Positions 1 through 64,000 of a stretch of 64,000 nt of DNA are shown piece by piece. The notes under the pieces are model-generated. The model saw only the letters and a program-made list of their open reading frames with translations. It was not told the DNA's origin and searched no databases. Position 1 is the stretch's first letter. Every line of letters begins with the position of its first letter. Source of the DNA: Trichocoleus desertorum NBK24 (GTDB lineage: Bacteria > Cyanobacteriota > Cyanobacteriia > FACHB-46); NCBI RefSeq assembly GCF_030409055.1, contig NZ_CP116619.1, positions 1 through 64,000 on the forward strand. Reading direction: 5' to 3'. Made by a program: the position numbers and the translations under genes.

Positions 1-38
1 GATGTACCAACACTTTCAGCAATCGATGGAGTGGACAT

Positions 39-194
39 TTAATTTGTTAACGAGGTCAAATACTGTGTTAAGCGACAATGATCGGCAATCGCTTTGTGAC
101 TCAACTCGTTGGCACGGCGAAATCGCCCCAGGAAATGCCCCAGGCTTTCGCCTTCGTAGGCTTTCACTCGGAATACCCAACTCTCCGATTCCAT
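39..194 (-). pseudogene. tniQ: TniQ N-terminal fragment of a V-K-type CAST
   Basis: Reading starts at the ATG at 194-192, which overlaps the tnsC stop codon as TGATG, so the two were translationally coupled. It gives 51 residues beginning MESESWVFRVKAYEGESLGH and continuing through FLGRFRRANELS, then TAA at 39-41. This is the start of the small TniQ targeting protein of type V-K CRISPR-associated transposons, which is usually about 165 residues, so roughly two thirds is missing. Homology fades after about residue 41, where the sequence becomes AT-rich. TniQ normally links the target-bound effector to the TnsC filament; this fragment lacks the zinc-binding cysteines and is unlikely to work. 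The family call is from recalled motif similarity, not a search. Confidence 0.72.
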
Positions 195-994
195 CACTGG
201 TACTCCGCTGCCGCTTGCGTGAGTAGGTTGAGATCAATGTGCGATCGCTCCTGTAACAACGCTTTTCGGGCCGCATTGCGCAGAATTTCATCCAGTAAGC
301 CCAGGTAGCCACGAGTCACCGTTCCTAGAATCTTTTGCATAGGCGCACTGGTCAGATTTGAGGGCTGGGGCAATTTCAACACATACTCTTCCCAGATAGC
401 AGTTGTATCTTCCAATGTCTGACTATCAAAGCGGTGGAACCGATGACATGCCTAGAGGCGGTTATGCACCTGCTCATCCCGCCGCACTACCGCCTCTAGG
501 CGATCTGTACCCACGAGTACAACGGAGATGTCAAGCAGGTCGAAAATGTCCCGAATCTCTGAGAAGGTTTTGGGGCGAAACCGATGCGCTTCATCCAGGA
601 TGATCATTTCGACCTGACACGATCGCAGCAGGCGATAGACACGATCGCGTAGGTCCGAAATTGTACCGTTAGTGATGCGGTATTTCAAACGCTCTAATAG
701 CCCCACAAACAATTCTCGCTGCCCGGTCTCTGTGGTGGCGTGCCAGTAGATGACGGGAAGGCTCGGTGCATCTCCGCTCGGTGGTTGGGCCGCATACTTC
801 AAGCGGTATGCATCACAGGCCAACGTTTTGCCCGTGCGTGAGTCTCCAATCACGCGACACGCTTGCCGACAATGCCGCTTATCGTCTAACCACGTATGAA
901 ACTGTTGCACCGCTTCGAGTTCGACAAAACATTGACGTTGCAATCGTTCGATCGCCTCTTGCGCTTCACGCTCTATCTTGCGAGTAGGTAGTTT
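194..994 (-). pseudogene. tnsC: TnsC AAA+ ATPase of a V-K-type CAST, interrupted and with an amber codon
   Basis: The reading frame 994-194 encodes an AAA+ regulator with Walker A GDSRTGKT, Walker B MIILDEAH and VLVGTDRL, closely resembling TnsC of type V-K CASTs (about 276 residues). Two lesions are visible. An ISH3-like element sits after the fourth codon: the original ATG and next three codons lie at 2248-2237 (MERI), and removing the element with one copy of its 5-bp duplication rejoins the frame as MERIKLPTRKIE. Second, an in-frame TAG at 452-454 follows DEQVHNRL where relatives have a sense codon, while the frame continues with good similarity (WEEYVLKLP...LLDEILRNAARKAL) to the TGA at 194-196. 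The restored protein would be about 270 residues. TnsC bridges target site and TnsB transposase using ATP. A TTG at 943 could start a shorter product, but the amber codon would still cut it. Confidence 0.85.
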
Positions 995-2231
995 CAGTAG
1001 ATCGCAAATTCTCTAGGAAAGGGGTAGGGTCAGGCTAAAAGCATTAGATCAAGCCATGACGACCTACCCATCTTCATTATCTCCTGCTCCCGCTCTGACC
1101 GATGAAGGGACACTGGAAGCTGCCCTTGATTGTCTACTCGAGTCTGTTCCACTGAACATGAAAGGCGGATACACCCCCCAAGACCTATTCGAGATCCTGC
1201 TGCGGGCTGCCAGCCGAGGCGATAGCATCGAACACACGGCTCAACGCTTGCAAGGTACACCCAGTGGTAATGGTATCCGCTATCACTTGGATAAGTTGGA
1301 TGAGATGGCCACACTGGAGAGCCAACTCAATGCGGCTCTGCAAAGCCGAATTCCACCCAAGATTTGCAGAAGGCAGCATCGCATTGCCATCGATTTACAC
1401 TTAATTCCCTACTACGGCAACCCAAGTGAGGTGGAGGCTCCCTACATCTACCGCTCTCAAGCTAAAGCTGGAACTACCTCATTCTTCGCCTATGCCACAG
1501 TCTATGTTGTCTGTCGTCACAAACGTGTGACCCTAGGGATTCATGCAGTGCATCGTCAAGAAACCTTAGTGGCGACCCTGACTTATTTGCTCGCAAGGTT
1601 GAGTCCGCTGCGAGTCCGAGTCAAACGGCTTTACCTGGACCGAGGGTTCTATAGTGTCCCTGTCATCCGTTGGCTGAAGGCATTGCAGATTCCCTTCCTG
1701 ATGCCTGCGGTGATTCGGGGCAAAACTGGAGGAACCCGTCAACTGCTAAGGGGACGGCGCAGCTACCAGACACCCTACACCCTCAACAGTCCCCAGTATG
1801 GTTCGGTCAACTGTCAGATGCGGGTGATTTGTAACTATTACAAAGGGCTCAAGGGCAAGCATGGGATTCAATACACTGTCTATGTGCTGCATCGGGTGAA
1901 GGTTGCCCTGCACCAGACCCATCGGCATTACAGAGACCGTTTTGGCATTGAAACCAGTTACAGGATCAAGAACCAGTGTCGCATCCGCACCACGAGTAAA
2001 AATCCTGTAACCCGCTTTCTGTTTGTCGCTCTAGCGTTTGTCCTAGTCAATCTTTGGGTGTATTTGCTGTGGTTCTTTATCAGTCGGACACAACGAGGAG
2101 GGCGAGTGGTTTACCGAGAACTGTTTGCCCTCAAGACAATGCTGGAATTCCTGTCCCAGGCAGTGGAGCGGCATTTTCCAGTCATCACAGCCATCTACTT
2201 ACCCGCTCTGGAATGAATTTGCGATCTACTG
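995..2231 (+). mobile_element. ISH3-like insertion sequence, copy 1 (1237 bp)
   Basis: Both ends carry the same 17-bp inverted repeat, CAGTAGATCGCAAATTC at 995-1011 and its complement ending at 2231. The flanks carry a 5-bp duplication, AGTTT, at 990-994 and 2232-2236. An almost identical copy of the same length lies at 59180-60416 with its own duplication. The element splits tnsC after codon four. Assignment to the ISH3 group of the IS4 superfamily rests on the transposase motifs. Confidence 0.93.
1056..2216 (+). CDS. ISH3-like DDE transposase (copy 1)
   Basis: A 386-residue transposase filling the element. Visible RNase H-fold motifs are IAIDLHLIPYYG (first Asp, about residue 113), KRLYLDRGFYSV (second Asp, about residue 195) and DRFGIETSYR (Glu, about residue 295), the spacing seen in ISH3-type and other IS4-superfamily enzymes. 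The hydrophobic stretch near residues 320-345 (FLFVALAFVLVNLWVYLLWF) is usual for these C-termini. The frame is intact, and the start ATG lies 61 bp inside the left end. It catalyses cut-and-paste movement of its own element. It differs from copy 2 at only a few residues (N/S, R/K, R/W), all in the second half. Nothing suggests it is inactive. Confidence 0.9.
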   Translation: MTTYPSSLSPAPALTDEGTLEAALDCLLESVPLNMKGGYTPQDLFEILLRAASRGDSIEHTAQRLQGTPSGNGIRYHLDKLDEMATLESQLNAALQSRIPPKICRRQHRIAIDLHLIPYYGNPSEVEAPYIYRSQAKAGTTSFFAYATVYVVCRHKRVTLGIHAVHRQETLVATLTYLLARLSPLRVRVKRLYLDRGFYSVPVIRWLKALQIPFLMPAVIRGKTGGTRQLLRGRRSYQTPYTLNSPQYGSVNCQMRVICNYYKGLKGKHGIQYTVYVLHRVKVALHQTHRHYRDRFGIETSYRIKNQCRIRTTSKNPVTRFLFVALAFVLVNLWVYLLWFFISRTQRGGRVVYRELFALKTMLEFLSQAVERHFPVITAIYLPALE

Positions 2232-2259
2232 AGTTTAATCCGTTCCATCTCATCTGACT

Positions 2260-2739
2260 TCACAATAAGCCTGCTTCCCTTTTCAGTTGTTCATAGTCAT
2301 ACACCCGCACATACGGCACGGGCTTTTTCGGCTTTACGGTCTCACTTTCTAACTCGCTGGTCGATTCTTCAGATTTTGCAACCAGCTGTAGCTCTGATTC
2401 TTGAGATGATGCTTTGGCCTTTGACAAGCTAGGCTCATCAATACTTGAGACTTGAATTCCGTTCAGCTTCTGCTTCTTTTGCTGTTGCAGTTTCTTCACT
2501 CGCTCATCGCGATCGTCGTAAGACGACGCGCAAGCTTCGCGCACTTCTGCCAACAACGAGCGGTTATCAATGGCTTTACCTGCGCTTCGCCTCCGTTCAC
2601 TCAAGGCTTGCGCCTCCTTGTAGGACAAGGTTTCGGTTTCCCATCCCACTGCATGAGCTCGGGTCAGAAACACTTCTTTGCCTTCCTGAAGCTGATAGAT
2701 GTAAACCGTTGTGATATCGCGAGGGTTATACCGCACGAC
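2260..2739 (-). pseudogene. tnsB: TnsB C-terminal segment of a V-K-type CAST
   Basis: This frame reads RYNPRDITTVYIYQ, then EVFLTRAHAVGWETETLSY and SNRSLL-like NRSLLAEVREA, and ends VRVYDYEQLKREAGLL before the TGA at 2260-2262. It matches the C-terminal domain and basic tail of V-K TnsB, the DDE transposase that cuts and joins transposon ends. The stop is 11 bp before the original tnsC start at 2248, so the genes formed one operon. An IS4-family element separates it from the upstream tnsB piece at 4009-4295. The junction residues V-V-R-Y-N-P-R-D are regenerated when that element and one 10-bp duplication are removed. The C-terminal tail, rich in Lys, Ser and Glu, is where TnsC contact is expected from known relatives. 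Confidence 0.82.
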
Positions 2740-4008
2740 CTGGTGGGGGGACAGAAGGGCTTACAAAGTAGAGCGAATCAGAGACATAGCCCGTTGACCT
2801 CGTTGATAAAACGGTCGTTTTCCAGGGCTCAGTTGCAATAAGGCATTCACTAAATCCGCACAGGTGTCGGCAAAGTTAACCCAGCCATAGGCATACAAAC
2901 CCGTATAAAAATGGCTATGTCTCGGGTGACTTCGTGGCGATTGGGAGGGACGAGCAATGTAATGAGCCACTCCTCGTTGACGCAGTTTTTGTCCCACAAA
3001 AGTTGCCGCTCCATAGGCCAAAGTCAGGACTAACAACAAGGCAATTAAGCGATTGCCTTTGAGTCCGGTTCCCTCCAGGTGGTAACCTCCGCTTTTACAA
3101 TCTCTGAACATTTGCTCAATGCCCATGCGCTTGGCATAGGCTCGAGTTGCCGCTTGCAAGGATGACAGGTTGGTTAACAAGAACCACCCTTCTTTAGCGA
3201 CTTTGCCTCGGTATTTGCCTCGCCAACAAGCGGCTACTTGAAAGCCACTGGCTTGATGCGTTTTTGTGACATTGACTCCACGAAAAAATGCCTGCATTCC
3301 AGGCTTCAACCCCAACTGCTTCAATTGTTGCCAATCGCCATCCCAACGCTGCAAATATTCATGACAGCGCAAGCGCAAACAAAAGTAGACGCTTTGGTGG
3401 CTCAGCCATCGAGCGAGTTTGATTGCACAAAACTCACGGTCGCCTAGAACCACGACTTTGTACTCTTTCAGAGGTTGCAACGCCTTGAGTAATACCTTCT
3501 TTTGTTCCTTAAAGTTGCTGCTCCCGAGATGCGATAGTTCTATCCAGTAAATCGGAATGGCTCGACCGGATTGCACCCAACTGAGTACTAATAAATTCGT
3601 TTGCTTCCATTGCGTGCGGTCTAGGGCAACATAGATGCTCGCACCGGGTGCATGAATCTCGTGTAACTGTTCAATCAGAATTGGGTGCCAGAGGCGTTCA
3701 AAACTTAACTCGCTTAAACTCAAAAAGCGTTTTAACTTCCGTAGACGGCTTGCGCTTTGAATCGGGATTGGTAGATTCGCGGCCAGAGATTCGAGCTTGA
3801 TCGTTTTGAGGGTTTGTAAGAGTTGAATCACCAACAGGAGTAGGAGAAATTGAGCCCGACTGAGGCAGGAGCGCAGATGAGTTTGGTAGAATTCAGGCAT
3901 CTTGATTATGGAAGGTCTTCTCAACAAGCGGGGACCTTTTTTTCTTTGCCTATTGTCCCTCAAACCTCCACTACATCTGTCTTAGAAACCCCTCTGTCCC
4001 CCCACCAG
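2740..4008 (-). mobile_element. IS4-family insertion sequence inside tnsB (1269 bp)
   Basis: The ends are inverted repeats beginning CTGGTGGGGGGACAGA, 16 bp identical at each end. They are flanked by a perfect 10-bp duplication ACCGCACGAC at 2730-2739 and 4009-4018. Ten-base duplications are typical of IS4-type elements. Its removal restores tnsB in frame, so the insertion is a clean transposition event into a formerly intact gene. Confidence 0.94.
2761..3900 (-). CDS. IS4-family DDE transposase
   Basis: About 379 residues from the ATG at 3900-3898 (MPEFYQTHLRSCLSR). A start further upstream at 3963 is open, but the related transposase at the right edge of the window aligns from this methionine. 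Catalytic motifs are YVALDRTQW (Asp 1), VVVLGDREFCAIKLARWL (Asp 2) and the IS4 signature Y-x2-R-x3-E-x6-K, seen as YAKRMGIEQMFRDCK. The frame is intact, so this copy could still be mobile. It is a paralogue of, not a copy of, the IS4-type enzyme at 61098-62240. Confidence 0.9.
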   Translation of the reverse strand: MPEFYQTHLRSCLSRAQFLLLLLVIQLLQTLKTIKLESLAANLPIPIQSASRLRKLKRFLSLSELSFERLWHPILIEQLHEIHAPGASIYVALDRTQWKQTNLLVLSWVQSGRAIPIYWIELSHLGSSNFKEQKKVLLKALQPLKEYKVVVLGDREFCAIKLARWLSHQSVYFCLRLRCHEYLQRWDGDWQQLKQLGLKPGMQAFFRGVNVTKTHQASGFQVAACWRGKYRGKVAKEGWFLLTNLSSLQAATRAYAKRMGIEQMFRDCKSGGYHLEGTGLKGNRLIALLLVLTLAYGAATFVGQKLRQRGVAHYIARPSQSPRSHPRHSHFYTGLYAYGWVNFADTCADLVNALLQLSPGKRPFYQRGQRAMSLIRSTL

Positions 4009-4295
4009 ACCGCACGACAATGGATTCACCCGCATAAGCAGCTAAATGCTCTCCCTGGTAGGTCAGGTTGGCAAACTGAATATAACCACTGCGATAAACC
4101 ATACGGCGATCCCGCCGCATCAGGCACAGGTCTAACTCCCGCTCGCCTAACAACGGCAGTTGGGCAATACGCCCCGCTTCCCAGCGCCCAATTCGGCTTT
4201 GATCCCCCATCCGCGCATCAATCCCCTGATTGTAGTGATCCACCAGGTAGCGCACCAGCAACTTTTCCAGGTTCAGAGCTACCCGCACAATCGCT
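4009..4295 (-). pseudogene. tnsB: TnsB internal segment, 5' side lost
   Basis: The minus-strand frame reads ALNLEKLLVRYLVDHYNQGI, DARMGDQ, RWEAGRIAQLPLL, ERELDLCLM and AAYAGESIVVR. This is the region just after the DDE core of V-K TnsB, continuing into the piece at 2260-2739 once the intervening IS4-family element is removed. Recognisable TnsB sequence stops at about 4295, where an IS1380-like coding remnant on the other strand begins. The N-terminal DNA-binding and catalytic part of TnsB is therefore absent and no transposase activity is possible. The boundary looks like a deletion or recombination junction rather than a simple insertion, because no tnsB sequence is seen beyond the IS1380 remnant. 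Confidence 0.8.
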
Positions 4296-4653
4296 ATATG
4301 ACTCCTTCTATGTCAAACGAGGAGCAGACAGCGAACATCGCATCAAAGAACTCAAGCTGGGCATTCAAGCCGACCGCCTCAGTTGCCATACCTTTGTTGC
4401 TAATCAGTTTCGACTGCTGTTGGCGCAAGCCGCTTACATCCTGATGCTGACCATTCGTCATGCGGCTAGGGGCACTCAGTTTGCTACAGCTCAAGTCGAA
4501 CGTTTGCGTTCGATGTTAATCAAAGGGGCGGCTAGGGTGACGGTTTCTGTCCGACGCATCCTGGTGGAGTTAGCGGCTTACTCTCCCTTTGCCCATGAAC
4601 TCAAGCAGATTGTCCAACGTTTGTTGAACTCCACAGCACTGGCATTAGGCTAA
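4296..4653 (+). pseudogene. IS1380-family transposase, C-terminal remnant
   Basis: The frame reads YDSFYVKRGADSEHRIKELK, then LGIQADRLSCHTFVANQFRL and ends ALALG before TAA at 4651-4653. R-x2-x2-E-x-R-I-K-E-L-K followed by N-x-F-R-L-L-L is the C-terminal signature of IS1380-type transposases. About 118 residues of an expected 430 or so remain, without the two catalytic aspartates. The open frame extends upstream to 3850, but that part is only antisense to tnsB and the IS4-family element. The sequence CTGACCCTCAATAGG ending at 4671 may be the element's right inverted repeat, though the left end is missing so this cannot be confirmed here. Confidence 0.7.
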
Positions 4654-4671
4654 TGTCTGACCCTCAATAGG

Positions 4672-5022
4672 AGTCGTGTATCTATTTGCCCTCCAGCATC
4701 GCTCTTTTAGCCGTTTTGGGCTCCATTTAAGCTTTTTAATAGCACCTGCATCTTAGTAGTCTCGGTTGTTTTTTGAATCTCACCTCTTTCGCCCTCCTTT
4801 GCTACTCCTCATGAATAATGCAGGTTAGGCTCTTATAATGGGTGAGGCATGATGTTTCATCAAACCACTTAGTTCCTCTCACGAAGGGTACTTCTTCAAG
4901 GACTAAACGATAGGACTCAAAATTTCAGTTCAGGCCTATTCGTTACTCTGCAGTCGCTACTATTAAGGAGCTAGGTTGAGACCTTGCATGGAGTTGTTGC
5001 TGAGGACAAGTGGAACAGAGGA
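4672..5022. other. Gene-free stretch before the stressosome operon
   Basis: No supported gene. It joins the mobile-element remnant to chromosomal sequence and must hold the promoter of the operon starting at 5023. A plausible -10 like TATAAT occurs at about 4835 (CTCTTATAATGGG), but the start of transcription cannot be fixed. No CAST end repeats were recognised here. Confidence 0.4.
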
Positions 5023-5871
5023 ATGGGTAGTAAAATTCCTGAAATTCTTGATAGATATGGAGCCGACCTCCTAACAGAGTGGCTTCAGGAGGTTCTGAGT
5101 GGCGGCAATCGGCGCGGCCTGATCAAGGAAGCAGAACTACGGGAGGAGTGCCGAGAGTTTATTCACTTGTTTCGTCAGGCTGTCCATCAAAATAGCCTGA
5201 GTGACATCCACTCAAGCCCTTGGAATGAAATGCGGGACTTGTTGAGTAACATTTCTCGTATCCGATCGCAGAAAGGTTCCTCTCCCTCGGAAACGGCTAG
5301 ATTTGTTTTCTCCTTCAAGCAACCGTTATTTTCCCGTCTCCGCCAAGAGCTGGCTCAGGATGGAACCGCTTTAGTTGAAGATATTTGTACAGCCACTACT
5401 CTCCTGGATCAGTTGGGGCTGTTTACGACAGAAGTGTATCAAAAGAATCGGGAAGAAGTCATTTTGCGGCAGCAGGAAGAGTTGCTAGAGCTATCTACCC
5501 CTGTAGTTAAGCTATGGGAAGGAGTTTTAGCGTTGCCCATTATTGGAACGTTGGATAGTGCTCGGACTCAAGTCGTGATGGAATCGCTGCTTCAGAAAAT
5601 TGTTGAGACGGGTTCTGATATTGCGATTATTGATATTACGGGTGTGCCCACAGTTGATACTTTAACGGCACAGCACTTACTTAAAACGATTACTGCTGCC
5701 CGCTTAATGGGGGCTGAATGTATCATCAGTGGTATTCGTCCTCAAATTGCTCAAACTATTGTCTATTTGGGTGTTGATCTAGCAGGAGTTACAACCAAAT
5801 CTAGCTTGGCTGATGCTTTTAAGCTGGCTCTCCAGCGCACAGGCATGAAGATTATTCGCCCTCAAGCTTAA
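5023..5871 (+). CDS. rsbR: RsbR-type stressosome sensor/co-antagonist (RsbRD N-domain plus STAS)
   Basis: The likely start is the ATG at 5023 (MGSKIPEILDRYGADLLTEW), giving 282 residues; an upstream TTG at 4984 is open but adds an unconserved lead. Residues 1-155 are the all-helical RsbR N-terminal sensor region, and residues 160-280 a STAS domain. Both threonines phosphorylated by RsbT in Bacillus RsbR are present in the same motifs: Thr213 in GVPTVDTLTA and Thr245 in SGIRPQIAQT. In known systems RsbR and RsbS form the large cytoplasmic stressosome shell that holds RsbT until stress. It is the first gene of a tight operon (next gene 15 bp downstream). What this N-domain senses cannot be told from sequence; no haem or flavin motif is evident. 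Confidence 0.88.
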   Translation: MGSKIPEILDRYGADLLTEWLQEVLSGGNRRGLIKEAELREECREFIHLFRQAVHQNSLSDIHSSPWNEMRDLLSNISRIRSQKGSSPSETARFVFSFKQPLFSRLRQELAQDGTALVEDICTATTLLDQLGLFTTEVYQKNREEVILRQQEELLELSTPVVKLWEGVLALPIIGTLDSARTQVVMESLLQKIVETGSDIAIIDITGVPTVDTLTAQHLLKTITAARLMGAECIISGIRPQIAQTIVYLGVDLAGVTTKSSLADAFKLALQRTGMKIIRPQA

Positions 5872-5886
5872 GGATCTAGGAGCATT

Positions 5887-6315
5887 ATGGAACGTATTCC
5901 AATTCTCCAGATGGGTGATTTCTTGTTGGTGACGATCCAAGTGGATATGCACGATCGCCTAGCCATGACTTTGCAGGATGATCTCACGACTCGCATTAGC
6001 CAAGTGAGTGCTCGTGGGGTCTTGATTGATATTTCTGCCCTAGAAATTGTCGATTCGTTTATAGGCAGGGTCTTGGGCAATATTGCCAAAATGGCGCAGG
6101 TTCTGGATGCGGAAACTGTGGTGGTGGGTATGCAGCCCGCAGTGGCAATTACCTTAGTAGAACTGGGTCTATCACTGACGGGTATTCGTACTGCGCTTAA
6201 TGTGGAAAAAGGCATGATGCTTCTGCGCTCAGCGCTACATCAAGACAATTTAGGGAAGGATGGGACATCGCCCGTGTTGCCAGAGGAGCATGCAGGCGTA
6301 TATGGGGAAATGTGA
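5887..6315 (+). CDS. rsbS: RsbS stressosome scaffold (STAS)
   Basis: 142 residues, essentially a single STAS domain with a 25-residue tail. The conserved phosphorylation motif DSFIGR is present with Ser57 at the position modified by RsbT in Bacillus RsbS. The N-terminus MERIPILQMGDFLLVTIQVD is the typical RsbS start. It lies 15 bp after rsbR and 4 bp before rsbT, with a good GGATCTAGGAG leader. In characterised systems RsbS forms the stressosome core with RsbR and inhibits RsbT until phosphorylated. Confidence 0.9.
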   Translation: MERIPILQMGDFLLVTIQVDMHDRLAMTLQDDLTTRISQVSARGVLIDISALEIVDSFIGRVLGNIAKMAQVLDAETVVVGMQPAVAITLVELGLSLTGIRTALNVEKGMMLLRSALHQDNLGKDGTSPVLPEEHAGVYGEM

Positions 6316-6319
6316 AATC

Positions 6320-6700
6320 ATGAGTATCCAATCCTCTGCGGATGTGGTGCTGGTACGGCAAGCGGTGCGCCAGGTAGCAATTGAGGTGGGATTCAGCTTG
6401 GTTGACCAGACTAAAATTGTGACTGCGGCTAGCGAGTTAGCTCGTAATACGTTGGACTATGGGGGAGGTGGCACCGCCACGATAGAAGCGTTGCAGGAAG
6501 CTAATCGACGAGGGCTGCGCTTGACTTTTGCAGATCAGGGGCCTGGAATTCCAGATATTGACCTTGCTCTGAAAGATGGCTACACCACTGGAAATGGTTT
6601 AGGAATGGGCCTCAGTGGAGCTAAACGCTTGGTGAATGAGTTTGGCATTATTTCTCAAGTTGGAGAAGGCACAACCGTGACGGTGACAAAGTGGAAATGA
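6320..6700 (+). CDS. rsbT: RsbT stressosome switch kinase (HATPase_c)
   Basis: The ATG at 6320 is 4 bp after the rsbS stop; an upstream in-frame start at 6260 would lie inside rsbS and is not needed. 126 residues with a GHKL ATP-binding fold: the N-box AASELARNTLDYGGGG, G1 DQGPGIPD and G2 GNGLGMGLSGAKRL. RsbT phosphorylates RsbR threonines and RsbS serine, leaves the stressosome, and in Bacillus activates the RsbU phosphatase. No rsbU or sigma-B gene follows here, so its downstream partner is probably one of the next three gene products. Confidence 0.9.
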   Translation: MSIQSSADVVLVRQAVRQVAIEVGFSLVDQTKIVTAASELARNTLDYGGGGTATIEALQEANRRGLRLTFADQGPGIPDIDLALKDGYTTGNGLGMGLSGAKRLVNEFGIISQVGEGTTVTVTKWK

Positions 6701-6707
6701 AGCAACT

Positions 6708-7724
6708 ATGACCCACCCCATCGTTCTGTCGGTTGTAGAACCTAGTCAAGCGGGTGAAGCACGACGCAAGGCGGCCTCTCTAGCAATCCGTCTGGGTTTT
6801 AGTGAGGTAGATCAAGGTAAGGTGGGAATTGTCGTTACAGAGGTGGCCAATAACCTGGTGAAACATGCTCAGGAAGGCTGCTTGCTGTTGCGATCGCTGG
6901 AGCAGAGAGGGGCGGTGGGTCTAGAAGTTCTCTCCTTGGATAAAGGCCCAGGAATGATGGATGTAGGTAGGTGCCTACAGGATGGGTTTTCGACCGGGGG
7001 CACTTCTGGAACGGGGCTAGGCGCGATTCAGCGACTCTCGGATCGCTTTGAGATCTATTCAGTTCCAGCGGGAACGGCAATTCTTTGTCAGTTGTGGGTA
7101 GATTCTACCTGTCCAAACCTACCTGCGGGAGAGTTGGAGTTGGGTGTGGTTTGCCTCCCCAAACAGGGTGAAGAGGTTTCGGGAGATGCCTATGCCAGCC
7201 AAATGGTGGGCGATCGCCAACTGTTGATGATTGCGGATGGGTTGGGGCATGGCCCCTTAGCAGCTCAAGCTTCCCTGGAGGCGGTGAAGATATTTCAGGA
7301 GCAAGCTCAGCAGGATTCAGCGGCAATCCTGACAGCCATGCATGGAGCTTTGCGGAGTACTCGCGGCGCAGCAGTGGCGATCGCGGCAGTGAACTTGCAA
7401 GAGCAAACTGTGCAGTACGTAGGCGTGGGCAATATTGCAGGGAGACTCTTAGATCCTGAGTCTGCGAACGAACGCAGTACCAGCATGGTGTCTCATAACG
7501 GCACAGTCGGCTTTGAAATGCGCAAAATTCAGACCTTCAACTACTCCTGGATTCGAGGGGGGCTACTGATCATGTATTCCGATGGCTTGAGTACAAAGTG
7601 GCGCTTAGACCGTTATCCTGGCTTGATCAACCAGCATCCTAGCTTGATCGCTGGCATTCTCTATCGAGACTTCAACCGGGAACGGGACGATGTCACAGTG
7701 TTGGTTGCGCGTGAGGCAAATTGA
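6708..7724 (+). CDS. RsbT-like kinase domain fused to an RsbX-like PP2C phosphatase
   Basis: 338 residues, 7 bp after rsbT. Residues 1-135 form a second GHKL domain (N-box VVTEVANNLVKHAQEG, G1 LDKGPGMMD, G2 GTSGTGLGAIQRL). Residues 140-338 form a SpoIIE/PP2C phosphatase with the metal-binding Asp motifs EEVSGDAY, MIADGLGHG, YSDGLS and RDDVTVLVA. In Bacillus RsbX is the short phosphatase that resets the stressosome by dephosphorylating RsbS and RsbR; it has no kinase domain. Here kinase and phosphatase-like activities are joined in one chain. The GHKL half may be an active kinase or a docking module: the ATP-binding motifs look intact. No transmembrane segment is visible. Confidence 0.85.
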   Translation: MTHPIVLSVVEPSQAGEARRKAASLAIRLGFSEVDQGKVGIVVTEVANNLVKHAQEGCLLLRSLEQRGAVGLEVLSLDKGPGMMDVGRCLQDGFSTGGTSGTGLGAIQRLSDRFEIYSVPAGTAILCQLWVDSTCPNLPAGELELGVVCLPKQGEEVSGDAYASQMVGDRQLLMIADGLGHGPLAAQASLEAVKIFQEQAQQDSAAILTAMHGALRSTRGAAVAIAAVNLQEQTVQYVGVGNIAGRLLDPESANERSTSMVSHNGTVGFEMRKIQTFNYSWIRGGLLIMYSDGLSTKWRLDRYPGLINQHPSLIAGILYRDFNRERDDVTVLVAREAN

Positions 7725-7725
7725 A

Positions 7726-9882
7726 ATGAGTACAGTGCTGCTAACTCTCGAACTATGCTACGAGCAAGATGTGGTGCTCACTCGTCAGCGAGTTCGACAG
7801 ATTGCGGCCTTGATTGGGTTTGACGCGCAAGACCAAACCCGGATTGCTACTGCTGTTTCTGAGATTGCCCGAAATGCGTTTCAGTATGCGGGCGGTGGCA
7901 GAGCTGAATTTTGCTTGGAAGGTCAGTCTCCTCAAAGTTTCTTGATTATCATCCGCGACAAAGGGAAAGGAATCCCCAACCTCGAAGAGATTTTGCAGGG
8001 ACGCTATCAATCTCAGACGGGGATAGGGTTGGGAATTGTCGGAGCGCGGCAACTGATGGATCAGTTCCAAATAGAATCTGTACCGGGACGAGGCACAACG
8101 GTTGTGTTAGCGAAACATCTCCCTCGTCACATCGCGCCGCTCAACGCTCAGCAAGTTGGGAATATTGTCGATGAATTGGTACAGCGATCGCCGCAAAATC
8201 CATTTGAGGAGGTGCAGCAGCAAAACCAGGAACTGCTTAGGGCTTTAGAAGAACTCCGTAAACGAGAAGATCAGTTGACTCAACTCAACCGAGAACTGGA
8301 GGATACTAATCGGGGGGTGGTGGCTCTCTATACTGAGCTAGATGAGAAAGCTGACTCTCTAAAACGGGCTAATGAGCTGAAGACCCGATTTCTCTCGAAC
8401 ATGAGTCATGAGTTTCGCACTCCTTTGAACTCTATTATGTCTCTAACTCGGTTGTTAATCGATCGAGTCGATGGCGATCTGAGCGAAGAACAAGAGAAGC
8501 AAGTAGGTTTTATTCGCAAGGCAGCGGCAGGACTCTCTGATTTAGTCAATGACCTCTTGGATTTAGCCAAAGTAGAAGCGGGAAAAACAGCCGTTCACCT
8601 CTCTAAGTTTGAAGTGGATGAGTTATTTGCCACCTTGCGAGGGATGCTCCGACCGCTTTTGGAACATAACTCTTCGGTTTCTCTCATCTTTGAAGAACCG
8701 ACAGATATCCCTGTGATCTGTAGCGATGAAGGTAAAGTGGCTCAGATCCTGAGAAATTTTATCTCAAATGCTCTCAAGTATACCGAGCAGGGAGAAGTGA
8801 GAGTTGCTGCGGTGAGGACTAGCGATCGCGTTATCCTCTCGGTCACGGATACGGGCATTGGCCTTAGCCCACAAAACTTAGAGCGGATTTTTGAAGACTT
8901 TATTCAAGTGGAATCGCACCTGCAAAAGCGGGTTAAAGGAACGGGCTTAGGATTGCCACTCTCGCGAAAACTAGCAGAATTGCTGGGTGGTGAGATCTCG
9001 GTGACGAGTACGCTAGGAGTGGGTTCTACCTTTTCAGCTTTGCTGCCTCTGGTTTATCCTCATGCCGTAGAAGCAACGCCAACTCCTCAAGCAGAATGGC
9101 ACTTTGATCCACAGCGATCGCCCCTCCTTGTGGTGGAGGATCATCTCGAAACTCTATTTACATACGAAAAATACTTTGAAGGTTCGACTTACCAATTGAT
9201 TCCCGCCCGGACTTTAGAGCAAGCCCATCAAGTCTTAGGGCAAGTGCAACCAACGGCCATTATCCTAGACATTCTCCTAGAAGGAGAGAGCACTTGGGAG
9301 TTTTTAGCTCAGCTAAAGCAGGATGCTGCAACTCGACACATTCCGATTCTGGTCATCAGCGTGGTCGATAACGAGAAGCAAACCAAGGTGCTGGGCGCAG
9401 ATGCCTTCTTAGTTAAGCCTGTAGATAGATTGTTATTGCTCAATCAGCTAAATACGCTAATCAAACATAATCAGCCGCAAAAACTCTTGCTCATCGATGA
9501 CGATCTGGTCGCGCGGTATTTGTTAAAGCAACGGCTATCTCAGACGCCCCTAAATATTTTAGAGGCTTCCGGTGGACGGGAAGGGATTCGTCTAGCTCAG
9601 GTGGAGCAGCCCCAGGCGATTGTCCTTGATTTGGTCATGCCAGAAATTAGTGGCATAGAGGTGCTAGACCAACTCAAACGCGATTCGCTCACCCAGAGCA
9701 TTCCGGTCATCATCAACACATCGCAACGGTTGGAAGGGGAAGAGCACCAGAGGTTAGCGGCACAGGCGGTGGCAATTCTTTCTAAAGAAAATCTCTCAGA
9801 GGAGATTGCGATCGCCAACCTACGAGAAGCGTTGATGAAAGCGGGGGTGGCTCTGGAGGCGGGAGGAACAGAGCATGGCTGA
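7726..9882 (+). CDS. RsbT-domain histidine kinase with two receiver domains
   Basis: The ATG at 7726 lies 1 bp after the previous stop (TGAAATG); the longer open frame from 7690 overlaps that gene and is unlikely. The 718 residues are arranged as: GHKL RsbT-like domain 1-140 (N-box AVSEIARNAFQYAGGG), coiled coil 165-220, HisKA with MSHEFRTPLNS (His228), HATPase_c 330-440 (G1 DTGIGLS, G2 GTGLGLPLSRKL), receiver 1 about 470-585 (phospho-Asp515 in IILDILLEG) and receiver 2 about 590-705 (Asp635 in IVLDLVMPE). An RsbT-type input on a histidine kinase suggests that stress detected by the stressosome is passed into a phosphorelay. It overlaps the next gene by 8 bp. Cytoplasmic, with no membrane segment. 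Confidence 0.88.
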   Translation: MSTVLLTLELCYEQDVVLTRQRVRQIAALIGFDAQDQTRIATAVSEIARNAFQYAGGGRAEFCLEGQSPQSFLIIIRDKGKGIPNLEEILQGRYQSQTGIGLGIVGARQLMDQFQIESVPGRGTTVVLAKHLPRHIAPLNAQQVGNIVDELVQRSPQNPFEEVQQQNQELLRALEELRKREDQLTQLNRELEDTNRGVVALYTELDEKADSLKRANELKTRFLSNMSHEFRTPLNSIMSLTRLLIDRVDGDLSEEQEKQVGFIRKAAAGLSDLVNDLLDLAKVEAGKTAVHLSKFEVDELFATLRGMLRPLLEHNSSVSLIFEEPTDIPVICSDEGKVAQILRNFISNALKYTEQGEVRVAAVRTSDRVILSVTDTGIGLSPQNLERIFEDFIQVESHLQKRVKGTGLGLPLSRKLAELLGGEISVTSTLGVGSTFSALLPLVYPHAVEATPTPQAEWHFDPQRSPLLVVEDHLETLFTYEKYFEGSTYQLIPARTLEQAHQVLGQVQPTAIILDILLEGESTWEFLAQLKQDAATRHIPILVISVVDNEKQTKVLGADAFLVKPVDRLLLLNQLNTLIKHNQPQKLLLIDDDLVARYLLKQRLSQTPLNILEASGGREGIRLAQVEQPQAIVLDLVMPEISGIEVLDQLKRDSLTQSIPVIINTSQRLEGEEHQRLAAQAVAILSKENLSEEIAIANLREALMKAGVALEAGGTEHG

Positions 9883-11842
9883 AGAGTCATTAGTCAAGAT
9901 TTTGCATGTGGATGACAATGAATCTAATCGGTATGTAGTCTCCCGAATTTTGCGTAATGCTGGATTCATTGCCTTAGAAGCAACCACAGGTGAAGCGGGG
10001 TTGCAAGTTGTGGCAGAGCAAGCTCCCGACTTGGTGATTCTCGATGTTCAGTTACCTGGCCTGAATGGGTTTGAAGTTTGCCAGCGACTCAAATCGAATC
10101 CAGAAACCACGTTCATCCCAGTTCTGCATTTATCCGCTAGCTTTGTGAAGAGCCAAGATAAGGCTCAGGGATTAGACAGTGGTGCCGATGCCTACTTAGC
10201 TCAGCCTGTGGAACCGATTGAGCTACTTGCCACGATCCGATCGCTGTTACGGATTCGTCGAGCCGAAGAGGCAGCTCTAACTTCGGCGCGGGAATGGCAA
10301 ATCACGTTTGACTCCATCAGTGATGGGGTAGGTTTGCTAGACCGAGCCGGAAATTTCCTGCGCTGTAATCGTGCCTTGACTCAGCTCTTGCAAAGACCTT
10401 TAGAGGAGATTTTGGGTGGTTCTCAACAAACATTGATGGAGAAATGTTTAGGTTATACAGAGGCAAGCCCCTTTACTCGCGTACAATCAACTCGACAGCG
10501 AGAAATTCAGGAAGTTCAGTTAGGCGATCGCTGGTTTCTGATTACAGTAGATCCCGTCTTTGATGCCCAAGGTGATTTTACCGGGGCAGTCTATCTATTA
10601 ACGGATATTACACAACGCCAGCAAGCAGAAGCTGAGCGCATTCAGCTACTCAACCGGGAACAGAAAGCACGGGCCGAGGCAGAAGCAGCTAACCGAGTAA
10701 AAGATGAGTTTTTGGCGACCCTCTCCCACGAGCTGCGATCGCCACTTAACGCCATGCTAGGCTGGACCCGCTTGCTCAATACCCGCAAGTTTGACGAAGC
10801 TACTACAGCCCGGGCAATGGAGACGATTGAACGAAATGCCCGGGCTCAGGCGCAACTGGTAGAAGATTTGCTGGATGTCTCTCGCATTATCCAAGGAAAA
10901 CTCCGACTCAATGTTCGCCCGATTGAGCTGAAGGCAATTATTGAAGCTGCCCTGGAAACAGCAGGCCCAGCGGCTGAAGCGAAGGAAATCCGCTTGCAAT
11001 CTGTTTTAGACCCAGTCAGTGGTTGTGTTTCTGGAGATTCGGATCGGCTCCAACAAATCATTTGGAATTTATTATCGAATGCGATCAAGTTCACACCTAA
11101 GGGAGGGCAGGTTCAAGTTCGCTTAGAGCGCGTCCACTCTCATGTAGAAATCACGGTGAGTGATACAGGACAAGGAATTAGCCCAGAGTTTGTCCCTTAT
11201 GTGTTCGATCGCTTTCGTCAAGCCGACAGTTCTATTACCCGCTCCTATAGTGGCCTAGGTTTAGGATTGGCGATCGCCCGCCATTTGGTAGAGCTACATG
11301 GTGGTACGGTGGATGCCTATAGTGCAGGCGCAGAGCAGGGCTCAACCTTCACCATCAAGCTACCCTTAATTCCAGTACGAGTGGAGAATAACGGGACAGA
11401 GCGTATCCATCCTACCGTTGGACAAGGCATATCCTTCAGCAATCCACCTTCCCTCAAAGGCGTCAGAGTGTTAATCGTGGATGATGAGGCTGATGCTCGA
11501 AACTACTTGCTAGCAGTTCTGGAGCAATGTGAAGCCGAGGTGTTTGCTGCAACTTCTGCACAAGAAGCATTGGAGCTACTTGTGGCTAAAAAACCCGATG
11601 TGCTGATCAGTGATATTGGGATGCCCGAAGAGGACGGCTACAGCTTAATTCATCGAATTAGAGCTATGTCGGCAGATCAAGGGGGATTAATTCCAGCGGT
11701 GGCGTTAACAGCCTATGCTAGAACTGAAGACCGTACAAAGGTCATTGCGGCTGGTTTTCAGATTCATATCCCTAAACCCGTAGAGCCCGCAGAACTAGCG
11801 ACTGTAGTGGTCAGCTTAGCCAAAAGAAGTCAAAAGCTTTAA
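9875..11842 (+). CDS. Hybrid histidine kinase REC-PAS-HisKA-HATPase-REC
   Basis: 655 residues; start ATG at 9875 inside the end of the preceding gene, so the two are translationally coupled. Order: receiver 1-120 (Asp57 in LVILDVQLPG), PAS 135-250, coiled coil, HisKA with TLSHELRSPLNA (His285), HATPase_c 390-500 (DTGQGIS, GLGLGLAIARHL) and a C-terminal receiver 530-650 (Asp580 in VLISDIGMPE). In the first receiver the usual conserved Lys of the K-P motif is Gln (YLAQPVEP), which may change phosphorylation behaviour; the C-terminal receiver keeps it (HIPKPVEP). It is the last gene of the stressosome operon. No DNA-binding output is encoded, so a separate regulator elsewhere must receive the signal. 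Confidence 0.88.
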   Translation: MAEESLVKILHVDDNESNRYVVSRILRNAGFIALEATTGEAGLQVVAEQAPDLVILDVQLPGLNGFEVCQRLKSNPETTFIPVLHLSASFVKSQDKAQGLDSGADAYLAQPVEPIELLATIRSLLRIRRAEEAALTSAREWQITFDSISDGVGLLDRAGNFLRCNRALTQLLQRPLEEILGGSQQTLMEKCLGYTEASPFTRVQSTRQREIQEVQLGDRWFLITVDPVFDAQGDFTGAVYLLTDITQRQQAEAERIQLLNREQKARAEAEAANRVKDEFLATLSHELRSPLNAMLGWTRLLNTRKFDEATTARAMETIERNARAQAQLVEDLLDVSRIIQGKLRLNVRPIELKAIIEAALETAGPAAEAKEIRLQSVLDPVSGCVSGDSDRLQQIIWNLLSNAIKFTPKGGQVQVRLERVHSHVEITVSDTGQGISPEFVPYVFDRFRQADSSITRSYSGLGLGLAIARHLVELHGGTVDAYSAGAEQGSTFTIKLPLIPVRVENNGTERIHPTVGQGISFSNPPSLKGVRVLIVDDEADARNYLLAVLEQCEAEVFAATSAQEALELLVAKKPDVLISDIGMPEEDGYSLIHRIRAMSADQGGLIPAVALTAYARTEDRTKVIAAGFQIHIPKPVEPAELATVVVSLAKRSQKL

Positions 11843-12070
11843 GACTTTTCATCTTCTCCCGCTTATTTGCTTAGTTTTCTCCTTGGTATGACTTGATATA
11901 AATAGATAACACTGTAGGAGCACTTCTTGCAGGTGCTCTAGCGGGGCTGTAGCCCACGAGGGTGAGCCTCAGTCCCCCATCCGAGTGATCTATAGCTCAG
12001 TTCACGAAAAGGGAAGTGAGGGATCTGTAGATCAAAATATCAAGCCCAAACACCTTTACAGGAATTCATC
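11843..12070. other. Short gap after the stressosome operon with a small hairpin
   Basis: No gene. A GAGCAC/GTGCTC hairpin (about 11918-11940) is followed by GC-rich sequence GGGGCTGTAGCCC. It lacks a T-run, so calling it a terminator is uncertain. The promoter of the gene at 12071 must lie in the last 100 bp. Confidence 0.3.
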
Positions 12071-12475
12071 ATGACTTACACCAATGCCCAATTCCGCAGC
12101 ATCCTGAATGGTCACGGTTTCAGTACCTCTCCTGCAAACGACCCTAACTTCCCGATCTCCAGCTACGAAGGCCCGCTCACGGATAAAGTTACGGTTGAAG
12201 CCGTTAAAGCTTTTCAAACCTATTTCAAGCTTAAAGTAGATGGGATTGCAGGGCCGATTACGATGGCAAAAGCAGAGCAGGCTATGCGGATTTTACAAGA
12301 CAATCTCAATCGAGTGATCCGAGCTAACATTCCTCAGAACCAACCTTTCTATGGCCCTAGAACCGTCGCTGCGGTGAGAGAGTTCGAGCGTCGTTACGCA
12401 TACAACGTAGATGGTGTCGCTAATCTCGTGGTTCGTCAACGCCTCAATGATTTAGCCCGTGTCGGTGTTGCCTAA
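12071..12475 (+). CDS. Small protein with two peptidoglycan-binding-like repeats
   Basis: 134 residues. Two PGBD1-type repeats are visible: about residues 25-75 (SYEGPLTDKVTVEAVKAFQT...KVDGIAGP) and 90-130 (FYGPRTVAAVREFERRYAYN then VDGVANL). The motif G-P-x-T-x-x-A-V-x-x-F is the hallmark. There is no signal peptide and no hydrolase domain, which is unusual for a wall-binding protein and points to either a cytoplasmic role or a domain used for something else. It stands alone, converging on the kinase gene at 12524 across a hairpin. Confidence 0.75.
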   Translation: MTYTNAQFRSILNGHGFSTSPANDPNFPISSYEGPLTDKVTVEAVKAFQTYFKLKVDGIAGPITMAKAEQAMRILQDNLNRVIRANIPQNQPFYGPRTVAAVREFERRYAYNVDGVANLVVRQRLNDLARVGVA

Positions 12476-12491
12476 AAGAAAACCTCGCTCT

Positions 12492-12520
12492 GTAGGGGCG
12501 TCAAGTATCTATGCCCCTAC
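12492..12520. terminator. Hairpin between convergent genes
   Basis: Perfect 8-bp stem GTAGGGGC/GCCCCTAC with a 13-base loop. It is placed 17 bp after the stop at 12475 (+) and immediately beyond the stop of the minus gene at 12524. On the minus strand it is followed by GGTTTTCTTTT, so it suits that strand best. Confidence 0.5.
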
Positions 12521-12523
12521 TAT

Positions 12524-15500
12524 CTACATTCGCTTAGTGGCAAGGGGGAGAGTAATTAAAAACTCTGCTCCCTGCCCCGGAGCAGAGATACACTCCAACT
12601 GCCCCAAATGCTTCTCAACGATTACCTGATAACTGATGGATAAACCTAAACCTGTACCTTTGCCGATCGGTTTAGTGGTGAAGAAGGGTTCAAACAAGCG
12701 CTGTCTGACAGGTTCGGGCATACCAGGGCCATTATCCGCAATACTAATCTGCACTTGCCGAGCATCGAGCTTACAAGTCTGAATGGTGATGGTACTAGGA
12801 TTTTGCTTGATCTCTTCAGGCGATCGCTGGCTGTCTCGTTCATTGAGCGCATCGATCGCATTCGAGAGCACATTCATAAAGACTTGATTGAGCTGTCCGG
12901 CGTAACATTCTAGTAGAGGCAGCTTGTCGTATGTTTTGATGATCTCAATGCCACGATGATTAGGCGTATCCTTAATGCGGTTATGGAGAATCATCAGCGT
13001 GCTATCAATGCCTTCGTGGACATTTACCGACTTAACCTCGGCTTCATCCATGCGGGAGAAGTTGCGCAACGCCAGCACAATCTTTTGAATGCGGTCTGCA
13101 CCTACTTTCATGGATGACAGTAGCTTAGGTAGGTCTTCCGAGAGAAATTCGATATCAACATCTGTCCTTTCTTGCTGAATTTCAGGATGAGGTTGCGGGT
13201 AATGTTGTTGATAGAGATCTAACAAATGTAGCAAGTCCTGCATGTAATCATCAGCATGACTGAGGTTGCCATAGATGAAATTCACAGGGTTGTTGATCTC
13301 ATGAGCTACCCCTGCGACGAGTTGACCCAGACTAGACATCTTCTCTGTCTGGACTAGCTGTGCTTGAGTCTGCTGGAGTTCCCGGAGAGTTTGCTCTAAT
13401 TGCTGGGTCTGAGCTTGAGCAGTGGCTGCAGCCGCACGGCTTTGTTCGTATAGCTTGGCTTGGTCTATGGCGATCGCCAAATTGTCGCCCACTGCTTGAA
13501 GTAAGGCTACCTCTGAATCATCCCAAGTTCGATTCGATTGAGTCATGGCGCAACAGATAACACCAATCTCACCAGATTGAGTATGAACAGGGAGCGTCAG
13601 CGTTGCTGTGTAGCCTAAAAAGGTAAAAAACTCCCGAGTAGTTGCGTCAGGCTCCGTTTGCACATTATTAATGCGAACACCCTCTCGTCTTAAAGATTTC
13701 TCGGCTAAGGGCAAAATGTCTGCATCGACGTTTTTAAATCCTAGTAAGCTGTTAAGGGCAGGGTCTTTCGCTTCTTGTGTGATCTCCCAATAAGGAAGCT
13801 CAGTATGTTGGCGATAGCGGACAAACAAACAGCGATCGAGTCGCAACAAAGATTGAATCTCCCGTACCGCTGTTTCTAGGGTTTGGCTGAGATCGAGAGA
13901 ACTCCGAATTTGATTCGTGAGCTGATTGAGCAGTTGTTCACGTTGAGCCTTTTCTCGTAGTCTAGCCTCAGATTGCTTTAGAGCTACTTCAAATTGCTTG
14001 CGATCGGTAATGTCAAAGATAGTACCAAAGAGGCGAACAGTTTCTCCTTGCTCATTCAGGATCGCTTCTCCTTTGGCATGAATGTAGCGAATTGAGCCAG
14101 TGGGTTGAATAATCCGGTATTCAATGTCGTAAGCGGCTCCTTCAGTCAGTGCCTTATTCACAACTTCCTGAAACGGATCGCGATCGCTGGGGTGATGCAT
14201 TTGTAGCAGTTCTGCGTAGCTAGGGGCTTTTGGCCCGACTGACAAACCGTGAATCCGGTACACCTCATCTGACCAAGAAATCACCCCAGTCATTGGATCA
14301 AAATCCCAACTGCCGATGTGAGCTAGACGCTGGGCTTCTTCTAGCTGGTGCTTCCCCTGTTGCAACGCCATGTCGGCTTGCTTGCGTTCCGTAATGTTTC
14401 GGGAAACGCCCATTGTCTGAACAACATTGCCTGTAGCATCAAAAATGGGAGTTTTGATGGTGTGGAACAGATGCACAGATCCATCATGACGAGTGACGGG
14501 TTCCTCAGGGATGTTGAGTGTTTGCCCAGTGCTAAACACATAAAGATCGTCTTGGATATACTGCTGAGTGTAATCCGGATCGTTGACTGGCGAATCAATC
14601 AAACCTTGCAGTTCTTCGTTACTCATGCCGTAGAACTCACGGAACGCCTCATTGCCATAAATGATGCGCGATCGCTCTCCTTTGCAAAGCACCATATCAG
14701 GAATAGCATCTAACATCTGCCGATACATTGCTTCGCTCTCTTGTAGCGCTTGCTCGGCTTGTTTGCGATCGCTGATATCTGTTGAAATACCGCCCGTTGC
14801 AGAAACTTCGCCGTTAGCATTAAAAATTGGGAACTTGACGGAAACATAAGTATGTAGACCGTCAGCCTGTGGCGCTAATTCCTCTACAGTGACAGCTCTA
14901 CCAGAGGCCAACAGAATTTGATCGTTTCTCCAGTGCTCATCAGCAACATGTTTGGGAAAGAGATCATAACTGGTCTTGCCATAAATTTGTTTGGCGCTCA
15001 TCCCTGTCAAAATCTCAAACTGGCGATTCACACGAGTCAACCGACCTTGGGTATCTCTTAGGTAAATAACGGCAGGGCAGTTGTCAATAATGGCTTGCAG
15101 TTCCGCTTCATTTTCGCGTAGGTTTATTTCGGCTTGCTTGCGTTGGGTAATGTCTTCAGCCACCAGCATGACCCCCCCAATGCTCCCCCCTTTATCTTGC
15201 CAAGAGCAAATTTTCCATTGCCGCCAAGCGATCGCCTGATCTGATTGGTGGAACTGTTCCTCGACACAGAGTTCGGTTACCTCGGTCAAGCACTGCTGGT
15301 GGGCAGCACTCAAGGGCTGACAGTGCTGAGGAAAAAATTCGTAGTGCGATCGCCCTGTGATATCTTGTTGATCTAACCCTAAATCACTTAACCAGCGCTG
15401 GCTAGTGATGAGATAGTTCATGTCGCGATCGAGCAGGGCAGCGGCAAAGGGTAGATTTTTAACAAATAGATAGCAAAGCTCCTCACGCTGTAAGTCACTG

Positions 15501-15532
15501 GGGGCAGAGAGATTCTGAGGCATGCTAAACAA
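12524..15532 (-). CDS. Multi-PAS/GAF sensor histidine kinase
   Basis: 1002 residues. Four PAS domains in series (about 20-130, 140-255, 265-385, 395-515), each ending in the D-I-T/S-D/Q-R-K-Q motif that links PAS-PAC units, then a GAF domain (about 535-695), a coiled coil, HisKA with GQLVAGVAHEINNPV (His near 742) and HATPase_c to the end (DNGPGMPE, GKGTGLGLSISYQV). The kinase core is of the type also seen at 32102-34975. There is no membrane helix, so it is a soluble sensor. The PAS domains lack an LOV-type GRNCRFLQ motif, so no flavin photochemistry is suggested. No response regulator gene is adjacent. Confidence 0.9.
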   Translation of the reverse strand: MFSMPQNLSAPSDLQREELCYLFVKNLPFAAALLDRDMNYLITSQRWLSDLGLDQQDITGRSHYEFFPQHCQPLSAAHQQCLTEVTELCVEEQFHQSDQAIAWRQWKICSWQDKGGSIGGVMLVAEDITQRKQAEINLRENEAELQAIIDNCPAVIYLRDTQGRLTRVNRQFEILTGMSAKQIYGKTSYDLFPKHVADEHWRNDQILLASGRAVTVEELAPQADGLHTYVSVKFPIFNANGEVSATGGISTDISDRKQAEQALQESEAMYRQMLDAIPDMVLCKGERSRIIYGNEAFREFYGMSNEELQGLIDSPVNDPDYTQQYIQDDLYVFSTGQTLNIPEEPVTRHDGSVHLFHTIKTPIFDATGNVVQTMGVSRNITERKQADMALQQGKHQLEEAQRLAHIGSWDFDPMTGVISWSDEVYRIHGLSVGPKAPSYAELLQMHHPSDRDPFQEVVNKALTEGAAYDIEYRIIQPTGSIRYIHAKGEAILNEQGETVRLFGTIFDITDRKQFEVALKQSEARLREKAQREQLLNQLTNQIRSSLDLSQTLETAVREIQSLLRLDRCLFVRYRQHTELPYWEITQEAKDPALNSLLGFKNVDADILPLAEKSLRREGVRINNVQTEPDATTREFFTFLGYTATLTLPVHTQSGEIGVICCAMTQSNRTWDDSEVALLQAVGDNLAIAIDQAKLYEQSRAAAATAQAQTQQLEQTLRELQQTQAQLVQTEKMSSLGQLVAGVAHEINNPVNFIYGNLSHADDYMQDLLHLLDLYQQHYPQPHPEIQQERTDVDIEFLSEDLPKLLSSMKVGADRIQKIVLALRNFSRMDEAEVKSVNVHEGIDSTLMILHNRIKDTPNHRGIEIIKTYDKLPLLECYAGQLNQVFMNVLSNAIDALNERDSQRSPEEIKQNPSTITIQTCKLDARQVQISIADNGPGMPEPVRQRLFEPFFTTKPIGKGTGLGLSISYQVIVEKHLGQLECISAPGQGAEFLITLPLATKRM

Positions 15533-15719
15533 TGTCTATAAAATGGGGAAACAGTTAACCAGTACCATAGCCCGCACAGGGGATACATCCGTGTAATCCA
15601 TGACGATTGAAGCCAGAATCAACGCCTCGCTGTTTCGGCAGGATAAGCTTTTACGCTCACCTAGCTCTGATAGGGCTTAGCCGCGATCGCAGGTTCATTA
15701 ATTTTGCTTAGAACCCCCT

Positions 15720-16268
15720 TTAACCCAAGCGATTTAGAGTGTGATGGGCTTTCAAGATTAAGACGCAGCTAGCAGAGTGAGTGATTTCGCTGTTCATCAC
15801 CCATTGCACTGCCTCGTCTAGAGAACTTTTGACGGGTTCAATGGTTTCTGTACCCTCGCGATCGCTCTCCCCAAAACTCAGCTCTTGAGCCAGAAATAGG
15901 TGGACTGGACTCTGCACAATTGAAGTATCAAGATTCACCACTCCCAATTCTGTCCAAGCTTTGGCTTCAATTCCCATCTCTTCACGAGCTTCCCGCTGAG
16001 CTGCTTCCAAGGGAGACTCATCCCCATCAATCGCACCACTCACTACCTCAATGCTGGCTTTACCGAGAGCATAACGGAACTGCTGAGTCAGGTACACCAT
16101 GTTCTGCGGATCGATCGCCAAGATAGCAACGCCTCGCGGCACCCGCACAGTAGCATAGCTTCCCAGTTCTCCATCCGGTTGAATAACTTGGTCCTCCATC
16201 ACTCGAATAAAGGAGTTCTGATATTGTTCATGACTGGCTTGAATTGTCCAAGGACCATGTTTTTGCAT
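15720..16268 (-). CDS. NUDIX hydrolase, ADP-ribose pyrophosphatase-like
   Basis: 182 residues from the ATG at 16268, which has AAAGGTG 7 bp upstream; a GTG at 16277 is also open but would overlap that ribosome site. The Nudix box is complete: G-A-I-D-G-D-E then REAREEMGIEA, with the metal-binding glutamates in place. The N-terminal beta-sheet part with YLTQQFRYALGKASIEVVSG resembles ADP-sugar/ADP-ribose pyrophosphatases (NudF-like), which keep the R-Y and E-x-P/V-x-G features before the box. The substrate cannot be stated beyond nucleoside diphosphate sugar. It stands alone, upstream of the divergent gene at 16484. Confidence 0.88.
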   Translation of the reverse strand: MQKHGPWTIQASHEQYQNSFIRVMEDQVIQPDGELGSYATVRVPRGVAILAIDPQNMVYLTQQFRYALGKASIEVVSGAIDGDESPLEAAQREAREEMGIEAKAWTELGVVNLDTSIVQSPVHLFLAQELSFGESDREGTETIEPVKSSLDEAVQWVMNSEITHSASCVLILKAHHTLNRLG

Positions 16269-16483
16269 TCTGATCACCTTTGTTTGTGGTCTGGGGAAGT
16301 TCTGAGCTAATTGTGGTTCTTGGACAAGATTTGTTCATCTCCTCATCAGGGGATGTGAGGATCAGGAAATGTGCGCCAATTGGGTTATGTCAAAAAACTT
16401 TGGTTGAGTTTTTTCAGAGAAAAATTGGAGTAGATTGGCCAGAATCGGGAAAACTGTAATCCAGTGGTTCTGGCTAAGCTCTT

Positions 16484-17830
16484 ATGTCTCGTCTCAACGA
16501 TCGCGCCTTTCGTATCCTGCAAACTGAAATCCAGAATTGCGCTACCAATGATGCTGGGGGCCAAGTGCAAAAAGAAATTGTGCTGCGACGCTTGGAAAAA
16601 CTGCGATTGCAAGTAGGCTCTCCGACGTTGGAAGCAGAGTTACGCCATGCAATTAGCGATATTTTTCCAAAATTTAGTGACAAGGCGATCAAGCAGGCAG
16701 CAAGGGCAAACCATTCGTCAAAAGTCTGGGGCAAGGTCAAGGCTTTAACTGTGGCGGCTGTAGGTGTAGCAGGTATGGCAGGCGGCATTTATATCCTTAA
16801 CTTACCGTTTCCTATGATTCGGATTCCGGTAGCTAAAGTTGCGCCGTTTCTCTTGTTTCCCAGCTACATCAGCATGGATTACAACTACAGACAAGCGATT
16901 TCATTGGTAGAGCAGTCAGACCAGTTAGTCAATCGAGCCACTAGCCCTGCCGATATTAGTTTAGGAACAGAAAAGGTAAAGTTAGCTCAAAAGCATTTGG
17001 ATGCCTTGCCCGTTTGGTTTTTAGGTTATAGTCCCCGAACCTATTGTGGATTCTTTCAGTGTGGTTGGCGCTTCACTCTAGATGAGTTTGAAACAGCCCG
17101 CAAAAGTGTTGGACGGATGGAAGCGAAAGTCTTTCAGGAGCAGAACGCCCAAACTCAGTTAGAAGCAAGTGACAAAGCGCTGAATACTGCCAAGCAAGAA
17201 TATCAACAAGCTAAAGCTTCCGCCGCCAAAGCAGATGCGATCGCTGACTGGCAAACGGCGATCGATCAATTGCAGCAAGTTCCCTCTGCTACCTTGGCGG
17301 GTCGAATGGCTCAAACCAAATTAGTTGCCAATCAACGAGATTTTGAGCAAGTCACAGGTTTTACCGCTGGTAATGCTCGCACCGATACATTGATGAATGC
17401 TGGAAAGCAGTTAGCCTTGAGAGCGGCACAGCTCGGACAAAATCCTCCCCATCAAGTAGCTGAGTGGGAGCAGATAGTGGGGCTATGGGAAGATGCAATT
17501 ACACAAGTGGAGCAGGCTGGTTTAGCTGATCCCGGCTATGTGGCCTCTCGGTCTCTATTGGCAGACTATAAGAAGAACTTGGCGATCGTGCGAATTCGAC
17601 TGGAAGCTGAGCGCAATTCTGTAGAAGCGCTAGAAGAGGCTAGAAGGACAACACGAGCGGTTTTAGCATCTACTGATGCAAACTTATCAACCAATCGTGG
17701 TTATCTCCTCAGTCAACTACAAGGCATTGTGGATGAGCTAGGCAAGGTACAGCCTGGAACAACTGCTTATGCTGAAGCCCAAGCACTATTGCAATCTGCT
17801 CAAAAGAAATTAAATCAATTGCAGCCTTGA
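16484..17830 (+). CDS. Membrane-anchored coiled-coil protein of unknown function
   Basis: 448 residues. Residues 1-80 are a soluble helical region, 85-105 a hydrophobic segment (ALTVAAVGVAGMAGGIYILN), and 110-135 a second one. Residues 205-270 and 330-445 are long Ala/Gln/Glu-rich helices typical of coiled coils. A short central part, WFLGYSPRTYCGFFQCGWRF, has two cysteines and aromatic residues and looks like the most conserved piece. Similar proteins are common in cyanobacteria without assigned function as far as I recall. No enzyme motif is visible. Confidence 0.7.
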   Translation: MSRLNDRAFRILQTEIQNCATNDAGGQVQKEIVLRRLEKLRLQVGSPTLEAELRHAISDIFPKFSDKAIKQAARANHSSKVWGKVKALTVAAVGVAGMAGGIYILNLPFPMIRIPVAKVAPFLLFPSYISMDYNYRQAISLVEQSDQLVNRATSPADISLGTEKVKLAQKHLDALPVWFLGYSPRTYCGFFQCGWRFTLDEFETARKSVGRMEAKVFQEQNAQTQLEASDKALNTAKQEYQQAKASAAKADAIADWQTAIDQLQQVPSATLAGRMAQTKLVANQRDFEQVTGFTAGNARTDTLMNAGKQLALRAAQLGQNPPHQVAEWEQIVGLWEDAITQVEQAGLADPGYVASRSLLADYKKNLAIVRIRLEAERNSVEALEEARRTTRAVLASTDANLSTNRGYLLSQLQGIVDELGKVQPGTTAYAEAQALLQSAQKKLNQLQP

Positions 17831-17892
17831 ATTAGGCGATCGCAGGAGAATACGAGTGGAGAGGAGAAGGGAGGAGGGAGGAGAGGCTGGGA

Positions 17893-18963
17893 TTAGGTGT
17901 GGGAGATGGAAGTAGGTTCGATTCTGATTTGGGAGACTGCATCATCCACTCGGTAAACCAGGCTGTGTCCAGCACCATCTAAAGTGACTCGCCAGCCTGC
18001 CAAATTGGCTTCTAGACAGTTTGCATTTGTCTTTGGCAACCCTAAACAATAGTTTGACCAGCGCTGCTTTTCGGCTCGGAGGATATACAGTTGGCTGGTA
18101 GGAACGCGGAGACGCGCGCTGGCATTTTGGAGCAAAAGTCTTGCCGTTGCAGTTGGTAATTCATCCCACCGAGGTGGCAGACCCGCGATCGCTTCAGTTC
18201 TGATTTGCTGTCCCTTGCTATCAGTGCGATAAACCTGTATTTGTCCTGGTTTGCCTACGACTGTAACTCGCCAGCCTAGAGTGGGAGTTCCCATACAACG
18301 CTCCACCGAGCTAGGCAGTTCTAAGCAAGCATCTTTCCAAGTTTGCTTTTGCACTTGGGTAATCAGAACTTGAGAATGAGGGAGACTAAAATGCGCCGCA
18401 GCCAACTGCACCACAGCATTATTGACATTGGCTGGCAATTTGAGATCAGTGCTTTTTACTTCCCGGCGATGGAGCTGTACCAAACTACCATTCATGTTGC
18501 TGTAGTAAAACCAGCGCTGTGTAGTGCTCTCCACAGCCACTTGCCAACCTTTAACCAAAACAGGATCGCAAGGGTAAGGAAAAGTAGGGCGATCGCAACC
18601 ATAAGCCCAACGAACTGATTTAGCACCCACAATCTTGCCTGTATTCAACGGCAATCCCCAGTTGTGAGTGGCATCTTGTAAAACCGCCTCAGAGACTGAG
18701 CGGGGCAGTCCCTTACTTTGCCCTTGTTGTCCTCTCCCTGTATCCATTGGTGTTCCCTGAGTAGATTTAGTGGCGCTGGAAACAGTCTGGGATAAAGACT
18801 GAGCCGTCACATTAGGAGCATTGAGGAGGGAGAAACCTAAACCTAGAGAGATCAAACCAGCGATCGCAAACTGGAGTGGTTGATGCTTCCGAAACGGGTG
18901 GTTGTTCAAGCCAGACTGAGGTGTAGCAGTTGGGGGAAAAGCTAACAAGACAGGGGGTTTCAT
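17893..18963 (-). CDS. Secreted or membrane-anchored protein with three WxxxCxxLP repeats
   Basis: 356 residues from the ATG at 18963 (MKPPVLLAFPP); a start at 19041 is open but adds an unlikely lead. Residues 28-52 are a hydrophobic export/anchor segment ending near NVTAQS. Three related repeats of about 75 residues follow, each with W-x2-x-C-x-x-P/LP...C...GW-x-V: WAYGCDRP...KGWQVAVE, TWKDACLELPSSVERC...GWRVTVVG, and RWSNYCLGLPKTNANC...GWRVTLDG. The paired cysteines suggest one disulphide per repeat in the periplasm. No known enzyme motif. Function unknown. Confidence 0.72.
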   Translation of the reverse strand: MKPPVLLAFPPTATPQSGLNNHPFRKHQPLQFAIAGLISLGLGFSLLNAPNVTAQSLSQTVSSATKSTQGTPMDTGRGQQGQSKGLPRSVSEAVLQDATHNWGLPLNTGKIVGAKSVRWAYGCDRPTFPYPCDPVLVKGWQVAVESTTQRWFYYSNMNGSLVQLHRREVKSTDLKLPANVNNAVVQLAAAHFSLPHSQVLITQVQKQTWKDACLELPSSVERCMGTPTLGWRVTVVGKPGQIQVYRTDSKGQQIRTEAIAGLPPRWDELPTATARLLLQNASARLRVPTSQLYILRAEKQRWSNYCLGLPKTNANCLEANLAGWRVTLDGAGHSLVYRVDDAVSQIRIEPTSISHT

Positions 18964-19321
18964 AGAATTTTGAGAATTTTGAAGCAGTGAAATGAAGTGT
19001 TGAGGAGAAATACAAGTTGAATTCTCTCTGTATCCTTCCAACCTATGTGGCTAGTCTGTCATCGCTGAGTGCGATCGCTCAGGATGTTTCCGAAACTGCA
19101 ACCAAGAACTTTCCATGCCTATCGAAACACCTACACTCAAACTCGTCTGGAGGGGATCTGGGGAACACAGCAGTCCCTGAGCGGGGGTTTGGGGGCAGGT
19201 GCCCTCAATTCTCTTAATTCTTATCCAAAACAAGCGATCGCTCACCTCCAGCACCCACCTCTAGATTGAGGAGCAAATCTAGGTGCCGCATTAAGGTAAG
19301 AAAACAGCTTGTAATAAACCT
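18964..19321. other. Intergenic region between divergent genes
   Basis: No supported gene in 358 bp. It contains two HIP1 octamers and a G-rich stretch near 19150-19205. The short open frames on both strands overlap each other without recognisable similarity. Promoters for both neighbours must be here. Confidence 0.35.
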
Positions 19322-20140
19322 ATGCTGATCCACATCATTGCCGACTATGGACTAGGTGACCTTGCTTTTGCAGAAGTCGTGCAACGCATCAAGCTCCACT
19401 TACCCGATGCCGAACTTGTGCTTACACCTGTTCCTGCTTTCTCTACCCTAGCGGCTGGTTTTTGTGTCGCCCAACTAGGTCTGAATGAAGCCCCTGCTGG
19501 CACCATTATTTACCACAACGTCGCGCCCCGCCAAGATGATGACCAAGCCCGCACCGCCAATGCAGGAGAGCGTCTAGCCTTTGCCCGCCTACCCAATGGG
19601 GTACGGGTGATCGGAGTCAACGCAGGTCACGCCTTCTCCTTTGTACGGGATGCCGCAGTAGAGTTACGTTGGGCCGCAGTTGCCGCCGAGGGATCTCAAT
19701 TTCGATCGCGAGATCTCTTTCCTCAAGCCGCTGCTGCGATCGCCCTAGGACAACCAGAAGCTCTAGATGATGTTCTTGATCCCACTGACATTCCAGACAT
19801 TCCAGAGAACTGTATCGCTTACATTGACGGTTACGGCAACTTAAAGACCACCATTAAACAAAGCGATCGCAAAGCTAAGGTTGGTTCCGAGATCTCCGTG
19901 CGGATTGGTGACACCGAGCAGGCTGCGATCGCGAGTGATGGAAGCTTTGCAGTTGAACCAGGGCAGATTGCCTTTGCACCAGGCAGCAGCGGTTGGACAA
20001 ATCCGGAGGGTGAAGAAACGCAATGGATGGAATTGTTTTTGCGCGGACACAGCGCTTGGGAAGCATTCGGAAAACCAACCGTGGGGTCACAAATTCAAAT
20101 TCAAGAGCGGATTTTAGCTGGCAATAGCAGTCCTGCTTGA
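19322..20140 (+). CDS. SAM hydroxide adenosyltransferase (SAM hydrolase) family protein
   Basis: 272 residues with the two-domain plan of the SAM-dependent halogenase/hydroxide adenosyltransferase family. The N-terminal motif is IIADYGLGDLAFAEVVQRI, where relatives have TDFG-x-x-D. A C-terminal barrel starts at IAYIDGYGNLKTTI, where relatives have D-x-F-G-N-x-x-T-N-I. Known members cleave SAM with hydroxide or halide to give adenosine or a halo-adenosine plus methionine. The D-Y-G and G-Y-G-N-L-K-T-T variants are departures from the usual residues, so the reaction should be treated as unproven. Soluble; monocistronic or with the next gene 51 bp on. Confidence 0.75.
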   Translation: MLIHIIADYGLGDLAFAEVVQRIKLHLPDAELVLTPVPAFSTLAAGFCVAQLGLNEAPAGTIIYHNVAPRQDDDQARTANAGERLAFARLPNGVRVIGVNAGHAFSFVRDAAVELRWAAVAAEGSQFRSRDLFPQAAAAIALGQPEALDDVLDPTDIPDIPENCIAYIDGYGNLKTTIKQSDRKAKVGSEISVRIGDTEQAAIASDGSFAVEPGQIAFAPGSSGWTNPEGEETQWMELFLRGHSAWEAFGKPTVGSQIQIQERILAGNSSPA

Positions 20141-20191
20141 ATTAAAAAGACATTATAATGCCGAGAAAACGCGATCGCTGAGCGGCGAATC

Positions 20192-21070
20192 ATGACCGAA
20201 GCAAACATACTCGATCCTGATCACGAACCGTATCAATGGCATTACTCCTTCCAAGGCAATTTGGATCAACCTTTGATTCTGTTTTTGCATGGCTTTCTGG
20301 GTGACTGTCATGATTTTGACCCTGTCATCTCCTTGTTAACCGATCAGTTTTGCTGCTTAACGGTAGACTTGCCAGGACACGGCAAAACGAAAGTTAGAGG
20401 TAGAGACGAATTCTACACCATGCCGCAGACAGCCCAAGGACTCATCCAACTTTTGGGGCAGTTAACGATTTCTACCTGTGCTTTAGTTGGCTACTCGATG
20501 GGCGGACGACTGGCTTTATATTTAGCCCTAAATTTCCCCCAATTTTTTCATCGGGTAGTGCTGGAGTCAGCTTCGCCTGGACTCAAGACTGCTGCTGAGC
20601 GATCGCAACGCCGTGATCACGATACCCAGCTCGCCAAGCAACTAGAAACAGAAGATTTCTCCAATTTCCTCAGGCGATGGTATGGTCAACCTCTTTTTGC
20701 ATCTCTTCAGCAGCACCCAGATTTTGAGAAAATCGTAAAACATCGCTTAAACAATCGCCCTAAGGCACTGGCTCGATCTCTTCGCTATATGGGCACAGGC
20801 CAACAACCTACCCTATGGCAACGATTACCAGAGAATCAACTGCCTCTCCTCTTGCTCGTCGGTGAACAAGATGCAAAATTTAGGGCTATCAATTCTGAAA
20901 TGGTGAGTCTTTGCCCTCAGGCTAAGTTAAGCATCTTTGGAGATTGCGGCCATAATATTCATTGGGAAAACCCCAACTTGTTTGCTCAGCAAGTGAGGGA
21001 ATTCCTGGCGATCGCGCCTGATGCTAGCAAAGACACCCAGAGGCAAAATCTATGCAATATCAATATTTAG
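20192..21070 (+). CDS. menH: MenH-like alpha/beta hydrolase (SHCHC synthase)
   Basis: 292 residues with the MenH signature: oxyanion loop FLHGFLGDCHDF, LPGHGKT, the nucleophile elbow GYSMGGRLALYLAL (Ser of G-x-S-M-G-G-R) and a C-terminal GDCGHNIHWENP carrying the catalytic His. MenH forms 2-succinyl-6-hydroxy-2,4-cyclohexadiene carboxylate in phylloquinone (vitamin K1) synthesis, the quinone of photosystem I. No other men gene is adjacent, which is common in cyanobacteria. Its 3' end overlaps the next gene by 19 bp. Confidence 0.85.
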   Translation: MTEANILDPDHEPYQWHYSFQGNLDQPLILFLHGFLGDCHDFDPVISLLTDQFCCLTVDLPGHGKTKVRGRDEFYTMPQTAQGLIQLLGQLTISTCALVGYSMGGRLALYLALNFPQFFHRVVLESASPGLKTAAERSQRRDHDTQLAKQLETEDFSNFLRRWYGQPLFASLQQHPDFEKIVKHRLNNRPKALARSLRYMGTGQQPTLWQRLPENQLPLLLLVGEQDAKFRAINSEMVSLCPQAKLSIFGDCGHNIHWENPNLFAQQVREFLAIAPDASKDTQRQNLCNINI

Positions 21071-21345
21071 CGGGATTGGTTGTTTTTGCGGGTGTTGGCT
21101 CTTTTCTCATCACCGATACCATTGATTTTTGGCAAGACCTCAAACGCCGCGATCGCCGTAGCCGTTGGTATGTGGATCTCGTTAGGCTTCTCTTTTTAGC
21201 TGGAATCACAATTATTGGACATCAAGTGGCCTCAGAAACATTTCGGAATTCACAGGATCAACTTACCTTCCTCGCGATCGGTTCAGCAGGCGCTGTTTTA
21301 GCTTATTTTGCAGCTCAAAGAATCAAGTCTTCTAGAGAGCATTAA
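21052..21345 (+). CDS. Small membrane protein of unknown function
   Basis: 97 residues with three hydrophobic stretches: 4-22 (YLAGLVVFAGVGSFLITD), about 42-62 (VRLLFLAGITIIGHQVA) and 70-90 (LTFLAIGSAGAVLAYFAAQ). A basic loop KRRDRRSRW separates the first two. It overlaps menH by 19 bp, so it is probably co-transcribed and translationally coupled. Not recognised. Confidence 0.65.
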   Translation: MQYQYLAGLVVFAGVGSFLITDTIDFWQDLKRRDRRSRWYVDLVRLLFLAGITIIGHQVASETFRNSQDQLTFLAIGSAGAVLAYFAAQRIKSSREH

Positions 21346-21351
21346 AGATGG

Positions 21352-22665
21352 CTATGGATTGGGTTGGTTGACCGAAGCAGTACGGGTTGCCTGATCCAGG
21401 TAGGTGTAGACAATGCGAGAGACATCCTGGATGAAGTCTCTGGCGGCTGGGTCATCGTAGGCACTTTCAACCAAAACTGCGGCCATGTAGTGCTTGCCAT
21501 TGGGCATAACTACAATCCCAGCATCTCCTAGTAGGAAACCAATATCCCCAGTTTTATGCGCGATCGTGGCTCCTCGACCTAAACCAACGGGCAAAAGCTT
21601 ACGATTTTTGACCCTTTGCAAAATCCCGATCGCTTGGGTTTGGCTCTTAGGAGAAAGCAACTTCTGCTGATCTAGCATTGCCAATAGGCGAGTTAACTCC
21701 TTGGCCGTTGTAGTGTTGGTGCCGCGCAAGTCTGGGAGCCAGTTACGAATCACAGTTTTCTCCAATCCCCAACTGCGGAAACGTTGGTTGAGAACCTGGA
21801 TACCGCCCATCCGCTTGATGATCATGTTGGTAGCGGTGTTGTCGCTGATCGTAATCATTTTTGTGGCAGTTTCCAACGCTGTAAATTTGCTGCCCACAGG
21901 GAGATCTTGCATCTCTCCTGATCCACCGACCACCATATCCCGCGTCATTGTCAAAGTTTCATTGAGCTTGATTTTGCCAGCATCTACATCTTGAAAGAAG
22001 GCGATCAGGATGGGTAACTTAATGATGCTAGCGGTGGCGTAAACTTTGTCTCCATTTAAATCTAAGTAATTGCCTGTCTCCATATCCAGAAAGGAAATTC
22101 CAGACCGCAGGGACGAATATTTGGAAGTTCGGAGGGAAACTACTCGTTGTTGTAACCAGGTTAAAGGTCTCCCTGCTGGAATCAAACCACCAAAGGTCTC
22201 AGGGGGTGGAGCGATCGTGGCGATCGCCTGCGGCACATTACTAATTGGAGTCGCGATCGCGGTCGTAGCCTGAGGTGTGGGCAACTTCACTGTCCATCGC
22301 GTCGAAGAACTACCTCTAACCTGAACTTGCTGCGGGTCTACAGTATATCCCGGTGCTAACTCCACCACTAGCCGCGCGGTCTGAGCATTAAACTGACCCG
22401 TTCGTACCGCTTGAACCGTACCTCCAATCATTTGACTGCTTTTAGGCCGTCCTAGCCGAATTCCAGGCAGGTCGATCACGATGCGCGTGGGATTGGCAAT
22501 GAGTTGGGCTGTGGGCTGCACACCTTCATCGGTGGCAAGTTCTAGCTGATTCTGGCGAGCATCAAACCGCCAGGATTGCAAAACGTCAGCTTGGGCAGGA
22601 GCTGAAAGTAAAAGTGAACCTACAAGACCGGACACAAACCAGGGAAACTTGGCAACTGTTTGCAT
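21352..22665 (-). CDS. AMIN domain plus class A beta-lactamase-fold serine hydrolase
   Basis: 437 residues. A signal peptide of about 26 residues ends LLSAPAQA. Residues 28-130 form an AMIN domain (SWRFDARQNQLEL...RIVIDLPG...ARLVVEL), known from AmiC-type amidases for septal or wall targeting. Residues 180-430 form a class A beta-lactamase-like fold with ATASIIKLPILIAFF (S-x-x-K), MITISDNTATNMI (S-D-N) and IAHKTGDIGF (K-T-G). The usual E166 region reads LRGTNTTTAKELTRLL, where a clear deacylating Glu is not obvious. A wall-directed peptidase or transpeptidase-like role is at least as likely as antibiotic resistance. The protein ends 7 bp after the stop of the convergent upstream gene. Confidence 0.82.
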   Translation of the reverse strand: MQTVAKFPWFVSGLVGSLLLSAPAQADVLQSWRFDARQNQLELATDEGVQPTAQLIANPTRIVIDLPGIRLGRPKSSQMIGGTVQAVRTGQFNAQTARLVVELAPGYTVDPQQVQVRGSSSTRWTVKLPTPQATTAIATPISNVPQAIATIAPPPETFGGLIPAGRPLTWLQQRVVSLRTSKYSSLRSGISFLDMETGNYLDLNGDKVYATASIIKLPILIAFFQDVDAGKIKLNETLTMTRDMVVGGSGEMQDLPVGSKFTALETATKMITISDNTATNMIIKRMGGIQVLNQRFRSWGLEKTVIRNWLPDLRGTNTTTAKELTRLLAMLDQQKLLSPKSQTQAIGILQRVKNRKLLPVGLGRGATIAHKTGDIGFLLGDAGIVVMPNGKHYMAAVLVESAYDDPAARDFIQDVSRIVYTYLDQATRTASVNQPNP

Positions 22666-22797
22666 GTCGAGATTAAGGAGATGTGTGAGTAGGAGCGATG
22701 AAAAACATCAAAATTTCAACAGAGGAGAATAGTCCCCTAGCTATTGAACAATGATTGTGGCGCGATCGCATCCCTGAATAAATTGGAGGAACTGCCT

Positions 22798-22932
22798 ATG
22801 AGTCGTATCCCGTTCCTCATTTGTTCCACTATCTCAACTATCTCGGCTCAACTATCTCAGCGGAATCTCGAATCTACAACCTTCTTCCTGGTAATAAATG
22901 CAGCGAACCAGGAATCTAAATCTAATAGCTGA
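22798..22932 (+). CDS. Possible very small ORF (44 residues)
   Basis: The ATG at 22798 has GGAGGA 7 bp upstream, a strong ribosome site, and opens 44 residues MSRIPFLICSTISTISAQLS... ending QESKSNS. A longer frame from 22744 exists. No similarity recognised. The ribosome site is the only real support, so it may be chance. It lies in the 375-bp gap between divergent and convergent neighbours. Confidence 0.2.
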   Translation: MSRIPFLICSTISTISAQLSQRNLESTTFFLVINAANQESKSNS

Positions 22933-23040
22933 AGCAAATTGAAAGTCTATGTCGTTGAGGCTGAAATTCTAACTAGTCGTAGCGGCCTAAACTTACTGTC
23001 CTAAATCTATCTTCACTAAATATTGGTATTAAATGTCAGC

Positions 23041-23313
23041 CTAAACAACTGCATTCGCAGTTAAACCGGGTTCGGTGAGGAAGGCTTGGAGTAGAGCAAC
23101 CGCTTTAGCAAACACGTTTTCAGGAGCGCGATCGCAGGTGCATCCTAGTAAACGCTGCTGACTGTCGCGGATTTCCGACTGCCAAAAGCCAGTAGAGGCG
23201 GCGCTAACTTCAATGGCAAATTGCTCTTGGCTCGCTGTACTCACTTGAAAATGCCAAGAGCCAGGTGCTGTGGCAGTAACTTTGATGTTTTGTTTTTTGA
23301 AGTCAATCTTCAT
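23041..23313 (-). CDS. Small conserved-looking hypothetical protein
   Basis: 90 residues from the ATG at 23313 (MKIDFKKQNIKVTATAPGSW), preceded by AGAGG; the ATG at 23337 is less well placed. It shows an alternating beta-strand pattern (HFQVSTASQEQFAIEVSA) and a CTCDRAP motif, with a helical C-terminus. No signal peptide or membrane segment. Function unknown. Confidence 0.55.
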   Translation of the reverse strand: MKIDFKKQNIKVTATAPGSWHFQVSTASQEQFAIEVSAASTGFWQSEIRDSQQRLLGCTCDRAPENVFAKAVALLQAFLTEPGLTANAVV

Positions 23314-23505
23314 ACAACCTCTTACTGCCTGCTTCATGATTACTTCATAGTTCTCTCACACCTCCTTGATAATTTAGTTCAGTAGAATCTGGGATCTTTG
23401 ATAAAAATCAGTGCAAAAGTACCGAAGTACCCAACTCAATGATTTTCTTTCCTCAAATTTTTAGGTAAATTTTCTATTCTCAGAAGTAATTTGTCTGGCG
23501 ATCGC

Positions 23506-23838
23506 TTAACGCCAGTCTTTTGCCGCTGCTTCTAAGACATAAGCTGATACCGCTTGAATCTGCGCTTCGTTCAAGCGTTCCTGAAAAGCAGGCATGTTGT
23601 TTTTACCGTTGGTGACAAGAGTGGCGATCGCTGCCAAGGAATCGACCCCATATTTTTTCAGCGCTTTCTGCTTCAGCGTCTTCCCCCGCCGGATAATGTT
23701 GCCGCCGTTCATATGACAACCAGCGCAGTGAACCTGAAAAATTTCTGCTCCTTGACTAATATCTATAGCTGAAGCTGAGCTAGGAGCCATAGTCAGGGTC
23801 AGAGCGATCGCTAAAAGGAGAGCCAACAGTTGTTTCAT
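23506..23838 (-). CDS. Cytochrome c6-like protein (c6B/C type suspected)
   Basis: 110 residues from the ATG at 23838; the open frame extends to 23919 but without a sensible lead. The signal peptide MKQLLALLLAIALTLTMAPS ends near SASA. Mature chain: haem motif CAGCH (Cys38, Cys41, His42), KTLKQKALKKYGVDSLAAIA and axial Met in NNMPAF, ending AAAKDW. It is exported to the thylakoid lumen or periplasm and would carry electrons as c6 does between cytochrome b6f and photosystem I or oxidase. At the position before VTNGK, where photosynthetic c6 has Gln (TTQVTNGK), this protein has Leu (ATLVTNGK). That change is a mark of the low-potential c6A/B/C relatives, so a standard c6 role is doubtful. Confidence 0.85.
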   Translation of the reverse strand: MKQLLALLLAIALTLTMAPSSASAIDISQGAEIFQVHCAGCHMNGGNIIRRGKTLKQKALKKYGVDSLAAIATLVTNGKNNMPAFQERLNEAQIQAVSAYVLEAAAKDWR

Positions 23839-23911
23839 GAGAATTTTCTTATATAAGCCAGAAATTATGAGCCAGAAATTATCGAGCAGGGATAAGCGAG
23901 GGAAACGGAAT

Positions 23912-24193
23912 CTACTCACCCTTACTCTCCGATGCCTCTCCTATGGCCCATGCTTCTCCATTGTCAATCGCTTCTTGCAAAAACCGTATAGCTAGGCGGT
24001 TATAGGTTCCAGGCCCTACAAACTGCGGATAGGTGTGGGAACGACTATAAACCCATACCAGATCGTCTCCTTCAAAGATGCGGATGTCTTGGAGTAAGCT
24101 TTTGCACTGAGGTTGCAGAGATTTAGCGGTGTTGAGGGCATCTGTCCAGCGCTCAAACTCCTCAGAGAAATCGCGGGTAACAACTTTAAACAT
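23912..24193 (-). CDS. Small hypothetical protein
   Basis: 93 residues starting MFKVVTRDFSEEFERWTDAL, with IRIFEGDDLVWVYSRSHTYP in the middle and an acidic end. It is a mixed alpha/beta soluble protein with no recognised motif. It lies 73 bp upstream of the cytochrome gene on the same strand and may share its transcript. Confidence 0.6.
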   Translation of the reverse strand: MFKVVTRDFSEEFERWTDALNTAKSLQPQCKSLLQDIRIFEGDDLVWVYSRSHTYPQFVGPGTYNRLAIRFLQEAIDNGEAWAIGEASESKGE

Positions 24194-24704
24194 AGATTTG
24201 GTAGCAAGCCTCGCTCTGCTAGTGTACTCTGTCCCTGAAGGCCCAGGAATTACCTAAGATTTGGTAGCGCCCCAACTTTATTCTTTAGATTGTGAACAAA
24301 TGCAAATTTTCATCGGGCTGCCCTAAAAAAACTTCTAACTTGTCTGATTACTCTATTTTTTCCAGTAATACAGTATGGGTTCATAGTTGATAAAGGCTAT
24401 TATTTAACTCCAAACATTAGAGTATTGGTATAACTTGTCAAGAAAATTAGGTGTTGAAAGTGACCTCACGCAAGAGGAAAACTAAAAACTATATAAAGAA
24501 TCTCAACTTTTTCGTCCTCTTAAATACCCCTTGACATTCGGCTAGATGTTAAAGATAAATAGTTCATGTCATATCTCAATAACTGTAATCTCTATTCCAT
24601 TAAAACGAGGTGACTTTAGGCTCTTACTGATTCATGTATAGAGTTGGAAGGAAAGTTTTGTTGAGCAAACAATTATTATGTCAGCTCTCTACTAGCAGCC
24701 AGAT
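24194..24704. other. AT-rich intergenic region
   Basis: No gene in 511 bp. It is AT-rich compared with the flanks and divides divergent genes, so it should contain the promoter for the exopolysaccharide glycosyltransferase at 24705 and for the small gene at 24193. No CRISPR, tRNA or clear hairpin seen. Confidence 0.35.
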
Positions 24705-26054
24705 ATGAAGAACCGTAGCAATCCAGACACCGATCGAGCGCTTCATCTATCGATTATTACGCAGTTCTATCCACCTGATTATGCTGCTACTGGGCAACTT
24801 ATTGAGGAACTGGCGTTCCAATTAGGTCAGCAAGAAATTGAAGTTCAAATCTTTACAGGTCAACCAGGCTACGCATTTCAGCGAAAGTCAGCGCCAGCGG
24901 CTGAAAGTTTAGAAAAAGTATCAATCCGACGATCGCGCACGACACAAATTTGGCCTCAGCGCATCCGGGGCAAAGTCATTAGTGGTTTGTTATTTTGCCT
25001 GCGTTCTGGGGTTCATCTCCTCAAGCATTCTCAGCGAGGTAACGTTCTTTTAGTTACAACAGCACCTCCGTACTTGCCAATTTTAGGTTTGCTAGCGAAC
25101 TTATGCTTTAAGCTGCCTTATATTTGTTTGGTTTATGATCTATATCCTGATGTCGCGATTCAACTCAATGTTGTGTCGCAAAAACACTGGATAGCGCAAC
25201 TTTGGCATGCCATTAATCGAGCTGTTTGGGGGCGATCGCAGCAACTTATTGTATTGAGTCCGACCATGAAGCAGCGGATTGTCAACCGATATCCAGCATT
25301 GGCGGATAAAATTTCGGTGATTCATAGTTGGGCTGATCCTAATACCATTGTTCCGATCGCTAAACAAGATAATTGGTTTGCGACTGAGCATAATTTAACT
25401 GAAAAGTTCACGGTGCTTTATTCTGGCAATGTGGGTCGTTGCCATGATATGGAAACCATCTTAAAAGCAGCAAACCACCTACAAAATGAAGCAATTCAAT
25501 TTGTATTTATTGGGAGTGGAGCGCAATATCAAGCTTGTATCAAGCAAGCTAACAGTTCAGGTCTCAGTAATTGTTTGTTTCTACCTTACCAAGACAAGCA
25601 AACTTTGCCCTACTCTTTGACTGCTTGCGATTTATCCTTGGTGAGCATTAGTCCTGGCATGGAAGGTTTAGTTGCTCCTAGTAAGCTCTATGGTACGCTT
25701 GCCGCTGGACGCCCTGTCGCTATTATTTGCGAACCCCATTCCTATCTACGTCAAATTCTAGCAGCGGCTAACTGTGGTCAAGCTTTCGTGAATGGAGATG
25801 GTCAGGGTTTGGCTCACTTTATTCGCGATCTAGCTCAGAACACTGAGTTAGGCGTACAGTTGGGTGCGGCGGGACGGCGTTATCTCATGAATCACTTTAC
25901 CCCAGAGATCATCGCTACCCAGTACTCCACTGTGATCAAAGCCCAAAACAAAGCTCCGAGTCCCATATCCGTTGAGGCTGATTCAACTTCATCTCCCTAC
26001 TTTCGATTAAGTCGTCCTTGGCTGAGTAGACTAGGGTTCTCTCGGAAAGGATAA
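24705..26054 (+). CDS. Family 4 glycosyltransferase (WcaI-like)
   Basis: 449 residues. The N-terminus ITQFYPPDYAATGQLIEELA is the usual acceptor-side start of GT4 enzymes. The C-terminal Rossmann half has VLYSGNVGRCHDMETILKAA and the donor-binding MEGLVAPSKLYGTLAAGRPV (E-x-x-x-x-P-x-K type). It is retaining, probably membrane-associated, adding a sugar to an exopolysaccharide or lipid-linked repeat unit. It converges on the Wzc-like gene across a strong hairpin, in one block with the Wza-like gene, so a role in exopolysaccharide assembly is likely. The sugar is unknown. Confidence 0.85.
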   Translation: MKNRSNPDTDRALHLSIITQFYPPDYAATGQLIEELAFQLGQQEIEVQIFTGQPGYAFQRKSAPAAESLEKVSIRRSRTTQIWPQRIRGKVISGLLFCLRSGVHLLKHSQRGNVLLVTTAPPYLPILGLLANLCFKLPYICLVYDLYPDVAIQLNVVSQKHWIAQLWHAINRAVWGRSQQLIVLSPTMKQRIVNRYPALADKISVIHSWADPNTIVPIAKQDNWFATEHNLTEKFTVLYSGNVGRCHDMETILKAANHLQNEAIQFVFIGSGAQYQACIKQANSSGLSNCLFLPYQDKQTLPYSLTACDLSLVSISPGMEGLVAPSKLYGTLAAGRPVAIICEPHSYLRQILAAANCGQAFVNGDGQGLAHFIRDLAQNTELGVQLGAAGRRYLMNHFTPEIIATQYSTVIKAQNKAPSPISVEADSTSSPYFRLSRPWLSRLGFSRKG

Positions 26055-26083
26055 AACCAGAAAGAGAATAGCGTGAGATGCTT

Positions 26084-26125
26084 GGGGTATAGCAGTCAGC
26101 ACCCAGGTTAATGCTGCTATACCCC
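26084..26125. terminator. Bidirectional hairpin between convergent genes
   Basis: Perfect 12-bp stem GGGGTATAGCAG/CTGCTATACCCC with an 18-base loop. It lies 30 bp after the glycosyltransferase stop and just past the stop of the Wzc-like gene (26132). No long T-run follows on either strand. Confidence 0.6.
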
Positions 26126-26131
26126 GATGCC

Positions 26132-28474
26132 TTATACCGTAGGAACTTTTAGAGGTACAGAGTCGCGTTTTTGGGTGTAGTAGCGATTGTAGTAATCATA
26201 GGACTGAGTGGTATAGCCCTTAATCCCATTCGCCACAATACCCAGGACAGGGGTGGAAGAAATTTTTAGCCCATCCAGAGCCATCGCTAGAGTGGAGCGA
26301 TCGGTTTTGCCAAGACCAACCACCATGATGATGCCATCAGTATAAGTTGCCAGAATACTACTATCGGCAAGCCCCAGGACGGGAGGCGTATCGTAGATTA
26401 CTAGGTCAAAGCTCTCCTGTAGCTCTGCCATCAAGTTTTGCATCTTTTTGGAAGAGAGTAGCTTGGTAGGATCGGGAGGAATTTGCCCTGCGGTGATGAT
26501 AAAGAGATTTTCATCGGTGGGCGATCGCTGAATCACCTCTTCAGCCGTTACATTGGTAGCAATCAGGTGGCTCAGACCGCGCATGTTGGCTAAACCTAGG
26601 TAAGTATGAACCTGAGGGCGGCGCATATCAGCATCCACCAATAAGACTCGCTGCCCCATTGCCGCTGCTGCTTTTGCCAGTTGTAGTGAGATCGTTGATT
26701 TTCCTTCCGCAGGTACCGCCGATCCAATGACTAAAGAGCGAACGGGTGTATCCGAACCTAATAGACGAACATTGGTATAAAGCGATCGGAAGGACTCTAG
26801 GAAAGGAGAAGCGGTGTAATGGCTAGGACTCGGCGCCGGGAAAGCGCTTAAGTTTTCATCTAATTGGAGTTGCTCTCCAGGCTCAAGCTTTAAATTTTGG
26901 TGTTCTGGGAGCGTAAAGCGAGGAGTTACATCCCCATAGTTAGGCTCTGGCAAGCGTTTTTGAAAAGGAACCACGCCTAGGAGGGGAAGACGAGTCAAGT
27001 CCTTTAGATCGGTAGGTGAGTGGAAAACGTTATCCAGCTTCTCGCTCAGGAGTGCAGCCCCTGTTCCCAAGAGCAAGCCAGCCACAACGCCTAAAGCCAA
27101 GTTGCGAGGCGTATTGGGTGAGATCGGTTGTTGGGGTTCTTGCGGGGCAGAAATCACTTGCCAAGGAATTGCTTTCTGAGCAGCTTCAATTTGTAGCGTT
27201 TCCTTCGTGCCGAGAAAGCGGTTGAGGCTATCGGTGGCGACCTTTAACTCTCGCTGTAAGTCAGTATATTGTCTAGCCAGAGCTGGTACTAGCTCGAAGT
27301 TTTGCTTTAGGTTGCGCTCTACTTCTGCGAGGGCTAGGTTGCGCATTTGTAGAACTTGTACCTGGTTGGCGGTATTGACCAACTGCTTGCTCAGGTCTAA
27401 GGATATGGAGGTTAAGTTGCCATCAGCACCACTCGGTCGCGACTGGTTCCCCAAGACCTTCTGAGACTCTTCATCCAGCAGTGCTTCCAGCTGCTGTTTT
27501 TTGTCCTCCAAGATTTGAATATTTGGGCTAGTTGGCTGAAAACGAGCCAATTCGACCGCTGTTTGAGCTTCTACTTCTTGAATTTGGTTGAGGAGCTGTT
27601 GATAGCGGGGAGATTCACTCAGGGAAGAAGCCGCGATCGCCTCTGCGGGACGGTATCCAACTTGGTTGTATAAGGTAGTGTAAAGTGATTGAGCTTCTAC
27701 CAACTGCGTGCGAGCTTCTTGTTGTTGTTTCTCAACATCACTGATCAGCTCTGATAGTTCATTCCCTCGCGACTCTGGATCAATCAGGCTGTATCTTTGG
27801 CGAAAATCCTCTAGCTGTTTTTGCAGCGTACTCACCCGTTCACGCAGGTTTGGCAGTTGTTCATCAACAAACTGGGTTCCTTGCTGTAAGCTGACTTGTC
27901 GCTGCTGCACCCCATAATTCAGATATAGCGTTGACAAGCCTTCCAAAACATTTTGAACTTTCTTGGGATCGGAGTCGCGATAGCTGATCGACAGAATTTT
28001 TGTGTTGCTGAGCTGGGTAATGGTGAGGTTTTGCACCAAAGAACCATAGCTAAGGCCAGGGTATTGCTTCTGTAACTGCAAGACTATTGGGGCTAATAGT
28101 TCTGGGCTACGCAGCACCTCAATTTGGGTGGCATAGTCAAAGGTTGGTTGCAGAAGGTTCTGATTGTCTTGCAGTATTTTCTGGGACGTTTGCGTATCAG
28201 TAACGGGTTCTACCAGAACTTGAAAGTCCCCTTTGTAAATGGGGGTTCGAGTCCAAGTCCAACCCCAAGTAGTAGCTGTGACTGCGATCGCCACACTTAC
28301 CACGACCAAGGCTCGACGGCGTAAAACTTCTAGGAAATTTTTGAGGTCTAGCTCGTCTTTGGCATAGTAGGGCTGTGGTGCATAATACGTCAGCGGCAGA
28401 GCGTGAGGCTGCATCTCGCCAGTGGGCTGCGGCTGTCCGGGTACTAAAGGATAGGAGTATGGTTCCATCTGCAT
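26132..28474 (-). CDS. Wzc-like polysaccharide co-polymerase with BY-kinase domain
   Basis: 780 residues. Wzz-type N-terminus with a first membrane helix near 57-75 (ALVVVSVAIAVTATTWGW), a long periplasmic coiled coil (about 200-430) and a second helix with the P-x-x-P motif near 475-500 (PQQPISPNTPRNLALGVVAG). Cytoplasmic tyrosine-kinase domain: Walker A AVPAEGKSTISLQLA, Walker A' VLLVDADMRRP and Walker B FDLVIYDTPPVLG. The C-terminal tyrosine cluster YDYYNRYYTQ is where BY-kinases autophosphorylate. It controls chain length and export of exopolysaccharide with the outer-membrane partner encoded 42 bp upstream. The kinase is part of the same chain, as in proteobacterial Wzc. Confidence 0.92.
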   Translation of the reverse strand: MQMEPYSYPLVPGQPQPTGEMQPHALPLTYYAPQPYYAKDELDLKNFLEVLRRRALVVVSVAIAVTATTWGWTWTRTPIYKGDFQVLVEPVTDTQTSQKILQDNQNLLQPTFDYATQIEVLRSPELLAPIVLQLQKQYPGLSYGSLVQNLTITQLSNTKILSISYRDSDPKKVQNVLEGLSTLYLNYGVQQRQVSLQQGTQFVDEQLPNLRERVSTLQKQLEDFRQRYSLIDPESRGNELSELISDVEKQQQEARTQLVEAQSLYTTLYNQVGYRPAEAIAASSLSESPRYQQLLNQIQEVEAQTAVELARFQPTSPNIQILEDKKQQLEALLDEESQKVLGNQSRPSGADGNLTSISLDLSKQLVNTANQVQVLQMRNLALAEVERNLKQNFELVPALARQYTDLQRELKVATDSLNRFLGTKETLQIEAAQKAIPWQVISAPQEPQQPISPNTPRNLALGVVAGLLLGTGAALLSEKLDNVFHSPTDLKDLTRLPLLGVVPFQKRLPEPNYGDVTPRFTLPEHQNLKLEPGEQLQLDENLSAFPAPSPSHYTASPFLESFRSLYTNVRLLGSDTPVRSLVIGSAVPAEGKSTISLQLAKAAAAMGQRVLLVDADMRRPQVHTYLGLANMRGLSHLIATNVTAEEVIQRSPTDENLFIITAGQIPPDPTKLLSSKKMQNLMAELQESFDLVIYDTPPVLGLADSSILATYTDGIIMVVGLGKTDRSTLAMALDGLKISSTPVLGIVANGIKGYTTQSYDYYNRYYTQKRDSVPLKVPTV

Positions 28475-28516
28475 AAGTTGCCTACTATTTAGCCTAGAAG
28501 ATGAGTCAAACGGGGA

Positions 28517-29989
28517 TCAAAGACCAAGAAGCCGTAATAAGCCAAAACCTCCCGTGAGGGGTGAAAGCACAGTGCCGACCGCGTCTGAAAACCCAGAAAT
28601 ACCCGATCGCTTGACAATAATAGTGTCATTGTTCCGTAAAGGGGGATTGTCTTTGTCACTCAACCCCTTGGAGAAATTAATCGCGATTTGCTGTCGGGAC
28701 ACAGTGCCATTAGGATTGAGCCGAATTAGCTCTACCGAGCCTTTTTTCGCTCTGCGGTTAAAGCCTCCTGCTGCCAGTAATCCTTGATTAAGGGGGCTAT
28801 TGGGTGGCACTTCTACCGCACCGGGCTGTACAACTTCACCTACCACATTGACCGTAATTTTGCTGGGTGAAAAACTTGCTGAAGCCAGCTCTGTGACTTC
28901 CGTGGGGGTCATGGCCGTTGCCGTGGGGATCGTGATTGTATCTCCTTCTTGTAGGGGAATATCTTGACGCACATCCCCACCCTGTAACAGCTTCCAGAGA
29001 TCCACATCAATGACTTGATCTGCTCCTGTTTTCGTCATCCGCCGTAATTGAATTTGACGAATATCCGCTGATTGCGTAATGCCTCCTGCCACTTGAATCG
29101 CTCGCGTCAGAGTGGGCATTTGCACTCCTCCACCTGCCTCTGCCTGCCCCTCCATATTTCCTGTTAGGGTATAAGGCCCAGGACGGTTCACTTGTCCTAC
29201 AACGGCAATTCGGAGCGGTTCTGCTTTACTGGCCGCAAAGCTGGCCGCAGCTAATTGATTGGCTTCAGCTAAATTGACAGTTTTTTGCGTCGGGATAAAA
29301 ACTGTATCTCCATCTCGAAGCAGTAGGTCTTGGCGTAAATCCCCAGTTTGCAGAAGTTGCCAAAGATCGACCGTCAAGATTTGCTCGCCACCCATATTCA
29401 GAGGCCGAGCCCGCCGGACTTGTACCTGCCTAGTATCAGCAGCTTGGGTGATTCCTCCCGCCAATTGCACCGCACGGGTGACTGTGGGAACCCCTTGCTC
29501 ACCGCTGGGGGACACCGTATAAGAACCAGGATGGCTGACCTCTCCGGCGATCGCAATCTTGAGGGGTCGTGCGCTCAGCAAGGTCATCGTCACTAGGGGC
29601 CGCTTAATGATCGGGGCGTATTTAGCCGAGAGAATCCCAGAGGCTTGCTTGAGCGTCATGCCTTGGACAGGTACCGTGCCAATCAGGGGTAGGTTTAGAG
29701 AGCCATCGGATAAGACTTGGTGCTCGCCGCTGTACTCTGGAACCTGGAAGATATCTAGACGCACGCGATCGCCCGCTCCCAATTGATAGCCATCCTGGGA
29801 GACATCTATAGCTGGGCTTGATGCGGGGGCTGAGCTTGATGCGGGCAGACTTGCAGGCGCTAAACTGGGAGGTACCACGATAGGCATTTGTGCCCATCCA
29901 GAAGCAGCACTGCCACCTAGGAGCAATAAGCTGGTGAAAGTAATATGGCTAAAGGAAAATCCAAGTTTCTGATTATTCGGTTGACGCAT
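28517..29989 (-). CDS. Wza-like polysaccharide export protein with SLBB domains
   Basis: 490 residues. An N-terminal export segment (about 12-33) ends near ASGWAQ. The Poly_export domain begins at QLGAGDRVRLDIFQVPEYSG, and three SLBB-type units follow: two closely similar ones, each with VxRPGxYT/HPGSYT, TRAxQxAGGIT and RQxQxRR, then a more diverged one (VQPGAVEVPPNSPLNQGLLA). It forms the outer-membrane export channel in Wza-type systems and is encoded directly upstream of the Wzc-like gene as an operon. The repeat pair at about 150-250 and 255-365 looks like a recent internal duplication. Confidence 0.9.
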   Translation of the reverse strand: MRQPNNQKLGFSFSHITFTSLLLLGGSAASGWAQMPIVVPPSLAPASLPASSSAPASSPAIDVSQDGYQLGAGDRVRLDIFQVPEYSGEHQVLSDGSLNLPLIGTVPVQGMTLKQASGILSAKYAPIIKRPLVTMTLLSARPLKIAIAGEVSHPGSYTVSPSGEQGVPTVTRAVQLAGGITQAADTRQVQVRRARPLNMGGEQILTVDLWQLLQTGDLRQDLLLRDGDTVFIPTQKTVNLAEANQLAAASFAASKAEPLRIAVVGQVNRPGPYTLTGNMEGQAEAGGGVQMPTLTRAIQVAGGITQSADIRQIQLRRMTKTGADQVIDVDLWKLLQGGDVRQDIPLQEGDTITIPTATAMTPTEVTELASASFSPSKITVNVVGEVVQPGAVEVPPNSPLNQGLLAAGGFNRRAKKGSVELIRLNPNGTVSRQQIAINFSKGLSDKDNPPLRNNDTIIVKRSGISGFSDAVGTVLSPLTGGFGLLRLLGL

Positions 29990-30320
29990 TAGAAGCCGAC
30001 TGCCCTTTTTTCTTCATGACTGGGTTGAAGTGAACGCACCTGAAATCAAATTTTTGAGTAAATTACCTCGACCCTATTACTTGGTGATGGCAGGGAATTT
30101 GAAAGCATGAAGACTTTTCAATAAACAATGCCATACTTTTGCAAAACAGGCTGAGTTATTTATGAATAGTTCAACTATTTAGTTAGAACAACTATTTAGA
30201 ATGAGTTAAACATCCCAAGCTAATCTTTAGATTTAGCTCACCTATACTCGTTACTAGTTCGGGCGTGTCAACGCAAATCCGGATTACAAACGGTAGTCCC
30301 TGGATCACTGAAAACAGCAA
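29990..30320. other. Intergenic region upstream of the export operon
   Basis: 331 bp without a gene. AT-rich, with repeated AACTATTTAG(T/A) motifs at about 30171-30199 (AACTATTTAGTTAGAACAAC, then TATTTAGAATGAG), which might be a regulator site. It holds the promoter of the Wza/Wzc operon on the minus strand and of the phosphatase on the plus strand. Confidence 0.35.
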
Positions 30321-30908
30321 TTGGGTCAGCATCGAGAAACACAGGTGAGACAAGTATTACGGCAAATTAAATGGCTAATCGAAACCATCCGACTCCAGTG
30401 GCGTAGCTGGCTGCGCGGAAAACCACGGCAGCGATCATCCTACCAGCGCCAAACCCCTTTCAGTTGGGTGATCCCCGGCAAGTTGGCTGTAGGAGGGCTA
30501 CCCCAAGCGGCAGATCACTCCCGGCTAGTTGCAGCCAATATCAAGGTCGTTCTTTCTCTCTGTGCAGAGGTTGAAGGGTGTCTACCAGAAAACATCACAC
30601 AGGATTTCAATTGCCTTCGATTTGTCTTGCCCGACCGTTACTATACGACCCAGTTAGAGGTACCTCAGCTCGCTAAGGCCGTTGAAGTGGTGCATCAGAG
30701 TGTGCAAAACCAGCTCCCTGTCTATGTTCACTGTTTGGCGGGCATTGAGCGATCGCCGACAGTTTGTATTGCCTACCTCTGCCTTTACCAAAATTTAGAA
30801 CTCTGGGAAGCTTTGAACTGGATTAAGCAGGTGCATCCCTCCACTATGCCCAATGAATCGCAGTTACGCGCTCTGCGCGAGTTTCTGCAAGTTCATCAAA
30901 ATTTATAA
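30321..30908 (+). CDS. Dual-specificity protein phosphatase
   Basis: Up to 195 residues; the first start is a TTG at 30321, and a GTG at 30345 is an alternative. The active-site loop VYVHCLAGIERSPTV fits H-C-x5-R-S/T of dual-specificity phosphatases, with the general-acid Asp probably in VLPDRYYT. The first 45 residues are basic and disordered-looking (GKPRQRSSYQRQ). It is placed divergently from the BY-kinase export operon; dephosphorylating the Wzc tyrosine cluster is an attractive role but is inference, since such operons more often use low-molecular-weight phosphatases. Confidence 0.8.
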   Translation: MGQHRETQVRQVLRQIKWLIETIRLQWRSWLRGKPRQRSSYQRQTPFSWVIPGKLAVGGLPQAADHSRLVAANIKVVLSLCAEVEGCLPENITQDFNCLRFVLPDRYYTTQLEVPQLAKAVEVVHQSVQNQLPVYVHCLAGIERSPTVCIAYLCLYQNLELWEALNWIKQVHPSTMPNESQLRALREFLQVHQNL

Positions 30909-31118
30909 TTTCTTTAGAACTTCAATGCTTTGAACAGGGCTGAATCATAGTTCACCAAAATTAACCTTTATTGCGTTTTGGAGAATATGTAGATTTTTCT
31001 AAGCCTCCAGTATTTAGCAAAATTTAGGGAAACTCTACTCCTTTCTGTAGTTCAGCAGCCTGTGCCTTCTAGAGTATCCTGGGCTGGTGAAATGGATCTG
31101 GCATGATGGGGCGTAAGC

Positions 31119-31934
31119 ATGGCTGAGCGAGTACTAGTTGTTGGAGCAACAGGAGGCGTAGGGCAACTAGTAGTGGCAAAGCTGCTAGAAAAATCATTCT
31201 TGGTGCGAGTCCTTAGCCGTAGTGCTCAAAAAGCTCAGCAGATGTTTGGCGATCGCGTTGAGGTAGCAGTCGGAGACATCCGTCAAGCCGAAACGCTCCC
31301 GGCGGCGATGCCAGAGATTACTCACATTATTTGTTGTACCGGAACAACGGCGTTTCCTTCAGCTCGCTGGGACTTTGATCTACCATCCCAGACAGGTCTG
31401 CAACGTTGGCAGCAATGGGGCAAGATTTATTTTGATGCTAACTACCGTAATGCCAACGCTCAGAATAGCCCCGAAAAAGTAGATGCCGAGGGAGTGACCC
31501 ATCTAGTGCAGGCTGCACCTAGGAACTTAAAGCGATTTGTGTTTGTTTCATCCTGTGGCGTGGAGCATAAGGATAAACCACCTTACAACTTATTAAATGC
31601 TTATGGCGTACTGGATGCAAAGCAAAAAGGAGAGCAAGCGATCGCGCAGTCTGGGTTGCCTTACACCATCATTCGGCCTGGACGATTGATTGATGGCCCT
31701 TATACTTCCTATGATCTCAATACCTTGTTGAAAGCTACAACCGGAGGTAAACAAGGAGTGGTGCTTGGGACAGGAGATCAATTATCTGGGCAAACCAGTC
31801 GAATTGATGTCGCCTCTGCCTGTGTCGAGTGCTTAGAGAATCCAGCTACGGCGCGTAAGGTATTTGAAATTGTGAATCAGGGGAAGAGGCCAGCAGATCT
31901 CAATTGGTCGAGCTTGTTCGCTCAAATCGCTTAG
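31119..31934 (+). CDS. Atypical SDR / NAD(P)-binding Rossmann protein
   Basis: 271 residues. Starts with the dinucleotide-binding motif VLVVGATGGVGQLVVAKLLE, then VRVLSRSAQKA and VAVGDIRQ. RFVFVSSCGVEHKDKPPYNL stands where classical SDRs have the catalytic Tyr-Lys, so the enzyme is of the atypical, NmrA-like or plant photosynthesis-associated kind. It ends with SGQTSRIDVASACVECL, as in the thylakoid-associated atypical SDRs. Likely an NADPH-binding factor rather than a classical dehydrogenase; the substrate is unknown. Confidence 0.78.
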   Translation: MAERVLVVGATGGVGQLVVAKLLEKSFLVRVLSRSAQKAQQMFGDRVEVAVGDIRQAETLPAAMPEITHIICCTGTTAFPSARWDFDLPSQTGLQRWQQWGKIYFDANYRNANAQNSPEKVDAEGVTHLVQAAPRNLKRFVFVSSCGVEHKDKPPYNLLNAYGVLDAKQKGEQAIAQSGLPYTIIRPGRLIDGPYTSYDLNTLLKATTGGKQGVVLGTGDQLSGQTSRIDVASACVECLENPATARKVFEIVNQGKRPADLNWSSLFAQIA

Positions 31935-32101
31935 AGTAGAGCATTTGAGGCAAGTCACCTCGCGGAGAAAAATCAAGGCAGCAAGAAATAACCAATTTAC
32001 AAGAGTTATTTTTGGCGCATCTTAGATGTTGCGAAAATTGAGGGAACTCTAAAGGGAACTCTAAGTGTAACAACCCTTGAATTCTGAGTTGAACCGTGAC
32101 T

Positions 32102-34975
32102 ATGCTGCCCCCCCACGACATCAATTCATCCTTAAGTCGGGAAGTATTGCTCCACCGGATTGCGAATCGTATCCGTCAATCTTTAGAACTTCCAGAAATC
32201 TTAAGCAAGACAGCGGCAGAAGTACGGTCTTACTTGGGAACAGACCGAGTCAAGATTTACCAGTTTCAACCAGACGGGCATGGAGTTGTGATTGCTGAGT
32301 CGCTACAGAGCGATCGCTTACCCTCCTTATTCGGGCTGCATTTTCCTGCCGATGACATTCCCCCCTACGCACGGGAGTTGTTCGTCCGGGCTCGGCAACG
32401 CTCAATCGTGAATATGAGCACCCATGAAATCGGCATCAGCCCCCTTAACTGCCTCGAAAGTGGAGAACTGCTCAACGATACAGATATTCGCTATCGTCCC
32501 GTCGATCCTTGCCACCAAGAGTACCTGATGGCGATGGGGGTGCAGTCTTCAATTGTGGTTCCGGTGGTGCTCGAAGCAGAAGCAACGGGGTCTTCCCAAA
32601 CTCCCTCTCTCCAATCTCAAAGTCAACTCTGGGGACTCTTAGTTTCCCATCATGCTGAGCCTCATACTGTCACGGAAGAAGAGTTGCAATTCATCCAGGC
32701 AGTTGTAGACCAAGTCGCGGTTGCCATTGCCCAATCAATTTTGCTGGAGCAGGTGCGAGCCCAAGCCCGACAAGAAGCCAACCTGAATCGAGTGACAGCA
32801 CTACTACAAACTTCTCCCACCGTAAACTGGCAAGATGCCCTAGAGGAAGCCGCTGATACTCTTGATGCTGGCGGGAGACTCTATCTATTTCCAGATGCTC
32901 ATCAACCTAGAGAACTTTACGCTCACGGCGAGCAGCCTAGCTTCATTGATCCTGCTCAGAAGCGCTTCATTGAGGAGAACTTACTGTGGCAGAAGTATTT
33001 GCACTCGGTCTTGAATACTTCTACAGATACGACTGGGTATCGGTCTTGGTCGGTTGAGTGGATGCGGGCTGTTTACGAACTAGCAGAACCGACTCAATCT
33101 ACAAAGCCTGTAGCTTCCTCTTGGGCAGTAAATGATATTTATCAAGAACCCCTATTTCGCACCTTAGCCCCCTTCTTCAGTGACACCAAGATCCGCAGCG
33201 CCTTAATTATTCCTCTCAAGCATGGCGCTCAAGTCATTGGTTGTCTCACCTTCTTCCGCAGTGGACTCGATACTGAAACCCTTTGGGCTGGCTATCACAA
33301 TCCGGATACACGCCAGTTAATGGCGCGGCAATCCTTCGACGTATGGCGGCAAATCCAGAAGGAGCGATCGCAGAGTTGGGTTGAAGCAGAGATTAAATAT
33401 GCCCAAGTCTTGGGGGAACGGTTCTCAGCGACGGCAAAACAATATCGGCTCTACCAACAGGTGCAAGGGCTGAATGCTAACTTAGAGCGGCAAGTTGAAG
33501 AACGGACGGAAGAACTGAAACAACGCTCTGAGCAGCTTCAGCAAGCAAACATAGAACTAGAGTATTTAGTAGATCGGCAGACAACCCTGTCTCGCATCGT
33601 GGCTAAAATCCGTCAGTCCCTAGACATTGACACTATCTTTCAAGTCACCACTCAGGAACTCAGTCAAGTTCTCAAAGCCGAACGAGTGGCTGTGTATCGT
33701 TTCAATCCTGACTGGGGCGGAGAGTTTGTTGGGAATTACGAAGCCACTACACCGGAATGGCAAAGTATTGGTCATCTGGGCGTGAACATGGTTTGGGATG
33801 ACACTCACCTACAGGAAACCCAAGGCGGACGATATCGCAATGGTGAGATTTCCGTCGTCAATGACATTTATCAGCCAGGCTATGCCCAGTGTCACATCGA
33901 CTTGCTGGAGCAGTTCGAGATCAAGTCTTTTATGGTTGTTCCGCTCTTTGTTGGGCCGAACCTATGGGGACTTTTAGGTGTTTATCAACATTCCACAACT
34001 CGTCAGTGGAAAGAATCGGAAGTTGAGTTTGTGAGCCAAATCGCGACCCAGCTCGGAGTAGCCCTACAACACGCGCAATTGCTGGCGAATACCAAACAAC
34101 AGGCTGAACAATTAGCAAAAACCTTAACTGACCTGAATCAGACGCAACTTCAGTTGGTTCACAGCGAAAAGATGTCGAGCTTAGGTCAACTTGTGGCTGG
34201 CATCGCTCACGAAGTCAATAATCCCATCAACTTCATCCACGGCAACTTAGCGCCGATTCAGGAGTATACCCAAACCTTACTAGATCTAATTCATGCCTAT
34301 CAGCAGGAGCATCCTACTCCATCAGCAGATCTAGATCAGCAGCTTGCCGACAGCGACCTCAGTTACATTGAGGAGGATTTTCCCAAGCTATGTGCTTCCA
34401 TGAAGCTAGGCACTGACCGCATTCGGGAGATTGTCCGCTCTTTGCGTAACTTCTCACGTTTAGATGAAGCAGACGTAAGAGCGGTTGACCTACATGAAGG
34501 GCTGGAGAGTACGCTTTTAATCCTGCAACATCGATTAAAACCAGGAATGTCTAACGCTGTGATTACCATTGAGAAGCACTACGGGGAGTTGCCATTAGTG
34601 GAATGCTACGCGGGACAGCTCAACCAAGTATTTATGAATTTGCTGAGTAATGCGATCGATGAATTAGTAGAGGCTGCCACCGAGCACACAACATCCTCTA
34701 AAACCATCACCATTGCGACCCGCTGTGTCGATGCTGAGTGGGTAGAGGTGTCGATTCAAGACAACGGTCGAGGTATCCCAGAAGCAGTTCAAGCTAAGTT
34801 GCTGAGCCCTTTTTTCACGACTAAACCAATGGGTCAAGGAACTGGTTTGGGCTTATTTATTAGTCATCAAATCGCTGAGAAGCATCATGGTGAGTTAGTT
34901 TGCCACTCTGAGTTAGGGCAGGGCACAGAGTTTATTTTGAAGCTACCAGTGAAGCAAAAAGCACCCAGCGCTTAA
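32102..34975 (+). CDS. Knotless phytochrome / cyanobacteriochrome histidine kinase (GAF-PHY-GAF-HK)
   Basis: 957 residues from the ATG at 32102 (a GTG six bases upstream is also open). GAF1 (about 20-225) carries the phytochrome-type FPADDIPPYARELF motif and a Cys-His pair in VDPCHQEYLMAMGV (Cys137). Next comes a PHY-like module (about 230-440) with the tongue motifs ETLWAGYHNPD (Trp395) and ARQSFDVWRQI. GAF3 (about 495-675) has WDDTHLQETQGGRYR and AQCHIDLLEQFEIKSFMVVP (Cys597), the pattern of red/green cyanobacteriochromes. A HisKA domain follows with GQLVAGIAHEVNNPI (His703) and HATPase_c (DNGRGIPE, GQGTGLGLFISHQI). There is no N-terminal PAS, so it is Cph2-like (knotless). The layout matches Nostoc All2699 as I recall it. 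Two bilin sites are predicted; spectra are inference. Confidence 0.85.
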   Translation: MLPPHDINSSLSREVLLHRIANRIRQSLELPEILSKTAAEVRSYLGTDRVKIYQFQPDGHGVVIAESLQSDRLPSLFGLHFPADDIPPYARELFVRARQRSIVNMSTHEIGISPLNCLESGELLNDTDIRYRPVDPCHQEYLMAMGVQSSIVVPVVLEAEATGSSQTPSLQSQSQLWGLLVSHHAEPHTVTEEELQFIQAVVDQVAVAIAQSILLEQVRAQARQEANLNRVTALLQTSPTVNWQDALEEAADTLDAGGRLYLFPDAHQPRELYAHGEQPSFIDPAQKRFIEENLLWQKYLHSVLNTSTDTTGYRSWSVEWMRAVYELAEPTQSTKPVASSWAVNDIYQEPLFRTLAPFFSDTKIRSALIIPLKHGAQVIGCLTFFRSGLDTETLWAGYHNPDTRQLMARQSFDVWRQIQKERSQSWVEAEIKYAQVLGERFSATAKQYRLYQQVQGLNANLERQVEERTEELKQRSEQLQQANIELEYLVDRQTTLSRIVAKIRQSLDIDTIFQVTTQELSQVLKAERVAVYRFNPDWGGEFVGNYEATTPEWQSIGHLGVNMVWDDTHLQETQGGRYRNGEISVVNDIYQPGYAQCHIDLLEQFEIKSFMVVPLFVGPNLWGLLGVYQHSTTRQWKESEVEFVSQIATQLGVALQHAQLLANTKQQAEQLAKTLTDLNQTQLQLVHSEKMSSLGQLVAGIAHEVNNPINFIHGNLAPIQEYTQTLLDLIHAYQQEHPTPSADLDQQLADSDLSYIEEDFPKLCASMKLGTDRIREIVRSLRNFSRLDEADVRAVDLHEGLESTLLILQHRLKPGMSNAVITIEKHYGELPLVECYAGQLNQVFMNLLSNAIDELVEAATEHTTSSKTITIATRCVDAEWVEVSIQDNGRGIPEAVQAKLLSPFFTTKPMGQGTGLGLFISHQIAEKHHGELVCHSELGQGTEFILKLPVKQKAPSA

Positions 34976-35111
34976 TTGCTGCTAGCCCTATCAAAAATCG
35001 CGCTGTTTCATAATCTCTGCAAAAGCTGCAAATCCTCGGTCAATTGAGCGCTAAATTAGAGCGGGCGCTAAACTGACAGGTTAGGTGTTTGCATGAGTTT
35101 GGAGCGCAGTA

Positions 35112-36146
35112 ATGAGGGAATCCTCTGAAGGAAGCCGCTGGCGGCGATTGAATAATTCTCAGTTGGTTCACTATTTGCTGCTGTTTGTTCTGGGTTGGGC
35201 GATCGCTCAAGTGCTAGCTTATTTCTCAACAGTTTTAATTATTTTTATCTTTGCTGCAATTTTAGCTTTCCTGCTCAACTATCCGGTTCAATGGATTAGT
35301 CGCTATTTACCCCACGGGGTAGCGGTGATGTTGGTATTTTTAGTCAGCCTTTTAACCCTGGGTGGGTTAATTGCCACCTTAGGCTTAATGATTTTATCCC
35401 AAGCCCAGCAGTTACTTAGCCAAGCGCCTCAATTGCTAGACTCTGGCATCTCCTTATTAGAAGGAATACAAGCTTTTTTGGTGAAGTGGAATCTAAAGGT
35501 TGACTTGGGCGCGCTCGAGCAACAACTTCGAGAGCTAGCCCTACCGGGAATAGGCATTGGCTTGGCTACTCTCCAGAGTTTATTGTCGCATCTAGTGGAT
35601 GTTATTTTAATTGCAGTCGTTGCTTTTTTTATGCTGTTGGATGGAGCCCGCCTCTGGCAGTTTTTACTCAAGTTATTTCCATCTCGTCTGCATCAGCGTT
35701 TAACAAGTGCTATTCAGCAAAATTTCTTGGGATTCTTCTGGGGACGCCTCCTTTTGTCAATGTTCTTTGGGGTCTCTTGCTTTATCGTATTTTTTGTCCT
35801 GCAAGTTCCCTATGCATTGGTTTTAGCAGCGATCGCAGGCATCTTCGATCTAATCCCTGGAATTGGCGCTACTTTGGGAATCAGCTTAGTTTGTTTGATT
35901 ATCTTACCCCAAGGTATTTGGCTAAGCCTCAAGGTACTGATTGGCTGTATCTTATTACAACAAATAGAAGAGAACTTGCTGATGCCTCGGATTATGCAAG
36001 GCTCCGTCAACATGAATCCGGTTGTAATGTTTTTGGCCCTCTTATTAGGAGCCAGAATCGCTGGATTAGTTGGGATTTTTCTATCGATCCCGATCGCGGG
36101 CGTCATGATTAGTGTGTTCGAAGTGGAAGAAATGAAAGGAGAATAG
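35112..36146 (+). CDS. AI-2E/PerM-family membrane permease
   Basis: 344 residues, about eight hydrophobic segments: a first pair at 18-60 (LLLFVLGWAIAQVLAYFSTV, LIIFIFAAILAFLLNYP), another near 75-100, and a C-terminal set including FDLIPGIGATLGISLVCLII and MNPVVMFLALLLGARIAGLV. The P-G-I-G and L-L-G/GI-A-G-L-x-G-I-x-L-S-I-P motifs are those of PF01594 transporters. Substrates vary in this family, so function is not assigned beyond membrane transport. It stands alone and converges on the EF-G gene. Confidence 0.85.
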   Translation: MRESSEGSRWRRLNNSQLVHYLLLFVLGWAIAQVLAYFSTVLIIFIFAAILAFLLNYPVQWISRYLPHGVAVMLVFLVSLLTLGGLIATLGLMILSQAQQLLSQAPQLLDSGISLLEGIQAFLVKWNLKVDLGALEQQLRELALPGIGIGLATLQSLLSHLVDVILIAVVAFFMLLDGARLWQFLLKLFPSRLHQRLTSAIQQNFLGFFWGRLLLSMFFGVSCFIVFFVLQVPYALVLAAIAGIFDLIPGIGATLGISLVCLIILPQGIWLSLKVLIGCILLQQIEENLLMPRIMQGSVNMNPVVMFLALLLGARIAGLVGIFLSIPIAGVMISVFEVEEMKGE

Positions 36147-36221
36147 TCGGGGCTACCTAGAGTTGTTCAGGGATGTATCAATCTGGCTAGCAATTCATGC
36201 CGCAGCTTAAACAAAACCTAG

Positions 36222-36258
36222 AAAAAACATCCTGATTAGCAGTATGCCAACCAGGATG
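36222..36258 (-). terminator. Rho-independent terminator of the EF-G gene
   Basis: On the minus strand, CATCCTG/CAGGATG (7-bp stem, 17-base loop) is followed by TTTTTTCTAGGTTTT. It is about 67 bp beyond the EF-G stop at 36325. The T-run makes the strand clear. Confidence 0.6.
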
Positions 36259-36324
36259 CTTCCAGATTATTCCTCTATCTCTAAGCAGTAGGGCTACAAG
36301 AAATAGAGAGGTGCCAAATTAGCG

Positions 36325-38409
36325 CTATGCCGCAGCTTGACGCTCTTTAGTTTCCTTGATCACTTCTTCCGCGATGTTGTTCGGGCAAGGTGCGTAGTGA
36401 GAGAAAGACATAGAGAATTGACCTCTACCTGATGTCATGGTACGTAGGTCACCAATATATCCAAACATCTCGCTCAAAGGTACATCCGCCTTGATCCGAG
36501 CACCAGTCGGGCCTGTCTCCTGAGATTTCATCATGCCCCGACGACGGTTGAGGTCGCCAATGACATCTCCCATGTAATTGTCTGGTGTGAACACATCGAC
36601 ATTCATGATGGGCTCTAGCAATTGGGGGCTAGCCTTAGGCATGGATTGCCGATAAGCTGCCTTGGCTGCGATTTCAAACGCCATCGCTGAGGAGTCAACT
36701 GGGTGGAAACCGCCGTCTAGCAGGGTGAACTTTAGGTCTAGGCAGGGGAATCCAGCCAATACACCTTTGCCAATGCAGCTCTCAAAGCCTTTTTGCACTG
36801 CAGGCCAGTATTCTCTAGGCACACTACCACCTGTCACCTTAGACTCGAATACAAAACCAGTACCTGCTTCACCAGGTTCGATGACATAGCCAATCTTAGC
36901 AAATTGACCCGAACCACCCGACTGCTTCTTGTGGGTGTAGTCGTCTTCTAGACGCTTGGTAATAGACTCACGGTAAGCAACCTGGGGTTTACCAACTTCC
37001 ACTTCTACGCCGTGGGTGCGCTTGAGGATGTCAACTTTGATGTCTAGGTGTAGCTCACCCATCCCCTTAAGAATGGTTTCGCCGCTCTCTTCATCTGTAA
37101 ACATGTGGAAGGAGGGGTCTTCCTGCACCATTTTGGTGAGTGCCGCCACCATCTTCTCTTCACCACCTTTGGCTTTTGGCTTCACCGCGATCGAGATTAC
37201 GGGTTCTGGGAAGACCATCGGCTCTAGGGTCGCAGGATTCTTGGGATCGCAGAGAGTATGCCCTGTCTGGACATTCTTCATACCAACGATCGCAATAATG
37301 TCACCTGCTTGAGCTGATTCCACCTCTTCACGAGAGTTGGCGTGCATCTCTACGAGGCGACTGATCCGCTCGCTCTTACCTGTAGCTGTGTTGAGTACGG
37401 TGTCGCCCTTGGACAACTTACCGGAATAGATCCGGGTAAAGGTGAGTGCGCCAAAGCGATCGTCCATGATCTTGAATGCTAAGGCTCGCAATGGCTTTTC
37501 GGAGTCAACATAGGCAAACGTGCCCATTTCGTTGCCTTCGAGGTCCATTTCAGGCTGTGGCTTGACTTCCATGGGATTTGGCAGGTAATCCACTACCGCA
37601 TCCAGCACCAACTGTACTCCTTTGTTTTTGAACGAGGAGCCGCAGTAGGTGGGGAAGAAAGCTAGATCGATGGTGCCTTTACGGATACACCGCTTGATCT
37701 CTTCGATGCTTAGTTCTTCACCTTCTAGATACTTTTCCATCAACTCGTCGTCTTGCTCGACCGCAGTTTCAATTAACTGCTCACGATAGGTTTCAACCTG
37801 ATCGGCCATGTCGGCAGGAACGTCTTTGATCTGATAGTTCATGGGATCGCCAGAGTTATCCCACACCCAGGCTTTACGGGTTAGGAGATCAACAACACCA
37901 CTGAACTGCTCTTCAACGCCGATGGGCAACACCATGACCAAAGGCTTAGCACCTAGGACTTGTTCAACTTGCTTAACGACGCGGTAAAAATCAGCCCCGG
38001 TGCGATCGAGCTTGTTGATATAGATGACGCGAGAGACTTTGGAGTCATTGGCATAGCGCCAGTTGGTTTCAGATTGAGGTTCAACCCCACCGGAACCGCA
38101 AAAAACGCCGATGCCACCATCTAGAACCTTAAGGGAGCGATAAACTTCGATGGTGAAGTCTACGTGCCCTGGGGTGTCAATGATATTCAGTTGGTGGTCG
38201 TTCCAGAAGCAGCTTGTCGCAGCGGATTGAATCGTGATCCCACGCTCTTGCTCCTGTTCCATGAAGTCGGTGGTTGCCGCACCTTCATGAACCTCGCCAA
38301 TTTTGTGGATTTTACCAGTCAGTTTCAGAATTCTTTCGGTTGTAGTCGTTTTACCCGCATCGACGTGAGCGAAGATGCCGATATTGCGATAACGAGTCAG
38401 GTCTTTCAT
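36325..38409 (-). CDS. fusA: Elongation factor G paralogue (proteobacterial-type EF-G2)
   Basis: 694 residues, full length. GTPase motifs: [12 protein letters not shown] (P-loop), [11 protein letters not shown] (switch I), DTPGHVDF and [10 protein letters not shown]. Domains II to V follow, and it ends [10 protein letters not shown]. The N-terminus [20 protein letters not shown] and the phrases [19 protein letters not shown] and [13 protein letters not shown] resemble the second EF-G of gamma-proteobacteria (Vibrio, Pseudomonas) more than the cyanobacterial str-operon EF-G, from memory. It lies away from rpsL, rpsG and tuf. EF-G moves tRNA and mRNA through the ribosome or helps recycle it; a paralogue may act under stress. 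The gene downstream of an RNA helicase on the same strand fits a cold or stress translation role. Confidence 0.85.
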
Positions 38410-38641
38410 AGTTGCTCTCTAGATTAAATGCGACAAACTGTTGGCGACCACCTACAGGCGTTACTCAGAGGGAATCGGTGTTGCTTTTGTAGCCAGTGTG
38501 GGCTGGATTTCGTCACTGGAAATCTTAGGAAACCCTTTTCCACGCTCGCGGCAACGTTGCTAATTGTAAAGTGTTGTGATGTAGAACTGACAGCAAAATT
38601 TTGCAAAAATTTAGGTCTTACACCACCTGCTTAACACTCAC

Positions 38642-39931
38642 TTAAACGATACGGAGATGTTTGCGATCGCGAGTTCCTCCTGTAGAGTTTTGTTTGCTGC
38701 GCTTCGGTGTAGCTGCAACCTCCGATCTGGGTTGCTGACTGCGGCCCTGACTGGAGCGCTTCCGATTTGCTTGGCCTGTCTGAGGCCCCTCTGAGGCGGC
38801 TGGTTCATATCCGGGAACTACATCTTTAATAAAGGTACGATTGAGCAATCGTTCAATGCTTTTCAAGAAGGGGTATTCTTCACTGCAAACCAGCGAAACC
38901 GCTCGTCCAGCGTTGCCTGCTCGCCCCGTCCGACCAATGCGATGCACATAGTCCTCTGGGACATTGGGTAACTCGAAGTTGACCACATAAGGCAATTGAT
39001 CAATATCGAGACCTCGCGAAGCTACATCGGTAGCTACTAAAACCCGCACCTTGCCCTGCTTAAAATCGCTCAGCGCCCGGGTGCGCGCTGCTTGGGTTTT
39101 GTTGCCATGAATCGCTGTACTTCTCAGCCCATCTTTTGCCAGTTGTTCGGCGAGGCGATTGGCTCCATGCTTGGTGCGGGTAAAGACCAACACTTGTTGC
39201 CAATTGTGGAACCCGATCATATGAGAGAGCAGTTCGCGCTTGCGATCGCGATCGACAAGATGCACAACTTGAGTTACCTGCTCCGCCGCTGTGTTTCGGG
39301 GAGCAACCTCGATCAGAGTAGGAGACTTGAGCAAGGTGTTGGCAAGTTTCTGAATTTCTGCCGAGAAGGTAGCAGAAAACAGGAGTGTCTGCCGAGATGC
39401 AGGGAGCTTCGCCAAGACCTTGCGAATGTCATTAATGAAGCCCATGTCTAGCATGCGATCGCACTCGTCTAGCACCAAAATCTCAATATGAGATAGATCA
39501 ACCGTTTTCTGGTTGAGATGGTCTAGCAAGCGGCCAGGAGTCGCAACAACAATATCAACTCCCCGACGCAGCAGTTGAATTTGCGGCTCAATGCCAACGC
39601 CACCGTAAACAACGGCTGCGCGTAACGACAGGTACTTGCCATAGGTTTTGACGCTATCGCTCACCTGAGCAGCCAATTCACGAGTAGGAGTCAAAATGAG
39701 GGCACGAGGGCTGCGACGATTTGGGCTAGAGCCAGATCTACTCAATCGTTGTAGTAGAGGTAGCGTAAAGCCAGCCGTCTTGCCCGTGCCAGTTTGAGCG
39801 CTGGCAAGAATATCTTGCCCTTTCAGGATGGCAGGGATCGCTTGTTCTTGGATGGGAGTGGGCTGGTCGTAGCCCTGCTCAGCAACCGCACGAAGTAATT
39901 CGGTCGAGAGGCCGAGGTGATGAAATGTCAT
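38642..39931 (-). CDS. RhlE-type RNA helicase with DECD box
   Basis: 429 residues. Q motif [17 protein letters not shown], motif I AQTGTGKT, Ia PTRELAAQV, Ib TPGRLLDHL, motif [23 protein letters not shown], and motifs [24 protein letters not shown] and [13 protein letters not shown]. The C-terminal 60 residues are basic and Ser/Gln-rich ([15 protein letters not shown]), an RNA-binding tail. Motif II is D-E-C-D rather than the usual D-E-A-D. It unwinds short RNA duplexes, probably in ribosome assembly, decay or cold adaptation. It is 231 bp upstream of the EF-G paralogue on the same strand. Confidence 0.9.
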
Positions 39932-40459
39932 AGTTAAAGTTGCTCCTAGTGGTGCCCCTATCCCAAATCAGTACCTGGGACCAGTCTAAGAGCAGGAAAT
40001 CTGTGTAGTTGGATGGCTCGGATAAGCAAACTCCAATATGCCAGCAACAGACCGGAATGTACTGGCAGAGATTCATCTTAACAGAAATTTAGAACAAAGT
40101 GTGGAGGTTGGCGATCGCCCTATTGACTACCCAGTTCAGCACTTGATCTAAAGCCCAAGAATCCCTGTAATTCGGCCTATCTAGGGCTACAATGGTGAGT
40201 AATCCAAGGAAAAGCTGGCCTAGAGATTCATGGGGATGAATCTGACCAGCGCTCTCTTGGTTGCACTAGTTTAACGATCCCAATTTCAGAACACGCCCTC
40301 TACAGCAGTCTGAAATTTTGGGTCGTCGGTTTAATGCAAGCATTTATACCTACTCAGGTATAACACAATTTTGCCTCCTCGTTGGCTGCCAGGAAATATC
40401 GAGTCGCGATCGCTCTTTAAACCTAGTGTCACACTGATGCCACGAAGCCGATCTCACTC
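39932..40459. other. Long gap between helicase and opsin genes
   Basis: About 530 bp with no supported gene. The helicase leader is long, as in cold-regulated helicase mRNAs, but no specific fold could be shown. HIP1 octamers occur at 40111 and 40407. No tRNA or small-RNA motif recognised. Confidence 0.35.
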
Positions 40460-40530
40460 GTCACTTTTCTGTCACATTTATTGCTGACATTAGAAGTAAA
40501 GCCTTAATCACAGCTTTACTGAGGTCATCT
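40460..40530 (+). promoter_or_regulatory. Opsin promoter with TCAC direct repeats, plus leader hairpin
   Basis: TCAC occurs at 40461-40464 and again at 40472-40475, an 11-bp spacing (one helical turn), within GTCACTTTTCTGTCACATTT. The same arrangement, with TCACATT and TTGCTGA conserved, lies at 44471-44500 at almost the same distance from the next start codon. A possible -10 (TAGAAGT) follows at 40491. An 8-bp stem AGTAAAGC/GCTTTACT (40495-40520) ends just before the TGAGG ribosome site at 40520-40524 and the ATG at 40531. Such spacing suits an OmpR-family dimer; the binding protein is inferred. Confidence 0.5.
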
Positions 40531-41343
40531 ATGAATTGGCAGAGCCTTTTGCACTGGATTTATGTAGCGGGAATGGCGATCGGAGCCTTACACTTTTGGT
40601 CTTTGAGCCGTGACCCTCGTGGCGTTCCTCAACGAGAATACTTAGTCGCCATCTTTATCCCCATTTGGTCAGGGCTGGCGTATATGGCGATGGCTCTTGA
40701 TCAAGGCAAGGTTGAGGCGGCAGGCCAAGTAGCTCATTATGCTCGCTATGTGGATTGGATTGTCACCACGCCTCTGCTCCTGTTAGCGCTGTCTTGGACA
40801 GCTATGCATTCCATTCGCAAAGATCTAACGCTGATTGGTTTTCTGATGAGTACCCAGGTGGTTGTCATTACCACTGGACTGATTGCAGACCTCTCTGAAC
40901 CGGATTGGATTAGATACTTGTGGTATAGCTGTGGCGTTGCCGCGTTTCTCATCGTGCTTTGGGGCATTTGGGGTCCTTTACGCCAGAAAACCAAAACCCA
41001 AGAGGCAGAATTAGCTAGCCTTTACGATAAACTAGTCACCTACTTTACGGTGTTATGGATTGGTTATCCGATCGTCTGGATCATCGGTCCTTCCGGTTTG
41101 GGATTGGTAGACCAAAATATAGATACTCTCTTATTTTGCATCTTGCCTTTCTTCTCTAAGGTTGGGTTTAGCTTTCTAGATTTACATGGGTTACGCAATC
41201 TCGAAGAGCATCACGCTCGAACCACAGCGGAGGGTTTAGCGGGAAAAACTCTTTACTTTTTAGGTATTATTACAGCCTCTTGGAGACCAAAACGTCGGTC
41301 AGTGCGGCGATCGCTTAACCCTGCGGACAACCAACCGTACTAA
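40531..41343 (+). CDS. Microbial rhodopsin of the Anabaena sensory rhodopsin type
   Basis: 270 residues, seven membrane helices, very similar to Anabaena sensory rhodopsin (ASR) over helices A-G: LLHWIYVAGMAIGALHFWSL, IPIWSGLAYMAMA, YARYVDWIVTTPLLLLALS, DKLVTYFTVLWIGYPIVWII, LPFFSKVGFSFLDLHGLRNL. Numbering coincides with ASR: Schiff-base Lys210, counter-ion Asp75, Asp198, the unusual Pro206, cytoplasmic Asp217, Glu36 and Glu62 are all present. Leu83 suggests green absorption. Position 86, Ser in ASR, is Ala here. ASR is a photochromic sensor working with a soluble transducer encoded just downstream; no such gene is present in this window. The C-terminal 40 residues are basic (RPKRRSVRRS) and differ from ASR. 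Confidence 0.95.
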   Translation: MNWQSLLHWIYVAGMAIGALHFWSLSRDPRGVPQREYLVAIFIPIWSGLAYMAMALDQGKVEAAGQVAHYARYVDWIVTTPLLLLALSWTAMHSIRKDLTLIGFLMSTQVVVITTGLIADLSEPDWIRYLWYSCGVAAFLIVLWGIWGPLRQKTKTQEAELASLYDKLVTYFTVLWIGYPIVWIIGPSGLGLVDQNIDTLLFCILPFFSKVGFSFLDLHGLRNLEEHHARTTAEGLAGKTLYFLGIITASWRPKRRSVRRSLNPADNQPY

Positions 41344-41484
41344 GCTTTGCCCTAACTGAGCCTTGAAGTTTTAAGGAGCGATTGATTGAGGTGAAACAAA
41401 CCTAAAAGGCAAACCGCGATCGCTCACTTAATTCTTGTTTAACTCGCTAGAATTCATTCACTATAACTCTTAGGCGCAACTGTC

Positions 41485-41838
41485 ATGCTTGGACTTTTAT
41501 TAACCTGGCTAATTACGACAATTAGCTTTTTAATTATTTCTCGGCTACCGCTTGGAATTGAAATTGATAGCTTTGGTAAAGCAGCTCTATCCGCTGCTGT
41601 TTTTGGGGTTTTAAACGCACTATTGCGGCCTGTTCTGGCCTTTTTTACTTTCCCCTTCCTCCTTCTCACCTTTGGTTTGTTTGCCTTTATTTTGAATGCC
41701 ATTATCTTTGGCTTAGCTGCCTTGATAGTCCAAGGATTTCGCTTAAGATGGGGAATTTGGAGCGCTTTGTTAGGCTCCATCACCTTGGGAATTGTAAATT
41801 CTGTTCTCTTTAGAGTTCTGGCATCCCTGAATCTGTAA
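41485..41838 (+). CDS. Phage holin 4-family (PF04020-type) membrane protein
   Basis: 117 residues with four hydrophobic helices: LLLTWLITTISFLIISRL, FGKAALSAAVFGVLNALLRP, VLAFFTFPFLLLTFGLFAFI, NAIIFGLAALIVQGF. The LLRPVL and LTFGLFxFxxNA pattern is characteristic of this family, which despite its name is a widespread bacterial membrane protein of unknown role. It sits 141 bp downstream of the opsin in the same direction, where ASR systems place the transducer. Nothing links it to light sensing except position. Confidence 0.82.
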   Translation: MLGLLLTWLITTISFLIISRLPLGIEIDSFGKAALSAAVFGVLNALLRPVLAFFTFPFLLLTFGLFAFILNAIIFGLAALIVQGFRLRWGIWSALLGSITLGIVNSVLFRVLASLNL

Positions 41839-41882
41839 ATAGCCTCAAGTTAATTTCTTCAAGCTATTTTCCTAAGCAAGCT

Positions 41883-42275
41883 CTACTCATCTCTGATTCG
41901 ATAATATGCCAATCTTCTAATATTTTCCTGTGGCAATCCTAACTCCTGGGCGATAAGCGACTCTAATTGACTAGATTCGGTTGTTGGAAACTCAAACTCT
42001 AGCTTTGTCAGAGCGGAGTCTGAGGTTTTTACTGCTACTCTAGTCACTGCTTGAGGTTTAAAAATGTCAACTTGAATGGATGTCACCGTTGCAGAAAGCT
42101 GAATTTCTAACTGAGTATCGGCCTGGAGCTTAGAAACAGTTCCATAAGAACGGCTCAACACTCGCTCTGCCAGCAAATTGCCACTGAGCCAAAAGACCAA
42201 CCCTAGTAAAGGGAGAGGGAGCCAGAATTCTAAGCCAAAAGACCCCAAAACACGCCGCCAACGGGAAGAAAACAT
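41883..42275 (-). CDS. Membrane-anchored hypothetical protein, divergent to rppA
   Basis: 130 residues from the ATG at 42275 (MFSSRWRRVLGSFGLEFWLP); the frame is open to 42350 but the extra residues look random. One membrane helix near 15-35 (EFWLPLPLLGLVFWLSGNLL), then a soluble beta-rich domain with LEIQLSATVTSIQVDIF and ESLIAQELGLPQENIRRLAY. The N-terminus is likely cytoplasmic and the domain periplasmic. Unknown function. It is divergent from the response regulator at 42431, so co-regulation is possible. Confidence 0.6.
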   Translation of the reverse strand: MFSSRWRRVLGSFGLEFWLPLPLLGLVFWLSGNLLAERVLSRSYGTVSKLQADTQLEIQLSATVTSIQVDIFKPQAVTRVAVKTSDSALTKLEFEFPTTESSQLESLIAQELGLPQENIRRLAYYRIRDE

Positions 42276-42430
42276 TAGGAAAGCAGTGACTCGATGTGAC
42301 TGGATGATCGTTGCTGAATGATAAATATTAATCTTACTAGTCATTATCAAGGACTGAAATCCTACCCTTGAGAGACGAACTCATCAGCTAGATGCTTTAA
42401 GTTTGAGTCGATAAAAACGAAGAGCAAGCG

Positions 42431-43111
42431 ATGCGGATACTGCTCGTTGAGGATGATCCTGAACAACTAGAACCTCTACATACCGCCCTATCTGGGGCTG
42501 GACATAACGTAGATGGGGTAGAAGATGGTGAGATGGCTGAATGGTTGCTATCTCAAAGGAATTATGAATTGCTTATCCTTGATTGGATGTTACCCAATGT
42601 CAGTGGTCTCAGCCTTTGCCGCCAATATCGCTGCTTGAACAAAACAGCGCCCGTGTTAATGCTGACAGCAAGGGATACAATTTCCGATAAAGTGACAGGT
42701 CTAGATGCTGGGGCAGATGACTACTTAGTGAAGCCTGTAGATCTAATTGAGCTACTGGCAAGAGTGCGGGCTTTAGGACGGCGATCGCCCGTTTGGCAAG
42801 GAGAGACCCTGAGGATTGCGGATCTTCAGCTAAGTTCATCTAGTCTGACGGCTCAACGAGGACAGTACACTGTGGAACTCTCTAGTCAAGAATTTCAATT
42901 GCTAGAGCATCTCATGCGGCATCCTCACCAGATATTAACTCGCGATCAGATTGAACAAGCGCTCTGGGAGTGGGGGCAAGAACCAGAGAGTAATGCCTTG
43001 ACCGCACTGGTACGCCGAGTTCGACAGCGCTTGCAAGTTGTAGGTGCAGCCAGTTGGATCGAAACTATTTATGGCATGGGTTATCGCCTCAGCCCTCCCA
43101 GCGAACCATGA
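42431..43111 (+). CDS. rppA: OmpR-family response regulator, RppA-like
   Basis: 226 residues. Receiver 1-120: acidic pair EDDPE, phospho-Asp51 in LLILDWMLPN, Thr in MLTARD and Lys in YLVKPVD. Winged-helix 125-222 with VELSSQEFQLLEHLMRHPHQ, VRRVRQRLQ and IETIYGMGYRL. It closely resembles cyanobacterial RppA/NrsR-type regulators, which act with RppB on redox- or metal-related photosynthesis genes in Synechocystis. The partner kinase starts 15 bp downstream. OmpR-type regulators bind direct repeats about 10-11 bp apart, such as those at 40461 and 44472. Confidence 0.85.
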   Translation: MRILLVEDDPEQLEPLHTALSGAGHNVDGVEDGEMAEWLLSQRNYELLILDWMLPNVSGLSLCRQYRCLNKTAPVLMLTARDTISDKVTGLDAGADDYLVKPVDLIELLARVRALGRRSPVWQGETLRIADLQLSSSSLTAQRGQYTVELSSQEFQLLEHLMRHPHQILTRDQIEQALWEWGQEPESNALTALVRRVRQRLQVVGAASWIETIYGMGYRLSPPSEP

Positions 43112-43125
43112 CAACCCATTGCTAA

Positions 43126-44427
43126 ATGTTCAACCGCAGTCGTCGTAACTTAGCTCGTTGGTTTACCCTGTCAATGGGAAGTATTCTGGTTGTCTTTACA
43201 GGAGTACTCTATAACCAAGAAGTCAATGAACGGCTAGAAGATATAGACCGACTGCTCTATAAGAAAGCCAGTGTCATGGCGGCAAATGTGCAGTTCAAAC
43301 GCTACCCAAACCAGTGGCAAGTCAAGCTAGACAAGGTTCCTTTCTTAGGAAATAACCCGCTACCCTCCGACAGTGAAATTGTTTATGCCCGCTGGTATAA
43401 CGCTCAGGGAAATTTGGTGCAATATTTTGGTGCTCCTCCGCCAGAGCAGGTGCGCACCCAGATTACGACCATCTCCGCTTTTCAGACGATCAAAACTACC
43501 GATAACTTAACTGATGACTTATCAGATCCAAAACCTGTTTGGCTGCGTCAGGTTACCTTAGCTGTGCAGGAATCTGGTATAGACATTGGCTATCTCCAAG
43601 TTGGCATCCCACTGACTCCTATCCAAGAAGCTCTGCGGGGGTTTCTGCTTTTATTGACGTTGACAGTCCCTATTACCCTAGGTCTGATTGCTGGCACAGG
43701 TTGGATTCTGGGAGGATTGGCAATGCAACCTGTCCATCAAGCCTACGAACAGCTACAGCGTTTCACCGCCAATGCCTCTCATGAACTGCGAACTCCTTTG
43801 GCCGTGGTGCTTAGCAATGCTCAGGTAGCACTTCTCACACCGACTCAAGATGCGGCTCAGCAACGTCTCCGCCTAGAAAAAATTGTGGAGGTGACGAAGT
43901 CTATGAGTAATTTGATTGGGAATCTACTGCTGCTGGCCCGTCATGCAACCTACCTGGATACCGAGTCTCTAAAAACTATTGATCTCACTGATCTATTGCG
44001 ATCGCTCCTCAACTTTTACACGTCGCAAGCCACAGAAAGAGCTTTGAGTTTGGCGAGCCATTTGCCTGCATACCCGATCAAACTGCGAGCCGAGCCAGAT
44101 TTGATTCGTCAAGCGGTGAGTAATCTCTTGAGCAATGCGCTCAACTACACTCCCGCTGGTGGAACTGTTCAGGTGCGGTTGTTTGTCCAAGCACATCAGG
44201 TAGTGATCCAAGTCGAAGATGATGGAATCGGCATTCCAGAGAAAGATCTGTCTCGTATCTTTGAGCGCTTTTATCGAGTGAATCAAGATCGCTCAAAACA
44301 GTCTAGTGGGTTCGGCTTAGGATTGGCGATCGCGCAACAAATTATTGAGGCTCATCAAGGACATATCACTGTTAGCAGCCAATTCGGACGGGGAACTACG
44401 TTTCAAATTGAGCTGCCTCTGCGATAA
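43126..44427 (+). CDS. rppB: Sensor histidine kinase, RppB-like
   Basis: 433 residues. Helix 1 near 12-30 (WFTLSMGSILVVFTGVLYNQ), a periplasmic loop 31-165 with no cysteine-rich or haem motif, helix 2 at 166-195 (FLLLLTLTVPITLGLIAGTG), then HisKA with ANASHELRTPLAVV and HATPase_c to the end (DDGIGIPE, GFGLGLAIAQQI). It phosphorylates the adjacent RppA-like regulator. The periplasmic domain is the sensing part; the ligand is not evident. Operon with rppA (14-bp gap). Confidence 0.85.
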   Translation: MFNRSRRNLARWFTLSMGSILVVFTGVLYNQEVNERLEDIDRLLYKKASVMAANVQFKRYPNQWQVKLDKVPFLGNNPLPSDSEIVYARWYNAQGNLVQYFGAPPPEQVRTQITTISAFQTIKTTDNLTDDLSDPKPVWLRQVTLAVQESGIDIGYLQVGIPLTPIQEALRGFLLLLTLTVPITLGLIAGTGWILGGLAMQPVHQAYEQLQRFTANASHELRTPLAVVLSNAQVALLTPTQDAAQQRLRLEKIVEVTKSMSNLIGNLLLLARHATYLDTESLKTIDLTDLLRSLLNFYTSQATERALSLASHLPAYPIKLRAEPDLIRQAVSNLLSNALNYTPAGGTVQVRLFVQAHQVVIQVEDDGIGIPEKDLSRIFERFYRVNQDRSKQSSGFGLGLAIAQQIIEAHQGHITVSSQFGRGTTFQIELPLR

Positions 44428-44470
44428 GTGCGATCGCTGACAGCAAAACTTTGTAGGGATATTTAGCCCT

Positions 44471-44510
44471 GTCACTTTCTAATCACATTCGTTGCTGAAA
44501 CTAAAGATAT
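44471..44510 (+). promoter_or_regulatory. TCAC direct-repeat promoter element of the beta-barrel gene
   Basis: TCAC at 44472-44475 and 44483-44486 (11-bp spacing) within GTCACTTTCTAATCACATTC, followed by TTGCTGA and a possible -10 TAAAGAT at 44501-44507. It aligns base for base with 40460-40497 upstream of the opsin gene. The distance from the first TCAC to the ATG is 67 bp here and 70 bp there. Confidence 0.5.
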
Positions 44511-44538
44511 CAAAGTTAATGATTCGGCAAGATAGATT

Positions 44539-45147
44539 ATGAATACCCCTTGTTCTAAAGGCACTTTCACAGCACTCGGCCTTGGTATATTAGCGATCGC
44601 CTGGAATGGCCTACCTGCCCAAGCTGAGGCGGTTAGCTCCGACCTCCATACTACCGCCCCTAACACAGTTAGTAATACAGCAATATTAGAGAGTGATTCC
44701 ACAGATCTGATAATTGCTCAAACTATTTCACCCGGTACCGCTACCCGTTCTGGCTCTAGCTATGTCGGCGTAGGTGGCAACATTGGTCTCAGTGGTAGAA
44801 CAGCTTTAGGCAACGGCAATTTCGCTGTCTTTAGTAAAGTTGGGGTGACTGATAATGTCTCCGTTCGCCCTGCTGCCATAGTTGGTAATAGAGCTACTTT
44901 CCTATTGCCCGTGACGGTTGACTTCCCCACAGCGGCAGCCACCGGAGATGGTCGTCTTAGCATCGCTCCCTACGTTGGTGGGGGTGCTGTTCTTTCAACC
45001 GGAAGAGATGGCCGACTGCGGCCTATGGTGACGGGTGGCGTAGATGCCCCTATCTCTGATAGCCTCACGGCTACAGCTGGGGTCAATGTAGGGTTCCTTC
45101 GCAGAACCGAAGTGGGATTACAACTAGGACTAGGTTACAACTTCTAA
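44539..45147 (+). CDS. Exported beta-barrel-like outer-membrane protein
   Basis: 202 residues. Signal peptide of about 29 residues (ALGLGILAIAWNGLPAQA). From residue 70 there is a run of amphipathic strands: SYVGVGGNIGLSG, FAVFSKVGVTDNVSVRPAAI, TFLLPVTVDF, LSIAPYVGGGAV, LTATAGVNVGF, EVGLQLGLGYNF. The terminal Phe after aromatic-x alternation is the outer-membrane barrel signature. About eight strands are predicted. It follows rppB by 111 bp and has its own promoter element shared with the opsin gene. Confidence 0.7.
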   Translation: MNTPCSKGTFTALGLGILAIAWNGLPAQAEAVSSDLHTTAPNTVSNTAILESDSTDLIIAQTISPGTATRSGSSYVGVGGNIGLSGRTALGNGNFAVFSKVGVTDNVSVRPAAIVGNRATFLLPVTVDFPTAAATGDGRLSIAPYVGGGAVLSTGRDGRLRPMVTGGVDAPISDSLTATAGVNVGFLRRTEVGLQLGLGYNF

Positions 45148-45150
45148 AGT

Positions 45151-45180
45151 CTTAAAGGCTCTTAAAGGCTCTTAAAGGCG
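45151..45180. repeat. Three tandem 10-bp repeats
   Basis: CTTAAAGGCT repeated three times immediately after the stop of the barrel gene, the last copy ending G instead of T. A short slippage repeat; no hairpin. Confidence 0.85.
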
Positions 45181-45244
45181 ATGTTGAGTTGTGATCAAAC
45201 ATGTATATTACAGGCCAGAGATTCCTTCTGCATAAGGATTTAAC

Positions 45245-46591
45245 GTGAATAAACGTGAAACCTATCAATCACACAGTCTCTCTGTCATCGCAGCAGCGGC
45301 ACCAAAGCCTACTTTATCTTTTACAGATGCAGTTGCTCTGATTGTCGGCATTGTCATTGGGGCAGGGATTTTTGAAACACCTACCTTGGTAGCAGCAAAT
45401 GCAAGTAGTAAAGCAGAAGTAGTATTACTCTGGCTCTTAGGCGGGGGGATGTCGCTGCTGGGAGCCCTCTGTTATGCGGAACTAGCAACCACCTATCCGC
45501 ATGTGGGAGGAAACTACCACTATCTAATGCGAGCTTTTGGCAGGCGGGCAGCTTTTCTGTTTGCTTGGGCCAGAATGACTGTCATCCAAACAGGTTCGAT
45601 CGCTCTACTCGCTTTTGTTCTAGGCGATTACGCTTCTCAGTTATTTCGGCTTGGCCCATTCTCTGCCTCTCTTTATGCTGCCATCGCGATCGCCTGTCTA
45701 ACTGGCCTCAATATTCTGGGGGTACAGCAGGGGAAATGTGCACAAAACTGGCTAACCGTTGCCCAAGTTTTGGGGCTTTTACTAGTGGTCGTGGCGGGGA
45801 TGGCCTTTATCCCTCTGGCTCCATCGGTGCCTTCTACCACCTCATCCCAAGGTACTCTAGGACTCGCTCTGCTATTTGTATTGCTGTCCTACGGTGGCTG
45901 GAACGAAGCGGCTTATATCTCCGCAGAAGTTCAGGATGGTCGGCGCAACATTGCACGATCGCTACTTTGGAGTGTTGGCATTATTACTGCCGTTTATTTA
46001 CTAGTCAACCTAGCCTATCTGCAAGGCTTGGGGCTAGCGGCGATGGCCGAATCAGAAGCGATCGCTGCGGATCTAATGCGCCGAGTCTTGGGTCCGCCAG
46101 GAGCAGCTTTCATCAGCCTCTTAATTACCATTTGCACCTTGAGTTCAATTAACGCCACCATCTTCACGGGAGCTAGGACGAACTACGCTTTGGGGCAAGA
46201 TTTTTCCCTCTTTTCTTTCTTAGGCCGTTGGCAACCAAACTCTAATACCCCCGCTGCTGCCCTGCTAGCTCAAGGGGCGATCGCGCTGACTTTAGTTCTA
46301 TTGGGAACGGTCACTCGTCGAGGCTTTGAGACGATGGTAGACTACACAGCTCCCATCTTCTGGTTTTTCTTTTTGCTAACTGGAGTAGCGCTTCTCGTGC
46401 TGCGAAAACAAGAGCCCGAAAGACCCCGCCCTTTTCAGGTTCCTCTTTATCCGTGGATACCCTTGCTATTTTGCCTCATCAGCCTTTATTTACTTTACTC
46501 CAGCCTAGTTTATACAGGCATAGGCGCATTTCTAGGAGTAGCTGTGGTGTTAGCGGGTATTCCTCTATTCTCGTGGAGTCGCAGGCGATAA
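45245..46591 (+). CDS. APC-family amino-acid permease
   Basis: 448 residues from a GTG start, about twelve membrane helices. The first helix has the family motif VGIVIGAGIFETP (G-x-G-I-F) and loop GGNYHYLMRAFGRRAAFLFA. YGGWNEAAYISAEVQDGRRN is the APC helix-6 motif. It is a proton- or substrate-coupled transporter of amino acids in the plasma membrane. The exact substrate is not predictable. It shares no strand break with the barrel gene, 97 bp upstream. Confidence 0.88.
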   Translation: MNKRETYQSHSLSVIAAAAPKPTLSFTDAVALIVGIVIGAGIFETPTLVAANASSKAEVVLLWLLGGGMSLLGALCYAELATTYPHVGGNYHYLMRAFGRRAAFLFAWARMTVIQTGSIALLAFVLGDYASQLFRLGPFSASLYAAIAIACLTGLNILGVQQGKCAQNWLTVAQVLGLLLVVVAGMAFIPLAPSVPSTTSSQGTLGLALLFVLLSYGGWNEAAYISAEVQDGRRNIARSLLWSVGIITAVYLLVNLAYLQGLGLAAMAESEAIAADLMRRVLGPPGAAFISLLITICTLSSINATIFTGARTNYALGQDFSLFSFLGRWQPNSNTPAAALLAQGAIALTLVLLGTVTRRGFETMVDYTAPIFWFFFLLTGVALLVLRKQEPERPRPFQVPLYPWIPLLFCLISLYLLYSSLVYTGIGAFLGVAVVLAGIPLFSWSRRR

Positions 46592-46600
46592 GCCAAAACT

Positions 46601-46628
46601 GAGTTCAACATCACGAGTTCAACATCAC
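46601..46628. repeat. Two tandem 14-bp repeats
   Basis: GAGTTCAACATCAC occurs twice head to tail just after the permease stop, 40 bp before the next start codon. It may be a slippage product or a pair of operator half-sites; nothing decides between these. Confidence 0.8.
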
Positions 46629-46667
46629 AAACAACACATACTAAACCCTCTAAAGGAGATCTAAATC

Positions 46668-47303
46668 ATGCAACTACAAAGAATCCTTTTGTTATTTGCT
46701 AGCGTTGGAGTCGTTAGTTTAGGGACTGCCGCCTGCACCCAACAGCGCAATTTTGAAGCCGATGCTCAAAGCAGCACCCAGACTAACACACCAACAGTTG
46801 CACCCACCGCTCAACCCCAAGAACGGCAAGCAGATGTACCCTTTGTCCCAACTCCCCCCGAAGTGGTTGAGGGCATGCTGGAGCTAGCTAAAGTAGGGCC
46901 TAACGATGTTCTCTATGACTTGGGCAGCGGTGATGGCCGCATTGTGATCGCGGCTGCAAAAGAGTTTGGGACTCGTGGTACTGGAATTGACATCAATCCA
47001 GAATTAGTACAGCAAAGCCGAGAAAATGCTCAACAAGCTGGAGTGGGCGATCGCACCCGTTTTCTACAGCAAGACTTGTTTGAAACTGATCTGAGCGATG
47101 CTACAGTTGTCACGCTTTACTTGCTCCCAGATGTCAATCTCAAGCTGCGTCCAAAGCTCCTGCGAGAACTCAGACCCGGAACTCGAATTGTATCCCACGC
47201 TTTCGACATGGGCGACTGGAAACCAGAACGAGTTGAGCAAATCCAAGGAAGAACCATTTACTACTGGGTAGTGCCCGAACAAGTCCCTGCTAACCTGCAA
47301 TAA
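46668..47303 (+). CDS. SAM methyltransferase with lipoprotein-like export signal
   Basis: 211 residues. N-terminus MQLQRILLLFASVGVVSLG, then TAAC, is a hydrophobic export signal ending in a lipobox-like Cys. A Thr/Gln/Pro-rich linker (25-60) follows, then a class I methyltransferase fold: motif I LYDLGSGDGRIVIAAA, acidic end of strand 2 GTGIDINPELV and TRFLQQDLF. Ribosome site AAGGAG. SAM is not normally available outside the cytoplasm, so either the domain is used for another ligand, the signal is a membrane anchor with the domain inside, or the enzyme is inactive. Related exported proteins occur in cyanobacteria as far as I recall. Confidence 0.78.
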   Translation: MQLQRILLLFASVGVVSLGTAACTQQRNFEADAQSSTQTNTPTVAPTAQPQERQADVPFVPTPPEVVEGMLELAKVGPNDVLYDLGSGDGRIVIAAAKEFGTRGTGIDINPELVQQSRENAQQAGVGDRTRFLQQDLFETDLSDATVVTLYLLPDVNLKLRPKLLRELRPGTRIVSHAFDMGDWKPERVEQIQGRTIYYWVVPEQVPANLQ

Positions 47304-47514
47304 GACTCTCGCCCTCGACTACTGCCTGCACAAAATAAGGTACCGGAAATCTTCTGAGATATGCTTCCACTGAAGCGCGATCGCCTCAGAAGGACGGTAC
47401 CCCATCCATCTCGTTCTGTTGCCCAAAATGGATCGATTCCATTCACATCTGGCGGGTTTTGTTTAGCATCGGCTCACTTAACAGATTCTCCCGCACTTAG
47501 AGAGAAGATACTCT

Positions 47515-47808
47515 TCAATGAGTGAGATTGCAGATTAATTCTCCTGGTTCCTGAGGTTCAAATCGTACAACTTTGCCATCTTGACGAACTCGTAGGCGAT
47601 CGCGGCAGTTATACACCTCAACGGGTTTAACCACTCCATCGACACTCACAACAGCTCTGTATTCCCAGTAATTCTTGGCACTGCGTTTGATGCTAAGGAT
47701 ACAGATTGAGCGATCGCCACTCAGACGACAAAACGATTTCGCTTCTGCTGGTAGAACAGCGAGGAGTGACAGCCCTAGTAACAACAGAAAAACAATCATA
47801 AGCTTCAT
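47515..47808 (-). CDS. Small exported hypothetical protein
   Basis: 97 residues from the ATG at 47808, which overlaps the previous stop by 4 bp (ATGA). Signal peptide MKLMIVFLLLLGLSLLAVLP ends near PAEA. Mature domain of about 77 residues with four cysteines (SFCRLS, SICILS, YNCRDR, LICNLT), suggesting two disulphides. Unknown function; translationally coupled to the gene upstream. Confidence 0.65.
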   Translation of the reverse strand: MKLMIVFLLLLGLSLLAVLPAEAKSFCRLSGDRSICILSIKRSAKNYWEYRAVVSVDGVVKPVEVYNCRDRLRVRQDGKVVRFEPQEPGELICNLTH

Positions 47809-48512
47809 GCTTGCCGTCCCCATAGGGCTAATCCGCCACCTCGCCCTCTAGCTGCAATGATATCTTTTTGTACTAAAAAGTAGTTGAAAAAAGCTTGTTT
47901 TTCTGCTCTTACACTCGCCGAATAAAATTTGGCCTCACTGCTTTCGCCACCGCGAACTGTACCCTGATATAGAGAAAACTTAGACAGTTGCAGCGTGATT
48001 CTTGTGAAGTCAAACGCCAAGATGTTGTTGTTGGTCAACAGCTTAGTTGGGCCTGAGAGTGCCATTTGAAGCTGACCCAGTTGAACTCGGTTGGTGACGT
48101 TCCCCATCTCAAAAGATGAGCTGTATGATGTGTTATCTGTTGCAGTTGGAGGCGCAGCCAAAGGAGAGGCAGCATAAGCAAGAGAGATCGTGATCACAGA
48201 TGGCACGTAGCGGCCTGCGCCTAGCACCATTCCAGTCCGTTGCCGAGTTTTACGAGTACCCGTAATGAAGCAAAGCCGCCAGTCACCCGTCAGATCGCTC
48301 AAGGAATAACGAGTTTTTTGCTGCTTGTTCGCTTTTTCTACCTCCAACAGTGCCTGAACCACCTGTTCAGGAGTAGGACGCTGACGAGAGCGCTCGAGCA
48401 CTGCCAAGGCAGCTTGCTGAAGAATGGTCGAGTTGTTGTTCAAGCGGCTTTTGGTTTCACGTACACCAATGATTATCGTACGACAAACCCTGCTCCCACT
48501 GGCAGAGAACAC
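47805..48512 (-). CDS. PAP/fibrillin-family protein
   Basis: 235 residues from a GTG at 48512 (the true start may be further in). The core matches plastid-lipid-associated/fibrillin proteins: LTGDWRLCFITGTRKTRQRT, AGRYVPSVITISLAYA, LAFDFTRITLQ and the C-terminal IIAARGRGGGLALW. Fibrillins are lipocalin-like lipid-binding proteins at thylakoids and plastoglobules, linked to carotenoid storage and photoprotection. It overlaps the small exported protein downstream by 4 bp. Confidence 0.75.
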   Translation of the reverse strand: MFSASGSRVCRTIIIGVRETKSRLNNNSTILQQAALAVLERSRQRPTPEQVVQALLEVEKANKQQKTRYSLSDLTGDWRLCFITGTRKTRQRTGMVLGAGRYVPSVITISLAYAASPLAAPPTATDNTSYSSSFEMGNVTNRVQLGQLQMALSGPTKLLTNNNILAFDFTRITLQLSKFSLYQGTVRGGESSEAKFYSASVRAEKQAFFNYFLVQKDIIAARGRGGGLALWGRQA

Positions 48513-48944
48513 TGAAGTAATGGTTCTAGGATGAGCTAGTCCATGTGCAGCGGAGAGCAGGTACAGTAGGAGCGATCGCGGCTTCTTAATCTAGATATCC
48601 TCATATGTTTTTGCTTCTCCAGAAGATGCTCTAGTCCTAAATCTGGAAGCGATCGGAGTATATTCCAATGCGACTGCTAGTGTTGTGCGTCATAGGATAC
48701 AAAGCGACTAGCGATTTAGGCGATTTATATTAACTAGCAATGTTTAATCTGATTCAAGCCTCTGGAAGGATGCTGCTAGAACGTTTCACGATTAGTCTAA
48801 AACCGGAACCCAGTAACGAACTCAGTAACAAACTCGGTAAGGACTCAGGAATGGAGCGATCGCTTTACTGCTGAAGATTATTGCTGAGCTCCCTGGCTGA
48901 GAATGTTGTGAGCATGACTAATCCTTAAAAATCAGTTCGCAAAA
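48513..48944. other. Intergenic region before the lycopene cyclase
   Basis: 432 bp without a supported gene. It has three HIP1-like cores and a repeat CAGTAACGAACTCAGTAACA near 48812. No TCAC-repeat element like that of the opsin promoter was seen. Probably holds both divergent promoters. Confidence 0.35.
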
Positions 48945-49709
48945 ATGACTTACTCACTGTTTCACCTAATCTTTATCTTGCCGCCTATTTTATTGCTTGC
49001 CTCGCAGCAACCGCAGCCCTTGGCAGGTGTGGGAGGTCGTAAGGCTGGGATCTCTCTATTCCTGATTGCGGCTGTAGCGTTTGTCTACACAACACCTTGG
49101 GACAACTATCTAATTTGGCGCGATGTATGGCACTATGGTCGCGATCGCGTGGTGGGTACGGTTGGTTATGTCCCCATCGAAGAGTATTTGTTCTTTGTAC
49201 TACAGCCCATTCTTACAGGGCTATGGCTATATCGCCTGCTAGCTCATACGGGGGAACCAAGCGAACTAAAAATCACTCCCACAGCCAATGTAGCAGGTAC
49301 AATCATTTGGGCAAGCCTGAGTCTCATGGGTGTATGGTTGCTTCAACGTGACTTCGGAGTCTATCTGGGGCTAATTTTGGTTTGGGCTGGCCCAATCTTA
49401 GCGTTGCAATGGCTGATCGGAGGAGCACAGCTTTGGGTTCGCAAACGCCTTTGGCTAACTGCCACTTTGCTTCCCACCTTATATCTGTGGGTCGCCGATC
49501 GCATTGCCATCGGTCAAGGCATTTGGAGCATATCAGAGACCTATACGACTGGGCTACACTTATTTGGGCTACCCATCGAAGAAGCCACTTTCTTCCTCGT
49601 CACTAACTTCTTAGTCGTGCAAGGGCTATTACTGTTCTTAGTATTTAGTAGTTCTAGTTCTAGCTCCGAACCCAAGGTGCCCAAGGTGGAACAGCAACAA
49701 ACTGTCTAA
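48945..49709 (+). CDS. CrtYc/CrtYd-type lycopene cyclase domain protein
   Basis: 254 residues, about seven membrane helices. Two similar halves, each with the cyclase motifs: TTPWDNYLIW and YVPIEEYLFFVLQP in the first, DRIAIGQGIW and GLPIEEATFFLVTN in the second. This fused Yc-Yd form is the membrane lycopene beta-cyclase of haloarchaea, Bacteroidetes and some actinobacteria, unlike the CruA/CruP or CrtL enzymes standard in cyanobacteria. It would make beta-carotene, the precursor of retinal. No retinal-forming oxygenase is in the window. C-terminus is a run of Ser residues. Confidence 0.8.
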   Translation: MTYSLFHLIFILPPILLLASQQPQPLAGVGGRKAGISLFLIAAVAFVYTTPWDNYLIWRDVWHYGRDRVVGTVGYVPIEEYLFFVLQPILTGLWLYRLLAHTGEPSELKITPTANVAGTIIWASLSLMGVWLLQRDFGVYLGLILVWAGPILALQWLIGGAQLWVRKRLWLTATLLPTLYLWVADRIAIGQGIWSISETYTTGLHLFGLPIEEATFFLVTNFLVVQGLLLFLVFSSSSSSSEPKVPKVEQQQTV

Positions 49710-49741
49710 AACTCAGTTTTATGTAGCGTACTTTTACTCCA

Positions 49742-50106
49742 ATGGTAAATATTAATCTTCAGCCCGGTTATTGGGATTCTGCTTGGGGCCGAGAAACTAC
49801 TTCAACTTGGCGACGCTACCCTGGATGTTTCGGTCGTATCTGTTGGGCCGTAGGACATTTTAACGAAGTTTTAGAAATTGGCTGTGGGGTTGGAATCCTC
49901 TCCCGGCAACTGGTCAACTTTAGTAACTCTGTTACAGGCATAGATATTTCTCCAGTAGCGATCGCCCAGTTGCCTCCAGAAGTCAATGTACGAGCTTCTA
50001 TCACCTTATAGAAATGTATTCCTAGACGCTTTCGAGGATGAATTCTTAATTGCTGAGTCAAGAATCTTAGTCGTGCCGACTCTTTTGGCAGCTCTTTACA
50101 CAGCTT
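49742..50106 (+). pseudogene. Methyltransferase remnant with internal deletion
   Basis: The frame from 49742 gives 89 residues: WDSAWGRETTSTWRRYPGC, then the SAM-binding motif VLEIGCGVGILSRQL and TGIDISPVAI, before a premature stop at 50011. After the stop, another frame reads FLDAFEDEFLIAESRILVVP to a stop at 50106, which looks like the C-terminal part of the same type of protein. About 100 residues of the middle seem lost. The second segment is less certain than the first. Confidence 0.5.
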
Positions 50107-50279
50107 AAATCTTAGAGTTAGCCCTAAAAGCGGTCTGGATTAAGGGCTTGTCCTGACCTTTAAGCCAATATCCACCTTAAAACTTATTTCCCTGTACGGA
50201 GAGAGATTAATAAATATTATGATAAGTTTGATTCATAGTTAAGTCATCTTAACTAGCAGTGATTGGCAACGTATTGACT

Positions 50280-50570
50280 ATGTCTTGGTTGTTCTTAGCT
50301 CCTCTGGGAATTGCAGTAACTGCATTTTTCATCTACGAAAGATCCTGCGATGAAATCGCTATTCTATCAGCGGTCGCAGCAATCACAGGGGCACTTCTCA
50401 GTCTAATTTTTGCGCCCTGGCAATTGCAATTAGCTACATTGCTCCTGGGTTTGGCTCTTAGCCAACGCTTACTAAAAGCAGAACGATATTACTCTAATTC
50501 CCGCTCTCAGGTAGATCCGATGATGCCGATGATGTACAACGGTTCGGATCGTCAGAACCGCTTCAGATAA
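50280..50570 (+). CDS. Small membrane protein of unknown function
   Basis: 96 residues from the ATG at 50280 (MSWLFLAPLGIAVTAFFIYE); an earlier start at 50259 is less likely. Three hydrophobic segments: 2-18, about 24-45 (IAILSAVAAITGALLSLIFA) and 48-62 (LATLLLGLALSQ). The tail is Met/Pro/Arg-rich (DPMMPMMYNGSDRQNRFR). Its stop is 12 bp from the stop of the convergent RarA-like gene. Confidence 0.55.
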   Translation: MSWLFLAPLGIAVTAFFIYERSCDEIAILSAVAAITGALLSLIFAPWQLQLATLLLGLALSQRLLKAERYYSNSRSQVDPMMPMMYNGSDRQNRFR

Positions 50571-50582
50571 CTGTTGGGTTCG

Positions 50583-52799
50583 CTAATTTGGGTTCGCCGA
50601 TATAAAGGCGATCGCACTCTCCCAAGGTACGCTTTGATTTTGCAAGCAGCGTTGGAATAACGCTCTAACCCAATCTATCTCTGCTTTGGAGAGATAACCG
50701 CTGAGATAGTGGGCGTAAGTGGGTGTATCAGGTACGATCGCAAACCAACGTTCGATTAAAGCAGGTGAGATATACATTTCTGCGACAGTTTGAACTGTCT
50801 CGATTTGCGCGTGACATCCCGCTTGCTCAAACACGAGTTGTAGATCGGTGCTGTCCCAGTTCATCCGAGGATCGCTTGAGTCTTTGTAGATGGCTTCTTC
50901 TGCCACAATTAAGCGTTGATACAAGTCAGGCTCAACTTTGGCAGCATCTATTAATCGATATAGCCGCTGGGTTCGGCGCGAAACAGTTTCGGCTAGGGTA
51001 ATTTTGCCCCCGGATTGTAAGAAAGGCATCCAGGTGCAAATCAGCGCCAATTTATCTCCTGCCGCCATTAAAACATTGCGACCCAGAATATGGTCAAACC
51101 GAATATCCGGTGCCTGAGCAGTTAATAAAGCTGGTAGTTGTTGCAGAGTGCCTTGCAGAAACCTAGGCCGCAGCAACTCTGGTAAAGCTTCTGCTTGAGC
51201 TTCTAGCCGTTCTACATCGGTAGAGGTTGGCATTTGTACATAAACACCACCTTCGGGGACTCGGCGCAGAGCTTCCCAAGTGAGTAAACCAATGCCGCCA
51301 TTCAGTTCCAGAATTGTATGGTGCCGTTGGGGTTGGGCTAGGGCAAACAGGCGATCGCGGACCTGAGCCAAGCGTTCCCCACTTTGAGATAAGGTGCGTT
51401 GCAGCCAGCGTTCCTGAGCTTTATTGGTGGGGCTGTAGGTGAGAATTTCTGGGGCCGTTACATCTAAGCTTTCGGCGATCGCGGCGAGTTGAGCTTCCCG
51501 ACGCCGCTCGACCTGAAATCGAACTGTGGCTTCAAACCCTTGCTCCGAAGGTTGGTAAAACACTTGGCCCTGCAAAGCGGCAGGTAAGTATTGCTGCGCC
51601 ACCCAATGATCGCGGTAGGCATGGGGGTAAAGATAGTTGGCTCCATGCCCAAAACTGTGTTTATCCCGATTAGCATCCTTGAGATGGGCAGGCACATCAG
51701 CTTCGCGTTCTCGCTCCACAGCGGCTAAGGCATCAAAAAAGCCCATGACACTGTTAGATTTTGGTGCGGTTGCCAAATATAAAGCGGCCTGAGCCAAAGG
51801 GTAACGACCTTCTGGCATCCCCACGCGATCGAAAGTGGCGGCACAGGCATTGACCCTAGCGACAGCTTCTGGGTCTGCTAGTCCCACATCTTCACTGGCT
51901 AAAATCAGCATGCGGCGAAAAATAAACCGTGGATCTTCCCCGGCGTAAACCATCCGAGCCAGCCAATACAGTGCCGCATCTGGATCGCTACCTCGCAGAC
52001 TTTTGATGAAAGCGCTGATGATATCAAAGTGAGCATCTCCTTCTTTGTCATACAAGACCGCTCGCTGCTGAATCGACTCTTCGGCCACCGCCAGATCAAT
52101 ATGAATTTTGCCTGTGCGATCGGGCGCGGTGGTTTCAACCGCCAGTTCCAAGGCATTGAGGAGACTCCGAGCATCACCATTGGCCACATTAACCAGATGA
52201 TCTAGCGCTTCTGGATCAATCTGAATTGCGCGATCGCCATAGCCTCGTTCCGAATCGCTCAGCGCTTGCTGCACCACCTTGACTAAATCCGCCGCAGTCA
52301 AGGACTTGAGCTGAAAAATTCGAGAACGACTCACGAGGGCTTTGTTGACCTCAAAGTAAGGATTCTCTGTGGTAGCTCCAATCAGAATCACGGTGCCATT
52401 CTCTACCCACGGCAACAAAGCATCCTGTTGCGATTTATTGAAGCGATGCACTTCATCCACAAACAAAATTGTTCGCTGACACTGGCGATCGCGCCGTTCC
52501 TGAGCCGTTTCCACTGCCGCCCGAATTTCCTTCACCCCTGCCAACACCGCATTAATCGAAATGAAGTGTCCCTGAGTGCTGTTGGCGATCACCCGTGCCA
52601 GCGTCGTTTTGCCTGTGCCTGGTGGCCCCGCAAAAATCACAGAAGCGAGTTGATCAGCTTGGATGGCGCGTCGCAGCAACCGTCCAGGGCCAACAATATG
52701 CTCCTGTCCGACAAATTCATCTAAAGTGCGGGGGCGTAAGCGATCGGCAAGAGGGGCAGCTATTGGGTTCAAGGTTAGGTCTGGGTGGGAAGGAATCAA
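50583..52799 (-). CDS. rarA: RarA/MgsA-type AAA+ ATPase fused to a methyltransferase-like domain
   Basis: 738 residues. Residues 1-430 are a replication-restart clamp-loader-like AAA+ protein: [15 protein letters not shown], Walker [18 protein letters not shown], Walker [17 protein letters not shown], sensor LIGATTENP, and the RarA C-terminal tetramer part [40 protein letters not shown]. This is the usual end of the family (about 440 residues). Residues 470-735 add a Rossmann domain with [20 protein letters not shown], a motif I-like sequence, but the second acidic residue is not clear. RarA acts at stalled forks. What the added domain does is unknown. Confidence 0.85.
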
Positions 52800-52876
52800 G
52801 GTCTCAAGCTAGGATAGCTCGCAGAACCCCCAAAATTGCTGGTGGTCTTCTAAGACAGTGCCAAGGAGAGAATAGC

Positions 52877-53296
52877 GTGAGCAACCTAGACAAGAAGCGA
52901 CTGGATGTAGCCCTGGCGATCGCGGGTTACGCCGTGGACAGCGGTGCAGCAGTGGCGATGCCAACTTTTGGCGTTGAGCTACCCAAACAAGTTGTCCTCA
53001 GCGCTTCCGACGTGCTGATGTACACCCGAATCTGGAAAATTTACTTTGAAGAGGATTTGTCCCACAGCAATTTGATGGAAATGCTAACCCAGGTGGGACT
53101 GGTGACGGTAGCTGCGACTGGCGTTGCCTACATCGTGGCCAAAGGCAGTACCGCAATTTTGAAGGAATTCACCAATTGGCTCGGCTGGGGAGCGACTGCC
53201 GCGATCGCCGGATCTCTAGCTGCTTTATCGGGTGCAGCTTGGGCGCTTTATTGCGATTATCTGTATGCAGAACGCAACCCTCAACCCTCGACCTAA
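52877..53296 (+). CDS. Small membrane protein of unknown function
   Basis: 139 residues from the GTG at 52877, with AAGGAGAG 7 bp upstream; the open frame reaches back to 52595 but overlaps the divergent rarA-like gene. Two membrane segments near 75-95 (VGLVTVAATGVAYIVAKGS) and 106-126 (TAAIAGSLAALSGAAWALYC) after a 65-residue soluble part. It resembles small DUF697-like tails but no GTPase is attached. Converges with the GH43 gene, 5 bp between stops. Confidence 0.6.
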   Translation: MSNLDKKRLDVALAIAGYAVDSGAAVAMPTFGVELPKQVVLSASDVLMYTRIWKIYFEEDLSHSNLMEMLTQVGLVTVAATGVAYIVAKGSTAILKEFTNWLGWGATAAIAGSLAALSGAAWALYCDYLYAERNPQPST

Positions 53297-53301
53297 CTGA
53301 G

Positions 53302-54354
53302 CTACTTAGCGCTAATAGCAATACTTTGAGGGGTCCAAGTAGGACCAGGACAACGTGGCCCATCTGCGGTCCAGTTAATGGGGTCAATGCACATGCGTCG
53401 AGCTTGCATGTCTGTATCCCAAGCGTGGTAGACGATGTACTCGGTTTTGCCATCGGGACCAACGGTAATTGAATTGTGACCAGGACCGAGGACATAACCG
53501 GGATGCGATCGCAAAACCCTGGGGCCTGCTTCATTGCCTGCATCTGAGTACGGCCCCATCACATGGCCTGCGACCCCATAATCCACGCCGTAGCTATCCG
53601 TTTCCCAACGTCCGCCACTATAAAAACAGTAGTAGCGATCGCCATACTTGCGAACACAAGGGCCTTCTAAGGTGTGCCAATCATAAACACCGCCGTACAT
53701 CGGGCGATCGGCGAGAAATCTTTGCCAATCGGATCTAGCTCGCAACACCACTTTACCTTCACCTGCCAGTTTGGTCATGGTTTCCAGGCGATCGACCATC
53801 AAGGCAGTCCCAGCACGGGTATTCTCGTTAGTGTCTAAAAAATCTTGAGCATAGAATAAGTACCACTGACCATCGTCATCACAAAAAGCATGGGGGTCGA
53901 TCGCGAATGGACAAGATTGCGGATCTAACAACGGTTCGCCCATGTCCTGATATGGCCCTACCGGATCTGAGCTAGTGGCAACTCGTAACTGGTGGTTTTT
54001 ATCTTCGTGCCCCACCGAGTAGTAGAGATAGAAGGTGCCGTCGCAGTAAGCGATTTCTGGTGCCCAGAAGTTATCTCCCAAACTGGGGTCAGGCCGCACT
54101 AAAGCATTCTGGACAAATTCCCAGTGGATTAAATCGTGGGAGCGCAACAGCGGGAAAACTCGTCTCTGCCCAGTTTCCTCAACTTCCCCAGCGGCTTCTG
54201 CTGGCCCCGTACCGATCGCGTAGTAAGTGCCTTGATGCTGCCACACATACGGATCAGCAAAATAATGAGGATAAACGGGGTTGGTATAGGTCAGGGTCTC
54301 TTCATTTGCTTGTGAGCCTAACCCAGACTTTGCTTCAGATTGAGTCATCATCAC
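53302..54354 (-). CDS. Glycoside hydrolase family 43 protein
   Basis: 350 residues, single five-bladed beta-propeller. Catalytic Asp in YPHYFADPYVWQHQ, pKa-tuning Asp in CPFAIDPHAFCDDDGQWYLF and acid Glu in TLEGPCVRKYGDRYYCFYSG, in the order and spacing of GH43. The family removes arabinose, xylose or galactose from side chains. There is no signal peptide, so it acts in the cytoplasm, probably on small imported oligosaccharides. No transporter or other carbohydrate gene is adjacent. The repeat at 54411-54555 lies just before its start. Confidence 0.85.
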   Translation of the reverse strand: MMMTQSEAKSGLGSQANEETLTYTNPVYPHYFADPYVWQHQGTYYAIGTGPAEAAGEVEETGQRRVFPLLRSHDLIHWEFVQNALVRPDPSLGDNFWAPEIAYCDGTFYLYYSVGHEDKNHQLRVATSSDPVGPYQDMGEPLLDPQSCPFAIDPHAFCDDDGQWYLFYAQDFLDTNENTRAGTALMVDRLETMTKLAGEGKVVLRARSDWQRFLADRPMYGGVYDWHTLEGPCVRKYGDRYYCFYSGGRWETDSYGVDYGVAGHVMGPYSDAGNEAGPRVLRSHPGYVLGPGHNSITVGPDGKTEYIVYHAWDTDMQARRMCIDPINWTADGPRCPGPTWTPQSIAISAK

Positions 54355-54410
54355 TCCTTACTCTGCAATCCATCCTCAAAATCTTAGATTTTATGCATAA
54401 GTTGAATGTT

Positions 54411-54555
54411 GCCCCCCTAGCCCCCCAATTCTGGGGGGAACTGAATATTAGCTTCCCTCCACGATGTAGCCCTAGTGGGCATACCAGAAAAGGAAAGGTG
54501 AACTAAGCCTTCTACACTTTTCAAAGTCCCCCAGAATTGGGGGATTTAGGGGGCC
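54411..54555. repeat. Inverted-repeat (MITE-like) element
   Basis: Two imperfect 30-bp inverted arms, 54411-54441 containing GCCCCCCTAGCCCCCCAATT and 54526-54555 containing CCCCCAGAATTGGGGGATTT, flank about 85 bp of unique sequence. Each arm holds a CCCCC-AATTCT-GGGGG hairpin. No gene in between. The form suggests a short non-autonomous element or a cyanobacterial dispersed repeat. Confidence 0.65.
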
Positions 54556-54584
54556 AGACAAAGGGTAACTGAATTGCAGCAGCA

Positions 54585-54642
54585 CAAAAAAATAGAGGAT
54601 GGAACTTTGATCGTTAGCGATCGCCGTTCAATCATCCTCTAT
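54585..54642 (-). terminator. Terminator of the PhyH-type dioxygenase gene
   Basis: On the minus strand a perfect 10-bp stem ATAGAGGATG/CATCCTCTAT, with a HIP1-containing loop, is followed by TTTTTTT. It lies 27 bp beyond the stop at 54669. Confidence 0.7.
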
Positions 54643-54668
54643 CTGGAGTAAGCTTCTGGGTTAAGTCT

Positions 54669-55484
54669 TTAGTACTTGAAATTGATGTAGGTTTCGGTCT
54701 TGTTTTCTGGTAGCTGCTCTACCACATTGCAGCGCAACATTTCCTGGAGGTACTGCGGCAAGTTCTGGTAATAATCTCTCTGAACTGTGAGATCCATTAC
54801 CGGAGTGTGCAACCAGTGCATCACATAGCCCATCACCACCATCGGTCGGGGTTGAGCGGTGATGTTGGGCGAACCTCGGTGAATTGCCAAAGGCGATCGG
54901 ATGATTACATCACCCAGTTGCATGGGGAAAGACTCGACAGGAATCTCACCCGCTGCAATCTTCACCAATGCTTCTTCGCGAGGCATCACATGGGTGCCGC
55001 GTGCCATTTGAAAGGGGCCATTGTCTTCTGTCACTTCAACGAGGGGAAAGTTAACCGCTAGAGCATAGAGTGGTGTGACAATCTGATCACTAAAGAGAGG
55101 ACGGAAATCCCGATGCAGTTCTTGGTACTCCGAGTCTTGGAAGGGCGTATCAGCCCCTAATTGCACCAAGCGATATTCCTGGAAAAAGACTCGATCCAGC
55201 ACACCCAAAATCGTAGGATTGGCAAACACTTCCGTATTAGCGAAAGGTTGCACCCAAGGCAGGGTCAAATAATAACGGTTTTTCTCGCGAGGAGCTAATC
55301 CACCGGGCCGCTGTTGCCGCTCTCGGAAAAGGGCATCGAATGCTACTGCCCACTCTTGGATCAACTCGCGATCGAAGAGTCCGGGAATGACACAAATTCC
55401 ATCTCGATTTAGCACTTCGGCAAATCGATCTAAATCCGCTGCTGTAAATTTACTCACACCAGTGGCATTGATACTTTGAACCAT
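54669..55484 (-). CDS. Phytanoyl-CoA dioxygenase (PhyH) family protein
   Basis: 271 residues with a double-stranded beta-helix. Fe(II) ligands: H-x-D in ELHRDFRPLF and the distal His in LAIHRGSPNITAQPRP. The Arg of RPMVVMGYVM is the 2-oxoglutarate site candidate. The family hydroxylates or halogenates lipids, natural products and amino acids. The substrate is not predictable. It is monocistronic, with its own terminator. A leader of about 190 bp contains two TCGA(C/G)AGTAAA copies near 55533 and 55569. Confidence 0.85.
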   Translation of the reverse strand: MVQSINATGVSKFTAADLDRFAEVLNRDGICVIPGLFDRELIQEWAVAFDALFRERQQRPGGLAPREKNRYYLTLPWVQPFANTEVFANPTILGVLDRVFFQEYRLVQLGADTPFQDSEYQELHRDFRPLFSDQIVTPLYALAVNFPLVEVTEDNGPFQMARGTHVMPREEALVKIAAGEIPVESFPMQLGDVIIRSPLAIHRGSPNITAQPRPMVVMGYVMHWLHTPVMDLTVQRDYYQNLPQYLQEMLRCNVVEQLPENKTETYINFKY

Positions 55485-55681
55485 TTTGCTGTCCTTCCTT
55501 CGGGCAGAATGTGGGAGTTGAGGGGGGCTCTCGACAGTAAACGGGACGAGCGATCGCGTGATGTTTTTATCGAGAGTAAAATGTGTCGAGCTTTACACTT
55601 TCTATTCTGCCCTAGGGAAGAGGTAGGATAACAGCAAAATGCTAAATAAGATAATTAACAAATTGTGAAGAGTTAGCTGGA

Positions 55682-57103
55682 TTAAGTCATCCGCAACCAC
55701 TCTTTAATCACCTTCACTAACCAGTTGCATTCATCCCAACTAAAGCCTTTCGCAAAGAAATTTTCGGTACTGTAGGTCTGGATTGTAACGACTCTTTGTT
55801 CATAAGTTCGCTTGCCGCCATCGAAGGTTCTCAAACTGTGAAAGACATTATGAATTTCTCCAATCGAGCCTTGAAACATCACCATCGGAAGGCTGAAGGG
55901 AGACTTATAAATTGAGAATTTCTCCTGGGTAAATCGCACAAAGGTGGGTAGAAAATCCCAATACACCCCACCACCAATTAGCAGCACGATCGGCAAGACA
56001 AAGACAAGAATATTGCTAAACTGCCAGCTCACACTAGAAATCACAGGAATCCAGGGTTGACCGATGATGGCAAGCCCAATAGCTATGGGAATTAAGTACA
56101 GCAAATTCCAAGGATTAGCGCCTGGGACTTGAATCAACAGCTCATCAGCAGTTTGGTGTAACTGAATTCGGGTGTCAAAATGCGGAACGATGGCTCGCTC
56201 TCTTTTGACAACTGGCGATCGCTCATGGGACGCTTCGGGCTGGCGAGAGACTGTCGGTGGTGGTGCCGCTTTGCTGGCCTCTAGCGATCGCAAAGCTTCT
56301 AGCGCTTGTCGTGCCATTTGGAAGCGTTTTGCTACGTCGGGCTGTACCAGTTTCGCCACCCACCAAACAAAGTCAGGATCTAAGCTGACGCGATCGGCAA
56401 ACTGAATCTGCAAATCTTTCTGAGGTAACTCTGCTGGCGATATCCCTGTCAGGAGGTGAATTAGGGTTGCTCCCAAGGCATACAAGTCAGAAGCGGCAAC
56501 GGCTCGACCGCCAAACTGCTCCATTGGTGCGTAACCGTAGGTTCCCACAACTGTAAAAGTGCTGCCTTCAGCCGCAGCCTTGTCTTGAACCGCACCAAAA
56601 TCGATCAGGTAGATGTAATTATCTTTGCCCAAAATTAAATTGCTGGGCTTGATATCACGATGCAACACCGGAGGGCTGAGTTCGTGAAGATAGATCAATA
56701 AATGCAGCAGATTTGCCGCCATTTGCCTCACTTGCCGCTCACTGAAATGCTTGCCTTCAGCGATCAGTTGCTTCAGGGAAGCACCCGCAATATGGTCTTG
56801 CACCAGTCCAAACCAAAGCAGGCGATCGTCAATGGAAAAATAATCGCGGTACTTGGGAATTTGCGAGTGCTTGAGTTGCCGCAACACCTGAGCTTCGCGC
56901 TCAAACAACTTCAGGTCAGCCCACTGCACTTGGTCGCCAAAAGCCAAAAGCTTGATTACTACAGGTTCTGGAGGCTGCGCCGCTAAATCTTCTGCCAGCC
57001 AAGTTTGCCGTCCAGCCGTTTGCCCCAGTTTTTGCTTCAGTCGGTACTGCGCTTCAGTTGGCGTTCCTTGGCGAATGTGGAGAACTTGTTCGGGTTCTAG
57101 CAT
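55682..57103 (-). CDS. Membrane-anchored Ser/Thr protein kinase
   Basis: 473 residues. Kinase domain 15-270: LKQKLGQTAGRQTWLAED (loose glycine loop), VVIKLLAFG (Lys), VLHRDIKPSNLILG (catalytic loop), YLIDFGAVQD (D-F-G) and TYGYAPMEQF. A linker of about 60 residues, then two membrane helices near 335-375 (LIPIAIGLAIIGQPW, ILVFVLPIVLLIGGGVYW) and a cytoplasmic C-terminal domain of about 85 residues. This is the standard cyanobacterial eukaryotic-type kinase with an unknown tail. The substrate is unknown. Confidence 0.88.
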   Translation of the reverse strand: MLEPEQVLHIRQGTPTEAQYRLKQKLGQTAGRQTWLAEDLAAQPPEPVVIKLLAFGDQVQWADLKLFEREAQVLRQLKHSQIPKYRDYFSIDDRLLWFGLVQDHIAGASLKQLIAEGKHFSERQVRQMAANLLHLLIYLHELSPPVLHRDIKPSNLILGKDNYIYLIDFGAVQDKAAAEGSTFTVVGTYGYAPMEQFGGRAVAASDLYALGATLIHLLTGISPAELPQKDLQIQFADRVSLDPDFVWWVAKLVQPDVAKRFQMARQALEALRSLEASKAAPPPTVSRQPEASHERSPVVKRERAIVPHFDTRIQLHQTADELLIQVPGANPWNLLYLIPIAIGLAIIGQPWIPVISSVSWQFSNILVFVLPIVLLIGGGVYWDFLPTFVRFTQEKFSIYKSPFSLPMVMFQGSIGEIHNVFHSLRTFDGGKRTYEQRVVTIQTYSTENFFAKGFSWDECNWLVKVIKEWLRMT

Positions 57104-57324
57104 AGAAGTTAGGTGAGCATCTCCTTAGCTGTAGTAATCCCCAAGTAGCGGGGAGAACCTCTAAAATGAGGCCCTGATTTTACGGACTCTATAGATACAC
57201 AGGCTCACATGCACTTTCCTAAAAACCAAATGGTCGTAATGATCACCCTTAGACTCAGGCTAGGGATATGTGGCAAACGTTATCCTGAATTTAGGGGCTA
57301 GGTACAGCAACAGGGGAGGAGCTT

Positions 57325-57933
57325 GTGGATCAGCTCTTAAATTTCAACACTTTGATCGAGATCTTATTAGGCGTGAGTTTGAGTGCGGCCTCTGGCTTCC
57401 GAGTCTTTGTGCCACTCTTGATGCTTAGTGCGGCGGCCGTGCTGGGTCATGCCAATTTGCCCACTGATTTTGACTGGATTGAAAGCCCCCAAGCTCTAGC
57501 TGTATTTGCGATCGCCTCGACTCTAGAAGTAGGCGGCTACTACATCCCCTGGTTCGACCATCTGCTCGATGTGGTAGCAACGCCAGCAGCAATTTTAGCG
57601 GGCACGATTGTGACGGCTTCGCTGGCTCCTGACCTTAATCCTGTAGCGCAATGGACGCTAGCGCTGGTAGCAGGCGGAGGAGCGGCGGGCATCACCAAAA
57701 GCTTGACCAATCTCTTACGAGCGACCTCAACCGCAACTTCTGGTGGCTTAGCGAATCCGATTGTGGCGACGGTGGAGTTAGTCGTGGCGATCGCGCTCTC
57801 GATTTTAGCAATCACCTTACCAGTCGTAGCCATTATTGTAGTGATCGCATTTCTGGGATTTGCGATCGCGAAGCTGTGGCGATTTTTCTCCCGTTTCAGA
57901 ACACCGCAAACTACTCCAGAAAATTTGTCTTAA
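57325..57933 (+). CDS. DUF4126-family membrane protein
   Basis: 202 residues from a GTG, five or so hydrophobic segments. ILLGVSLSAASGFRVFVPLL at 12-31 and VGGYYIPWFDHLLDVVATPA near 73-92 are the family's conserved pieces, followed by Gly/Ala-rich helices. Member of a widespread uncharacterised family; a transport role has been suspected. The next gene starts 33 bp downstream and is likely co-transcribed. Confidence 0.8.
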   Translation: MDQLLNFNTLIEILLGVSLSAASGFRVFVPLLMLSAAAVLGHANLPTDFDWIESPQALAVFAIASTLEVGGYYIPWFDHLLDVVATPAAILAGTIVTASLAPDLNPVAQWTLALVAGGGAAGITKSLTNLLRATSTATSGGLANPIVATVELVVAIALSILAITLPVVAIIVVIAFLGFAIAKLWRFFSRFRTPQTTPENLS

Positions 57934-57966
57934 TCCCAAGAGCCTTCGCAGCGATCGCGATAGTAC

Positions 57967-58791
57967 ATGGTTGCAGCAGTCATTCTCTTTCTGGCGATCG
58001 GCCTAATTGTGGTTGGGATTTTCGCTACTCCCCTCTTAGTAAAACGCCGCCGCGATCGCCTGAAGCAACGCCCATTTTCACCCCTTTGGGATGCTGTAGT
58101 AGAGAATTATCTGCCTATTTACCCTCGTCTTTCTGCGAGTGAAAGGAGACGGTTACAGGGACATATTCAAGTCTTTCTAAAAGAGAAGCAATTTATTGGC
58201 TGTGCGGGATTGCAAATTACCGAGGAGATGAGATTGGCGATCGCGGCAGTTGCTTGTTTGCTGTTGTTGAATGAGCGAGGCACCTACTTTCTCAAGTTGC
58301 GATCAGTTTTGGTGTATCCCAGTGTCTATTTTGTGAATGAGACGGCGATCGAGGGTAACTATGTAGTGGAGGAAAGACGGGTGGCGCGATTGGGAGAGTC
58401 GTGGAGCCGAGATCAGGTGGTGTTGTCTTGGGAGCAGGTACAGCGAGATGCCACTAATTGGCGAGATGGACATAATGTAGTGCTGCATGAGTTTGCCCAC
58501 CAATTAGATCAAGAAGACGGCAATGCCGAAGGTGTGCCGTTTTTGCCCAAAGATCTAGATTATGCAGTTTGGGCGCAGGTGATGACGCAGGAGTATCAAC
58601 AACTCTGTCAGGATGTGCAAAGAGGTGCCAAAACGGTGATGGATAGCTACGGCACTCTCAATCCTGCTGAGTTTTTCGCTGTGGCAACTGAGACATTTTT
58701 TGAAAAACCCCAGCAATTGTTGAAAAAACATCCCGATCTTTATAAGCAGCTACAACACTACTATCAACTCGATCCGGTGAAATGGATTTAA
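57967..58791 (+). CDS. MtfA-like zinc metallopeptidase (M90)
   Basis: 274 residues. One N-terminal membrane helix (VAAVILFLAIGLIVVGIFATPLL), then a soluble domain with LHEFAHQLDQEDGNAEG (H-E-x-x-H zinc site) and a downstream NPAEFFAVATETFFE supplying the third ligand, as in MtfA. E. coli MtfA binds the Mlc repressor and has aminopeptidase activity, but this protein is membrane-anchored. It follows the DUF4126 gene by 33 bp. Confidence 0.85.
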   Translation: MVAAVILFLAIGLIVVGIFATPLLVKRRRDRLKQRPFSPLWDAVVENYLPIYPRLSASERRRLQGHIQVFLKEKQFIGCAGLQITEEMRLAIAAVACLLLLNERGTYFLKLRSVLVYPSVYFVNETAIEGNYVVEERRVARLGESWSRDQVVLSWEQVQRDATNWRDGHNVVLHEFAHQLDQEDGNAEGVPFLPKDLDYAVWAQVMTQEYQQLCQDVQRGAKTVMDSYGTLNPAEFFAVATETFFEKPQQLLKKHPDLYKQLQHYYQLDPVKWI

Positions 58792-58893
58792 TTAGGGCTA
58801 CAAGAGGGCGATCGCTCTTTGAAGCACTCATTCTCTGCTTTTCAGGGAACTCTAGCAGGTGTAGATTTAGCAATTCACCTCAGAAATCCCCTT

Positions 58894-59076
58894 GTGAAAT
58901 ACGATCCGAATAAACATCACCGTCGTTCTACTCGGTTAAAAAACTACGACTACACCTCACCAGGTGCTTATTTTATCACCCTCTGTACTCACCAACGGGA
59001 GTGTTTGTTTGGCGAAATCGTAGATGATTTAATGCAATTGAATTCGGGTGCAATTAAAAGTGGCAGCAGGAATTGA
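58894..59076 (+). pseudogene. RAYT (REP-associated tyrosine transposase) N-terminal fragment
   Basis: From the GTG at 58894 the frame reads VKYDPNKHHRRSTRLKNYDY, TSPGAYFITLCTHQRECLFG and ends LNSGAIKSGSRN. This is the conserved start of RAYT/IS200-like Y1 transposases (about 180 residues), cut before the HUH pair and the tyrosine. The remainder seems to have been lost where the ISKra4-like element begins, shortly before 59132. Not functional. Confidence 0.75.
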
Positions 59077-59179
59077 AGGACTGGAATAGCTATGATTTAG
59101 TAAATTCCTTACGAGCCAGGTGCATCATCCCATGAGCCAAGAATCAACTGACAGTTCAGTGGGTACTCGGACCAAGTCT

Positions 59180-60416
59180 CAGTAGATCGCAAATTCTCTA
59201 GGAAAGGGGTAGGGTCAGGCTAAAAGCATTAGATCAAGCCATGACGACCTACCCATCTTCATTATCTCCTGCTCCCGCTCTGACCGATGAAGGGACACTG
59301 GAAGCTGCCCTTGATTGTCTACTCGAGTCTGTTCCACTGAACATGAAAGGCGGATACACCCCCCAAGACCTATTCGAGATCCTGCTGCGGGCTGCCAGCC
59401 GAGGCGATAGCATCGAACACACGGCTCAACGCTTGCAAGGTACACCCAGTGGTAATGGTATCCGCTATCACTTGGATAAGTTGGATGAGATGGCCACACT
59501 GGAGAGCCAACTCAATGCGGCTCTGCAAAGCCGAATTCCACCCAAGATTTGCAGAAGGCAGCATCGCATTGCCATCGATTTACACTTAATTCCCTACTAC
59601 GGCAACCCAAGTGAGGTGGAGGCTCCCTACATCTACCGCTCTCAAGCTAAAGCTGGAACTACCTCATTCTTCGCCTATGCCACAGTCTATGTTGTCTGTC
59701 GTCACAAACGTGTGACCCTAGGGATTCATGCAGTGCATCGTCAAGAAACCTTAGTGGCGACCCTGACTTATTTGCTCGCAAGGTTGAGTCCGCTGCGAGT
59801 CCGAGTCAAACGGCTTTACTTGGATCGAGGGTTTTATAGTGTCCCTGTCATCCGTTGGCTGAAGGCATTGCAGATTCCCTTCCTGATGCCTGCGGTGATT
59901 CGGGGCAAAACTGGAGGAACCCGTCAACTGCTAAGGGGACGGCGCAGCTACCAGACACCCTACACCCTCAACAGTCCCCAGTATGGTTCGGTCAGCTGTC
60001 AGATGCGGGTGATTTGTAACTATTACAAAGGGCTCAAGGGCAAGCATGGGATTCAATACACTGTCTATGTACTGCACCGGGTGAAGGTTGCCCTACACCA
60101 GACCCATCGGCATTACAAAGACCGGTTTGGCATTGAGACCAGTTACAGGATCAAGAACCAGTGTCGCATCCGCACCACGAGTAAAAATCCTGTAACCCGC
60201 TTTCTGTTTGTCGCTCTAGCGTTTGTCCTAGTCAATCTTTGGGTGTATTTGCTGTGGTTCTTTATCAGTTGGACGCAACGAGGAGGACGAGTGGTTTACC
60301 GGGAACTGTTTGCGCTCAAGACAATGCTGGAGTTCCTATCCCAAGCAGTGGAGCGGCATTTTCCAGTCATCACAGCAATCTACTTACCCGCTCTGGAATG
60401 AATTTGCGATCTACTG
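59180..60416 (+). mobile_element. ISH3-like insertion sequence, copy 2 (1237 bp)
   Basis: Same length, ends (CAGTAGATCGCAAATTC and its complement) and orientation as the copy at 995-2231. Flanked by its own 5-bp duplication AGTCT at 59175-59179 and 60417-60421. Inserted in codon 17 of the ISKra4-like transposase. Confidence 0.94.
59241..60401 (+). CDS. ISH3-like DDE transposase (copy 2)
   Basis: 386 residues, intact. It is identical to copy 1 through about residue 250, then differs at a few positions: SVSCQ for SVNCQ, HYKD for HYRD and ISWTQ for ISRTQ. The first 640 bp of the two elements look identical by eye, whereas about 20 silent or conservative changes are clustered in the last 600 bp. 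The catalytic motifs are unchanged (IAIDLHLIPYYG, YLDRGFYSV, DRFGIETSYR). Either copy could move both. Confidence 0.9.
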   Translation: MTTYPSSLSPAPALTDEGTLEAALDCLLESVPLNMKGGYTPQDLFEILLRAASRGDSIEHTAQRLQGTPSGNGIRYHLDKLDEMATLESQLNAALQSRIPPKICRRQHRIAIDLHLIPYYGNPSEVEAPYIYRSQAKAGTTSFFAYATVYVVCRHKRVTLGIHAVHRQETLVATLTYLLARLSPLRVRVKRLYLDRGFYSVPVIRWLKALQIPFLMPAVIRGKTGGTRQLLRGRRSYQTPYTLNSPQYGSVSCQMRVICNYYKGLKGKHGIQYTVYVLHRVKVALHQTHRHYKDRFGIETSYRIKNQCRIRTTSKNPVTRFLFVALAFVLVNLWVYLLWFFISWTQRGGRVVYRELFALKTMLEFLSQAVERHFPVITAIYLPALE

Positions 60417-60657
60417 AGTCTGAGAGCTTGGAAGAGCGGTTAAACCATCATCCTGATCTAAAAGCCAAGATAGAGACTTTGTTGTCAGTCGTGGAGAATG
60501 CCGAGGGAAGTCTGGTCAAAGCCAATGAAGCCGAACAACGAGTGATTGAAGAAATTCAGCAACTGGGACGCTCAGCCTTGCAAGGATGGGCAACCCGGCA
60601 AAATCAAGTCCAACACGATGAGTTTGTGAACACCCATCCCCACGCTCAACGCAGTCG

Positions 60658-60664
60658 AAAAAAA
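60658..60664 (+). other. Candidate -1 frameshift site in the ISKra4-like transposase
   Basis: The heptamer A-AAA-AAA is read in the zero frame as CGA AAA AAA GAC. A -1 slip gives AGA CTC TAT TGG TAC, which continues the conserved KRLYWYTRFGTIEV segment, whereas the zero frame stops at 60701-60703. Some ISKra4-family groups are known for split frames. A one-base deletion in an A-run would look the same, so this is not proof of programming. A GTG overlapping the stop (60700) could also restart translation. Confidence 0.45.
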
Positions 60665-61077
60665 GACTCTATTGGTACACCCGCTTCGGAACCATCGAAG
60701 TGAGAGAGCAATTGTTTAGCCAAGGCAAAGGCAAAGGAATGACCCGACCTTTTAGGGAAGCAGCAGTTGTCCGTTGTCGGGGATATTCACTGCCGTTACA
60801 ACGAGTGATGACTGATTTTGGAGCCGATGTGCCGTTTGGACAAATTCCCCAAAAGTTGCAAGAACATCATGGCATTAGCGTGCCCGTGAGTTCTGCCCAA
60901 GCAGTGACCCAACGGCACGCCGAGCAGGTTTTACACTTGCAACGTCGTCAACTCAACACCGAGATACCAGAACACGATGGGGTAGATTGTCTGATTGTGG
61001 AGATGGACGGGAGCATGATTCCGATTGTCACAACCCAAACAACGACCCTTGAGCAGAAAAAGGTAGACCGTCGCACT

Positions 61078-62344
61078 CTCAGGGGGTAACAAGAAGGCTA
61101 GAACAATGCTTGGAGGCGGGAAGCAGCGTCTAGTCCTCGCTGAAGATAGGATTGCTTATTGCCACTAAGCTGCATCCAAGACTCTACCCAATCGGTGGCT
61201 AAATCCATCCCTTCCAACCAAGCTTGAGCATACAAACCTATCCAAAAATCGCTATGTCTGCGACGCATTCTTCGTCCTTCTTTGGCTCGACAAATATAGC
61301 TAGCTAAGCCTTGAGTGCGAACTTCATGGCCTTGAATGACTGCACTGGTATAAGCAAGGGCTAAGAGAACAAATAAACCTGATAAGCGCTGAGGATTGAG
61401 ACGAGTGGATTCGACTTGATACCCTCCACTTTTGTAGTCACGAAAGAAAGCTTCGATGCCCATGCGATGTTGATAAGCCGTCACAGCAGCACCTAAAGAG
61501 GGCAGATTGGTTAAGAGAAACCAAGCACTTTTCTCGCAATGGCCTCGATATGCTCGTTTCCAATAGCAAGCCACATTAAACAATCCCAGACCCCCTTGTT
61601 TCGTCACCCTCACCTGCTCGAAAAAGCGCGATTGACCGGGTTTTAATCCCAGGTGTTGGAGTTGCTCAACCAAACCCGTTTCATCTTGAACGTACTCGTT
61701 ACAGCGTAAGCGTAAACAGAAGCTGAGCTGTTCTTGGCCCAACCATTGCGCTAGATGCACCGAGCAGAATTCCCGGTCCCCTAAGACCACGACTTGATAA
61801 GGCTTGAGTAGCGCTAAAAGTGGGCGCAAAACCGCTTGTTGTTGCGCTAAGCCCGAACTTCCAGAATGCGACAAGAACTGCCAGTACAAGGGCAGAGCCC
61901 GCCCTTGATAAATTACACTCGCCATCAGCACATTCACCCCTTGCTACTGCGTGCGGTCGAGGACCAAGTAAAGAGTTTGTCCGACTCGGAATTGGCAAGA
62001 TAGCAAGTAGCCGACTAAGGGCAACCAGAGGGTATCAATGTGCAACTGAGGGCTCGAAAACAAGCGTTGCAAACAGCGGCGACGACCCTCGAATTGAATC
62101 GGTAGAGGCAAGGTGGTCGCAAGTCTTTCGAGGCGCACTTGTTTATGCCATTGCAATAGCAACACCAGCAGATTCACAAGTAAGTAATGGCGAGGACTGA
62201 GGCACTGTTGGAGGTGAGCTTGGTAGAATAGAGGCAGCATTTTTAGGGGTAGGCTTGTGGTCAAGTAGCAAGCCTATCTTTTTTTGTGTTTAGCGGCTCT
62301 ATCCCCTGCTACACATCTGCTTCAAGCTTTCTGTTACCCCCTGA
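61078..62344 (-). mobile_element. IS4-family insertion sequence in the ISKra4-like gene (1267 bp)
   Basis: Ends TCAGGGGGTAACA (from 61079) and its near-complement ending CCCCTGA at 62344. Flanking duplication ACCGTCGCACT at 61067-61077 and 62345-62355 (10-11 bp, depending on where the end base is drawn). Of similar size and design to the element at 2740-4008, but with different ends and only moderately similar transposase. Confidence 0.9.
61098..62240 (-). pseudogene. IS4-family transposase with an amber codon at the conserved DRTQW tryptophan
   Basis: From the ATG at 62240 (MLPLFYQAHLQQCLSPRHYL) the frame reads LYLVLDRTQ and then TAG at 61944-61946, then continues in frame QGVNVLMASVIYQGRALPLY, VVLGDREFCSVHLAQW and the IS4 signature YQHRMGIEAFFRDYK to the stop at 61098. 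In the paralogue at 2761-3900 the same place is DRTQW, so TGG has become TAG. About 380 residues without the stop. The downstream part from 61937 could be made separately only from a weak start and would lack Asp 1. Likely immobile unless helped. Confidence 0.85.
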
Positions 62345-62877
62345 ACCGTCGCACTACTCGCCAAGTCGGTTGGCAGGAAGCTCGCTTAGCCTTCGCTCGG
62401 ACTCCAGAGCAAACTCATCCGGTATTTGGGGCGACCTTGGGAACTACTGATGAGGCAGGTGAGCAACTGGTTGCCAGCGCCATTCGAGTCGGGGTAGGAC
62501 AACAAACCTTTGTGCATGGCATTGGTGATGGTGCTCCCTGGATTGCCAACCAAATTTCCCAACGATTTGGTCAACCGGGTCGCTATTTAATCGATTTCTA
62601 TCACCTGTGTGAGTATCTCGTCGATGCCAGCACCGTTTGTGCTCCAGAGAGCCCCAAGACGTGGCTAGCGCAGCAAAAGCGACGACTCAAACACAACCAC
62701 GTTGCAGCAGTACTCAAAGCATTGCATCCTTTTGTGGAAGCAGACACGGTGCCTGACAAAACAGCACCCGTCCGTTGCGCCTCCCGCTACATCTCTAATC
62801 AGGACTTGGAAGGTTAGGAGTAGAAGGAGGGGAGGCTAACAAGGTATCGTGATGGTGAATCGCTAGCGGAGCAGCAA

Positions 62878-64000
62878 ATGATTCCCCTCATCGGTGTTCC
62901 TGCCACCATTGCCCAAGGGATGAGTGCTTACCGAGACGTGTTCTGTCGGGAAGCCGGATTCGAGCATGTCAGTCGCTACATCAGTGGGCTGTTGCTGAGC
63001 CAGAACAAGACCCTGCAAGGCATTCACGCTCAGCAGGTATATCCAGAGGGCAAAGCCGTCAGTCGACGAGCGATGCATGAGGCGGTGTTTGAGGCTCGAT
63101 GGGATAGTGAGGCTCTCATGCAGCAGCATCGGCGGCAAGTCGGTCTGCGGCACCAAGGATGTGGGAGAGAAATCATCAGTCTGGACTGGACCCTATCGCA
63201 TCATGAAGATGGCGAGCACATCTATGGGGTCAAGCGCGCCTACGATTATGTCAACCACTGCATGAGCCGCTACCAAACGGTCGTCACGGGTGTGATTGCT
63301 AATGGCCAGCAGCTTGATGGAATTGCGGTTGAGGTGCAGTTGCCCGATTTTAGTGAAGCAGAGAGAGGCTACCTGCGCATGACGGCTCAACCGAGTTACG
63401 AGCAGATGGAACAAGTGAAGCAACGCTTGGTGGAGTTGTTGCACTATCACAAGAACCGATTGGCCTATCGCAAACGCACCGAGATGGTCGTGGACTTGGT
63501 GCGGCAAATCGAGGCAGAGGGACAATTTCCCCAAGCTGACTATGCCTTTGACAATGGAGTGTTAACCCTGGAATTGACGCAGCTGATTGAGGCATCCGGC
63601 AAGCATTGGGTCAGCGAGATTGAATGCTCTCGACTCATTCTGTGGAACGGGCAATGGCAGCGGGTCGATGCGGTTGCCACCGAACTGCGCCAAGAGCACC
63701 CAGAGAGTTTTCGCTCTCTCCAGGTGCGCGGTCGCAACGGCGAAGTTAAGTCCTTCTGGACCTTCACAAAAACGGTTCGACTCAAGCGCTACGGGCGTAA
63801 ACGCCTCGTTGTCGTGCATCAGCAACCCGACCTTAGCGACGCTCCGCGCTTTTTGCTCAGTGATGCCCTGCATTGGGAAAGTGCCCGAGTGATTCAGACT
63901 TGGAGCTACCGCTGGGCTTGCGAGATCTTTCATGAGTTTTGCAAACAAGTAGCAGGCTTTGAGGCGGCTCAGGTACGCAATCAGGAAGCGGTCAAACGCC
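62878..64000 (+). CDS. IS701-like transposase, 3' end beyond the window
   Basis: The frame is open from the ATG at 62878 (MIPLIGVPATIAQGMSAYRD) to the window edge, 374 codons seen. The frame is open upstream to the TAG at 62821, so an earlier start is possible. DDE residues: ISLDWTLSHHEDG (Asp 1), ADYAFDNGVL (Asp 2) and WSYRWACEIFHEFCKQVAGF (Glu in the Y-x-x-R-W-x-x-E helix). The pattern suits the IS701 group of the IS4 superfamily (about 400-450 residues). It abuts the truncated ISKra4-like gene at about 62803-62820, but its left inverted repeat could not be placed. Apparently intact as far as visible. Confidence 0.75.
   Translation, partial: MIPLIGVPATIAQGMSAYRDVFCREAGFEHVSRYISGLLLSQNKTLQGIHAQQVYPEGKAVSRRAMHEAVFEARWDSEALMQQHRRQVGLRHQGCGREIISLDWTLSHHEDGEHIYGVKRAYDYVNHCMSRYQTVVTGVIANGQQLDGIAVEVQLPDFSEAERGYLRMTAQPSYEQMEQVKQRLVELLHYHKNRLAYRKRTEMVVDLVRQIEAEGQFPQADYAFDNGVLTLELTQLIEASGKHWVSEIECSRLILWNGQWQRVDAVATELRQEHPESFRSLQVRGRNGEVKSFWTFTKTVRLKRYGRKRLVVVHQQPDLSDAPRFLLSDALHWESARVIQTWSYRWACEIFHEFCKQVAGFEAAQVRNQEAVKR

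Follow-up and report, generated by a model that had tools for sequence, protein, structure and literature searches.

The opsin gene and a probable outer-membrane barrel gene of Trichocoleus desertorum NBK24, located on either side of an OmpR-family two-component system, are preceded by exact copies of the same short element. Comparison across cyanobacteria makes it likely that the intervening two-component system controls a regulon and that this element is its operator-promoter. The DNA analyzed, hereafter the window, is a 64-kb stretch of contig NZ_CP116619.1. The outcome is a readily testable hypothesis that specifies the element to 31 nt, names the regulator gene and lists candidate co-regulated genes.

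Two copies of one element in the window

The pattern GTCACTTT-N4-TCACATT-N2-TTGCTGA occurs twice in the 64-kb window without mismatches (40460–40487 and 44471–44498), while no match, even with up to three mismatches allowed, appeared when the window was shuffled 100 times with dinucleotides preserved. The first copy lies upstream of the opsin gene (40531–41343, + strand) and contains candidate regulator site 1 (40461–40478, +), consisting of TCACTTT (40461–40467) and TCACATT (40472–40478). The second lies upstream of the barrel gene (44539–45147, +) and contains candidate regulator site 2 (44472–44489, +), with TCACTTT at 44472–44478 and TCACATT at 44483–44489. At both sites the TCAC-to-TCAC spacing is 11 bp, and the first TCAC is found at -70 (opsin) and -67 (barrel) nt from the start codon. 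The original prediction of an element shared by the two genes, with this spacing and placement, is thus borne out.

In comparative scans, the conserved parts of the element proved to be a pair of TCAC half-sites at 11-bp spacing and, at a fixed distance behind them, A26 and T30. Among 115 distinct sites, the strongest columns outside those searched for are T18 (83%), A26 (87%) and T30 (81%), a set that fits a -10 hexamer at offsets 25–30. We infer that these offsets form a -10 box of the type nAnnnT, in which the usual first T is mostly absent (offset 25 is T in just 18% of the 115 sites). The putative hexamers are GACATT for the opsin promoter (40486–40491, +) and GAAACT for the barrel promoter (44497–44502, +), and transcription would start near 40498 and 44509, respectively. 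The aligned candidate -10 boxes proposed earlier are therefore retained as A26 and T30 at a fixed distance, with a putative -10 role. Offsets 2–7, where a -35 box would be expected at 17-bp spacing, read ACTTTY. Of the 77 one-mismatch sites, 17 have T instead of C as the fourth base of the upstream half-site TCACTTT, more than show any other single change in it. TTGCTGA, previously counted as part of the element, was rejected as a conserved, -35-like block: it forms no separate conserved block among the 115 distinct sites, in which T18, A26 and T30 stand out instead.

The element in the source genome and across cyanobacteria

The 18-nt core TCACTTTNNNNTCACATT has three exact sites in the 5.46-Mb source genome: those before the opsin and barrel genes, and a third (G000:C1:1822645) preceding a sugar-dehydrogenase gene. 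With up to two mismatches the core gives 26 matches in the whole genome versus 22 for the reversed-pattern control, and a longer pattern tried first, allowing up to three mismatches, gives 13 versus 10. The 31-nt pattern picks out four credible sites (0, 0, 1 and 2 mismatches); at three mismatches there are twelve sites versus eight control matches over the whole search. Since looser matches are at control level, a larger regulon in this genome was rejected. Judging from sequence, the credible targets here are the opsin gene, the barrel gene (possibly together with the APC permease gene), the PQQ-type sugar dehydrogenase gene and a divergent AI-2E-type permease gene.

Across 388 genomes of the class, the exact core occurs at 77 sites in 45 genomes, versus six sites for the reversed pattern; together with the three exact sites in 5.46 Mb, this indicates that the motif is not common at random genome positions. 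Of 62 cyanobacterial opsin genes, 36 have a site with up to two mismatches in the 600 bp upstream (30 on the opsin's strand, six on the other), and the remaining 26 have none within these limits. The reversed-pattern control was found upstream of 4 of the 62, and the same search upstream of ten non-cyanobacterial opsin genes returned no site. Of the 36 opsin-upstream sites, 34 carry A26 and 32 carry T30. Conservation upstream of orthologous opsins, as the original prediction would have it, is thus seen in these 36 cases.

In other cyanobacteria, the element precedes stress- and envelope-type genes. Targets that recur across families are the opsin, the barrel protein, the APC permease, the AI-2E permease, the sugar dehydrogenase, a ferric-reductase-like protein and superoxide dismutase; no phosphate genes were noticed among 20 target representatives scanned. 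Catalase was seen as N-terminal fragments only.

Linkage of the element to a regulator clade

Between the opsin and barrel genes lie the genes for an RppA-like response regulator of the OmpR/PhoB family (42431–43111, +), the proposed binder of the sites, and an RppB-like histidine kinase with HisKA and HATPase_c domains (43126–44427, +), its proposed partner. The RppA/RppB-like label of the original prediction applies in part: the regulator narrowly passes the NCBIfam RppA cut-off (NF041734; 258.9 bits, cut-off 250), but it belongs to a separate clade, and the kinase falls below the RppB cut-off (NF041735; 305, cut-off 400). Three other clade members lie on both sides of the RppA cut-off (242.0, 249.7 and 270.7). 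In a tree of 49 clade rows and 5 RppA-group rows, the two sets separate at 100/100, a value that carries a long-branch warning, and the window regulator does not group with a high-scoring RppA (L412, 396.7 bits); the RppA side of this tree comprises five RppA-scoring regulators, Synechocystis RppA itself not being one of them. The regulator scores 184.6 against the PhoB equivalog, below its cut-off of 296.2, and PhoB chains (3t72, 1gxp) are among the matches of its DNA-binding domain.

The clade, delimited at E 1e-75 (a threshold chosen after a gap had been seen), is present in 110 of the 388 genomes, and in 48 of the 49 opsin genomes searched, a figure that leaves out 12 opsin loci, one of them from a clade-less genome. 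For exact sites, 37 genomes carry both site and clade, 8 the site only, 73 (of the 110 clade genomes) the clade only and 270 neither (p = 1.2e-15, with kinship and genome size ignored). The corresponding counts for the 31-nt pattern with up to one mismatch are 52, 17, 58 (again of 110) and 261 (p = 1.4e-19 in the 388 genomes, kinship and genome size likewise ignored). Moreover, a clade gene lies no more than 10 kb away from 26 of the 77 exact sites, versus about 0.4 expected. Clade-less genomes hold 8 of the 77 exact and 20 of the 143 looser sites, including a full site before an opsin gene in G019 (an 88%-complete genome). Regulators with a site nearby are clustered on the regulator tree, yet not in one clade: this label requires 10 changes versus a shuffled mean of 16.4.

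Taken together, a site that is conserved at opsins, rare elsewhere, co-distributed with the clade and clustered near its gene favours one regulon. The earlier proposal that opsin and barrel form one regulon of the adjacent OmpR-family system gains comparative support, except that the regulon would extend beyond two genes. Nothing points to autoregulation, which was set aside: the window has no TCAC-N7-TCAC upstream of the regulator gene, and among 40 relatives' loci, only L133 has one close upstream, a weak site.

Comparison with known systems and alternative explanations

The element resembles class II, PhoB-type promoters in that (i) its half-sites form an 11-bp direct repeat (the excess of 77 exact sites over six), and (ii) the predicted operator takes the place of a -35 box at a fixed distance from the putative -10. 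The -10-like bases appear to sit where PhoB-type promoters carry theirs. The Pho boxes of PhoB (E. coli) and SphR (cyanobacteria) are likewise tandem direct repeats of 11-bp period in the -35 position. The E. coli Pho-box unit is CTGTCATA. In the accessible text of PMC1906773, the unit is printed as CTGTACTA; when the two are aligned at the TGTCA core, the gap to the -10 is about 9 bp here versus 10 bp in E. coli.

By analogy, the kinase would, on its signal, phosphorylate the regulator, and a head-to-tail regulator dimer could occupy the pair of TCAC half-sites, which are offset by roughly one helical turn, in the place of the -35 box. Like PhoB at a Pho promoter, the bound regulator may then bring RNA polymerase to the neighbouring -10 hexamer (nAnnnT). 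We infer activation, not repression, and likewise the nature of the signal.

Another OmpR-family regulator (RpaB at HLR1, SphR at a Pho box or an RppA-group protein) might instead bind the element, the adjacent system merely being close by, but we regard this as unlikely. RpaB's HLR1 half-site, KTTACAWW, is one letter from GTCACATT, and HLR1 is also an OmpR-family direct repeat; however, in the available descriptions it is built as KTTACAWW-N2-KTTACAWW with a 10-bp period (8+2), where the element has TCAC half-sites that recur after 11 bp, its second base differs and its gene set is that of photosynthesis. SphR, like PhoB, is described in the accessible sources as reading 8-bp repeats with 3-bp linkers, although the Synechocystis SphR box given there, CTTAACCT in at least three copies, is a different half-site from that of the element. 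RppA of Synechocystis PCC 6803 belongs to the same OmpR subfamily as the window regulator, and the source genome encodes a second RppA-scoring regulator (L406, 262.0 bits). Yet the Synechocystis RppA motif AAMAWCTCYYWCCCC (given in a review that quotes Yu et al. 2025) and its targets, i.e., pigment genes, nrsBACD and rppAB (PMC13421787, accessible text), are unlike the element and its targets, and the recognition-helix region of the five RppA-group regulators compared differs from that of the window regulator, for which binding is a proposal. Nor would binding by RpaB, SphR or an RppA-group protein predict enrichment of sites near the window regulator's relatives, or in the genomes carrying them.

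More improbable still is an alternative sigma factor promoter, with TCACATT as a -35-type element, nAnnnT as the -10 and the upstream half-site as an accessory contact. The rigid distance to the -10-like bases and the conserved -10 without its usual first T would suit such a promoter, and the stress-type targets resemble the general-stress sigma regulons of other bacteria. It leaves the linkage to a response-regulator gene unexplained, however, and the upstream TCACTTT behaves otherwise, standing one 11-bp step from the second half-site, as in tandem OmpR/PhoB binding, and changing most often from C to T at its fourth base. Chance resemblance, or local duplication of one promoter, is scarcely credible: the two copies are just 4 kb apart, but no shuffle reproduced them, and the element is conserved across many families with differing target genes. 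Among the three exact-site promoters, 23–25 of 31 positions are identical inside the 31-nt element, versus 14–19 of 60 upstream and 11–18 of 44 downstream. Identity thus peaks inside the element and falls sharply beyond it, which does not have the look of a duplicated promoter region; local promoter duplication was rejected on this ground.

A predicted stress and envelope regulon

Returning to regulation by the two-component system of the window, we lean towards a broader reading: an undescribed general- or envelope-stress regulon, run by the RppA-like regulator clade through PhoB-style TCAC-N7-TCAC/-10 promoters and without a sigma factor, of which the ASR-type rhodopsin is a core member. Given the stress- and envelope-type targets elsewhere, this regulon most plausibly has the sensory opsin as one of its outputs, and, within the broader reading, a photosensor would be made when the stress system is on. 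In cyanobacteria, the finding suggests, a single two-component system can govern a photosensor together with superoxide dismutase, universal-stress and envelope genes. The literature searched, with subscription papers mostly outside the search, held no answer on what switches on ASR-type sensory rhodopsins, no DNA site for this widespread regulator clade and no description of the element; we do not claim its absence from print.

Genes of the locus

The closest solved structure to the opsin is Anabaena sensory rhodopsin (ASR; 1xio), to which it is orthologous by sequence over its full length (residues 1–260 align to 1–259, E 8.6e-136). Reports on ASR and its transducer, ASRT, concern their regulatory targets (the phycoerythrocyanin promoter) rather than control of the opsin gene, as far as the accessible text goes (PMC8660804). 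The next gene here encodes a small membrane protein of the Phage_holin_4_2 family (41485–41838, +); elsewhere among cyanobacteria (G128, G170), this gene is preceded by a separate copy of the site. Then comes a gene for a protein of 130 aa that is membrane-anchored and belongs to no known family (41883–42275, -; start at 42275 placed from homologues). This protein, possibly an accessory one, is encoded beside the regulator in 31 of the 40 loci from relatives, and its predicted fold (mean pLDDT 68) has no PDB match with E < 0.03.

The probable barrel protein has an N-terminal hydrophobic helix, about eight strands and a C-terminal Phe, and its Foldseek matches are small eight-stranded barrels (OmpA, OprF, OmpX and others). 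Downstream lies an APC-family amino-acid permease gene (45245–46591, +), which may be co-transcribed with the barrel gene and, in other cyanobacteria, has a separate copy of the site. Next is a gene (46668–47303, +) whose product combines a methyltransferase domain with an N terminus resembling that of lipoproteins; this gene adjoins the APC permease gene in several relatives.

Two copies of one element precede the opsin and barrel genes

The original prediction that the same TCAC direct-repeat element precedes an opsin gene and a barrel-protein gene was borne out: exact copies lie at 40460 and 44471, and none arose in 100 shuffles. The opsin (40531–41343; Pfam Bac_rhodopsin; match to 1xio, E 8.6e-136) is, judged by sequence, an orthologue of Anabaena sensory rhodopsin (ASR). 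The barrel protein (44539–45147) gave no match in a Pfam search, and its structural model (mean pLDDT 72.6) has roughly eight strands preceded by a helix at the N terminus. At E ≤0.001 Foldseek gave 11 matches, small barrels throughout (among them a designed one, OmpA, OprF, Ail and OmpX); TM-scores are modest (0.37–0.47 by query length), and the protein is therefore a likely outer-membrane barrel.

Between the two genes lie those for (i) a Phage_holin_4_2 membrane protein, (ii) a divergently oriented, membrane-anchored 130-aa protein of no known family (41883–42275, - strand), (iii) an OmpR/PhoB-type regulator (42431–43111, + strand), and (iv) a histidine kinase (43126–44427, + strand). The 130-aa protein, with neither a Pfam nor an NCBIfam match, has a single N-terminal membrane helix followed by a small alpha/beta domain, and is possibly an accessory protein of the kinase; of 40 loci from relatives, 31 encode a homologue adjoining the regulator. 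A lycopene-cyclase-domain protein (48945–49709; TIGR03462), encoded ~8 kb away from the opsin, is possibly linked to retinal supply.

Within the genome, a single contig of 5.46 Mb that its relatives mark as cyanobacterial, the exact pattern TCACTTTNNNNTCACATT occurs three times: before the opsin, before the barrel gene, and at 1822645, where it precedes a PQQ-type sugar dehydrogenase gene (GSDH). With up to two mismatches there are 26 matches in all, versus 22 when the pattern is reversed. Searching instead with 31 nt, so as to take in the -10 bases, yields one more credible site (1822579–1822609, opposite strand, two mismatches), directly upstream of a divergent AI-2E-type permease gene; such permeases lie downstream of the site in other genomes too (four distinct sites). 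Among the three + strand promoters, identity is 23–25/31 inside the element and falls to 14–19/60 and 11–18/44 outside it. In the sister genome G002 the sugar-dehydrogenase element is doubled (contig C1, 86320–86350 and 87538–87568; loci L083 and L096), the copies being ~1.2 kb apart and the second without a clear downstream gene of its own.

The element is conserved and has promoter-like columns

Exact sites number 30 in 18 of 145 genomes, our own included (reversed-pattern control, 3), and 77 in 45 of the 388 genomes of the class (control, 6). Allowing one mismatch in the 31-nt pattern gives 143 looser sites in 69 of the 388 genomes (control, 15). One genome (G192; contig C1, loci L206–L212) carries eight exact copies, followed by genes for opsin, ferric-reductase-like, rhomboid, AI-2E-like, BrkB-like and glycogen-debranching-like proteins.

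Column statistics were taken from 115 distinct exact sites, some of which come from loci retrieved through their opsin similarity. Outside the letters of the search pattern, conservation is seen at T18 (83%), A26 (87%), T30 (81%) and A33 (70%) and, more weakly, in a Y-T-G ahead of the first TCAC. Offsets 25–30 read nAnnnT, from which we infer a -10 hexamer that keeps the two bases most critical to it; the start site would then fall at offset 37 (A 57%). A half-site occupies the place expected for a -35 box.

Sites are linked to one regulator clade

Relatives of the window regulator at E ≤1e-75, a threshold placed at an observed gap, form a clade found in 110 of the 388 genomes. Genomes with site and clade, site only, clade only and neither number 37/8/73/270 for exact sites (p = 1.2e-15) and 52/17/58/261 for looser sites (p = 1.4e-19). 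The stronger point for a link with the regulator is physical linkage: 26 of the 77 exact sites lie <10 kb from a clade gene, versus ~0.4 expected at an assumed genome size of 6 Mb. T18, A26 and T30 are all present in 43/69 exact sites from clade genomes versus 1/8 from clade-less genomes (at least two of the three: 60/69 versus 5/8). Outside the clade genomes there is a single full site, which belongs to the opsin promoter of G019, an 88%-complete genome.

Against the link, exact sites are absent from 73 of the 110 clade genomes and looser sites from 58, while 20 of the 143 looser sites fall in clade-less genomes. Part of these last are a different element beginning TAACTTT, from one family. 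This distinct element, TAACTTT(C/T)TT(G/A)TCACATTTA, is conserved in five genomes of family f32 (G086, G177, G190, G362, G374; loci L323, L324, L326, L328), all without the clade, and a related site occurs in G128 (L352). The gene assigned after it in L326 and L328 is, by eye, pentapeptide- or J-domain-like.

Searching genomes via 50 of 62 cyanobacterial opsin loci (L235 was excluded, leaving 49 genomes) found the clade in 48 of 49. This selection slightly favoured the link, because the 12 omitted loci, some of which share a genome with a searched locus, include L289, the same sequence as the clade-less G019. Of 15 genomes in which opsin identity reaches 54% or more in the best match, fragments counted, 13 have the clade; the two without are G019 and G112, in which the opsin match is split.

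Is this regulator simply RppA? The window regulator passes the RppA model narrowly (258.9; cut-off 250); scores are 242.0, 249.7 and 270.7 for three clade members, and 262.0–396.7 for five more distant regulators. In a tree, the 49 clade rows are split from the five RppA-scoring regulators (support 100/100, with a long-branch warning), and the recognition-helix region, roughly PESNAxTxLVR(R/K)LRQRLQ in most clade members, is unlike that of the other five. The element, the regulator's proposed target, differs from the motifs given in a review for Synechocystis RppA, AAMAWCTCYYWCCCC, and for RpaB, HLR1 (KTTACAWW-N2-KTTACAWW) (PMC13421787). Among the literature matches listed, neither the element nor two-component control of an ASR-type opsin is described.

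Many cyanobacterial opsins carry the site

From 76 ASR-type opsin loci on named contigs, some from the same genome, four whose matches miss the opsin start (L287, L294, L297, L298) were dropped. Within 300 bp upstream, 31 of the remaining 72 have a site with ≤2 mismatches, a level reached in 0.14% of mononucleotide shuffles; in-gene stretches always had at least 4. Within 600 bp, 36 of 62 cyanobacterial opsins have such a site, whereas the reversed pattern reaches 4 of 62. The other 26 lack a site at ≤2 mismatches, as do all 10 non-cyanobacterial opsins. Thirty of the 36 sites are on the opsin's strand and six opposite, with A26 in 34 and T30 in 32. Among the taxa with a site are Komarekiella, Calothrix, Spirirestis, Fischerella, Scytonema, Nodosilinea, Oculatella, Leptolyngbya and Phormidium.

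Opsin genes are broken in G002, of the same genus (L102/L104 on contig C16, where two fragments only are kept; L103/L133 on C55), and in G235 (L220); those of C55 and G235 are interrupted by early stop codons. The upstream element is retained at these broken genes; the opsin therefore seems to have been lost repeatedly, its switch lingering for a time.

Candidate targets and mode of action

The 143 looser sites include 123 distinct ones in loci not fetched by the opsin scan, of which 116 are followed, 25–450 nt downstream, by the start of an ORF of ≥75 aa. The longest ORF was taken as target, so misassignment is possible; targets were clustered by similarity, and each named cluster was represented by one member in the Pfam scan. 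The clusters comprise opsin (12), APC permease (11), barrel (9), ferric-reductase-like (5), AI-2E permease, sugar dehydrogenase and rhomboid (4 each), holin-family, fasciclin, Fe/Mn superoxide dismutase and short-chain dehydrogenase (3 each), and alpha-amylase, MgtE, cation ATPase and BrkB-like (2 each). Another four-member cluster, without a Pfam match, resembles general stress proteins; a further four, pentapeptide- or J-domain-like by eye, take in the TAACTTT variant. Several small clusters had no Pfam match or were not scanned. Single targets are a universal stress protein, PRC-barrel/DUF2382, PurT and a glycogen-debranching-like enzyme. Catalase appears as an N-terminal part only (a 135-aa ORF with a catalase match in L135; by eye, a similar fragment in L181). 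Taken together, these assignments resemble a regulon for stress and envelope functions.

For E. coli PhoB, 8-bp boxes repeated in tandem and joined by 3-bp linkers are described 10 bp ahead of the -10, and the SphR box is given as CTTAACCT (PMC1906773). With its TGTCA core aligned to that of the E. coli unit, the element agrees with the PhoB geometry to ~1 bp. The mechanism is most likely PhoB-like class II activation: a tandem regulator dimer would sit on the two half-sites and contact RNA polymerase, the promoter itself having a weak -10 and lacking a -35 box. This lack makes activation more probable than repression. Transcription is predicted to start at 40498 for the opsin (33-nt leader) and at 44509 for the barrel gene (30-nt leader).
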